Shown here: in pieces, positions 1 through 37,655 of the stretch | Layout of the letters: every line of letters starts with the position of its first letter | Position numbering within the stretch: the first letter of the stretch is position 1 | Assembly: GCA_002937585.1 (NCBI GenBank) | Contig: PTKE01000013.1 | Coordinates: 1 to 37,655 of the forward strand | Length of the DNA stretch: 37,655 bases | Source of the DNA: Alphaproteobacteria bacterium MarineAlpha9_Bin6 | Lineage (GTDB): Bacteria; Pseudomonadota; Alphaproteobacteria; UBA7887 | Direction of reading: 5' to 3' | The notes under the pieces: model-generated | Seen by the model: the letters and a program-made list of their open reading frames with translations, nothing else | Told to the model about the DNA's origin: nothing | Database searches by the model: none | Position numbers and translations under genes: made by a program

Positions 1-832
1 TATTTTTTAAAAGTTCGTGAGCAACGAACCAGGCCATAGAACTTTCCAGTCCTGCATTACAAAACAGGATCAACTTGCCATTCATAGGTGCCCCGGCAGC
101 TGAGAATAGACGCTCTAATTGCTTGCGATCGCGAAATTTAAGACCGGCATTAACGGTCAACCAACTCATCGGCAAGTTTATCGCACCCGGTATTGTGCCT
201 GAACGGGAAAGCATCCAGGCACGATTGATTCCCAAAAACATGTCGTGACTGCGCACGTCGATTAATGGGGTTTTATCGTCTAAAGCAGTTTCCACGCCTG
301 CCCGCGACACCAGAAGTTCTGGCCGTGGTCGAGCGACGAACTCGGCGGCAGTTGGCTCATATATCCCGACATCGAAGTCTGCGGACCATTCGTCCATCCA
401 TGCCGGCAAACCGCCGTCCAGGATTGACACCGAATCGTGGCCGAGATGTTTGAAAGTAAGATAGATGCTGGTGGTTTCTGCGGCGTCGAATGGACCGGTA
501 CCAGAGCCATAGATGACGACTTGCGAGTTGTTACTGATACCAAGCCGACCAACTAGCGCTTCGAGCTGATCCATAGTCGGCATCATATGAGAGATGCCTT
601 GCTTCCTCGTACGCCAGCCATCCTTGTAGTAGTTGGTGTGGACTGCGCAAGGTATATGGGAGGCGCGATAGTTTTCCGCCGATCTTCGAACGTCCAGTAC
701 GGTTAGGTCCTCTGTGCAGACTTGTGGCTTTAGCCACGACACGTCTACCAAAGGGGTAGCGTCACTCGCTAGCGGTCCGTTAGAAAAGGAGAAAGTTACA
801 GCTGCTCCGATAAGAGCCATTATGCATTTCAT
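1..832 (-). CDS. Exported two-domain rhodanese (thiosulfate/3-mercaptopyruvate sulfurtransferase-like), 3' end outside window
   Basis: The frame is open from an ATG at 832-830 to the window edge (277 codons), so the C-terminus is missing. Residues 1-23 look like a short Sec signal peptide ending in PLAS. Two rhodanese domains follow. The first (about 26-150) has the LDVR and LDGGLPAW motifs but shows VVIYGSG where the catalytic loop would be, so it lacks the active Cys. The second (about 162 onward) has IDVR and the loop CNAGLES, with Cys258 as the likely persulfide-carrying residue. An inactive N-terminal and active C-terminal domain is the usual layout of this family, which moves sulfane sulfur to acceptors such as cyanide or thiols. 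The ATG overlaps the stop of the NosR-like gene as ATGA, implying translational coupling and a linked role. The periplasmic location is inferred from the signal peptide. Confidence 0.9.
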   Translation of the reverse strand, partial: MKCIMALIGAAVTFSFSNGPLASDATPLVDVSWLKPQVCTEDLTVLDVRRSAENYRASHIPCAVHTNYYKDGWRTRKQGISHMMPTMDQLEALVGRLGISNNSQVVIYGSGTGPFDAAETTSIYLTFKHLGHDSVSILDGGLPAWMDEWSADFDVGIYEPTAAEFVARPRPELLVSRAGVETALDDKTPLIDVRSHDMFLGINRAWMLSRSGTIPGAINLPMSWLTVNAGLKFRDRKQLERLFSAAGAPMNGKLILFCNAGLESSMAWFVAHELLKN

Positions 833-3201
833 TGCGGGGAAGCCGTGGCTGGTATCGGCAAACCACTTGGTCCAAGTGTTACCTCGGGCATTGAACGATT
901 CTTTCTTTTTGCAGCCGCCACTAATGGTGGGCAGGCGTGCTCGTCGTGATAAACGATCTGGCAATCCAGGCAGTAGAAACACTCAGACATGTTGATCTTT
1001 CCTGTCGGTTCGATCGCCGAGATGGGACATTTTTGCTCACACAAGTGGCAGGGACTCCCGCATTCGGTACGGCGTTTCAAAGGAGTTAACATCCGGAGTT
1101 TTCCTCCGATCGCCATTGCTGCGCCCAGAGGGCAGAAAAACCGGCAGAAGAAACGTTCGACAACAAGGCCAGCCGATAAAAGAGTCATAGCGTAGATCAC
1201 ATACGGCCATTCGCGGGCGAACTTTAAGGAAATTGCGGTTTTAAATGGTTCAACTTCAGATGCGATGCTGGCTGCTGTCATGGAGTAGAATGACAGCCCC
1301 ACTAGACCAATCAAGATTATATATTTTACTGGCCAGAGATACCTGTGTGTCGTTGGCGAGAGTTGTACTTGCGGCAACCTGCATGCTTGGGCGATTTTAG
1401 CCAGTAACTCCTGCATGGATCCAAATGGACAGAGCCAGCCACAGAAAATACCGCGGCCCCAAATAAAGAAAGTCGCTAACACGTACGTCATTAGTACGAT
1501 GATGAGTGGATCCGAGAGAATCACGTCCGGGTTGAAGGTCCCGAAGGCAGCCTGAATCCAGGTAAGAATATTTATTATGGTGACCTGGGCGCCAACCAGC
1601 CATCCCAACCAAACCAGGGTAAATAGCATGAATGCGTTACGCAGCCAGAAATAAAGCCTGGGCCGTCGGGTAAGTGGTTCCATGAACAATAAAATTGCTG
1701 TCAAGGATGCTAGTGCTGCAACCAGTATACCGATATTTATTGCTTGCACTTTCCAGGCTCGGAACCAAATCGGTTCGCTGTCCGACGCTATTACGTCGAG
1801 ACCAGTCGGTTCCAGGATATATTGTGATGACAACTCATAAGGCACTGAGAATATAGCTGTGTTTCCATTTTCGGTTTCGAACGGAATTTCCAGTCTCCAC
1901 GGCTTGAGGGGATCAACTCCTTCTGACGCCGGCAACCATAAAAGCCCTATTTCTGAAAATATGGGCTTATCTTTTCCGTGCAAGAATCCGAAATAGCGGA
2001 ACCAGTCTTTGGATAAGGTAAATGTCTTTTCTCCTTGGACGAGACGGAAGCGTTCGAACGGGCCGGTCGTGCTTTGTTGCATATCATGTAACGAGTAGGT
2101 GCCATTTGACATCATCAAGAGCACCAGGTCTTCTGCTGCGCGGCCGCTAATAAACAGATTGTACGATTGGTCACCCATGATACTGCGACCAATTGATGGA
2201 GGCGTTACCGGCGCTATATAGAGGTCGATAAAAGGTTTCTCACTAACTTTTTGCTCTGCAGCTTGGTGTCTCTCCTGTCGTCTATATCTTGGTGCGACTT
2301 CCTCTTGAACGAGACGTAGGCTATCGGGGACTTCTCGATGTGCGGAGACATCTATTCCCTGGGCGGCTGCTTCGGTTGTTGAAATTTTTAAACGCGCAAC
2401 AGAACCGGTTTCTACAAGGCTTGACCAGTCGATTTTATGATAAAGCGTCATATCCACCGCAGGTTGGTCGTTAAGTCTGAGGCCGTGCGCCCTTGCTGTT
2501 AAGCGAGCCGAGGTCAGGATTGCCTCGTTAAACAGGATGGCGCTAATGGTTGCTGCGCTGATCCCATCCAGAGTTCCGGAACCGCCTTCTGTTTCATCAG
2601 ATTGGCCACTTAAATATGTGATTTTTGTCAGGCTGACACGCCATGGTCGACGGATATCCACCCCGGAATACTGGTTACCGAAATTGGCCAACCCTCCGAG
2701 TAACAAGATGTCGATAATTGGTTCCTGGTGATCGAGGACTTTGGCGCCGGTCAAGTTTCCATCGAGCCCCAGGCCGACCGCGATTTGAAAGGGCAACGAG
2801 GAAAATCCCAACGATGGTACGGCGTCAACGGTGAGGAACATAAACCCCAGCAAGGTTTGGTCTTCGTAAATGGCTGACGCCGGTGGCTCGCCTTCCAGCC
2901 CGGACGAGCGAGTGGAGTTCGGGAAAAACTCTGTGCGTAGTTCTTCGGTCAGCCAGTCAGCGACCTTACCGGAATACCAGGTCGCCATATCGGGCTGGGG
3001 GATTTTTGCGTCGCCGTAGGCATCTTTTGTAGCCTCACGTACCCGATCCATCGCAGAACCGCCAGATTCTTCAGCAAAAACGGGTTGGCTGTAATTGGAC
3101 AAAAGTGAAATTATGAAACCGAATGCTGCAATGGCGGGCAAAACAAGGTTAGATCCACCACCAAAAGGTGAAAAGTGGAATGTTTTTTGTCTTATCAGCA
3201 T
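829..3201 (-). CDS. NosR/NirI-like membrane flavoprotein with polyferredoxin C-terminus (copy 1)
   Basis: From the chosen ATG at 3201 the product is 790 aa. An in-frame GTG at 3246 would add 15 residues, but the ATG gives a cleaner signal peptide ending near QPVFA and has GGAAGAAG upstream. After the signal comes a periplasmic FMN-binding domain (about 80-245). It contains the flavinylation-type motif DGISAATIS with Thr218 as the predicted phosphoester-FMN site. A long periplasmic stretch precedes several membrane helices (about 500-700) bearing two CxxxCP motifs (Cys587/591 and Cys686/690). The C-terminus has two ferredoxin-like clusters, CGSPCHLCEQKCP and CFYCLDC with a later CPP. This is the NosR architecture, in which electrons pass from quinol through FMN and Fe-S to periplasmic enzymes; known NosR proteins are slightly shorter. 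No nosZ is nearby, so the electron acceptor is unknown. The stop overlaps the rhodanese start. Confidence 0.9.
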   Translation of the reverse strand: MLIRQKTFHFSPFGGGSNLVLPAIAAFGFIISLLSNYSQPVFAEESGGSAMDRVREATKDAYGDAKIPQPDMATWYSGKVADWLTEELRTEFFPNSTRSSGLEGEPPASAIYEDQTLLGFMFLTVDAVPSLGFSSLPFQIAVGLGLDGNLTGAKVLDHQEPIIDILLLGGLANFGNQYSGVDIRRPWRVSLTKITYLSGQSDETEGGSGTLDGISAATISAILFNEAILTSARLTARAHGLRLNDQPAVDMTLYHKIDWSSLVETGSVARLKISTTEAAAQGIDVSAHREVPDSLRLVQEEVAPRYRRQERHQAAEQKVSEKPFIDLYIAPVTPPSIGRSIMGDQSYNLFISGRAAEDLVLLMMSNGTYSLHDMQQSTTGPFERFRLVQGEKTFTLSKDWFRYFGFLHGKDKPIFSEIGLLWLPASEGVDPLKPWRLEIPFETENGNTAIFSVPYELSSQYILEPTGLDVIASDSEPIWFRAWKVQAINIGILVAALASLTAILLFMEPLTRRPRLYFWLRNAFMLFTLVWLGWLVGAQVTIINILTWIQAAFGTFNPDVILSDPLIIVLMTYVLATFFIWGRGIFCGWLCPFGSMQELLAKIAQACRLPQVQLSPTTHRYLWPVKYIILIGLVGLSFYSMTAASIASEVEPFKTAISLKFAREWPYVIYAMTLLSAGLVVERFFCRFFCPLGAAMAIGGKLRMLTPLKRRTECGSPCHLCEQKCPISAIEPTGKINMSECFYCLDCQIVYHDEHACPPLVAAAKRKNRSMPEVTLGPSGLPIPATASPQ

Positions 3202-3315
3202 TTTTAGGGCCACTTCTTCCACGCCAAAAACCCGGGACACTAACACGCTTAAGCAGCCTTTCCACCCTTCGGTTTTACTTTTCCGCCTTTACGTTGGTTT
3301 TGACAGTAATATCAT

Positions 3316-3344
3316 TTGTCATTGGACTGTCTCTGCTCTACAAT
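3316..3344 (+). promoter_or_regulatory. Sigma70-like promoter for the amidohydrolase gene
   Basis: TTGTCA (3316-3321) and TACAAT (3339-3344) are separated by exactly 17 bp and each differs from consensus at one base. Transcription would begin near 3351, leaving a leader of about 110 nt before the ATG at 3461. The call rests on sequence alone. Confidence 0.5.
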
Positions 3345-3460
3345 TTTGCTTGGTTGCAGGAAGTTTTTGCAGCTACGCATTTTCTATAATGTGTCGACAT
3401 AGAAACTAAAATGATCAATCAGCCGGGCGCGTCTGGTTGTTGGTCGAGGGAGGCTAAAGC

Positions 3461-4972
3461 ATGTCAACGTGGCTTAGCGAACGAGAAGAAGGATTAGTGG
3501 AAGGTGCAGAGGAGCTTGAGTTTCAATCTCCTGTACCAACACAGATCGTGTCAAATGGCGAGTACTTACCTCCGCCACAAAGTCCGAAACAAAAGCAAGT
3601 TGAAAACCGGATCAAAGAGTTAGCCGAAGAGAACAGCAAGTTTCTTGGGATGACTCGTCGGGAATATCTCATGACCAACTGCGGCATGGCTGCAGCGTTC
3701 TTGGCGATGAACGAGATCTATGGGGGCAACGTGTTCCAGGTAGATCCAGCAGAAGCACGGGATCCGGAGATGACGTTAGAGCGGGCCAATGCGCTCTCTG
3801 GTCAGTTTATCTTTGATGACCAAACTCATTTCCTGCGTGATGATTTCGCGCATGAAGAAATCACGGGCCTTGGCGAGTTTGCCGCCGAGCACTGGAATCC
3901 GGTCCTCAAGGAAGAAGGTATCAGCTTAACGCGGTATAAGTTCGAGAACTACATTCGCGAACTATGGTTCACCGCAGATACCAAGATGGCGCTGCTGTCA
4001 GGCGCGCCGTTTGATGATCCAACCTGGTATCTTTTGTTCAATGACCAGATCATGAGTGCTTGTAATACTGTCAACGACTTCGTTGGTGGCCAGCGGATGT
4101 TGGGCCATGCTGTCATCACGCCCGGTCAGCCTGGCTGGATGGACACCGTTGATGAGACCATCAGCAATAACGATCCAAACATGGTTTCCTGGAAGTCGTA
4201 CACAATCGGCGATCCACTCGCTCCGTCGAAGTGGCCATGGCGTTTGGATGATGAAAAGATTATGTATCCCTTCTACGAGAAATCGTTGAAGGCCGGCATA
4301 AACACAATTTGTGTCCACAAGGGGCTGATGCCGCCGGATTACGAGCAGTCGTTCAAGGGCCTGTGGCAGTACGCAACTGCGTGGGATCTCGAGAAGGCCG
4401 CAAAAGATTGGCCGGACATGCGCTTCGTTATCTATCACACGGCGTTGCGTCCGTTCCTCGAGTTGCCTGACCAAGCTTGGGCAGAATTCGAGGCGACTGG
4501 TCGCATTAAGTGGGCGACCGATGTGGTTGAGGCAGCGCAGGCTGCTGGGACTGGCAACATCTACGGCGAGATTGGTACCTCATTCGCCAATTCGGCGGTA
4601 GCGCATCCGAAATTCTCGGCGGCGTTTATTGGTACGCTGGTTGCTGGTCTAGGTGCGGATCACGTCGTCTATGGTTCGGATACCGTATGGTATGGTTCGC
4701 CGCAGTGGCAGATTGAAGCCATGCGTCGTCTCGAAGTGCCGGGCGATATGCAAGAGAAGTATGGCCTGCCGGCGCTTGGTGGTCCGAACAGCCTGACCAA
4801 ACAGGCGATCTTCGGCCTCAATTCAGCTCGCCTTTACAACCTCGGCATGACGAATGTCGAGCTCCAGAACTTGAACTTCGGCGAAGACAAGCTGGCTGAG
4901 TTGGGCAGAGAATACCGTGAACGCGGTGGTGGACCGACCAACAAGCGTTATGGTTTTGTCCGTACTGCTTAA
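3461..4972 (+). CDS. Amidohydrolase-family (Amidohydro_2-like) TIM-barrel metal hydrolase with an internal Tat-type signal
   Basis: The 503-aa product starts at an ATG preceded by GAGGGAGG. A hydrophilic 60-residue leader precedes TRREYL (65-70) and a short hydrophobic run (about 72-84), which together resemble a Tat signal with a long n-region. The catalytic domain (about 114-465) shows FDDQTHF (118-124), CVHKG (284-288), VIYHTALRP (323-331), YGEIGTSF (368-375) and VVYGSDTVWYG (402-412). These match the strand-end metal ligands of the ACMSD/Amidohydro_2 branch, with H286, H326 and D407 as likely ligands. The usual first HxH reads QTH. The substrate is unknown. The gene is divergent from the NosR-like gene and upstream of three secreted paralogues, so a periplasmic partnership with the redox proteins is plausible but inferred. 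Confidence 0.85.
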   Translation: MSTWLSEREEGLVEGAEELEFQSPVPTQIVSNGEYLPPPQSPKQKQVENRIKELAEENSKFLGMTRREYLMTNCGMAAAFLAMNEIYGGNVFQVDPAEARDPEMTLERANALSGQFIFDDQTHFLRDDFAHEEITGLGEFAAEHWNPVLKEEGISLTRYKFENYIRELWFTADTKMALLSGAPFDDPTWYLLFNDQIMSACNTVNDFVGGQRMLGHAVITPGQPGWMDTVDETISNNDPNMVSWKSYTIGDPLAPSKWPWRLDDEKIMYPFYEKSLKAGINTICVHKGLMPPDYEQSFKGLWQYATAWDLEKAAKDWPDMRFVIYHTALRPFLELPDQAWAEFEATGRIKWATDVVEAAQAAGTGNIYGEIGTSFANSAVAHPKFSAAFIGTLVAGLGADHVVYGSDTVWYGSPQWQIEAMRRLEVPGDMQEKYGLPALGGPNSLTKQAIFGLNSARLYNLGMTNVELQNLNFGEDKLAELGREYRERGGGPTNKRYGFVRTA

Positions 4973-5022
4973 CTGAGTGACCGGAAGCGCCTTAGCGTAA
5001 CGGTCAAAGGACTGACATGGAG

Positions 5023-5056
5023 AAGGTCAGGGGCGTTTGTCCTTGGCCTTCTTCCA
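5023..5056 (+). terminator. Imperfect stem-loop after the amidohydrolase gene
   Basis: GAAGGTCAGG and CCTTGGCCTTC form an imperfect hairpin with a loop of about nine bases, followed only by TTCC rather than a T-run. It may be a weak terminator or a processing or stability element between the amidohydrolase and the small secreted genes. Confidence 0.3.
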
Positions 5057-5178
5057 CATCGGGGCGATGATTTAGTTTCAGGGCTTGAGTTCATGTGGGG
5101 TGTTGCAAGCGAAGATATCGCCCTTTAAGGACCGATGGTTACTTTGAAGCGGCAGGATGCCGCGATAGGGAGGATGTC

Positions 5179-5709
5179 ATGAAAATTGGTTTTGGTGTGG
5201 CTGCGGTTGTCGCATTTCTTGCCGCATTTGCCACCGTTCCAGTGACGGCGGCTGAAATATTGACCCTGAAGGCAACCTCAGGACGCTTTAAGATTCAGGG
5301 CGGCTTTTACCCAAATTATTTAGTGTTCCTAAAGGGGCTTGATGCCTCCACCATTGAAACTGATTGGGTGGATAAGGAATATTACGCGGTGCTCGATGTG
5401 CATGAAGGGCCGGAAGCAGGCCAAAGTGCGATTATGACGCTGAAAAAATCGAATGATCGAAGCCCTCAACCCGAATGGTGCAAAACCGAGGGCGGTGAAG
5501 AGTTTAAGGGAAAGGGCATTACCTGCTTGAAGGGAGCGGAAGGCTTTACCGAACAGCTTCGATTCAAGGTGAAGGTAAAATGGCCGGATTCTGCCGCCGC
5601 CTTACCCGCGGAATTACAGAACCGCACCTGGGCCGAATATCCAGAACTACCTGGCAGGAGAGAATCCGAAGAGCTAGGTCCATTCGACCTGCACATCGTT
5701 CTCGAGTGA
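5179..5709 (+). CDS. Small secreted protein of unknown family, tandem copy 1
   Basis: I chose the ATG at 5179 (176 aa) over an in-frame ATG at 5095, because AGGGAGG lies just upstream and this start matches the two neighbouring paralogues. Residues 1-25 form a Sec signal peptide (VPVTAA, then E). The mature protein is about 150 residues with a probable beta-rich fold and exactly two cysteines, in EWCKTEGG (Cys101) and ITCLKG (Cys116), likely a disulfide. Other conserved blocks are FLKGLDAS, WVDKEYYAVLDVHEGPEAGQS and LQNRTWAEYP. I do not recognise the family. It follows the amidohydrolase on the same strand and belongs to a three-gene tandem array. A role as a secreted partner or binding protein of the neighbouring redox system is inference only. 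Confidence 0.85.
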   Translation: MKIGFGVAAVVAFLAAFATVPVTAAEILTLKATSGRFKIQGGFYPNYLVFLKGLDASTIETDWVDKEYYAVLDVHEGPEAGQSAIMTLKKSNDRSPQPEWCKTEGGEEFKGKGITCLKGAEGFTEQLRFKVKVKWPDSAAALPAELQNRTWAEYPELPGRRESEELGPFDLHIVLE

Positions 5710-5842
5710 ATCTGCCAATAGCGGATCAGCGTCAGGGAGATAAGTCGTCTGCGTGGGACGCCCTGACGCGGGCCGGTGGTGCCATTCTTAAAATGCAGAT
5801 GATTATTTCGAGGGGGCGTCAGGCCGTGAGGGGGAGGATCTG

Positions 5843-6373
5843 ATGAGATTTGGATTTGGGGGAGCCGCTGTTGTCGCATTTCTTGCCACATTTGCCTCTG
5901 TTTCAGTAACGGCAGCTGAAATATTAACCCTGAGTGCTTCCGAAGGCCGTTTCAAGATTATGGGGGGCATGTACCCACGCTATTTAGTGTTCCTGAAGGG
6001 CCTTGATGCCTCCACCATCAAAACTGCTTGGGTGGACAAAGAGTATTATGCGGTGCTCGATGTCCATGAAGGGCCCGAAGCGGGCCAAAGTGTGATTATG
6101 ACACTCAAAAAATCGACGGATCGCAGCCCTCAACCCGAATGGTGTAAAACCGAGGGCGGTAAAAGCTTTGAGGGGAAGGGCGTAACTTGCTTGAAGGGAG
6201 CCGAAGGATTTACCGAACAGCTTCGATTCAAGACAAGGGTCAAATTCGCTGATTCCGCTGCCGCGTTGCCGGCGGAATTACAGAACCGCACTTGGGCCGA
6301 ATATCCAGAGATGCCTGGCAGGCGGGAATTTGAAGAACTGGGTCCATTTGATCTGCACATCGTTCTCGAGTAA
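5843..6373 (+). CDS. Small secreted protein of unknown family, tandem copy 2
   Basis: This 176-aa paralogue of the upstream gene starts with MRFGFGG behind GGGGGAGG. It keeps the Sec signal peptide (SVTAA), the WVDKEYYAVLDVHEGPEAGQS block and both cysteines (EWCKTEGG and VTCLKG). Differences from copy 1 are scattered across the length rather than clustered, with no frameshift or stop, so the copy looks functional. The 133-bp spacer to copy 1 is related to the spacer before copy 3. Family and function are unknown. Confidence 0.85.
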   Translation: MRFGFGGAAVVAFLATFASVSVTAAEILTLSASEGRFKIMGGMYPRYLVFLKGLDASTIKTAWVDKEYYAVLDVHEGPEAGQSVIMTLKKSTDRSPQPEWCKTEGGKSFEGKGVTCLKGAEGFTEQLRFKTRVKFADSAAALPAELQNRTWAEYPEMPGRREFEELGPFDLHIVLE

Positions 6374-6513
6374 ATCGGTTAAACTCGGATCAGTCAGAGG
6401 CCGAGCCGTTTGGGTCAGGAACGCTTCCGCGCGGTGGTGTGAACGGAGTATGATGGATTGGAGATGAAGACGATTACTAGGGGGCGGCAACATGCCGCGA
6501 CAGGGAGGAACTC

Positions 6514-7038
6514 ATGAGGTTTGGATTTGGCATAGCCGTAGTTGTTGTGTTTTTAGCCGCATTTACCTCTGTGCCAGTAACAGCGGCCGAAATTATGACC
6601 CTAAAGGCGAGCGAAGGGCGTTTCAAGGTTACGTTCTATCCGGACTACTTTTTGTTTTTAAAGGGGCTTGATGCCTCCGGCATCAAGACTGCCTGGGTCG
6701 ACAAGGAATATTATGCGGTGCTTGACCTGCATGAAGGGCCGGAAGCTGGCCAAAGTGTTATCGTGACGTTGAAGAGGTCGAGTGACCGTAGCCCTCAGCC
6801 GGAATGGTGCAAAACGGAAGGCGGTGAAAATTTCTCAGGCTTGGGTATTACTTGCTTGAAGGGAGATGAGGACTTTACGGAGCAACTCCGTTTTAAAGTC
6901 ACGGCGAAATACGCTGACTCTGCTGCCAATCTGCCAGCGGAGTTACAAAACCGTACTTGGGCTGAATATCCAGAAATGCCCGGCCGACGCGAATTTGAAG
7001 TACTAGGTTCATTCGATTTCCACATCGTTCTTAACTAG
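6514..7038 (+). CDS. Small secreted protein of unknown family, tandem copy 3
   Basis: This 174-aa paralogue has the same signal peptide pattern (VPVTAA) and RBS (AGGGAGGA). It is two residues shorter in the region after GRFKV and more diverged at the C-terminus (VLGSFDFHIVLN). Both cysteines (EWCKTEGG, ITCLKG) and the YYAVLDLHEGPEAGQS block are kept. It is the last gene of the unit and is followed within 25 bp by a strong hairpin terminator. Function is unknown. Confidence 0.85.
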   Translation: MRFGFGIAVVVVFLAAFTSVPVTAAEIMTLKASEGRFKVTFYPDYFLFLKGLDASGIKTAWVDKEYYAVLDLHEGPEAGQSVIVTLKRSSDRSPQPEWCKTEGGENFSGLGITCLKGDEDFTEQLRFKVTAKYADSAANLPAELQNRTWAEYPEMPGRREFEVLGSFDFHIVLN

Positions 7039-7058
7039 CCTATTCGCTCTGACGGAGA

Positions 7059-7090
7059 CGGTGGCGGCATTTACCGCCACCGCCCCTTTT
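7059..7090 (+). terminator. Rho-independent-type terminator after the triplicated genes
   Basis: A perfect 9-bp GC-rich stem CGGTGGCGG / CCGCCACCG with the loop CATTTA is followed by CCCCTTTT. It lies just downstream of copy 3 and before the convergent apbE-like gene. Confidence 0.75.
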
Positions 7091-7160
7091 ATGCGGGCCG
7101 TTATTTTTTCTCAAACGCTTTCTTGAGACCGAAAAAGCGACCAAGTTAGCTTAGAAATGT

Positions 7161-8210
7161 TCAGCTAATAAAGCGGTGTTTATTTCCCTCGGGGGTGGTA
7201 ATCACTGCCTTCACTCCACCGATTTCCTTAACGACGCTCTCCACCTGTGAGGTAGGGAGGACAAACAAAGCTGTAGACATGGCATCTGCTGTGGTTGCTC
7301 GCTTCGTGATTACCGATGCAGACACATGGTGCGTCGCTGGTTTTCCGGTTCGAGGGTCGAATAAGTGGTGATAATGGCCATTGCCGTCGAATACAGTACC
7401 GGATCCGGCTGAAGTCGCTACCGATTCATCTACGAGTTCGATAGTTTCCGTGGTCTGGTTCGGATCTTGCGGGCTCGCGAGCCCAATGCGCCATGGTCTG
7501 CCATCGGGGTGGTCATCAAGCGCCCGAGTTTCCCCCAACTCTACAAGTACTTGGCGGATTCCTTGATCACGTAAAAGATCCGCTACTCGATCCGTAATGT
7601 AACCCTGCGCAACACCGTTCAAGGTTACGGCCATTCCGGACTTGGCAAAACGCACACTGCCACCTGTGATATCAATCTTTCGATAGTCGACCAGGTTCAG
7701 TGCATTCCTGATGTCCGTGTTGGACGGACCAGTTTGGATGCCGGGTTGCTTGGAAAAATGCTCCGAAAACAAAAGCCACAAAGGCTGCACCGTAACGTCG
7801 AAAGCGCCGTTAGTTTGATCGCCAAACCGGCTGCTGCTGGAAAGCAAATTCAAAAGGTCTGCTGCGGGCGTTTCAATATGGCCTTCTCTGTTTAGAATGG
7901 ATAGATCACTGTCGGCACGATGTAGACTAAATACGCGTTCCAAGCGTTCGATCTCATCGATTGCAGTGGTGACGATCGTTTGGGCTGCACTTCGATCATA
8001 ATGTGCCAATGTAAGTTTGGCAGGAGCTCCCAATGCCGTACCTTCCCAAGTATAGAGTGATGCACCTTCAGGCAGTGCTATTGCCCCATTTTTAGCAACT
8101 AGCGTGCAGCCGGCGGCTGCACCGAATAGCGTCAGGGCGCGCCGGCGTGAAACGCTACGAGTTCGTTTCGGAGGAGAGGAGGAGGATATCGGCAAGGTGA
8201 AAATAGACAT
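7161..8210 (-). CDS. apbE: FAD:protein FMN transferase, ApbE/NosX-like, Tat-exported
   Basis: This 349-aa ApbE-family protein attaches FMN through a phosphoester to Thr/Ser of extracytoplasmic flavoproteins. The N-terminus has a twin-arginine motif (SRRRALTLF) and a hydrophobic run ending in GAAAGC, which could also be a lipobox-like site. Tat export is typical of NosX, the ApbE homologue that flavinylates NosR. Family motifs are visible: FDVTVQPLW, the VTLNGVAQGYITDRV block, GETRA, SVATSAGSG, HLFDPRTGKPA and ATTADAMSTALFV. The start follows GAGGAG and sits 9 bp after the stop of the second NosR-like gene, so they form one operon. Its likely substrates are the two NosR-like proteins here and possibly others. 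Confidence 0.92.
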   Translation of the reverse strand: MSIFTLPISSSSPPKRTRSVSRRRALTLFGAAAGCTLVAKNGAIALPEGASLYTWEGTALGAPAKLTLAHYDRSAAQTIVTTAIDEIERLERVFSLHRADSDLSILNREGHIETPAADLLNLLSSSSRFGDQTNGAFDVTVQPLWLLFSEHFSKQPGIQTGPSNTDIRNALNLVDYRKIDITGGSVRFAKSGMAVTLNGVAQGYITDRVADLLRDQGIRQVLVELGETRALDDHPDGRPWRIGLASPQDPNQTTETIELVDESVATSAGSGTVFDGNGHYHHLFDPRTGKPATHHVSASVITKRATTADAMSTALFVLPTSQVESVVKEIGGVKAVITTPEGNKHRFIS

Positions 8211-8219
8211 AAGGTCTCC

Positions 8220-10523
8220 TCAGTCAGTTGGGAGCTCAAGGTTGAGGTTGGACCCCGACGCTTGCTCGTTACGCTTACGGCGAGCGATCAAGGGCGGACA
8301 CTGATGATCATCGTAATACATGACTTGGCAATCAAGGCAATAGAAGCATTCGTTCATATCGATCCGGCCACTCGGATTTATAGCGCCCACTGGGCAAACT
8401 GTTTCGCAACGGGTGCAGGGGTTCCCACACTCCACGCGACGTTTTAGCCAATCAAACATGCGAACTCGGCCAAGAATTGATAGTCCCGCGCCGAGCGGAC
8501 ACATGAATCTACAATAGAAGCGTTCAACGAACAGGCCAATACCCAATAGGACTATGGCGTAGGTTACCGCTGGCCAGGGAGCATTGAAGCGAAAGGTAAT
8601 CGCAGCTTTAAAGGGTTCCACCTGCGTGCCGGCAATGGCTAGATCGAAGGAGTAAAAGGTTAAGCCCAGGAGGCTCAGGAAAATAAGATATTTAATTGCG
8701 AACAATCGCTCTTGAATAGCATTCGGAATGTTCAACTGCGGAATTTTGAGTGCGCGGGCGATTTTATTCAGCAATTCTTGTAGCGCGCCGAACGGGCACA
8801 GCCAGCCACAGAAGATAGCGCGTCCCCACAGAAACAATCCAAAGGCGACGAAAGCAGAAACTATAAAGATCAGGGGTTCGACCAGAAAAAATCCCCAATC
8901 AAAGTCGTCAACGAGGGATTGGGCAATATTGAGAAGATGGATGATACTGACTTGCGCGCCGACATACCAACCCATCCAAATGAGAACCCATGCAAGAAAT
9001 CCGATTCTTACCCAACGGTGCAACCTTTTCCGACGCGCGATTGTTTCTTGCGCTGACAGAATAACAGTGAGGACAATTAGAGTGGCAAAAAGGGTTGCAA
9101 TTTGCTCTGGACGATTACGCCAAACACTTCGCCAGTCTATGCCTTTTGCGGCTTGTACGAGGCTCATTTCTACGCCAATGTCGGAGACGGTTTGGATTAG
9201 AGGTTCAGTTATAAAGCGATCTGGAACCCGGTACGGTAGGGTAAACATGGCAACACCAGCCGCGTTGCCATCTTTAGCACCTTCCATAAGCAATTCTAGC
9301 CGCCACGGTTGGGTCGGGTTAAAGGTGATGTCCGGTGTGAAAAAGAATAAGCTGATTTCGTTGAATTCAGGGCGTTCCTTCGCATGGATGAAAGGTAATT
9401 CCTTATGCTGGTCAATGTGCAGAGGGATCGTTGTGTCTCCCTGAACCAATTGAATTCGATCAAATATACCGGTCTCGTTTTGAGCCTCTAAATTCGACTG
9501 AAGTCCCGTGGACAGGCTAAATCCTTTGAAAGTGTTGCCTCGAAACGAATAATCGCCACTGGATAGAATCAGCAACAGGATATCATCGACGCCGCGGCCG
9601 GCCCGATATTGGTCGTACCAAACTTTATCCAGAAGATTAATACCGATCCCTGCTGGTGTGACCAAGGCCATATAAAGCTCAAAGTAAAGTTGTTCGTCCT
9701 TCCACGAACGCACATCTGAAGGTGGGTCGGCTTGAATATCCTCAAACGCACGCAGCACTTCCCCGTGGGTTAGAGAAAGGTGGCCTAGTGAGCCATCAAC
9801 GATCATTTCTGGCCAACTCATCGGGCTAAATTGGTCAATATCAAGCGTACGCCCAACGCTCCTGCCATCGATTAATTTAATACCTCGGTTACGGGCAATA
9901 AGGCGTGCCGATCGAACGATTGCATCACTAAAGACAACCGAGCTGGTTGTGGTGCGAGAGACTGCATCTACTTCGACCAAATCTCCCGCGTTTTTAGACG
10001 TGGTTCGTTGAGAAAATTTCTCGGCCTCCAAAGGCGAACCTGACATCGCGATCACGACGTTCACACCCTTACGGATGTCCAGGGCCGGGAACTGCGTCAA
10101 ATACTGATGAAAATCTTCGTCAGTCCTACCCAAAATCGCGATTGGTTCAACATGGTGCACTAGGCGCACGCCCTGTATGATACCGGCAAGATCCATGCCG
10201 ACGAGTATGTGGAATGGGGCTTTTGAGAAACCGACGCCGCGAACCAGGTCGTAGGTCTCAAAAACGTAGCCCAAAAGCGTATCTCCTTTGAAGACGGGGG
10301 CTGACGGGGGCACTCCTTCAACTTCCCCGTATCGCTCGGCGTTCGGGAATACCATTTCCAGCAATTCTGGATTTAGATATTGGGCAAGATTGGAGGTGGC
10401 TTCGGGTGTTAATTCCTCGACCCTATTGGCAGCAAGCGCCGAGCCCGAATAAAGGATTCCTTCAAGCAGGATCAGGATCACGAATGCCCTGAGGGCAGGA
10501 ATTGTATGGCGGATGCGTTTCAT
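8220..10523 (-). CDS. NosR/NirI-like membrane flavoprotein with polyferredoxin C-terminus (copy 2)
   Basis: The 767-aa product has a clear Sec signal peptide (residues 1-32, ending GSALAA) and a periplasmic FMN-binding domain (about 70-215). The predicted FMN-accepting site reads DAVSRTTTS around Thr192, where R-T replaces the usual G-A or A-A before the Thr. Membrane helices (about 475-690) carry CGWLCP (Cys572/576) and CRFMCP. The C-terminal ferredoxin clusters are CGNPCTRCETVCP and CFYCLDC with a later CPP. It shares its whole architecture and many motifs with copy 1 but is clearly diverged, so it is an old paralogue rather than a recent duplicate. It is first in an operon with apbE. I see no clear Shine-Dalgarno before the ATG. 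Role and acceptor are unknown; quinol-to-periplasm electron transfer is the family precedent. Confidence 0.9.
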   Translation of the reverse strand: MKRIRHTIPALRAFVILILLEGILYSGSALAANRVEELTPEATSNLAQYLNPELLEMVFPNAERYGEVEGVPPSAPVFKGDTLLGYVFETYDLVRGVGFSKAPFHILVGMDLAGIIQGVRLVHHVEPIAILGRTDEDFHQYLTQFPALDIRKGVNVVIAMSGSPLEAEKFSQRTTSKNAGDLVEVDAVSRTTTSSVVFSDAIVRSARLIARNRGIKLIDGRSVGRTLDIDQFSPMSWPEMIVDGSLGHLSLTHGEVLRAFEDIQADPPSDVRSWKDEQLYFELYMALVTPAGIGINLLDKVWYDQYRAGRGVDDILLLILSSGDYSFRGNTFKGFSLSTGLQSNLEAQNETGIFDRIQLVQGDTTIPLHIDQHKELPFIHAKERPEFNEISLFFFTPDITFNPTQPWRLELLMEGAKDGNAAGVAMFTLPYRVPDRFITEPLIQTVSDIGVEMSLVQAAKGIDWRSVWRNRPEQIATLFATLIVLTVILSAQETIARRKRLHRWVRIGFLAWVLIWMGWYVGAQVSIIHLLNIAQSLVDDFDWGFFLVEPLIFIVSAFVAFGLFLWGRAIFCGWLCPFGALQELLNKIARALKIPQLNIPNAIQERLFAIKYLIFLSLLGLTFYSFDLAIAGTQVEPFKAAITFRFNAPWPAVTYAIVLLGIGLFVERFYCRFMCPLGAGLSILGRVRMFDWLKRRVECGNPCTRCETVCPVGAINPSGRIDMNECFYCLDCQVMYYDDHQCPPLIARRKRNEQASGSNLNLELPTD

Positions 10524-10606
10524 ATCGGGTGGTGAACTTAAGGCAACCGCGACACCGAAACCAGTGTCGTCTAACCGACCGACTTCGGATTTACGCTATA
10601 ATATGT

Positions 10607-10618
10607 TCCCCATGGGGA
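10607..10618. promoter_or_regulatory. 12-bp perfect palindrome between gdhA and the second NosR-like gene
   Basis: TCCCCATGGGGA is a perfect inverted repeat about 85-95 bp upstream of the NosR-like start. It is flanked by CTATAA (10596-10601) and its inverse TTATAG (10633-10638), giving an almost symmetric nested dyad. It could be an operator for the nosR-like/apbE operon. No regulator can be named. Confidence 0.35.
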
Positions 10619-10667
10619 CGTATCACCAGCGTTTATAGTGCCCTTGCGTCTACCTGGTATAGTTGGA

Positions 10668-12041
10668 TCAAACGTGACCGTAGCTCAGCATTGCATCCGC
10701 TACCTTCACAAATCCAGCAATGTTTGCTCCCGCCAGATAATTTGTTGGACCGCCATCGGTTTTACCGTATTGGACACACGAATCGTGAATGTCGCGCATC
10801 ATGTTTTCCAAAAGTTCGCGTAGTCGTTCTGGTGCCCAAGAAATTCTTCCGCTGTTTTGGCTCATCTCTAGTCCGGAAACACCAACTCCGCCGGCATTTA
10901 CTGCCTTAGCGGGACCGAACAATACGCCCGCCTCCGTAAAGGCATCTACGGCTGCCTGTTCACATGGCATGTTGGCCGCTTCTGCTACCGCTTTTACGCC
11001 GTTCTTTATCAGCGCTGCAGCTTCTTCACCATTTATTTCATTCTGTGTAGCGGATGGGACGGCGCAATCACCTTCAACTCCCCACGGTCGACCCTTCTCA
11101 TGAAACGTAATATTTGAAAACTCTTCGGCTGCCTCCGAAATGCGGCCCCGCCGAACACCTTTTAGCTCTTTTACCCAGTCTATCTGTTCCTGGGTTAAAC
11201 CATCGGAGCAGTGAATAAATCCTCCAGAATCAGATAGAGTGAGAGGTGTCCCGCCTAGTTGCAGTACTTTTTCGGCGGCATGTGTGGCAACGTTGCCGGC
11301 TCCGGAAATGAGTATGCGCTTACCTTCGATAGTATCGCTGTGCTGTTTCAGCATATTACGAAGGAAGAAAATAGCCCCGTATCCCGTGGCTTCCGTCCGC
11401 ATTTGGGATCCACCGAACTCCAATCCCTTGCCAGTCAATACGCCAACAAATCTGTTTGTGATGCGTTTGTATTGGCCAAACATGTAGCCGATTTCTCTTC
11501 CTCCAACACCAATGTCGCCGGCTGGAACGTCAGTATCTTCGCCGATGTGGCGGTAAAGTTCGGTGATAAACGACTGGCAGAATCTCATGACCTCATTGTC
11601 AGACTTTCCTTTTGGGTTGAAATTAGCGCCGCCTTTGGCACCGCCCATGGGAAGTCCGGTGAGACTATTCTTGAATGTTTGTTCGTAACCTAGAAACTTC
11701 AAAATGCTGAGGTTTACGCTTGGATGAAAACGAATGCCACCCTTGTAGGGGCCGATTGCCGAGCTGAATTGAACTCGAAAACCTCGATTTGTCCGGACAT
11801 TGCCAGCATCGTCAGTCCACGGTACACGGAAATAAATGACGCGTTCAGGCTCTGCCATTCGTTCCAGAATTTGGTTTTTGTGGTAAGCGGGCTTGTCCTT
11901 AATATATGGAAAAATTGATGATGCTACTTCGTAAACTGCTTGGTGGAACTCGGGCTCACCAGGGTTTCTTTTCGTGACGCCTTCCATATAGCGCTCCATG
12001 TACTCGGCGCATTTGGAATCACTTACAGCGGATTTGGACAT
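10668..12041 (-). CDS. gdhA: NADP-type glutamate dehydrogenase
   Basis: The 457-aa product belongs to the hexameric small-subunit glutamate dehydrogenase family (usual length about 445-460), which aminates 2-oxoglutarate to glutamate for ammonium assimilation. Hallmarks are GPYKGGIRFHP (Lys100), LPMGGAKGGANFNPKGKS (Lys136, substrate-binding lysine), DVPAGDIGVGGREIGYM (Asp176, catalytic aspartate) and a Rossmann region with GAGNVATHAAEKV. The C-terminal CVQYGKT and NYLAGANIAGF blocks are also typical. The start follows a strong GGGGGGGAG. It lies upstream of the nosR-like operon on the same strand, but 144 bp with a palindrome separate them, so co-transcription is uncertain. The NADP preference is inferred from family length and sequence type. 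Confidence 0.95.
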   Translation of the reverse strand: MSKSAVSDSKCAEYMERYMEGVTKRNPGEPEFHQAVYEVASSIFPYIKDKPAYHKNQILERMAEPERVIYFRVPWTDDAGNVRTNRGFRVQFSSAIGPYKGGIRFHPSVNLSILKFLGYEQTFKNSLTGLPMGGAKGGANFNPKGKSDNEVMRFCQSFITELYRHIGEDTDVPAGDIGVGGREIGYMFGQYKRITNRFVGVLTGKGLEFGGSQMRTEATGYGAIFFLRNMLKQHSDTIEGKRILISGAGNVATHAAEKVLQLGGTPLTLSDSGGFIHCSDGLTQEQIDWVKELKGVRRGRISEAAEEFSNITFHEKGRPWGVEGDCAVPSATQNEINGEEAAALIKNGVKAVAEAANMPCEQAAVDAFTEAGVLFGPAKAVNAGGVGVSGLEMSQNSGRISWAPERLRELLENMMRDIHDSCVQYGKTDGGPTNYLAGANIAGFVKVADAMLSYGHV

Positions 12042-12410
12042 GTAACTCCCCCCCCTAAAGGAACAAATGCATTAGGTCAGCGTGTACCTACATACCATAC
12101 CAACCGCGGACAAGTTATACATTTGCGGCGAACCAAGTATGGTTACAATTCTCGTTATCAAGGAGGTCGCTTGAATCAGCTGAATGGAGCTTATTTCCTC
12201 TTTATCGGTCTACCTTTAAGGTAGAACACTCTAGGCCGCATTTTCCTCTTCGGAGACTTTTCAACTGGCTTCAACATGACGCATTGTATTATCCCCGATT
12301 AGGCAAACGGTTGGTCTATCGATTGCCTTGCCGATGGCTTCGTGGGTTATCGTCGGTAGAATGGTAGGCTGGTTCAAGCAAATACGGTCAAGATAATTAA
12401 GGAGGTAAGG
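12042..12410. other. Non-coding gap between divergent gdhA and the aldehyde dehydrogenase operon
   Basis: No convincing gene is present. The gap holds a 17-bp dyad TCTACCTT-T-AAGGTAGA at 12209-12225. An AAGGAGGT at 12160-12167 stands three bases before a TTG that would open a 17-codon reading frame. That spacing is tight, so I do not call it a gene, but a leader peptide cannot be excluded. Promoters for both flanking genes must lie here; I could not assign them with confidence. Confidence 0.4.
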
Positions 12411-13823
12411 ATGACCTCTTCCACGGGGCCCAATATGCTGTCTGTGAACGCTGCCTTCGATGGAACCCAGATTGCCCAACTACCCTGCGACGATATAGCG
12501 GCAGCGGAAGAGGCGTTGGCAACTGCATACAAACTGTTCAGGGATCGGCGCACATGGTTGCCCATTCCCGACCGGGTCGACATCTTGCGTCGTGCTGGCG
12601 ATATCATGCGGGCCCGTATCGAGGAATTGACTCTGCAGGCAGCGCGCGAGGGCGGCAAGCCTTATACCGATTCGAAGATTGAGCTCAGGCGCGCCATTGA
12701 CGGCGTCGACAACTGTATTGAAGTGCTCCGAGCTGACGGTGGCGAAGTAATTCCAATGGGGATCAATAAGCCGTCGGCCGGCAGAGTCGCTTTCACTCGA
12801 CGCGAACCGATCGGTGTAGTGGTAGCGGTCAGTGCCTTTAATCACCCGATGAATTTGATAGTCCATCAGGTCGCACCGGGAGTGGCGGCGGGTTGCCCTG
12901 TCATCGTCAAGCCTGCCCCCGACACGCCGCTTTCCGGTAAGGCTTTTGTCGAGATATTACACGAGGCCGGTTTGCCCCCTGAGTGGTGTCAATTGATCAT
13001 AACCGACCAAATTGATGTTGCCGAAAAACTAGTCACCGATGAGCGGGTCGGGATCTTTAGTTTCATTGGCAGCGCGCGTGTTGGTTGGATGCTGCGCTCC
13101 AAGCTCGCCCATGGTACTCGAGCTGCACTCGAGCACGGCGGTGCTGCACCGGTTATTGTTGCAGCCGATGCGGATCTGGACGATGCCGTACCGCGCATGG
13201 TAAAGGGCGGTTTCTATCACGCGGGTCAGGTCTGCGTGTCGGTGCAAAGAGTGTTCGCGCACGCCGATATCGCACGTTCGCTCGCGGAGCAAATTGCCCA
13301 GCAGGCTGGTGCGCTCATAGTTGGCGACCCTACCAATCCAGAGACCGAGATAGGGCCCTTGATCCGCCCGGGTGAGGTTACGCGAGTGGGAGAATGGGTA
13401 AAGGAAGCTATCGATGGCGGCGGGGAATGCCTGACGGGGGGCAAGGCGATATCAGAGACCTGCTATGCCCCAACAGTGCTCTATGACCCACCTGCCAAAG
13501 CCCGGGTTTCAACCAGCGAAATATTTGGACCCGTGGTATGCATCTTTCCCTTTACGGATATGGATGAGGCGCTGAAGCGTGCTAATGCCTTGCCCTACGC
13601 TTTCCAGGCAGCGGTGTTTACGCGCGATATTGAAACTGCGACCCAAGCTTACGCAGGGTTGGATGCGTCTGCCGTAATGGTGAACGACCACACGGCGTTT
13701 CGGGTCGACTGGATGCCATTCGCAGGGCTTCGCCAATCGGGGCTCGGGGTGGGCGGCATACCACACACGTTTGACGAGATGACTATCCAAAAAATGATGG
13801 TTTTGCGCTCGGATCGACTTTAG
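12411..13823 (+). CDS. NAD(P)-dependent aldehyde dehydrogenase
   Basis: This 470-aa ALDH-superfamily enzyme oxidises an aldehyde to the acid. The start sits behind GGAGGTAAGG. Key residues are present: Asn144 in FNHPMN, Lys167 in VKPAP, a SFIGSARVG nucleotide-binding loop, Glu241 in LEHGG, the catalytic Cys275 in AGQVCVSVQR, and EIFGPVV plus PFAGLRQSGLG near the C-terminus. LEHGG instead of the common LELGG places it in a non-classical branch, and I cannot name its aldehyde. It heads an operon with TRAP genes (43 bp to the binding protein), so it probably oxidises the imported compound or a product of it. This substrate link is inference. Confidence 0.92.
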   Translation: MTSSTGPNMLSVNAAFDGTQIAQLPCDDIAAAEEALATAYKLFRDRRTWLPIPDRVDILRRAGDIMRARIEELTLQAAREGGKPYTDSKIELRRAIDGVDNCIEVLRADGGEVIPMGINKPSAGRVAFTRREPIGVVVAVSAFNHPMNLIVHQVAPGVAAGCPVIVKPAPDTPLSGKAFVEILHEAGLPPEWCQLIITDQIDVAEKLVTDERVGIFSFIGSARVGWMLRSKLAHGTRAALEHGGAAPVIVAADADLDDAVPRMVKGGFYHAGQVCVSVQRVFAHADIARSLAEQIAQQAGALIVGDPTNPETEIGPLIRPGEVTRVGEWVKEAIDGGGECLTGGKAISETCYAPTVLYDPPAKARVSTSEIFGPVVCIFPFTDMDEALKRANALPYAFQAAVFTRDIETATQAYAGLDASAVMVNDHTAFRVDWMPFAGLRQSGLGVGGIPHTFDEMTIQKMMVLRSDRL

Positions 13824-13866
13824 ATAACACCAGCACACGCCATCGAGTCACAGGGAGAACAAACAC

Positions 13867-15036
13867 ATGCAAACTGAAGGTAAATCCTGGAACCGTGCGA
13901 TCAAGGACGGGTTCCCTGTAGGGAACCGGCGTCGATTTTTGAAAGGCGCAGTGGGCACAACCGGTGCAGTGGCGGCCCTGGCAGCTGTTGGCTCGATCGG
14001 GGGTGCTCCTTATATCGGAAGTGCAAAAGCAGAAACCACAACGTGGAAGATACAGACCTCGTGGCCAGGTGGGATAGGACTGCAAATCTTCAAGGAGTGG
14101 TGTGGATCAATTGTTGAAAAGACAGGCGGCGAGCTAGCATTTCAGCCATTCGGTGCTAAGGATGTGGTCGGTGACTTTCAGCTGTTTGACGCGGTGAAAA
14201 ACGGTGTCCTACAAGCAATGAATCCCTTCACAATCTACTGGGCAGGGCGGATGCCCGCTTCGGTGTTCTTGACCTCATATCCTTTAGGGCCACGAAATCC
14301 CCATGAATGGGATGTGTTCTATTATGGCTTGGGTGGCCTCGAGATCGCACGTGAATTGTTTGCCAAACAGCGGATGCACTATGTTGGTCCCATTCACCAC
14401 GGTCCCAATATCATCCATTCCAAGGTTCCAATTCGCTCGATTGAGGATTTCGCGGGTCGAAAGATGCGCTTGCCGGGTGGTATGGTTGCCGAGGTGTTTC
14501 AGGCCGCTGGCGCCAAGACCACACTTTTACCAGGCTCAGAAATTTTTCCGGCCCTCGAGAAGGGTGTGATCGATGTTGCTGATTATGTTGGACCGGCGGT
14601 GAATTATGCTCTCGGTTTTCATCAGGTCACGCGCTTTATTTCGATGGGGCCGCCTGGCTTCATGTCACTTTATCAGCCGGTCGATCTGATGGACCTTACC
14701 GTGGGTAACGACGCATGGAACGCGCTATCGCCGCAAATGCAGCAATTCGTCGATATGGAAGTTCATGTCTACTCAGATATGCATCATGCCGCGATTCAGA
14801 AGGCAGATCAGGAGGCCTGGGGAAAATTTGACGAAGCAGGCACTATCGTCACCCGTTTGAGTGAGGACGATGTGGAGAAATTTATCCGGATAGCGATCCC
14901 ACGCTGGTTTGTATGGGCAAACAAGGACAAGGACGCGGCCAGGGTGTTTAAGATTCAACTCGACTACATGATGTCAGGAAGCCTTGGTTACGTGACCAAG
15001 GATATGATCCAGGGTCAGCAGTTGAAATGGACTTGA
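13867..15036 (+). CDS. TRAP transporter solute-binding protein (DctP family), Tat signal
   Basis: The 389-aa product has a twin-arginine signal (NRRRFLKGA) and a hydrophobic stretch ending near GSAKA, so it is probably exported folded to the periplasm. The mature domain begins WKIQTSWPGG and carries DctP-family features: FAGRKMRLPGGMVAEVFQAAGAK with the Arg that usually binds a carboxylate, then LPGSEIFPALEKGVIDV and DYVGPAVNYALGFHQV. An RBS (AGGGAGAA) precedes the ATG. It sits between the aldehyde dehydrogenase and the two permease genes with gaps of 43 and 47 bp. The ligand is unknown; organic acids are the family norm. Confidence 0.93.
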   Translation: MQTEGKSWNRAIKDGFPVGNRRRFLKGAVGTTGAVAALAAVGSIGGAPYIGSAKAETTTWKIQTSWPGGIGLQIFKEWCGSIVEKTGGELAFQPFGAKDVVGDFQLFDAVKNGVLQAMNPFTIYWAGRMPASVFLTSYPLGPRNPHEWDVFYYGLGGLEIARELFAKQRMHYVGPIHHGPNIIHSKVPIRSIEDFAGRKMRLPGGMVAEVFQAAGAKTTLLPGSEIFPALEKGVIDVADYVGPAVNYALGFHQVTRFISMGPPGFMSLYQPVDLMDLTVGNDAWNALSPQMQQFVDMEVHVYSDMHHAAIQKADQEAWGKFDEAGTIVTRLSEDDVEKFIRIAIPRWFVWANKDKDAARVFKIQLDYMMSGSLGYVTKDMIQGQQLKWT

Positions 15037-15083
15037 GCAGTTATTTTTTATTTTAAAACTTTTGTTAATCCGCGACAGTCAAT

Positions 15084-16199
15084 ATGCCTGATTTGACCTT
15101 TGTTTTGCCGCACTGGCTTTACTGGGCTGGTGTGGTTCTGTTTCCGGTCATTGCAATGATTTTAGTTAGGCGTCAGCGGGGGCTGCAGACACATGCTGCG
15201 GTTTCGATGCCACTGGCCTATATGCTGTGGCTTACCGGTGGGTTTGTCGGCTTGCACCGTTTTTATTTGCGTAGTTGGCTCGGCTTTCTCTATGTGCCGT
15301 TATTCATCGGAATACTTTACTCAAACTCTGATGGGCGTGACGCGCGTGAAATGCGGTCGCTCGCTGATGGCGACGTAATGATCGCTGAATTCGACATAGA
15401 ACGTGCGCAAAAAGCGCTCGATGATGGGAAAGATGGCGCTCAAGCCCGGTCCGAATCTGCCCACGCTGTTCTTGAGATGGCGCGTGACCGTCTGATTGTC
15501 GCTGATGACTCCATGGTCCGTGCTGCCAGGACTGCGCAATACCTAGCAGTAGGAATCGCATTTTTGTTGCTTATCGATGCAACGCTGCTGCCGCGATTGA
15601 CACGCTTGCAAAACCAACGAGAACCCACCGCTGCTGCGTCGACAGAAAGTGATGCCGAGAGAAATTCCGACTCCGGGGTGCAGTCCGTGCGCACACTATT
15701 TACATCCGCGACGGACAGGATAGAGGCGATAAGCCGGTTTAGTGGGGAATATGTTGCGTACTGGTCAGTGATCGCGGTGTTTGTCTATTACTACGAGGTG
15801 GTTGCGAGATATGTGTTCAACTCTCCCACAAACTGGGCACACGAAGCGATGTTCCTCATGTTTGGTATGCAATATTTGATTTCTGGAGCCTATGCTTATT
15901 TGACGGATAGCCATGTTCGAGTTGATGTGCTTTATGCGCGACTGTCCCCAAGAGCTAAGGCAATCACCGATCTTTTGACTTCGGTATTTTTCTTTATTTT
16001 TGCCGGCACAATTCTGGGGACCGGTTATATCTTTTTTAACGATTCTATCGGTGTCTGGGAAGTCTCCTTCACTGAATGGGCGATCCAGTACTGGCCCGTA
16101 AAGGCCACGATCATACTTGGCGCTGTGCTAATTCTATTGCAGGGCCTCGCCAAGGTTGCCAAGGATGTGCAAACAGTTGTGCGGGGGGGTGTTACGTGA
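15084..16199 (+). CDS. TRAP transporter small permease (DctQ-type) with N-terminal TM2-like extension
   Basis: The product is 371 aa, about twice the usual DctQ length. Residues about 218-371 form the DctQ domain with four membrane helices (starting YVAYWSVIAVFVYYYEVVAR, with the typical SPTNWAHE loop). Residues 1-80 hold two or three hydrophobic segments including GGFVGLHRFYLRSWLGFLY, a TM2-domain-like signature. Residues about 85-150 are charged and helical, possibly a coiled coil, followed by another hydrophobic segment (152-170) and a Ser/Glu-rich linker. The frame is continuous, so this is a fusion rather than two genes. What the extension does is unknown; it could mediate assembly or regulation. 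It partners the flanking binding protein and DctM protein. Confidence 0.88.
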   Translation: MPDLTFVLPHWLYWAGVVLFPVIAMILVRRQRGLQTHAAVSMPLAYMLWLTGGFVGLHRFYLRSWLGFLYVPLFIGILYSNSDGRDAREMRSLADGDVMIAEFDIERAQKALDDGKDGAQARSESAHAVLEMARDRLIVADDSMVRAARTAQYLAVGIAFLLLIDATLLPRLTRLQNQREPTAAASTESDAERNSDSGVQSVRTLFTSATDRIEAISRFSGEYVAYWSVIAVFVYYYEVVARYVFNSPTNWAHEAMFLMFGMQYLISGAYAYLTDSHVRVDVLYARLSPRAKAITDLLTSVFFFIFAGTILGTGYIFFNDSIGVWEVSFTEWAIQYWPVKATIILGAVLILLQGLAKVAKDVQTVVRGGVT

Positions 16200-16240
16200 C
16201 ATCTGCCGTACAAAAAATCAACACGGCATTGCGTTGAACG

Positions 16241-17572
16241 ATGGGTCTTGAAGTCCCGATTGGTTGGCTAACACTGTTGATGTTTGGCAGCCTCTTGGTG
16301 CTGCTCATGGCTGGCCTGCCTCTTGCATTTGTTACGGGGGGGCTAGCATGCGTGTTTCTTTTCATACTTGGCGATTCTCATAGCCTAAATATGGTGCCGT
16401 CTCGGATTTACCCGTTGATGACGGACTATCAGTTATCCGCAATTCCGTTGTTTATACTGATGGCCACGATGCTCGAGCGCGCGGGCGTGATACAGGAAAT
16501 GTTTGACGTCATATACAAACTCCTTGGGGGTATCCGGGGTGGTTTGGCGAGTGCCACCGTGTTTGCATCGACTATTCTTGCGGCAATGGTTGGAATTATA
16601 GGAGCTGCAGTGGTGACAATGGGCATCATCGCTTTACCTGCGATGCTGCGGCGCAAATATGACCCCAAGATAGCGATGGGCGCGATCATGGCCGGGGGCA
16701 CCCTCGGCATACTAATTCCACCCAGCATTTTGGCGATCATTTATGCAGTTGTTGCTGAGCAATCGGTTGGCGAGCTGTTCATTGGCTCGGTGGTGCCCGG
16801 CCTGATGCTGTCCGGAATGTATGTCACCTATATATCAGTCCGTTGCTTTCTTAATCCGTCTCTCGGGCCGGCAATTCCGGTTGAGGAACGGCTTGACGCA
16901 ACAGAAAAGCTGAAATTATTAGGCACGATGTTGGCGCCAATCATTTTGATCGCGGTCGTACTGGGCGTGATTTTTACCGGTGTTGCAACACCGGTGGAAG
17001 CGGCGGGTATAGGAACCTTTGGTTCGTTCGTGGTCGCTGCGCTTCATCGCCGGTTAAGCTGGGAAACGGTTCATGAGGCCTGTGTCACCACTCTCAAGGC
17101 CTCTGCCATGGTTCTGTGGATCATGTTTGGCGCAACTGTTTTCGTCGGTCTCTACAATTTTCACGGGGGCCAGCAATTTGTTGCCGGTGCTCTCGAGAGC
17201 ACGGGGTTCGGTCGCTGGGGCATCCTGATCATTATGCAGATCATTTTGGTCGTGTTAGGTATGTTTCTCGATTGGGTCGGAATTCTTTTGCTGTGTGTTC
17301 CTATATTCGTACCAATCATAAAATCGCTCGGCTTCGATCCGTTGTGGTTTGGTGTTTTGTATCTTGTAAACATGCAGATGTCGTTCTTATCACCACCGTT
17401 TGGGTACGCGCTGTTTTATTTGCGAAGTGTTGCGCCACCGGAGATTCCAATGATAGATATTTACAAGGCTTCTCTGCCGTTTCTTGGCATTCAGGTGTTC
17501 GCCCTTGCCCTATGCATGAGCTACCCGCCAATCATCACATGGCTTCCACGTTTGGTCTACGGATCGGGGTAG
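16241..17572 (+). CDS. TRAP transporter large permease (DctM family)
   Basis: This 443-aa polytopic membrane protein provides the Na+-coupled translocation channel of the TRAP system. Family features include an N-terminal LMAGLPLAFVTGG segment, YQLSAIPLFILMATMLERAG, then MAGGTLGILIPPSILAIIYA and the C-terminal FDPLWFGVLYLVNMQMSFLSPPFGYALFYLR block. The ATG is 41 bp after the small-permease stop, completing the operon aldehyde dehydrogenase, binding protein, small permease, large permease. Length matches the usual DctM size. Confidence 0.95.
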   Translation: MGLEVPIGWLTLLMFGSLLVLLMAGLPLAFVTGGLACVFLFILGDSHSLNMVPSRIYPLMTDYQLSAIPLFILMATMLERAGVIQEMFDVIYKLLGGIRGGLASATVFASTILAAMVGIIGAAVVTMGIIALPAMLRRKYDPKIAMGAIMAGGTLGILIPPSILAIIYAVVAEQSVGELFIGSVVPGLMLSGMYVTYISVRCFLNPSLGPAIPVEERLDATEKLKLLGTMLAPIILIAVVLGVIFTGVATPVEAAGIGTFGSFVVAALHRRLSWETVHEACVTTLKASAMVLWIMFGATVFVGLYNFHGGQQFVAGALESTGFGRWGILIIMQIILVVLGMFLDWVGILLLCVPIFVPIIKSLGFDPLWFGVLYLVNMQMSFLSPPFGYALFYLRSVAPPEIPMIDIYKASLPFLGIQVFALALCMSYPPIITWLPRLVYGSG

Positions 17573-17579
17573 GCTGAAG

Positions 17580-17613
17580 GCATTCTGGTGGAAAGTCTCT
17601 CCATCTAGAATGC
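17580..17613 (+). terminator. Long stem-loop after the TRAP operon
   Basis: GCATTCTGGTGGA pairs with TCCATC-T-AGAATGC, a 13-bp stem with one G-T wobble and a single bulged T, around a 7-base loop. It begins 7 bp after the dctM stop. No T-run follows directly; T-rich stretches appear only at about 17635-17652. It may terminate transcription or protect the mRNA 3' end between convergent genes. Confidence 0.5.
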
Positions 17614-17682
17614 AATTAGGCAGGATCAACTTTCTGATTTTTAAGCTTTTTTATCGCAGACCTGGAAACCTGAAACTTGTTG

Positions 17683-18585
17683 CTATGCTACTTGTTTTCT
17701 GACTACCCAGGGATTGTTTTCAACATGCCCGGCAACCGTGGTTCGGTGCATCACTCGCTTATACTTAGGATCATATGCGCGGCCACGATGCATGACCATC
17801 CGATTGTCCCACATTACCAGATCATTTGTACGCCAATGATGGCGGTACACGAATTCCGGCTGAGTAGCAAATTCGTTAAGTTCTTTGATTAAGGCACGGC
17901 CTTCTTCAATTGGAAGTCCCACAATGTGCGAGGCATGACGCCCAACATAAATAGCCTTGCGACCAGATTCTGGGTGAACACGTATCATCGGATGTTGAAC
18001 TGGAGGTAGAGCTTCCAATTCTTCATCACTCATCACTGCAGTCAGGTTGTAACGCCCGTCTGAATTCATTTGTCTTTGTGAATAGATAAAGCTGTGAACG
18101 GAAGTTAAGTCCTGGATAAGTTGTTTCTTCCCGTCATCGAGTGCGTCGTAGGCGGCGCGCATGTCGGCAAACTCAGTTTCTCCTCCTACTGGTGGAACCT
18201 CGCGCGCTGACAATGCAGAGCCGAGCGCGGGTACAACCTTAAAGGAGCTATCCGTGTGCCAAACTGAGTTCCCCTTCAGGAAAATTTCGTCGTCACTTCC
18301 CTTCTTCAACACTTTGCCATCGACATTCACATTAGAAATTTTAGAAATTTCTGGTCGTGAGTTGCCGAAAGTTGCAGTTATATTTTTCTCGAGCGGTCCA
18401 ATGCGCTCTGAGAAAGCAATTTGTGACTCGTCGTCGAGGAACTGATTTCGAAATAGGAGCACCGAGTGCTCGGCAAACGCATTAACGACTTCTGTGAGAA
18501 TATCACTGCCAAATGAAGTAGCTAAGTCTACGCCTGATACTTCCGCGAAGAAATGTGGATGCATCCTTTTAATAATGAGCGTCAT
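17683..18585 (-). CDS. TauD/TfdA-family Fe(II)/2-oxoglutarate dioxygenase (1)
   Basis: I place the start at the ATG at 18585 (300 aa), because a longer frame from 18744 adds 53 residues without family character and would overlap the divergent VOC gene. The protein opens with the typical AEVSGVDL. The iron-binding facial triad is visible: HTD (His110, Asp112) and His266 in MVMHRGRAYDP. The Arg-containing KRVMHRTTVAG near the C-terminus fits 2-oxoglutarate binding. GGETEFADMRAAYDAL is another family block. Such enzymes hydroxylate taurine, sulfonates, chlorophenoxyacetates or other small acids; the substrate here cannot be told. The next gene is divergent, so it is probably monocistronic. Confidence 0.93.
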   Translation of the reverse strand: MTLIIKRMHPHFFAEVSGVDLATSFGSDILTEVVNAFAEHSVLLFRNQFLDDESQIAFSERIGPLEKNITATFGNSRPEISKISNVNVDGKVLKKGSDDEIFLKGNSVWHTDSSFKVVPALGSALSAREVPPVGGETEFADMRAAYDALDDGKKQLIQDLTSVHSFIYSQRQMNSDGRYNLTAVMSDEELEALPPVQHPMIRVHPESGRKAIYVGRHASHIVGLPIEEGRALIKELNEFATQPEFVYRHHWRTNDLVMWDNRMVMHRGRAYDPKYKRVMHRTTVAGHVENNPWVVRKQVA

Positions 18586-18624
18586 TAAGTGCTTCACCCG
18601 TTCTTGCCAACAAAGAAGACTTGT

Positions 18625-18654
18625 ATTGTGCCAGATAAGACTCCGATATATCAA
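18625..18654 (-). promoter_or_regulatory. Possible promoter for the TauD-like gene (1)
   Basis: On the minus strand TTGATA (18654-18649) is followed after 18 bp by CACAAT (18630-18625). That would place transcription start about 33 nt before the ATG at 18585. The -10 element is only a fair match. Confidence 0.3.
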
Positions 18655-18734
18655 GACTCTGCACCTTGGCAGAGGTGGGTAATGGCTGGCACAATGGTTT
18701 ACCAGTGGATCGAAGAAGGAAGGGATGTTCCAAA

Positions 18735-19190
18735 ATGGCCCCATTCAGCATTCTCGCTACCAATCATACGAGTTTCACCGTTTCCGACCTCGACAGATCG
18801 GTGGGTTTCTATGTAAGTGTACTTGGCTTTGAATTGTTGAATCGCTCGGCACGAGATCGTTCATTCACGGAAAAAGTGGTAGGTGTTCCGGGGGCCCAGA
18901 TAGAGGTTGCCTATGTTCAGGCACCCGGGCATCGTCTTGAGTTGATCCAATATATTGAACCAAAGGATCGCGGCGAAGTGGTGTCTCGTCCCTGCGACAC
19001 CGGATTTGCCCACGTCGCTTTCGATGTGGATGACATAGACGCGGTGGTAGCCGCAGTTCGTGTAGCCGGGGTAGAGCCTCTGAGCGAGCCTGTCGTTATT
19101 AAGGCTGGTCCTAACAGCGGTGGTAAAGCCGTCTATACTCGTGATCCAGACGGCGTCACCATTGAATTCATTCAAAAATCACGCAGTTAG
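18735..19190 (+). CDS. VOC-superfamily (glyoxalase/dioxygenase-like) metalloprotein
   Basis: The ATG at 18735 (151 aa) is preferred over one at 18666, because GGAAGGG precedes it and the vicinal-oxygen-chelate fold starts straight after it. Two beta-alpha-beta-beta-beta modules are recognisable: HTSFTVSDLDRSVGFYVSVLGFELL, with LELIQY closing the first, and AHVAFDVDDIDAVVAAVRVAGV, with YTRDPDGVTIEFIQ closing the second. The expected metal ligands are present as His, Glu, His and Glu in NHTSF, RLELI, FAHVAF and TIEFI. VOC proteins range from glyoxalase I and epimerases to ring-cleaving dioxygenases and resistance proteins; this one cannot be assigned further. It is divergent from the TauD-like gene and convergent with the GST. 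Confidence 0.88.
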   Translation: MAPFSILATNHTSFTVSDLDRSVGFYVSVLGFELLNRSARDRSFTEKVVGVPGAQIEVAYVQAPGHRLELIQYIEPKDRGEVVSRPCDTGFAHVAFDVDDIDAVVAAVRVAGVEPLSEPVVIKAGPNSGGKAVYTRDPDGVTIEFIQKSRS

Positions 19191-19215
19191 ATTGCTCTCG
19201 CCTTGTCTTGATCCA

Positions 19216-19914
19216 TTAGCGACGTTCAAATTGTTTGGAGCCAAACAAAATTTCCCATCGTTCTTTGTCTTGGGTCTGATCCGCCACTGAACGGACTTCG
19301 TCGCGCATGACCGACCAACCCTTTTGCAGCGCTGGTCGTGCTTTGAGGCGTTCCCGCCAATCTTTAAGATTTGAAAAATCGTCAAAGCTGTGGCCTTGGC
19401 GTTCGCCCAAAATCCAGGGCATAGTAGCCATGTCGGCGATCGAGTAGTCTCCTGCCAGGTACTCTCTGTCCTCGAGGCGGTTATTGATTACGTTATAGAG
19501 CCGACCACCCTCGTTCGTGTATCGGTTAATCGCGTACTCAATTTTTTCTGGAGCATAGTTCCGGAAGTGATGGGCTTGCCCGAGCATCGGACCAACTCCT
19601 CCCATCTGAAACATTAGCCACTGAAGTACTTCGTAGCGGCCACGCGGATCCGCGGGCATGAATTTTCCCGTTTTTTCCGCTAAATATATAAGTATTGCGC
19701 CGGACTCAAAAATTGCAATTGGTTCACCGTTAGGACCATCGGGATCAACGATCGCCGGCATCCGATTGTTTGGACTGATCTTTAGAAAATCAGGCTTGAA
19801 CTGATCACCTTTGCTGATATTGACTGGAATGATGTTATAGGGAAGCCCACATTCCTCGAGCATGATAGTGATTTTGTAGCCGTTCGGTGTTGGCCAGTAA
19901 TATAAGTCGATCAA
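19216..19914 (-). CDS. YfcG-like glutathione S-transferase / disulfide-bond oxidoreductase
   Basis: The 232-aa product starts at a TTG (19914-19912) behind GGAGGG, which gives the canonical family N-terminus MIDLYYWPTPNG. It closely follows E. coli YfcG block by block: WPTPNGYKITIMLEE, KISPNNRMPAIVDPDGPNGE, FESGAILIYLAEKTGKF, GGVGPMLGQAHHF and YSIADMA. The N-terminal thioredoxin fold (1-85) has Asn/Thr near the active site instead of Cys or Tyr, and an all-helical C-terminal domain follows. YfcG-type proteins reduce disulfides using glutathione in the cytoplasm. It is convergent with the VOC gene. Confidence 0.93.
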   Translation of the reverse strand: MIDLYYWPTPNGYKITIMLEECGLPYNIIPVNISKGDQFKPDFLKISPNNRMPAIVDPDGPNGEPIAIFESGAILIYLAEKTGKFMPADPRGRYEVLQWLMFQMGGVGPMLGQAHHFRNYAPEKIEYAINRYTNEGGRLYNVINNRLEDREYLAGDYSIADMATMPWILGERQGHSFDDFSNLKDWRERLKARPALQKGWSVMRDEVRSVADQTQDKERWEILFGSKQFERR

Positions 19915-20283
19915 GCCTCAGCCCTCCGTTTCATTTCTTTGGCCTGGTTCAAACGATCAAACAATAGGCCAGTAGTTACTACCTATTCTGAAAGAAGTGT
20001 GCCTATACAACAAAATAAGGCTCCCGGCGAGTGACCTAAAAAGGGTGGTGACCGTCGCAATCATCTCTGCGTTGCGGTTTTTCAGAAATACAGTTGTTCA
20101 TGGGACTTTAGTTCCTCCCCGAATACCGGCAGTTGGCTGCGATTTAACAATTCGATTGCGCATGTACCAACGTCACAGCATTTCGTCACAAATACTGCCT
20201 TGCTGGAAGATTGAAGAGCATTGTTTTGGCGACTTGGTGGGGCATGCCGGCTCAGTTATACTAGGTGGAAATTGGGGCAAGGC
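19915..20283. other. Non-coding gap between the GST gene and iorA
   Basis: I see no convincing gene. A GGCCT / AGGCC dyad with about 30 bp between arms spans 19941-19980, near the GST start. A probable iorA promoter lies at the right end. Confidence 0.4.
20234..20262 (+). promoter_or_regulatory. Possible promoter for iorA-iorB
   Basis: TTGGTG (20234-20239) and TATACT (20257-20262) are spaced by 17 bp. The -10 differs from TATAAT at one base and the -35 is weak. Start of transcription near 20269 would leave a leader of about 15 nt carrying the GGGGCAAGG ribosome site. Confidence 0.4.
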
Positions 20284-22416
20284 ATGGAACGTTCATTTAA
20301 AAAAGAAGTGGCACAACTTCGTCTTGGTGAGGGTGAAATATTCTCAGGCGAAGGCATACTTGCGGTCACCAAGGCACTATTGCAGTCTGGTGTGAGCTAT
20401 ATCGGTGGATATCAGGGAGCGCCAGTATCGCACTTACTGGACGTGATGGTTGATTCGAGTGAACTTTTGGATGAACTCGGGGTTCATCTTGAAACACCGA
20501 CCAATGAAGCTGCCGCCGCAGCAATGCTGGCTGCCTCAATAAATTACCCGATGCGTGGTGCCGTAACTTGGAAGTCCGTTGTGGGAACCAATGTGGCGTC
20601 GGACGCGCTTTCCAATCTGTCTTCCGCAGGGGTCATAGGCGGTGCCATGATTGTAATTGGCGAGGATTATGGCGAGGGCGCAAGTATCATTCAGGAGCGT
20701 AGCCACGCGTTTGCCATGAAATCGTCGATGTGTCTTCTCGACCCGCGTCCGAATTTGACCAGCATCGTGGATACGGTCGAGAAAGGTTTTGAGTTATCCG
20801 AGGCAAGTAACATGCCGGTGATGCTGCAATTGCGGATCCGTGCCTGCCATATATCCGGCCGTTTTGCTGCTAGGGACAATCGTCCGCCATTGATATCGCG
20901 AAACCAGCTTTTGTCGGAGCCAGATTTTAACATCGACCGCTTTTGTTTACCGCCTTCTACCTATCTTCAGGAAAAACACAAGATTGAATATCGACTTCCT
21001 GCAGCGGAACGCTTTGTCACAGAAAATAAATTGAATGAAGTTTTCGACGGCGACTTATCTGACATCGGCATTATAACGCTGGGTGGCCTTTACAACGGTG
21101 TTGTGCGCGCTCTTGAACGTGTTGGACTATCGGACATCTATGGTGCCTCTCGGGTTCCAATCTACGTGATGAATGTTGCCTATCCTGTCGTGCCCAAGGA
21201 ACTCGAAGAGTTCTGTTTAGGTAAAAAATCTGTTCTTGTAGTCGAGGAGGGGTACCCCGACTATATAGAGCAAGCGGTACATGTCGCCTTACGCAAGGCG
21301 GATGTGCAAACGCGGGTGCTGGGTAAGCAAGTGCTTCCCAAGGTTGGCGAATACACGGCCGATGTTGTATTGGGTGGTGTCGAGAAATTTCTGGAATTAG
21401 AGGCTTCGGGTAACTTGACAGCGTCGCTGCCAAGCAGCGCAATAACTCACTCCAACGCTTTGAAGGCGCGCGCTGCTGAACTGCTGGGGACACCGATTCC
21501 GCCCCGACCACCCAGTTTTTGCACTGGTTGCCCAGAGCGACCAGTGTTTAGTGCGATGAAAATTGTTGAGAAGGAATTGGGTCCCACCCATATCGCAGCT
21601 GACGTTGGATGTCATACTTTTTCGGCGCTGCCGCCATTTAATCTCGGAAATACGATGGTGGGATACGGTTTAGGGTTAGCAAGTTCGGCGGGTGTAGGAC
21701 CCAATTTCGGCAAGCGAGTGATCAGTATAATGGGAGACGGTGGCTTTTGGCATAATGGTATCTCTTCGGGGGTTGCAAGCGCGAATTTTAATAAGCATGA
21801 CTCAATCCTCGTGATCATGAAAAACGGTTACTCCTCGGCAACCGGATGGCAATTCTTGCCATCTAGCAAGGGCAATCGATTTGGCGGCGAGACTGGCATG
21901 TCGATAGAAAATGCACTTAAGGGGTTGGGGATTAAGTGGGTGCGCACAGTGCGCACGTATAACGTGTCGAAGATGGCAAAGACTCTTCGTCAGGCGGTAA
22001 CGGAAACAAAAAAAGGGCTGAAGGTGATAATAGCAGACGGTGAATGCCAGCTGGCTCGCCAGCGGCGGTTGCGGCCACTGCTAAAAAAGCGCCTTGATTC
22101 TGGCCGAAGGGTAATCAGAACGAGGTTTGGGATCGATGACGATCTTTGTACGGGAGATCATTCTTGTATACGCATGTCAGGCTGCCCGTCGCTAACAATT
22201 AAACCGAATCCAGACCCTCTTCGGACAGATCCAGTGGCCCACGTAAATAACGAATGCGTGGGTTGTGGACTTTGTGGTGAAGTGGCACATGCTGCGGCGC
22301 TGTGTCCGTCATTTTATCGGGCTGAGATCGTGCAGAATCCGAATATCTGGGATCGATTGCTAGATAGCTGGCGCCAAGCGTTGATAGGCGCCTTGCAAGG
22401 GCTTGTGCGCGCATGA
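20284..22416 (+). CDS. iorA: Indolepyruvate:ferredoxin oxidoreductase, alpha-type (ThDP and Fe-S) subunit
   Basis: The ATG at 20284 (710 aa) follows GGGGCAAGG; an upstream in-frame ATG at 20221 adds 21 unlikely residues. The subunit oxidatively decarboxylates aryl-2-oxoacids to acyl-CoA with reduction of ferredoxin. An N-terminal pyrimidine domain (about 15-190) carries GGYQGAPVSHLLD and TPTNEAAAAAMLAA. A linker transketolase-C-like region follows. The ThDP domain starts at FCTGCPERP (about 411) and has the cofactor signature GDGGFWHNG (about 483) to KNGYSSATG. The C-terminus (from about 621) has two 4Fe-4S-type clusters, CTGDHSCIRMSGCP and ECVGCGLC with a later CP. The stop overlaps the iorB start as ATGA. 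Confidence 0.93.
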   Translation: MERSFKKEVAQLRLGEGEIFSGEGILAVTKALLQSGVSYIGGYQGAPVSHLLDVMVDSSELLDELGVHLETPTNEAAAAAMLAASINYPMRGAVTWKSVVGTNVASDALSNLSSAGVIGGAMIVIGEDYGEGASIIQERSHAFAMKSSMCLLDPRPNLTSIVDTVEKGFELSEASNMPVMLQLRIRACHISGRFAARDNRPPLISRNQLLSEPDFNIDRFCLPPSTYLQEKHKIEYRLPAAERFVTENKLNEVFDGDLSDIGIITLGGLYNGVVRALERVGLSDIYGASRVPIYVMNVAYPVVPKELEEFCLGKKSVLVVEEGYPDYIEQAVHVALRKADVQTRVLGKQVLPKVGEYTADVVLGGVEKFLELEASGNLTASLPSSAITHSNALKARAAELLGTPIPPRPPSFCTGCPERPVFSAMKIVEKELGPTHIAADVGCHTFSALPPFNLGNTMVGYGLGLASSAGVGPNFGKRVISIMGDGGFWHNGISSGVASANFNKHDSILVIMKNGYSSATGWQFLPSSKGNRFGGETGMSIENALKGLGIKWVRTVRTYNVSKMAKTLRQAVTETKKGLKVIIADGECQLARQRRLRPLLKKRLDSGRRVIRTRFGIDDDLCTGDHSCIRMSGCPSLTIKPNPDPLRTDPVAHVNNECVGCGLCGEVAHAAALCPSFYRAEIVQNPNIWDRLLDSWRQALIGALQGLVRA

Positions 22417-23957
22417 GCGAACCATTGGTGCGTCCAATTACCGTACTGATTGCTGCAATGGGAGGCGAGGGCGGTGGCGTTCTCACCGACTGGGTCGTTA
22501 AGGCTGCAGAGCACGCGGGCCTTCTGGTGCAGAGTACTTCAATTCCTGGGGTTGCGCAGCGGACAGGGGCCACGACCTATTACGTCGAAATATTTCCAAT
22601 ACCAATTTCTGAACTTGATGGACGTGAGCCCGTATTTGCATTGTATCCGTCAGCTGGCGATGTCGATTTGATGATAGCCAGTGAATTGCTAGAGGCTGGG
22701 AGAGCCATCCAAAATGGGTATGTAAGTCCGGATCGTACTGTGCTGATAGCTTCGACGCATCGCGTCTATACCATAGGCGAGCGTTCGGATATGGCGGACG
22801 GACGACTCGATGAGGGACCTGTGCGTAGAGCCGCGCAGGAACTTTCAAGGCGTGCCTTGCTTTCGGATTTCAAACGCGCAGCGGACAAGGCTGGTAGTGT
22901 GATGAACGCCGTTCTCCTGGGCGCGTTGGCCGCGACATCCGTATTACCGATGGTCAAGCAAGACAGCTTTGTCGCGGCGATTCGTGCTGGTGGAAAGGCG
23001 ATAGCCAGTAATTTAACGGGATTTGAAGCAGGCTTCCAGCTTGCAATGAGCGCAAAAGGGCAAGAGGTGCCCACACAAAGTTTAGTGCGACCTAAAGTAT
23101 CAAGCCGTGTAGAGCGTTTAATAAATGAGGTGAAAGACGATCCTGTGCCTGTGCGGGAAATCATTGAACATGGAGTACGTCGACTGGAGAGTTATCAGGA
23201 CCTCTCCTATGCACGTCTTTACCTGACCCGGGTATCTCGTGTGCGTGCTGTGGATACGACACATGATAAATCTCTGACCCAAGAGGCGGCCCGTCAACTC
23301 GCTTTACGCATGGCATATGAGGATGTGGTTCGGGTCGCACAATTAAAAACTGCACGTGAACGCATGGACAGGGTCCGAGCTGAAATAAAGGCAGTTCCGG
23401 GAGAACCGGTCCGAGTTACAGAATTCCTTAAGCCTGGGATTGAAGAAATTTGTTCTTTGCTTCCGGGAGCTATAGCCCGTCCCTTGCTACGTTGGGCGGA
23501 GAATCGAAATTTGACCGAGAAACTTCATATTGGGTTGGCGCTTAAGACTTCAAGCGTAACAGGATTCTTGGCTATGTGGTTATTGGCACGACTTCGACCC
23601 ATCAGGCGACTGGGCTATCGTTTTCGCGAAGAACAGTTGATGATTGACGCATGGTTGCATCAGGTTTGCGTTGGAGCTCAACGAGCTCCGGAATTGGCTC
23701 GGGAAATTATTTCTTGTGCACGTTTAATTAAAGGGTATGGGGAAACGCATCGTCGAGGATATAAAAACTATGAGCGCATCCAGGAGACGTTGATAGCGCC
23801 TGCACTGGATGGAGATATGCCCTTCGGCGACGCTGCGGACGCCATTGAAAAGGCTGTGGCGGCGGCTCTTGATAATCCTGATGGCTCGGCACTCGGCGAT
23901 GTCTTGTTGGGTACTGCGGATGCGTCTAAACCAGCTGTGGCTCACGCCGCCGAGTAA
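22413..23957 (+). CDS. iorB: Indolepyruvate:ferredoxin oxidoreductase beta-type (gamma-domain) subunit with long C-terminal domain
   Basis: The 514-aa product is more than twice the usual IorB length of about 200. Residues 1-215 are the 2-oxoacid:acceptor oxidoreductase gamma/KG domain, with AAMGGEGGGVLTDWVVKAAE, SIPGVAQRTGATTYYVEI and GSVMNAVLLGALAAT. Residues about 230-500 are a helical, Arg-rich domain like the DUF6537-type tail of large fused indolepyruvate oxidoreductases (family name from memory). Here the tail is joined to the beta chain while the alpha chain is separate. The four-base overlap with iorA indicates coupled translation and 1:1 assembly. The frame is continuous. Confidence 0.9.
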   Translation: MSEPLVRPITVLIAAMGGEGGGVLTDWVVKAAEHAGLLVQSTSIPGVAQRTGATTYYVEIFPIPISELDGREPVFALYPSAGDVDLMIASELLEAGRAIQNGYVSPDRTVLIASTHRVYTIGERSDMADGRLDEGPVRRAAQELSRRALLSDFKRAADKAGSVMNAVLLGALAATSVLPMVKQDSFVAAIRAGGKAIASNLTGFEAGFQLAMSAKGQEVPTQSLVRPKVSSRVERLINEVKDDPVPVREIIEHGVRRLESYQDLSYARLYLTRVSRVRAVDTTHDKSLTQEAARQLALRMAYEDVVRVAQLKTARERMDRVRAEIKAVPGEPVRVTEFLKPGIEEICSLLPGAIARPLLRWAENRNLTEKLHIGLALKTSSVTGFLAMWLLARLRPIRRLGYRFREEQLMIDAWLHQVCVGAQRAPELAREIISCARLIKGYGETHRRGYKNYERIQETLIAPALDGDMPFGDAADAIEKAVAAALDNPDGSALGDVLLGTADASKPAVAHAAE

Positions 23958-23984
23958 TTGGGCATTCTACAAGGCCAATTTTCT
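23956..23984 (+). terminator. Possible short terminator at the iorB end
   Basis: AATTGG (overlapping the stop codon) pairs with CCAATT at 23975-23980 and is followed by TTCT. The stem is only six pairs, AT-rich and has a 13-base loop, so this is weak. Confidence 0.25.
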
Positions 23985-24067
23985 AAGATTTCGGCAACTT
24001 ATTCTGCAAACTTGGATCTGCCGAAGTTGTTCGCTTGAGTTCGCCCGAGCGGCTAGGGTATCTAAAT

Positions 24068-24946
24068 TTATCTGTCGTCTTTGAGTAGCTTGATTAACTT
24101 TTGCAGTTTGTATTCAGCGTGCGCTTTGTGAGATGCAACGTCACAACCACGCCAGTCATAGAATCCACGGCCGGTCTTCACACCGAGTTCGCCGCGTTCA
24201 TATCTGTCCTGGACTACCCTTGAGGGTTTTCGACTTAAGTGTAAATGCGGCACAATTCCCTGCTGCGCTAATGCATGTGTGTCTAAACCGCTAATATCCT
24301 TCTGCTCGATTAAGCCGGTCACGCACATGCGCGGACCAAACATCCATTTTGCAAAATCGTCAATATCCTTGGCCTCGACAATTCCTTCTTCGATTAAATA
24401 ATAGGCTTCGTGGAGGAGTGCATGTTGCAGCCGGTTTATCAGGAAGCCGACTATTGGCTTTTTGAGGACGATGGATTCCTTACCGGTTTTTTTGAGTGCT
24501 GCTTTAACCAGACTCAGGGTGTGATCACTAGTTTGCGACACTCGTATCACCTCGACCATTGGCAGGGATTCGGCGGGATGCATGTAGTGGATTCCGATGA
24601 ATCTTCCAGGATTCTTAAGGCCGTCAGCCATTTTATCAAGCGGAAGGCTGGAGGTATTACTGGCTAGTATCGGTGTGTCTCCGTACGTCTGCTCAAGACG
24701 TTCAAACAGTGCTTCCTTAAGTTCCATTTTCTCCGGTATAGCTTCAATGATTAGATCGGGAGATTCCTCGGGAAGTTCTTGGCGGGCAGTCACGTCTTGG
24801 GGCAGGTCGGAAAGGCGGGTTGGGTCTCGGGTAAGCACAATCGTATTAAATCCGGCCATGGCGAAAGACAGAATAATCCCACGACCCATTGACCCAGAGC
24901 CCACTACCATAACGGTATGAATTGAATCTTTATCAGCTACGTCCAT
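24068..24946 (-). CDS. 3-hydroxyacyl-CoA dehydrogenase-family NAD-dependent oxidoreductase
   Basis: The 292-aa product has an N-terminal Rossmann fold with VVGSGSMGRGI (residues 15-24) and the family blocks DLIIEAIPEKMELKEALFERLE, ILASNTSSLP, GIHYMHPAESLPMVEVI and PIVGFLINRLQHALLHEAYYLIEEGI. The C-terminal helical domain ends VKTGRGFYDW, normal for the family. His in HYMHP and Glu in MVEVI correspond to the catalytic dyad, and Asn in FLINR fits as well. The domain set suits short 3-hydroxyacyl-CoA dehydrogenases and relatives such as L-gulonate dehydrogenase/lambda-crystallin. The lack of a hydratase domain means it acts alone. The RBS is GGAG. It is convergent with iorB. Confidence 0.9.
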   Translation of the reverse strand: MDVADKDSIHTVMVVGSGSMGRGIILSFAMAGFNTIVLTRDPTRLSDLPQDVTARQELPEESPDLIIEAIPEKMELKEALFERLEQTYGDTPILASNTSSLPLDKMADGLKNPGRFIGIHYMHPAESLPMVEVIRVSQTSDHTLSLVKAALKKTGKESIVLKKPIVGFLINRLQHALLHEAYYLIEEGIVEAKDIDDFAKWMFGPRMCVTGLIEQKDISGLDTHALAQQGIVPHLHLSRKPSRVVQDRYERGELGVKTGRGFYDWRGCDVASHKAHAEYKLQKLIKLLKDDR

Positions 24947-25219
24947 CTCGTCTCCGTGTCATATGCAGGCGTCCTTTTCCAAGACCGGATTTCGAATATC
25001 ATTTGCTGGGGTCGTTCAATGCTCCCCATTCCTTTAAATACTATACATAGATAGGGAGAGACGTTCCCGGCATTGCATCTTGTGCTATATTTCTGGGGGT
25101 GGACCTGTGAAGTTTGAAAGAAGAGCTTTGATGGCTGCTAGCTTTGATCATGGGGTTTCGCACAGTTGCTCTAAATCATGCTGTTACCCTGATCTGTTAA
25201 GACTGACCGCGAAGGAAAA

Positions 25220-25936
25220 ATGGCTATGGCCGAAACCGCATTGAATGCTGACGAGTTGGCTGCACTAAGAGCCTTGGACACACCGACTGTTTGTAATGCA
25301 CTCGAAATTTGTTTGCCTGAAAGACGTTCCTTCGGTTTTACTACGCGACACCTTCATTGTGTGCGACCGGAACTGCCGCCAATGGTGGGGTATGCAAAAA
25401 CCGTAACCATACGTGCTTTGCGGCCTTCAGCGGATGACCCTGACATTCAGCGTAAAAAAAGAGTCGCTTATTACACTTATGTAGCGACATCGCCGGGGCC
25501 GACCATCAGTGTCGTCCAGGATCTGGATGACGGTCAGGCAGGTTTTGGCTGTTTTTGGGGGGAGGTTAACAGCAATGTGCATAAGACGCTGGGATGCCTC
25601 GGAACTATTACTAATGGTGGCGTGCGGGATTTAAGCGAGTTCGCCGATGGGTTTCAGGCGCTGGCTGGCTCGGTGACCCCTAGCCACGCGAATGTTCATG
25701 TAGTTGATGTTGGCGGCGAAGTGAACGTCGTCGGAATGATCGTCAAGTCTGGAGATTTGGTGCACGCCGATATGCATGGGGCGGTCGTCATTCCCCATGA
25801 AGTCGCAAACGACGTTCCGGATGCCGCGGCACTTATGATGCGGCGTGAGGCGGTGGTATTGGCGGCTGCAAAAGCAACAGGGGCAACTGTAGAGACGATC
25901 ACGCAGGCAATGATGGAATCGGCAAAGGTAAAATAA
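25220..25936 (+). CDS. RraA-like / HMG aldolase-family protein
   Basis: This 238-aa protein is of the RraA fold, which includes RNase E inhibitors and the divalent-metal class II aldolases for 4-hydroxy-4-methyl-2-oxoglutarate and 4-carboxy-4-hydroxy-2-oxoadipate. It has DTPTVCNALE near the N-terminus, GEVNSNVHKTLGCLGTITNGGVRD with Arg136 and Asp137, and DLVHADMHGAVVIPHEV at the C-terminus. The G-x-R-D element is the metal and substrate site of the aldolases, so an aldolase or decarboxylase role is more likely than RNase regulation. GAAGGA lies before the ATG; a second ATG two codons later is also possible. It is convergent with the broken SDR gene. Confidence 0.85.
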   Translation: MAMAETALNADELAALRALDTPTVCNALEICLPERRSFGFTTRHLHCVRPELPPMVGYAKTVTIRALRPSADDPDIQRKKRVAYYTYVATSPGPTISVVQDLDDGQAGFGCFWGEVNSNVHKTLGCLGTITNGGVRDLSEFADGFQALAGSVTPSHANVHVVDVGGEVNVVGMIVKSGDLVHADMHGAVVIPHEVANDVPDAAALMMRREAVVLAAAKATGATVETITQAMMESAKVK

Positions 25937-25976
25937 TTTGATTTGTCTTTGTTGTGGTACTTAAGTGAAGTGGAGT

Positions 25977-26850
25977 TTAACTCCGTTTCGTTTTGTCCTG
26001 TTCATTCGAACTTTTAATTTGGTTGCTGACAGCGACCCAGTCCTCGTTACTGAGTTCACTAAGCCACGAAAATGTGCCGCCGCTATTGAGCCATTGACCG
26101 CCATCGATTGGAATTACTGCGCCGTTGATATAGGCACATTGGTCTGCGAGCAGAAACGTTGCTAAATTTGCGAGTTCGGAATGTTCCCCAGTGCGCCCCA
26201 TAGGAACAGTGCCGGTGTAATTGCGTGCTAAATTCTCATTCGGCATCAGTCGATCCCATGCACCTTTAGTTGAAAATGGTCCAGGTGCAATTGCATTTAG
26301 ACGAATGCCACGGTTTCCCCATTCGAGTGCTAGGCTTTGGGTCATTGCTGAGACACCAGCTTTGGCCATAACCTGTGGCGTTAAATAAGCGGGTCCCGTC
26401 CAAATGTAGGTCGCGAGTATGCTAACTATATTTGCCGCGTCACCGGCTTTGATCCAGCGGGCACCACAGGCGCGGGTAACATAAAAAGTGCCATTCATCA
26501 CGATATTTGAAATTGCATCAAAACCACGTGGGGTTAAATTTTCACTTTTCGAAATAAAACTTTTCGGCTGTATTTTTGGCCAATCCGTTTAGCGATCCGT
26601 TGGACCAAATTTCGTCCAGCATCTCTTCTATCACTTGGGGTGTGCGAATGTCGCAAACGTAGGTAGAGATGTTACCTCCCGTTTTATCGGTTAATTCCCG
26701 AGCCGTTTCATCGAGCACGTTTCCGCGACGACCACAGATAAATAGCTCAGCCCTTAATTCCAAGAATCTCTCGCTCATAGCTTTTCCGAGTCCGGTGCCA
26801 CCTCCCGTGACCAGAATTCATTTGCTTTTAAAAAGCCCTGTCTTAAACAT
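25977..26850 (-). pseudogene. Broken short-chain dehydrogenase/reductase gene (2,4-dienoyl-CoA reductase-like)
   Basis: Reading from an ATG at 26850, the SDR starts, hits an in-frame TGA at codon 11 (26820-26818), then continues as ILVTGGGTGLGKAM (NADP-binding glycine motif) and CDIRTPQVIEEML. A one-base excess in the run at 26556-26559 (TTTT on the coding strand) shifts the frame. After it the protein resumes as FISKSENLTPRGFDAISNI, NGTFYVTRACG, PQVMAKAGVSAMTQSLALEWGNRGIRLNAIAPGPF and INGAVIPIDGG, ending at 25977. Residues just before the frameshift (KNTAEK where NNAAGN is usual) are also eroded. The gene is thus inactivated by two lesions, though a sequencing indel could explain one. Confidence 0.85.
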
Positions 26851-26945
26851 CAAGGTAGTCCTAACGGTTTCGTCCTATTTATAGGGATAACCTATCGGAT
26901 CTGCGCCCCTAGGCCCAAAGTTCAGGGCACAAAAATGGAATGAAA

Positions 26946-26974
26946 TTGGAGTAAGATGACAGCTGTAGTATGAT
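26946..26974 (+). promoter_or_regulatory. Possible promoter for the single-domain rhodanese gene
   Basis: TTGGAG (26946-26951) and TATGAT (26969-26974) are spaced by 17 bp; the -10 is one base off consensus. A start near 26981 supports translation from the ATG at 27017 rather than 26987. Confidence 0.4.
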
Positions 26975-27016
26975 CCAAGTATAGTCATGTGCGTAATCTA
27001 TGGAGTGACTGAGACA

Positions 27017-27406
27017 ATGTTGAAAATGGGTTTTGAAGCGTTATTGGGCCAGGCAAATACAGAAATTCAGACTATTTCGGTCGATGATGCAAAGCGTCAT
27101 CTTGAGTCTGGCGATGTTTTATTTATCGATGTTCGTGAGACGCAGGAAGTTCAGAATACGGGCGGTCTACCGGGTCATGTACATGCGCCGCGTGGCTTCC
27201 TTGAATTTATAGCAGACCCTGAAAGCCCAATGCATAAAACTGAGCTGTCTTCGGGTAAACGCTTGGTACTTTATTGTGCATCAGGAGGGCGTTCCGCATT
27301 GGCTGCAAAAACACTTCAGGACATGGGCGTAAATAACGTTTGCCATATGGCTGGCGGTTATACCGCCTGGGTCGAGTCCGGTGGTCCTGTCAATACTGCC
27401 GAATAG
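27017..27406 (+). CDS. Single-domain rhodanese sulfurtransferase
   Basis: I prefer the ATG at 27017 (129 aa), which has GGAG and GAG-rich sequence upstream, to the ATG at 26987, which would be almost leaderless given the mapped promoter candidate. The domain shows ISVDDAKRHLESGDVLFIDVRET, the active-site loop YCASGGRSA with the catalytic Cys, and MAGGYTAW at the end. There is no signal peptide, so it acts in the cytoplasm, unlike the exported rhodanese at the left edge. Its sulfur donor and acceptor are unknown. It is followed by a Crp/Fnr regulator on the same strand after about 200 bp. Confidence 0.9.
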   Translation: MLKMGFEALLGQANTEIQTISVDDAKRHLESGDVLFIDVRETQEVQNTGGLPGHVHAPRGFLEFIADPESPMHKTELSSGKRLVLYCASGGRSALAAKTLQDMGVNNVCHMAGGYTAWVESGGPVNTAE

Positions 27407-27604
27407 TTAGATTAATTTATTTTCGTTATTATAAATGGTTTCGTTTCCGCTCTAGGTACGTGCAAAAGGTCAAGTGGCGCTCTGTCCCGTCCCGTGGATT
27501 TTTTTTGGGCGGTGAGCTTGGTTGGCATTGGCATCAGAGAGGCATTTCTGCCAGAATAGCAATAGCTTTAGGTCCAGCATCTGCTTGTGAATAGGGGACG
27601 GTAG

Positions 27605-28324
27605 GTGGAAAAAGCCAAGGTTGGCTCACTAAGGGGCATTGCACTGCTAGCCGATTTACCGGTCGATGAAGTGAGCGCTTTAAAGCAAAAATGCCAGTGG
27701 CTATGCTATGAGCGGAACGAACAGATCCTGGACCGTGAGAGCGATAGTCGAGATGTTTTGTTTGTAGTAGAGGGCCGTGTCCAGGTAACGAATTTCTCTT
27801 TTTCCGGACGAGAGATAGCCCTTGCGACGGTAGCACAGGGTGGGTATTTCGGAGAATTATCAGCGGTTGACCAACAACCACGTTCGGCGAGTGTGCTTGC
27901 AGCGGAGCGTTCGGTAGTTGCTAGCTTAGGCCCTAATCATTTCATCGAACTTATTAAACGTTATCCTACTGTGGCCCTTCGGGTGTTAAATCGTTTGGCT
28001 CAGATTGTGCGCAATTGCGATGAAAGGATTATGGATCTAAGTACATTGGGGGCGGTTCAGAGGGTCTATATCGAATTGCTACGATTAGCAAAACCTGACT
28101 CTGCGATGCCCTCTGAGTGGGCTATTTATCCAATGCCAACACAGGCGAATGTAGCTGCGCGTGCTAGCACGACCCGCGAAACTGTTGCTCGTGTTTTTAG
28201 CCAATTACGAAAGTCAGGCCTTATCACTCGTAAAGGGAAAACTCTCTACGTCAACGACTACACCGAGCTCCAAGTAATGGCGGACCGGCTGCCACATATT
28301 GAAGGTGACTCGGCCTCCAGATAA
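27605..28324 (+). CDS. Crp/Fnr-family transcriptional regulator
   Basis: The 239-aa product begins at a GTG after AGGGGACGG. An N-terminal cyclic-nucleotide-binding beta barrel (about 15-130) contains GGYFGELSAVDQQPRSASVL, where the GEL and RSA residues match the phosphate-binding cassette of Crp-like proteins. A long dimerisation helix follows. The C-terminal winged helix-turn-helix reads TQANVAARASTTRETVARVFSQLRKSGLITRKG. There is no N-terminal Cys cluster as in Fnr, so Fe-S oxygen sensing is unlikely; cAMP or another effector fits better. I did not find a convincing Crp/Fnr dyad upstream of genes here, so targets are unassigned. It is convergent with the ThDP enzyme gene. Confidence 0.92.
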   Translation: MEKAKVGSLRGIALLADLPVDEVSALKQKCQWLCYERNEQILDRESDSRDVLFVVEGRVQVTNFSFSGREIALATVAQGGYFGELSAVDQQPRSASVLAAERSVVASLGPNHFIELIKRYPTVALRVLNRLAQIVRNCDERIMDLSTLGAVQRVYIELLRLAKPDSAMPSEWAIYPMPTQANVAARASTTRETVARVFSQLRKSGLITRKGKTLYVNDYTELQVMADRLPHIEGDSASR

Positions 28325-28351
28325 TTTCGGAAACCTTACACGCTGACTTGG

Positions 28352-29995
28352 TCAGAAGATCGAAACATCAACTTCTTTATCAGTGATGAACTCAAGAAGG
28401 GCAGGCGTGCCGTTCTCAGTCTGCTCAATGCCGCGCCTAATCGCGGGGATGATTTCTCCGGGATCCGTGACACGTTCGCCATACCCCCCGAATGCCCGGG
28501 CCATTGCTGCATAATCACCGGAAATATCGGTAGACCGATATTTCTCCGTCGCCACCTGCATAATTTTTAGCTCGATCGCCATCGAAAAATTGTTGAGGAG
28601 AATTGAGAGGATCGGGATTCGTTCACGAACTGCGGTTTCAAAATCCATGCCCGTGAAACCGATTGCAGCGTCGCCCCATACGTTAACGCAGAGTTTATCA
28701 GGTTGGGCGAGTTTTGCCCCCATCGCAAAGCCTAAGCCACTACCTAACTGTGTTGTCTTGCCCCAGCCAATGTAGCTAAGTGGGGTAATAGACGGCCAGA
28801 AGGGGGAGATTTGATCGCGAGGACTGCCTGCATCGTGGGTAATAATGGTGTTCTCGATATCGACCGTTTGCGCCAAGTCCCAAATAACACGGTAGGGCGA
28901 TAACGGGGCCTGGTTGGAGCGCAATTTTGGCATCCATTCGTCAAGCCATGCCTGTTTTAAGACCTGGATGTTTTTTGCAATTGGAGCTGAATCGCGTTCC
29001 TCTCCTTTGAGCCTGTCCTCGACCTCACCTATCAATGCTTCGAGAGTCAGGCCGGCATCACCGATCAGGGCGTGATCGGCTTCTATATCTTTGTTCAGAT
29101 CGGTGGGTTCAAGGGTAGAGTGTATAATCTTTGGGCCCTTCGGCATTGTGACCCCGAAAGCAGTATTCGTAAAGCTGCAGCCAATGCCAAATATTACATC
29201 CGCATTATGTAAGAATTCGTGAACCGGGCGAGGCATAGACCTCCCTCCTGAGCCAAGCGACAGAGGGTGGTTTTCAGGAAAGGCACTTTTGCCGCCGAGG
29301 CTGCTCGTGACTGGCGCCGCTAAGAGTTCTGCAAGCCGTTTGAGCGCAGGCCAAGCCTCGGCGTAGTGGACACCTTGGCCTGCATAAATCACTGGCCGCT
29401 GCGCGTCCACCAACACTTTTGCTACTTCCTGCACTGCATCCGGATCCGGACCGGAACGGGTTGAAAAGGTGGGCCGATACGAAAATTCACCATCCATTTC
29501 TTCGGCAAACAGATCGTGTGGGATTTCCACCAACACGGGTGCGGGACGGCCATTGCGAAGTTGCGTAAAAGCTCTCCGCATGACGTTGCAGATTTCATTC
29601 GCGCTGGTAATAGGTTCGGATAATTTAGTGACGTTGCGGAAGTTCAGCGCTGAATTAAAGTTGGGGGTTACGTGGGCAATAGCACGTTCGTAACCCATTG
29701 GCAGGATCAAAATTGGTACTGAGTCGCCGAACGCCTGCGCAACTCCACCAAATGCATTCTCGGAGCCTGGACCATGCTGCATGGCAAAAACACCTATATT
29801 TTTCCCACTGGAGAGACGGGACATGGCATCAGCCATGTGCAGGCCTATGCGCTCTTGACGAACAATTACCGTTCGGATGTCTGCTCGCGCGGCTGCTTCG
29901 ATGACGTGGTTGACGGGATAACCAATTAGAATTTCCACGCCCTCTCGTTTGAGGATCTCGGCAATTGCGTCGCCTGTTTTCACGTTTCTCTCCAT
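28352..29995 (-). CDS. ThDP-dependent acetolactate synthase-like enzyme
   Basis: This 547-aa enzyme has the three-domain acetolactate synthase/benzoylformate decarboxylase fold. Glu48 in VRQERIGLHMADAMSR is the conserved ThDP-activating Glu. The middle domain has PVIYAGQGVHYAEAW. The cofactor motif runs from GDAAIGFTGMDFETA (441 onward) to LLNN (466-469). The Gly-Pro region FAMQHGPGSENAFGGVAQA is family-typical. No regulatory small subunit is nearby, so a catabolic 2-oxoacid decarboxylase, ligase or lyase is more likely than branched-chain biosynthesis. The ATG at 29995 lacks a clear RBS; a GTG at 29983 follows GGAGAGA and is an alternative start. It lies 93 bp after the thioredoxin-fold gene on the same strand. 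Confidence 0.9.
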   Translation of the reverse strand: MERNVKTGDAIAEILKREGVEILIGYPVNHVIEAAARADIRTVIVRQERIGLHMADAMSRLSSGKNIGVFAMQHGPGSENAFGGVAQAFGDSVPILILPMGYERAIAHVTPNFNSALNFRNVTKLSEPITSANEICNVMRRAFTQLRNGRPAPVLVEIPHDLFAEEMDGEFSYRPTFSTRSGPDPDAVQEVAKVLVDAQRPVIYAGQGVHYAEAWPALKRLAELLAAPVTSSLGGKSAFPENHPLSLGSGGRSMPRPVHEFLHNADVIFGIGCSFTNTAFGVTMPKGPKIIHSTLEPTDLNKDIEADHALIGDAGLTLEALIGEVEDRLKGEERDSAPIAKNIQVLKQAWLDEWMPKLRSNQAPLSPYRVIWDLAQTVDIENTIITHDAGSPRDQISPFWPSITPLSYIGWGKTTQLGSGLGFAMGAKLAQPDKLCVNVWGDAAIGFTGMDFETAVRERIPILSILLNNFSMAIELKIMQVATEKYRSTDISGDYAAMARAFGGYGERVTDPGEIIPAIRRGIEQTENGTPALLEFITDKEVDVSIF

Positions 29996-30088
29996 ACTTG
30001 CGCCACGCGGAAAGGGTGGCGGTGTTGGGTAAGGTTTATTTTCGTAGACTCCTCCAGCAGGTATCGCAAGATATTGTCCGGCGGTCAG

Positions 30089-30640
30089 TTATCCTAACTT
30101 CCATTTAATCGAGCAGCCCATACTGGCTATCTGTTGACGAGGGCCTTCACCTGTTTCGGAAATCTGGACCATAGCCTCAAACAACTCTCGTTTAGCATCA
30201 GGAACATTTGAGGTTTTCGTTTCATCAAGTCGACCACGATACTGTAGTCCAAGATTCTTGTTGAACCCAAAAAAGTCTGGCGTGCATACAGCGTTATATA
30301 ACTTTGCTACGGCTTGGTCTTCGTCCCGCAGATATGGGAAGGGAAAATCCTTGTGTTTGCTGATGGCAACCATGTGATCAAAGTCATCTTCCGGGTAGGA
30401 GTCGGCATCGTTCGAATTAATGCCAATAGTATGGACCCCATGGTTCCGAAGTTCGTTTGCGTCGCGGACAAGCTTGTCGACGATTGCTTTCACGTATGGG
30501 CAGTGTTGGCACATGAATACGATTAGGGTGCCATTTGGGCCCTTGAGATCGCTGAGGGAATGAATATCTCCATCGACGCCCTTAAGTGAAAAACTTGGCG
30601 CGTTCCAGCCAAAATCGCAAATTCCGGGTGCATCAGACAC
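30089..30640 (-). CDS. Thioredoxin-fold (AhpC/TSA-like) protein
   Basis: The 183-aa product begins at a GTG behind AGGAG. It has a peroxiredoxin/thioredoxin-like fold with NAPSFSLKGVDG at the N-terminus and a CxxC active site CQHCPYVK (Cys44, Cys47). GINSNDADSYPEDDFDHM and LYNAVCTPDFFGFNKNLGLQYRGRLD follow, where CTPDFF holds the cis-Pro-side region. This pattern is common in cytoplasmic thioredoxin family proteins often annotated as redoxins or thiol-disulfide isomerases. There is no signal peptide. It precedes the ThDP enzyme gene and may share its transcript. Its physiological partner is unknown. Confidence 0.88.
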   Translation of the reverse strand: MSDAPGICDFGWNAPSFSLKGVDGDIHSLSDLKGPNGTLIVFMCQHCPYVKAIVDKLVRDANELRNHGVHTIGINSNDADSYPEDDFDHMVAISKHKDFPFPYLRDEDQAVAKLYNAVCTPDFFGFNKNLGLQYRGRLDETKTSNVPDAKRELFEAMVQISETGEGPRQQIASMGCSIKWKLG

Positions 30641-30868
30641 GATCCGATCTCCTAACGCATTCGATTGTTCTGCCCAATAAAAGTATACATCTTTTACCTA
30701 GTTCACGGAACCGATGCTACCATGTGATGGATTTTGTGATCTAACCGTGTTTGTGCCAAATTTGTAAATCGGACCTGTATTTTTACGATCGGGCGTTTGG
30801 TTATAACATCGCGCTGTGTTTCGTGTGCTAGATAACAGGGATGTATATGCCGGCAATGGAGGCCAACA

Positions 30869-31948
30869 ATGCTTGATCAATTCCACTTACCTGAGGACGT
30901 CGCGGTCTATGTCGACCCGGAAGCCATGCGCTCCACTGTCGAGGACATATTTACCGCCCTTGGGATGCCTGAAGAACATGCCAGGCAATCGGCGGATGTA
31001 TTACTCTACGCGGATGTGAGGGGTATAGACACCCATGGTGTATCAAACATGCTTCGACTCTATGTCCAGTGGATGCGGGATGGAAAGATAAACCTGCAGC
31101 CAAAATGGCGTATTACCCATGAGGCGCCAGCGGCATGCACCATCGACTCGGATTGTGCTCACGGAGGTGTGATCGGGCCCGAAGCGATGAAAGAGGCAAT
31201 TATACGAGGGAAAAAATATGGAGTGGGTGCGGTTACCGTATCCAACGGTGGCCACTTCGGGGCGGCCGCCTACACGGCAGCAATGGCCCTGGAACATGAC
31301 ATGATTGGTATAGCGATGACGGCGGGTGGCATGGCAATGGCTCCCACGTTTGGGGCAGAAGCTCTGGTCGGACTCAATCCAATTGGGATTGCGGTGCCTA
31401 GTCGCAACGAGGCGCCTTACATCTTCGACGCATCGATGAGTGCCGTATCCGGCAATACGGTGCGGCTGATACAACGTCTTGGACATGGAACGCTGCCTGG
31501 TTGGATAACGGATTCGGAGGGAGCACCAATTATGGACGAAAGAGAAATCCCCGAAGGTTATTTACATCTTCCGGTCGGCGGCACGCGAGAGATTGGCTCG
31601 CACAAGGGATTTGGTTTGGCGATGATGATTGAGCTTCTCACCAGTGCGCTGTCCGGCGGTGCGGCAGGCCCTGACCGGCGCGCAGAGCAGGCACATCACT
31701 TCCTCGCTTATCGCATCGATGCGTTCACTGATTTGGAGCAATTCAAGGATGACATAGATGCTTATCTCAAGCGTTTGCGCACGTCAAAGACAGCGCCCGG
31801 CGAAAACCGAGTTTATTATGCTGGTTTGCTTGAGCACGAAGAAGCAAAGAAGAGAAATAAGCAAGGGATACCATATCACCCGGAAGTGATCCGATGGTTC
31901 AAGGAAGTTATTTCTGAACTCGATATTCGGGATCACCTATCTCAGTAG
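30869..31948 (+). CDS. Ldh2/YlbC-type malate/L-lactate/ureidoglycolate dehydrogenase family enzyme
   Basis: This 359-aa NAD(P)-dependent oxidoreductase belongs to the non-Rossmann Ldh2 (type-2 malate/L-lactate dehydrogenase) family. Diagnostic blocks are DVRGIDTHGVSNML with the catalytic His56 region, SNGGHFGAAAYTAAM, GLNPIGIAVPS and GSHKGFGLAMMIELLTSALSG. The RBS is GGAGG before the ATG. Family members reduce or oxidise 2-hydroxyacids or ureidoglycolate, and the exact substrate cannot be assigned. It shares strand with the downstream TauD-like gene (105 bp gap) and is divergent from the thioredoxin-fold gene. Confidence 0.93.
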   Translation: MLDQFHLPEDVAVYVDPEAMRSTVEDIFTALGMPEEHARQSADVLLYADVRGIDTHGVSNMLRLYVQWMRDGKINLQPKWRITHEAPAACTIDSDCAHGGVIGPEAMKEAIIRGKKYGVGAVTVSNGGHFGAAAYTAAMALEHDMIGIAMTAGGMAMAPTFGAEALVGLNPIGIAVPSRNEAPYIFDASMSAVSGNTVRLIQRLGHGTLPGWITDSEGAPIMDEREIPEGYLHLPVGGTREIGSHKGFGLAMMIELLTSALSGGAAGPDRRAEQAHHFLAYRIDAFTDLEQFKDDIDAYLKRLRTSKTAPGENRVYYAGLLEHEEAKKRNKQGIPYHPEVIRWFKEVISELDIRDHLSQ

Positions 31949-31994
31949 GAAGTTTGATGCACAATAATCGAAGTGAAGAAGTCCAGTTTTGCCG

Positions 31995-32020
31995 GATTCA
32001 GTATTAAGATTCAGTATTAA
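31995..32020 (+). repeat. Perfect tandem 13-bp repeat before TauD-like gene 2
   Basis: GATTCAGTATTAA occurs twice back to back, ending 33 bp before the ATG of the dioxygenase. It could be a direct-repeat regulator site or a chance or slippage duplication. Confidence 0.8.
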
Positions 32021-32053
32021 ATGTTGCTAACAACTGACTGATAGGCAAATTTT

Positions 32054-32917
32054 ATGACCTTATCAATTCGAAAGCTGCACGAATCACTAGGAGGGGAGAT
32101 CGACGGAGTAGATCTCTCCAGACCACTAGATATAGATACTAGGTCTGAGATCCAGGCCGCCTGGGAAACTCACGGGGTCTTGGTGTTTCGTAATCAAGAT
32201 ATAGGTGACACAGAGCATGTAGCGTTCAGCCGTCACTTCGGGGACCTTGAAGTTCTGCCGGAGACCGACCGCACGGACGATACTATGCCAGAAATTTTCA
32301 TCTTGAGTAATGTCGGCGCCGACGGAAAGATAATGCCTGTGGAAAGTGAACCGGTCACTTTCAACACTCTCACTTGGTTCTGGCACACCGATAGTTGTTA
32401 CCGAGCTATTCCCAGTAAGGGTGCTATTCTTCATGGTATCGAAGTTGTCAAAGGCGGTGGAGGAGAAACTCGGTTTGCCAACATGCGGGAAGCTCTTGCA
32501 GAAATGCCATCAGACCTACGTAGCCGGATTGAGGGCCTGGAGGGTCAGCATAGTTGGGCCTGGATGCGCTCACACCGGAATTTACCTCCTATGAAGGCCG
32601 AAGAAGCGGCTAAGGTTCCCCCGGTACAACATAAGTTAGTCCGCAATCACCGTAATCGCAGCCAGTCTCTGTATATTAGTCCTCTTTATATGGAGCGGAT
32701 TGTTGGTTGGGATGAGGAAGAGACGAGATCTCTCGTAGAAGAACTGACGGAGTGGGCAGCGCAGGATCGTTTTGTCTACGAACATGCTTGGCAGCAACAC
32801 GATGTCGTGATGTGGGATAACACCTGGACCATGCATATAGTTTTACCCTACGACCCAGGGTCCCAGCGGCGGGTCATGCATCGGACCGCGATTGCCGGTG
32901 TTGAGGCAGTGCTCTAA
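32054..32917 (+). CDS. TauD/TfdA-family Fe(II)/2-oxoglutarate dioxygenase (2)
   Basis: This 287-aa enzyme starts with GGEIDGVDLSRP, typical of the family. The iron triad is His111 and Asp113 (HTDSCY) and His261 in WTMHIVLPYDPG; QRRVMHRTAIAG provides the C-terminal Arg for 2-oxoglutarate. GGGGETRFANMREAL is another family block. After the distal His it has Ile where Arg or Gly is more common, which may affect the substrate pocket. It is related to but clearly different from TauD-like gene 1 in this window. The upstream RBS is weak. It is convergent with the LLM gene, 33 bp away. Confidence 0.92.
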   Translation: MTLSIRKLHESLGGEIDGVDLSRPLDIDTRSEIQAAWETHGVLVFRNQDIGDTEHVAFSRHFGDLEVLPETDRTDDTMPEIFILSNVGADGKIMPVESEPVTFNTLTWFWHTDSCYRAIPSKGAILHGIEVVKGGGGETRFANMREALAEMPSDLRSRIEGLEGQHSWAWMRSHRNLPPMKAEEAAKVPPVQHKLVRNHRNRSQSLYISPLYMERIVGWDEEETRSLVEELTEWAAQDRFVYEHAWQQHDVVMWDNTWTMHIVLPYDPGSQRRVMHRTAIAGVEAVL

Positions 32918-32950
32918 TCCAGTCAATTTTAATTGTAGAATAAACGTTTA

Positions 32951-33880
32951 TCAGTTGAACGCACTCAACACTTCCTCTGCTATGAGCAAGTACTGGTCGA
33001 CAGTGTTCGTTGGAATGCCACCGAGCATAATTTCATCGGCGCCGGCGTCGATCATTTCGCCAATGCGATCGATTACGTAGTTCTTGGGTCCAGCGGCACT
33101 TCCCTCACCAAGATGGCGATCGGAGATGAACTTGTTTGCTGCTTCTTTCTCGTCAGTGACCATTATTGGCATTAGTACGGTGTGTTTGATGTTAGAGGGG
33201 TCACGACCGACTGCGTTACAGTGCTTCTCCAGTACCCGGATTTTGTGATGAAAATACTCCGTGGTCATTGGTCCACCAGCCCATCCATCGAGATTCATGA
33301 TATCGCCGTACTTGGCAAGTGTTCGTAAGGTCCGTTTCTCACCCGTGCCACCCACAAGAATAGGAATGTGCGGTTTTTGAAAACAACCCGGTGCGAGCGG
33401 TGCCTCGTCGAGGCTGTAGTAATTCCCCTGAAAGGTTACGGGTTCATTTGAAGTGAATAGAGTGCGAATAAGAGAGCACGATTCTTCCAAACGGTCTTGC
33501 CGTTCTCGCATTGTCGGGAAACTCCAACCGAAAGCTTCGTGCTCACGTTTAAACCATGCGGCACCAATGCCGAGCGTGAAGCGACCATGAGAAATTTGGT
33601 CGGTAGTCGTGGCCATTTTGGCAACCAGGGCTGGATTTCGGTATGTGTTCCCCACAACAAGGTGCCCAAGGCGTAGTTTTTTCGTCATACTGGCCACGGC
33701 GGCAATTAGTGTGAAGCCTTCGTGTGCGTTTAGGTGCTCTTCCTGGCGATGACCAGGTGGTGGTAAGTAATGATCTGCAAACCAGATACTCTCCCAAGGG
33801 CCCAATTCCATCGTTTCAATTACAGTTCGAATGCTATCCCAAGTGTTCCTATAACAACCCACCTGTGCGCCAAACTTCAT
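32951..33880 (-). CDS. LLM-class (luciferase-like) flavin-dependent oxidoreductase
   Basis: The 309-aa TIM-barrel oxidoreductase has the family blocks WESIWFADHYLPPPGH, LRLGHLVVGNTYRNPALVAKMATTTDQISHGRFTLGIGAAWFKREHEAFG, FQKPHIPILVGGTGEKRTLRTLAKYGD and GADEIMLGG. These match F420- or FMNH2-dependent LLM enzymes; which cofactor is used cannot be decided here, though FMN is more usual in proteobacteria. The RBS GGAGGAAC is strong. It follows the IolD-like gene by 53 bp on the same strand and is probably co-transcribed. Confidence 0.92.
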   Translation of the reverse strand: MKFGAQVGCYRNTWDSIRTVIETMELGPWESIWFADHYLPPPGHRQEEHLNAHEGFTLIAAVASMTKKLRLGHLVVGNTYRNPALVAKMATTTDQISHGRFTLGIGAAWFKREHEAFGWSFPTMRERQDRLEESCSLIRTLFTSNEPVTFQGNYYSLDEAPLAPGCFQKPHIPILVGGTGEKRTLRTLAKYGDIMNLDGWAGGPMTTEYFHHKIRVLEKHCNAVGRDPSNIKHTVLMPIMVTDEKEAANKFISDRHLGEGSAAGPKNYVIDRIGEMIDAGADEIMLGGIPTNTVDQYLLIAEEVLSAFN

Positions 33881-33933
33881 TTCACTGTTCCTCCACCAAA
33901 ACCTAACGACTGCCGTCGTGCTACGACTGTCAG

Positions 33934-35817
33934 TCAGATGGTTTGTTCGGTATAGAGCCGTTCTACATCTTCACACCAAGGCCCAACATTCCACCGGCCA
34001 TAGGCCCCCATGTCTCTCAGAGGGTCATCTCCCCAATAAACCGGCACGTGCACGACCGATAACCCTTTGTGATTATGTGCTTCCTCAAGAGCAGCTTCCA
34101 AAGCCTGAAAGGTAAAGCCTCCAAAGAATCCTCTGACGCCCGTAAACGCATTAGCCATTGCAACATAATCTATCTGGGTGCCGTCGTTCGTTGCGAAGTC
34201 TTTGTTGTACTGATCAGTCTGTAAGGATGAGATTGCGGCCATGCGCCGATTATCGAAGATAATGATCATTGCCTTTACCCCATGAACCACGGCGTCCACC
34301 AAGATTTGGGGATTCATCATAAAAGACCCATCGCCGGTAAACGCGACCATATACCGCGGCTCATCGGCGATCGCATTGGAAAGTAGTGAACTCACAGCAA
34401 AACCCATGTAGGAGGAGCCGCTCTCCGTGATTGATTGATCTGGATGATCTACCTCGATAATTTGAAATCCGTTTGCCTGAACATCGCCCGCATCGAAAAT
34501 CCGAATTCCATTTATTTTTTTTGTAAAACGGTCCGCAGTTTTTATTGCGGATGGTTGGGTGAGCACGTGTTGCTTCCACGCAACATCATAAAGCATGTGT
34601 TCGCTGCACCTTACAGATTTGAGTTCTTGCCACATGGACTTACGTTTACAACAAGATGAAACCCAACCTTCTGCCTGTTGCTCAATTTCTTCAGGTCGGC
34701 GATGATTTTTGAAAACCTCTAGTAGTCGAACAATTATTACGCCGATGTCACCGCATAACATAACGGTGTTGTTGTAATGAGCAGCACTTTCAATGTCGCC
34801 GTTAATATTAATAACGGCTTTGGCATTTAGGTATCCGGTGCCCGAACAGTCAGATTGGCACACTGCTCGTGCTCCCATGACAATGACTAGTTCTGCGTTC
34901 TCCATCGCATAGTTTCCACTGATCGTTCCCTTGCTTCCGCCAACGTGCATGTTCAATGGATGTCTGTCTGGAAGTACACCCACAGAACCTGGCGAAAGTG
35001 CCACTGGAGCATTGATAGACTCTGCGAAAGATTTAAGGAGATCGGGTTGGTGTCGTGTCCCTCCACCGGCTTTGATCACGACCTTGCCATGTTTCTTGAG
35101 CAGAGCAATTGCATCGATAAAGCAGTTGTCGTCGGCGGGTGCAACAACTTGCTTTGGAAGCCGCTTTGGTAGGGAGTCCAACCTGAATTCTTTAATGACC
35201 TTGGGTTGAGTATTGATCGGAAGGCACAGAAAAAAAGGTGATGCAAAATTGGATCTATACACGGCGTTATTTCCGTGCCGCATTGCATCACGAAGAGCTT
35301 CGGGTGTGTGAAGCGTATACGAATTACCCATGATCTCGGTTAATCTTCCAAATTGGTTTTGTCTTTGGCCGGGGATTTGCTGCATGTTAATGCCTTCCCC
35401 ATGCGTTGTTTCATCGCCAAAAATGTAATAGACGCCAATACCATTAGATGCCGCCGCAAGTGAACCGGCAAAGGCCTGAAGGGCTCCGGGACCAATAGAG
35501 GTTACTACCGCAGGTATTTCGCCATAAATCCAAGAAAGAGCGGTTGCTGCATGGGCCATCGCCACCTCGTTTCGGCACTGAAATATTTCGACTGCACCCT
35601 CTTCTTTATATATGCGAAGAATATTTCCAATATCTGTGCTCCCATGTCCAAAAATTACTAAAAATTTTCGCACATCTTGTCGAAGAAGACCGAGAACGAC
35701 CCCTTCCGAAAGGGTCAGGTCAACCTTTCCCGCGATGGTTTTTGCGCTCAGCGCATTTTCGAAACTTCCTGCTTTAGAAATTTCTTGCGCCCGTGCCCGT
35801 GTATCTTGGATATTCAT
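33934..35817 (-). CDS. IolD-like ThDP-dependent enzyme (trihydroxycyclohexane-1,2-dione hydrolase-related)
   Basis: The 627-aa ThDP enzyme is longer than acetolactate synthases and matches IolD-type length. IolD-like blocks are YKEEGAVEIFQCRNEVAMAHAATAL (Glu84 as the ThDP Glu), VVTSIGPGALQAFAGSLAAASNGIGVYYIFGDET and INMQQIPGQ. The cofactor motif is GDGSFMMNPQILVDAV to FDNRRMAAI. IolD hydrolyses the ring of a myo-inositol breakdown intermediate, but no other iol gene is in the window, so a related cyclic-dione hydrolase or a different 2-oxoacid reaction is equally possible. The start follows GGAAG. It precedes the LLM monooxygenase gene and may act with it. Confidence 0.85.
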   Translation of the reverse strand: MNIQDTRARAQEISKAGSFENALSAKTIAGKVDLTLSEGVVLGLLRQDVRKFLVIFGHGSTDIGNILRIYKEEGAVEIFQCRNEVAMAHAATALSWIYGEIPAVVTSIGPGALQAFAGSLAAASNGIGVYYIFGDETTHGEGINMQQIPGQRQNQFGRLTEIMGNSYTLHTPEALRDAMRHGNNAVYRSNFASPFFLCLPINTQPKVIKEFRLDSLPKRLPKQVVAPADDNCFIDAIALLKKHGKVVIKAGGGTRHQPDLLKSFAESINAPVALSPGSVGVLPDRHPLNMHVGGSKGTISGNYAMENAELVIVMGARAVCQSDCSGTGYLNAKAVININGDIESAAHYNNTVMLCGDIGVIIVRLLEVFKNHRRPEEIEQQAEGWVSSCCKRKSMWQELKSVRCSEHMLYDVAWKQHVLTQPSAIKTADRFTKKINGIRIFDAGDVQANGFQIIEVDHPDQSITESGSSYMGFAVSSLLSNAIADEPRYMVAFTGDGSFMMNPQILVDAVVHGVKAMIIIFDNRRMAAISSLQTDQYNKDFATNDGTQIDYVAMANAFTGVRGFFGGFTFQALEAALEEAHNHKGLSVVHVPVYWGDDPLRDMGAYGRWNVGPWCEDVERLYTEQTI

Positions 35818-36127
35818 TGCTTGGCTTCCACTCGTTACGTCACATTCCCGATCGGGAGTAAAAAATAAGCATGTAGCTAAAATGTGCTACTCCAAACATA
35901 AAGACTTGGGTGTGTGCCTGTTTAAGTTAGCTTTGCTCCTGCTGCTCCTTTTAGTTCACAAGCTGGGCCAAGCAGGTTATTGGGTCGGCTCTTTCCTTGC
36001 AGTATAATGCTCGAACCTTCGTGTTTAATGGAGCTGATATAGAAATCCTTCACCAAGAGTGCCGCTACTTGAGTAAAGTTATTTTCTAATAGAAGTGCGA
36101 ATTTACAACCAGCTACTGACGTCTTTC
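35818..36127. other. Non-coding gap upstream of the IolD-like gene
   Basis: No credible gene. It contains the palindrome at 35846-35857 and a GTAGC / GCTAC hairpin (35873-35890) with an 8-base loop, both on the promoter side of the IolD-like gene. Short reading frames here lack RBS or family character. Confidence 0.4.
35846..35857. promoter_or_regulatory. 12-bp perfect palindrome upstream of the IolD-like gene
   Basis: TCCCGATCGGGA lies 28 bp before the start codon at 35817, a common operator position. No binding protein can be named from the sequence. Confidence 0.4.
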
Positions 36128-36715
36128 TCACCATTCGGCAGCAATTTGTTGCCCTTTGGAGATTTGTTCCGCTGTCATCTTTAGACTGAACATCTCTACG
36201 GATCTAGCTGCCTCGGGGTGTCTCATCTTCTTCGCCAAAGACATCGACATAAAAGCAATACGGTTATTCGGAGGTATTCTCTCACCTTTGGCATACATCT
36301 GACTCAGAGTGTACTGAGATTTAACAACACCTTGCTCGGCAGCTCGAAGATATCATGTGAGTGCTGAGGTTGTACTCAGTGGTGCTCCGAGTCCAGAGTG
36401 GTACATCAAGCCAAGATTATATTGGACGATTGCATAACCTTGCTTGGCAACAAGAAGATATCACTTGACCGCTTCCGTATTATTTTGAGATGTGCCGAGG
36501 CCACCGGCATACATTGCTCCAAGGTTGTACTGTGCTTTTGCATGTCCCATTTCAGCCATTGAATTCCACTCGCTGAATGCAGTGGCATAGTCCCCTCGCT
36601 TTATTGCTTGTACACCATCATCGAAATCTGCCGCAGAGAGCCGGCCAGACAGTGACAACAAGACTACAAAAAGAAGTGCAATTAGATAGGGCATGAAAAA
36701 AGCCAGGCTCAGCAT
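36128..36715 (-). pseudogene. Sel1-repeat protein gene interrupted by two in-frame TGA codons
   Basis: From ATG 36715 (or 36694) the frame encodes a signal peptide (LLSLSGRLSA) and Sel1-like repeats: GDYATAFSEWNSMAEMGHAKAQYNLGAMYAGGLG, then QGYAIVQYNLGLMYHSGLG, then QGVVKSQYTLSQMYAKGE. The end, MTAEQISKGQQIAAEW, is a normal Sel1 C-terminus. TGA interrupts at 36463-36461 and at 36355-36353, exactly 36 codons (one repeat) apart. In both cases TGA stands where AxKWY has Trp, so the contexts read AVK-stop-YLLVAKQG and ALT-stop-YLRAAEQG. Everything else is intact. The natural stop is TGA at 36130-36128. TGA ends other genes in the window, so as it stands the product would be about 84 aa. Confidence 0.8.
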
Positions 36716-37043
36716 GTCTTTGGGGCAATGTATTGTGAACTAGAAAACGTAACTAGTGAGAATTTTGCAGGGCTGTTTCAAAATTTCTAGGTGGTGGGGT
36801 GAATTAGCAAAGAAAAATCGAAATAGAAGCAACTTAGTGCCGAACGGATCATTTTTTCTGCTTATTAGAATTCGTGCAAAAGCATTTTAAAGCATTTTGT
36901 GTAAGTAAGTTACGCTGCATTATCTGGTTTTTGCCCTTTAGAAATCAAACGAATGGTCGTGAATTTGCTTCTAAGGTGATCTCAAATACCTTCAGTAATG
37001 TTAGGCTTTCTTAGGTTAAAAGTATTGTGTGAGAGTAAAAATA
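36716..37043. other. AT-rich gap between the Sel1 and pentapeptide-repeat genes
   Basis: No gene is seen. It separates two divergently transcribed repeat-protein genes and includes a perfect tandem 10-bp repeat at 36879-36898. Promoters for both genes would lie here, but none could be assigned confidently. Confidence 0.4.
36879..36898 (+). repeat. Tandem 10-bp repeat
   Basis: AAAGCATTTT is repeated twice without spacing in the AT-rich gap. It may be a slippage product; no function is evident. Confidence 0.7.
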
Positions 37044-37655
37044 ATGAAGATCATCCTGAATATCATGTGCCTCTTGTTTTTAATAAACACATTTTTCACA
37101 GACGCGGTGGCGGTTGCGGAGGATCTCGTCGAAACTAACCTCAATCGGCTTAAGGCAATTAATGCGTGTGTGCGTTGTTATATGGGAGGAGTGAACTTGC
37201 AAGGTGCTATTTTGCATAGGACAAATTTAAAACAAGTCAAGTTGATTGGGGCGGATTTGCGTTGGGCGTACTTTAGTGGAGTCAACTTAGGCCGTGCTAA
37301 CCTGAGTAGTGCCAACTTACGTGACGCATGGTTGAGTGAGACTAACTTACATGGCGTTAATTTAAAAAAGGCGTATCTGTCTGAAGGAAATTTGAGTTGA
37401 GCTAATTTGAATGGGGCTGATTTGACTCGAACGAACCTGAGCGGAGCTAACTTGCAGAGCGCTTACCTACATCAAACTGACCTTACGGACGCTGATTTGA
37501 GCAATGCTATATTGAGTTATGCCCTCATGCATGATGCCAGCCTGAGTCGAACCAATTCAATGTAGGAGAACTTACGTAAGGCCGATTTGAGAGGGAGTAA
37601 CTTGACTGAGGTCGATCTATCGACGGCTGACGTATCTCGTGCAAAAATTGACGAT
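37044..37655 (+). pseudogene. Pentapeptide-repeat protein gene with in-frame TGA and TAG, continuing past the window
   Basis: The ATG at 37044 follows GAGAG; a GTG at 37029 is also in frame. A signal peptide (LLFLINTFFTDAVAVA) is followed by CVRCYMGGVNL, a Cys pair common at the start of exported pentapeptide-repeat proteins, and then A(D/N)LXX repeats in unbroken phase. TGA at 37398-37400 and TAG at 37563-37565 interrupt the frame, each at a non-core repeat position (S-stop-ANL and M-stop-ENL). The repeat register continues perfectly after both and reaches the window edge. The first open part alone is 119 aa. Disruption by point mutation is the simplest reading; a truncated but folded first segment is conceivable. 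Confidence 0.8.

Follow-up and report, generated by a model that had tools for sequence, protein, structure and literature searches.

Two NosR-like membrane proteins flank a conserved gene unit, comprising a Tat-type amidohydrolase and a family of small secreted proteins, in a marine alphaproteobacterium without N2O reductase, which suggests that NosR-type electron transfer has been turned to another purpose. The amidohydrolase gene (amido) and the secreted genes (sec) form a firmly conserved unit of their own, the amido-sec unit, and its distribution suggests that it may be functionally linked to the two NosR-like proteins (NosR1 and NosR2). The best reading of the locus suggests that a recruited electron-transfer pair serves a periplasmic hydrolase unit. 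As far as the tools used can show, the amido-sec unit, its phyletic coupling to NosR1 and NosR2, and the expansion of NosR-like proteins in this lineage are new.

Layout of the locus

The locus was found in a metagenome-assembled genome (MAG) of 2.38 Mb, which is 98.6% complete. The window, i.e., the whole stretch of 37,655 nucleotides that was analysed, is the entire contig C22, and since the rhodanese gene runs past the contig start the left end of the locus is missing. Close relatives of the locus are present in the MAGs MarineAlpha9_Bin7 and Rhodospirillaceae SAT1449 and in one uncultured alphaproteobacterium. Open reading frames and profile searches recovered every gene named in the original prediction, each at the place where it had been claimed (Table 1).

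Table 1. Features of the locus, with positions in the window
Feature	Position	Strand	Evidence
Exported double-domain rhodanese (sulfurtransferase), truncated by contig start	1..832	-	Pfam Rhodanese, 73.5 bits
NosR1, NosR-like membrane flavo-iron-sulfur protein	829..3246	-	NCBIfam NosR model, 559.8 bits; motif DGISAAT
amido, Tat-type Amidohydro_2 protein	3461..4972	+	Pfam, 32.1 bits (cut-off 26.4)
sec1, small secreted protein with two conserved Cys	5179..5709	+	AlphaFold model beta-rich, pLDDT 76
sec2, recent sec1 paralogue (85%)	5843..6373	+	Paralogue comparison
sec3, older paralogue; orthologue of the second copy in G003/G004	6514..7038	+	Paralogue and orthologue comparison
Terminator-like hairpin ending the amido-sec unit	7059..7082	+	9-pair stem, 8 G-C
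ApbE, FAD:protein FMN transferase	7161..8210	-	Pfam, 224.9 bits; single match in the genome
NosR2, NosR-like, motif DAVSRTT	8220..10523	-	NosR model, 618.9 bits; ApbE 9 bases away

The amidohydrolase gene and sec1-3 are each preceded by a GGAG-type ribosome-binding site and are separated by gaps of 133-206 bases; the start of sec1 is more likely at 5179 than at 5095. Terminator-like hairpins follow the last sec gene at five loci (the window, L024, L032, L055, and L056), and none was evident in the stretches of L023 and L025 that were inspected. The terminator scan as a whole was at chance level, so the hairpin after sec3 would carry no weight by itself; it counts because relatives have hairpins at the corresponding position. 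A promoter scan gave 12 matches against 11.4 expected, no more than chance, and was left unused. A model in which all these genes form one operon was rejected: the NosR genes run on the strand opposite to the amido-sec unit, which closes with a hairpin, meaning that the locus consists of several transcription units.

On the minus strand, the start of the rhodanese gene overlaps the NosR1 stop as ATGA, and the ApbE gene lies directly downstream of NosR2. ApbE passes the Pfam model with a wide margin (cut-off 25.6 bits), and its activity is predicted from sequence. Among 12 genomes, one ApbE match each was obtained in ten, two in G292 and none in G006, which is 63% complete. The C-terminal rhodanese domain retains the active-site loop CNAGLES, and orthologues of the protein share 80% identity in G003/G004 and 70% in G005. 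Another rhodanese near NosR1 in G001 (L107) was rejected as the same gene, with 26% identity and no signal peptide evident. At two related loci (L025, 3742-4698; L023, 2-421) a gene for a fused SoxYZ-like carrier is convergent with the rhodanese gene; the contig of the window stops short of this position. The L025 protein scores 135.7 bits against TIGR04557 (quinoprotein-associated SoxYZ-like carrier), just under the cut-off of 140 bits, and has GGCS in its arm in place of GGCGG. No SoxYZ-like gene was found beside the G005 rhodanese. The rhodanese and its convergent SoxYZ-like neighbour give a hint of sulfur chemistry.

NosR1 and NosR2

Both proteins align along the whole NosR model (NF046105), yet they score far under its curated cut-off of 1000 bits, and they are clearly related to NosR as judged from these alignments. 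A motif check identified CxxxCP twice in each protein and a double 4Fe-4S motif towards the C-terminus, and the Pfam Fer4_5 scores (60.8 bits for NosR1 and 61.2 for NosR2) lie above the cut-off of 22. These features uphold the NosR architecture proposed earlier. Its flavin domain is less straightforward: FMN_bind scores of 19.4 (NosR1) and 15.1 (NosR2) fall under the Pfam cut-off of 22, and the domain is therefore assigned from the alignment and from the motifs DGISAAT and DAVSRTT. When these are compared with the ApbE target consensus DxxSGAT, the aspartate and the FMN-bearing threonine are retained and the middle of the motif is altered, so that covalent flavinylation of NosR1 and NosR2 is graded as likely only. 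In a model protein, a G-to-A change in the flavinylation motif cut flavinylation to about half (PMC12052999). The phylogenetic tree places NosR1 and NosR2 in two separate clades (SH-aLRT 100 for both), which are distinct from nos-linked NosR as well as from the proteins of ped-type clusters.

NosR, together with NosX, passes electrons to N2O reductase and is usually encoded beside nosZDFYL. A NosZ protein query against the genome of the window and 11 relatives gave nothing but CuA-domain matches, none of them above 27 bits, compared with 1495 bits for a control plasmid, and a family search of the same genome found no nos cluster. The observation that nos genes are missing around the locus thus extends to the rest of the genome. 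A search with Pfam nos_propeller had no match anywhere and was set aside as evidence.

The amido-sec unit and its distribution

The amidohydrolase is read as a Tat-exported periplasmic hydrolase, and its enzymatic activity is predicted only. Its metal-ligand pattern comprises QxH, H286, H326, and D407, in which glutamine replaces the usual first histidine; more distant homologues have histidine at this position. Nearly all of the 24 relatives whose sequences cover the twin-arginine motif and an AEA cleavage-like site retain them, and this conservation extends to homologues with about 42% identity. A sequence search of the PDB returned no solved relative. Foldseek matches of the predicted model (pLDDT 70) belong to the decarboxylase/hydratase branch of PF04909, with E values down to 4e-7. 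The fold and the His/Asp metal-site pattern are shared with the Amidohydro_2 decarboxylases and hydratases (gamma-resorcylate decarboxylase, LigY, LigJ, and isoorotate decarboxylase), from which the protein differs in its Tat-type export, its long N-terminal extension and the glutamine in place of the first histidine. To our knowledge, redox chemistry is not among the known activities of this family.

The three sec proteins share 78-85% mutual identity and have signal-like N-termini. Two cysteines and one histidine are invariant across the family alignment. In comparisons among paralogues and orthologues, third codon positions diverge several times more than second positions, which indicates purifying selection and that sec1-3 are real genes. 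A fourth copy, on contig C65 (L020, 9736-10247), is decayed, with stop codons and a frame change. The sec sequences matched nothing in Pfam, NCBIfam or the PDB, and a search for homologues on plasmids was empty. The sec model had no Foldseek match below an E value of 0.001, and a VIA match (best Z 7.3, to unrelated beta domains) was dismissed as a common arrangement.

Across 385 sampled genomes of the class, sec occurs in five, every one with an amidohydrolase of the amido clade. Eight sec-bearing genomes were compared, i.e., four of the genus, G007 from another genus of the family, and three of a different family (f76); in all of them sec lies downstream of, and on the same strand as, an adjoining amido clade member of at least 72% identity, the one in G002 being a contig-edge fragment. 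The amidohydrolases that adjoin sec form one clade (tree support 100/99). At two f76 loci (L054, 10946-12596; L056, 7474-9097) the amidohydrolase gene is divergent from a gene for a secreted protein with an SH3-like end, and two further genes there resemble, by eye, sulfo/phosphonopyruvate decarboxylase subunits.

NosR2 and NosR1 flank the amido-sec unit with the same order and orientation both in the genus and in G007, where fragments matching those two clades are present. A neighbourhood conserved without nosZ had been set as a check on the locus, and it is kept in both. The homologous locus of G005, which represents a third genus, adjoins a stretch syntenic with positions 17.7-31.9 kb of the window, and carries ApbE (plus strand), an amidohydrolase (minus strand, 72%) and the rhodanese (plus strand, 70%); NosR2, sec, and NosR1 are absent from it, nor were they found in the rest of this 99%-complete genome. 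Among the 12 genomes, sec occurs only where NosR1 or NosR2 and an amidohydrolase of the amido clade also occur. Near-complete sec genomes (above 90%, where contigs allow) all have NosR2, and all have NosR1 except G002, in which the contig breaks at that point. G001 and G008 have NosR1 (G001 also NosR2) but lack sec, and the only amidohydrolase they have is more distant. This suggestive coupling pattern comes from twelve related genomes and represents essentially one co-loss or gain.

The claim that the genes make up one system is not supported. In three f76 genomes the amido-sec unit stands without NosR, ApbE or rhodanese genes within 20 kb, and NosR genes also occur without the unit, as NosR2-ApbE in G001 and as a NosR2-NosR1 tandem in G007 (L104).

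Candidate functions and related systems

NosR and PceC are membrane proteins in which Fe-S clusters and a covalent periplasmic FMN support a periplasmic reductase. As proposed for these two proteins, electrons would cross the membrane through the Fe-S clusters of NosR1 and NosR2 to (or from) FMN, which ApbE would attach to their periplasmic domains. The amidohydrolase would share this pathway. The sec proteins would be the soluble partner that joins it to the NosR pair, a role suggested by their invariant cysteine pair and by their restriction to genomes with NosR1/NosR2 and the amidohydrolase. On the substrate side, the rhodanese would indicate a sulfur-containing compound. Whether the NosR pair and the amido-sec unit contribute to one and the same process is evenly balanced, and any particular chemistry for the locus is considerably less probable than that. 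The altered flavinylation motifs of NosR1 and NosR2 and the absence of redox chemistry from the known repertoire of Amidohydro_2 proteins weigh against a shared process, as do the opposite strands and the separate occurrence of the two sets of genes. One specific version has NosR1 and NosR2 forming a heteromeric, ApbE-dependent complex, whose redox activity on the sec cysteine pair or on a carried ligand would drive or complete a periplasmic reaction begun by the amidohydrolase. This version is unlikely; if true, it would represent a redox-coupled hydrolase system without a described counterpart, and one of several uses to which these marine bacteria put duplicated NosR-like proteins.

The main competing explanation is that the two sets of genes are neighbours only, the NosR pair and ApbE being a general electron-transfer module and the amido-sec unit an unrelated periplasmic hydrolase that shares the locus. 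The opposite strands, the terminator-like end of the amido-sec unit, its position away from NosR genes in f76, and the NosR2-ApbE and NosR2-NosR1 arrangements without it are consistent with this explanation; the same nested order in two genera, the restriction of sec to genomes with NosR1/NosR2 and the amidohydrolase, and the joint absence at the G005 locus argue against it. Overall it is a real but tentative possibility, somewhat short of even. A role of NosR1, the rhodanese and the SoxYZ-like carrier as accessories to a PQQ quinoprotein (ped-type) or to Sox-type sulfur oxidation would account for the SoxYZ-like fusion that adjoins the rhodanese in L025 and L023, and would agree with the NosR-like/ApbE pairs in PQQ clusters on plasmids and with SoxC next to other NosR-like genes of the same genome. 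It is quite improbable, as the tree sets NosR1 and NosR2 well apart from ped-type proteins, no PQQ gene was recognised within the window, and the SoxYZ-like protein scores under its cut-off with an altered arm and has no counterpart beside the G005 rhodanese. Least credible of all is service to a nos cluster elsewhere in the genome: the closest named family is indeed NosR, but NosZ is missing from all 12 genomes, the one of the window being nearly complete, while the control was readily detected, and a function of NosR1 and NosR2 in N2O reduction was rejected.

The reading in which a recruited NosR pair serves the amido-sec unit also has to be set against described systems. NosR and NirI of nos and nir clusters resemble NosR1 and NosR2 in length, FMN-type periplasmic domain, the two CxxxCP motifs and the two C-terminal Fe-S motifs, and nos-linked NosR proteins on plasmids share about 31-41% identity with them; the model scores (560-619 against a cut-off of 1000 bits), the separate clades, the altered flavinylation motifs and the lack of nosZ distinguish the pair. 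Closer in organisation are the NapH-like flavinylation systems, of which 2465 clusters are reported, 1926 of them with an N-terminal FMN domain (PMC8238504, eLife 2021). Some of these clusters include nirS or exaA, the partners of most are unknown, and the systems are described there as modular. The present locus shares with them a Fer4_5 membrane protein with a putative N-terminal FMN domain, a nearby ApbE and no nosZ; a Fer4_5 protein is encoded in the apbE cluster itself, since NosR2 and ApbE are 9 bases apart. Given this description, orphan NosR-like/ApbE loci are already a recognised class, and the general claim is not new. The amidohydrolase with its small secreted family, the rhodanese and the paired paralogues go unmentioned in the text of PMC8238504 that was searched. 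No recognised oxidoreductase is encoded between or beside NosR1 and NosR2, where the amidohydrolase and the secreted family are found instead. The ped-type PQQ alcohol dehydrogenase clusters on plasmids (L142-L145) likewise have a NosR-like gene directly followed by ApbE, but they have pqq genes, a PQQ dehydrogenase and/or the cytochrome PedF close by, and their NosR-like proteins belong to a distant clade. Most flavinylated NosR/NapH-like electron-transfer proteins are without a known partner, and the amido-sec unit, which is compact and conserved and includes a new protein family, offers a candidate partner that is amenable to experiment.

The NosR-like family is expanded in this lineage, while ApbE stays at essentially one copy in each genome. 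The genome of the window has five NosR-like genes with its single ApbE; matches per genome number two to seven in family f1, where some are pieces of the same gene, and f76 genomes have four or five. With many NosR-like copies, one ApbE, no NosZ and recurring but varied partner genes, this single marine lineage offers a natural series for finding the targets of such proteins. A search of the open-licence literature found nothing that links NosR-like proteins with SoxC or with a periplasmic amidohydrolase.

In several genomes, NosR-like genes immediately precede the gene for a SoxC-type sulfite dehydrogenase (L019, 8875-15307 on contig C66; L120, L121, L125, L126, and L130), as a tandem NosRa-NosRb where complete and with a one-haem cytochrome c gene where the contig allows. 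The flavinylation motif is absent from NosRb in 6/6 sequences examined. Three f76 genomes (L116, 8459-12247; L117, 2593-6258; L118, 7825-11319) encode a protein of 1164-1262 amino acids that fuses two NosR-type membrane/Fe-S halves, with DGVRGAT in the second half only and a SoxC homologue at the same locus. This natural fusion suggests that the tandem NosR pair acts as a heterodimer. At four further loci (L018, 2-3862 on contig C49; L105, L114, and L134) a NosR-like gene is followed by a gene for a secreted protein weakly similar to PQQ-dependent sugar dehydrogenases, an arrangement conserved in the genus. G007 has a second NosR-amidohydrolase neighbourhood (L127, 1-3001 on contig C84), in which a co-directional gene for a distant amidohydrolase paralogue (29%) comes after a NosR-like gene of another clade.
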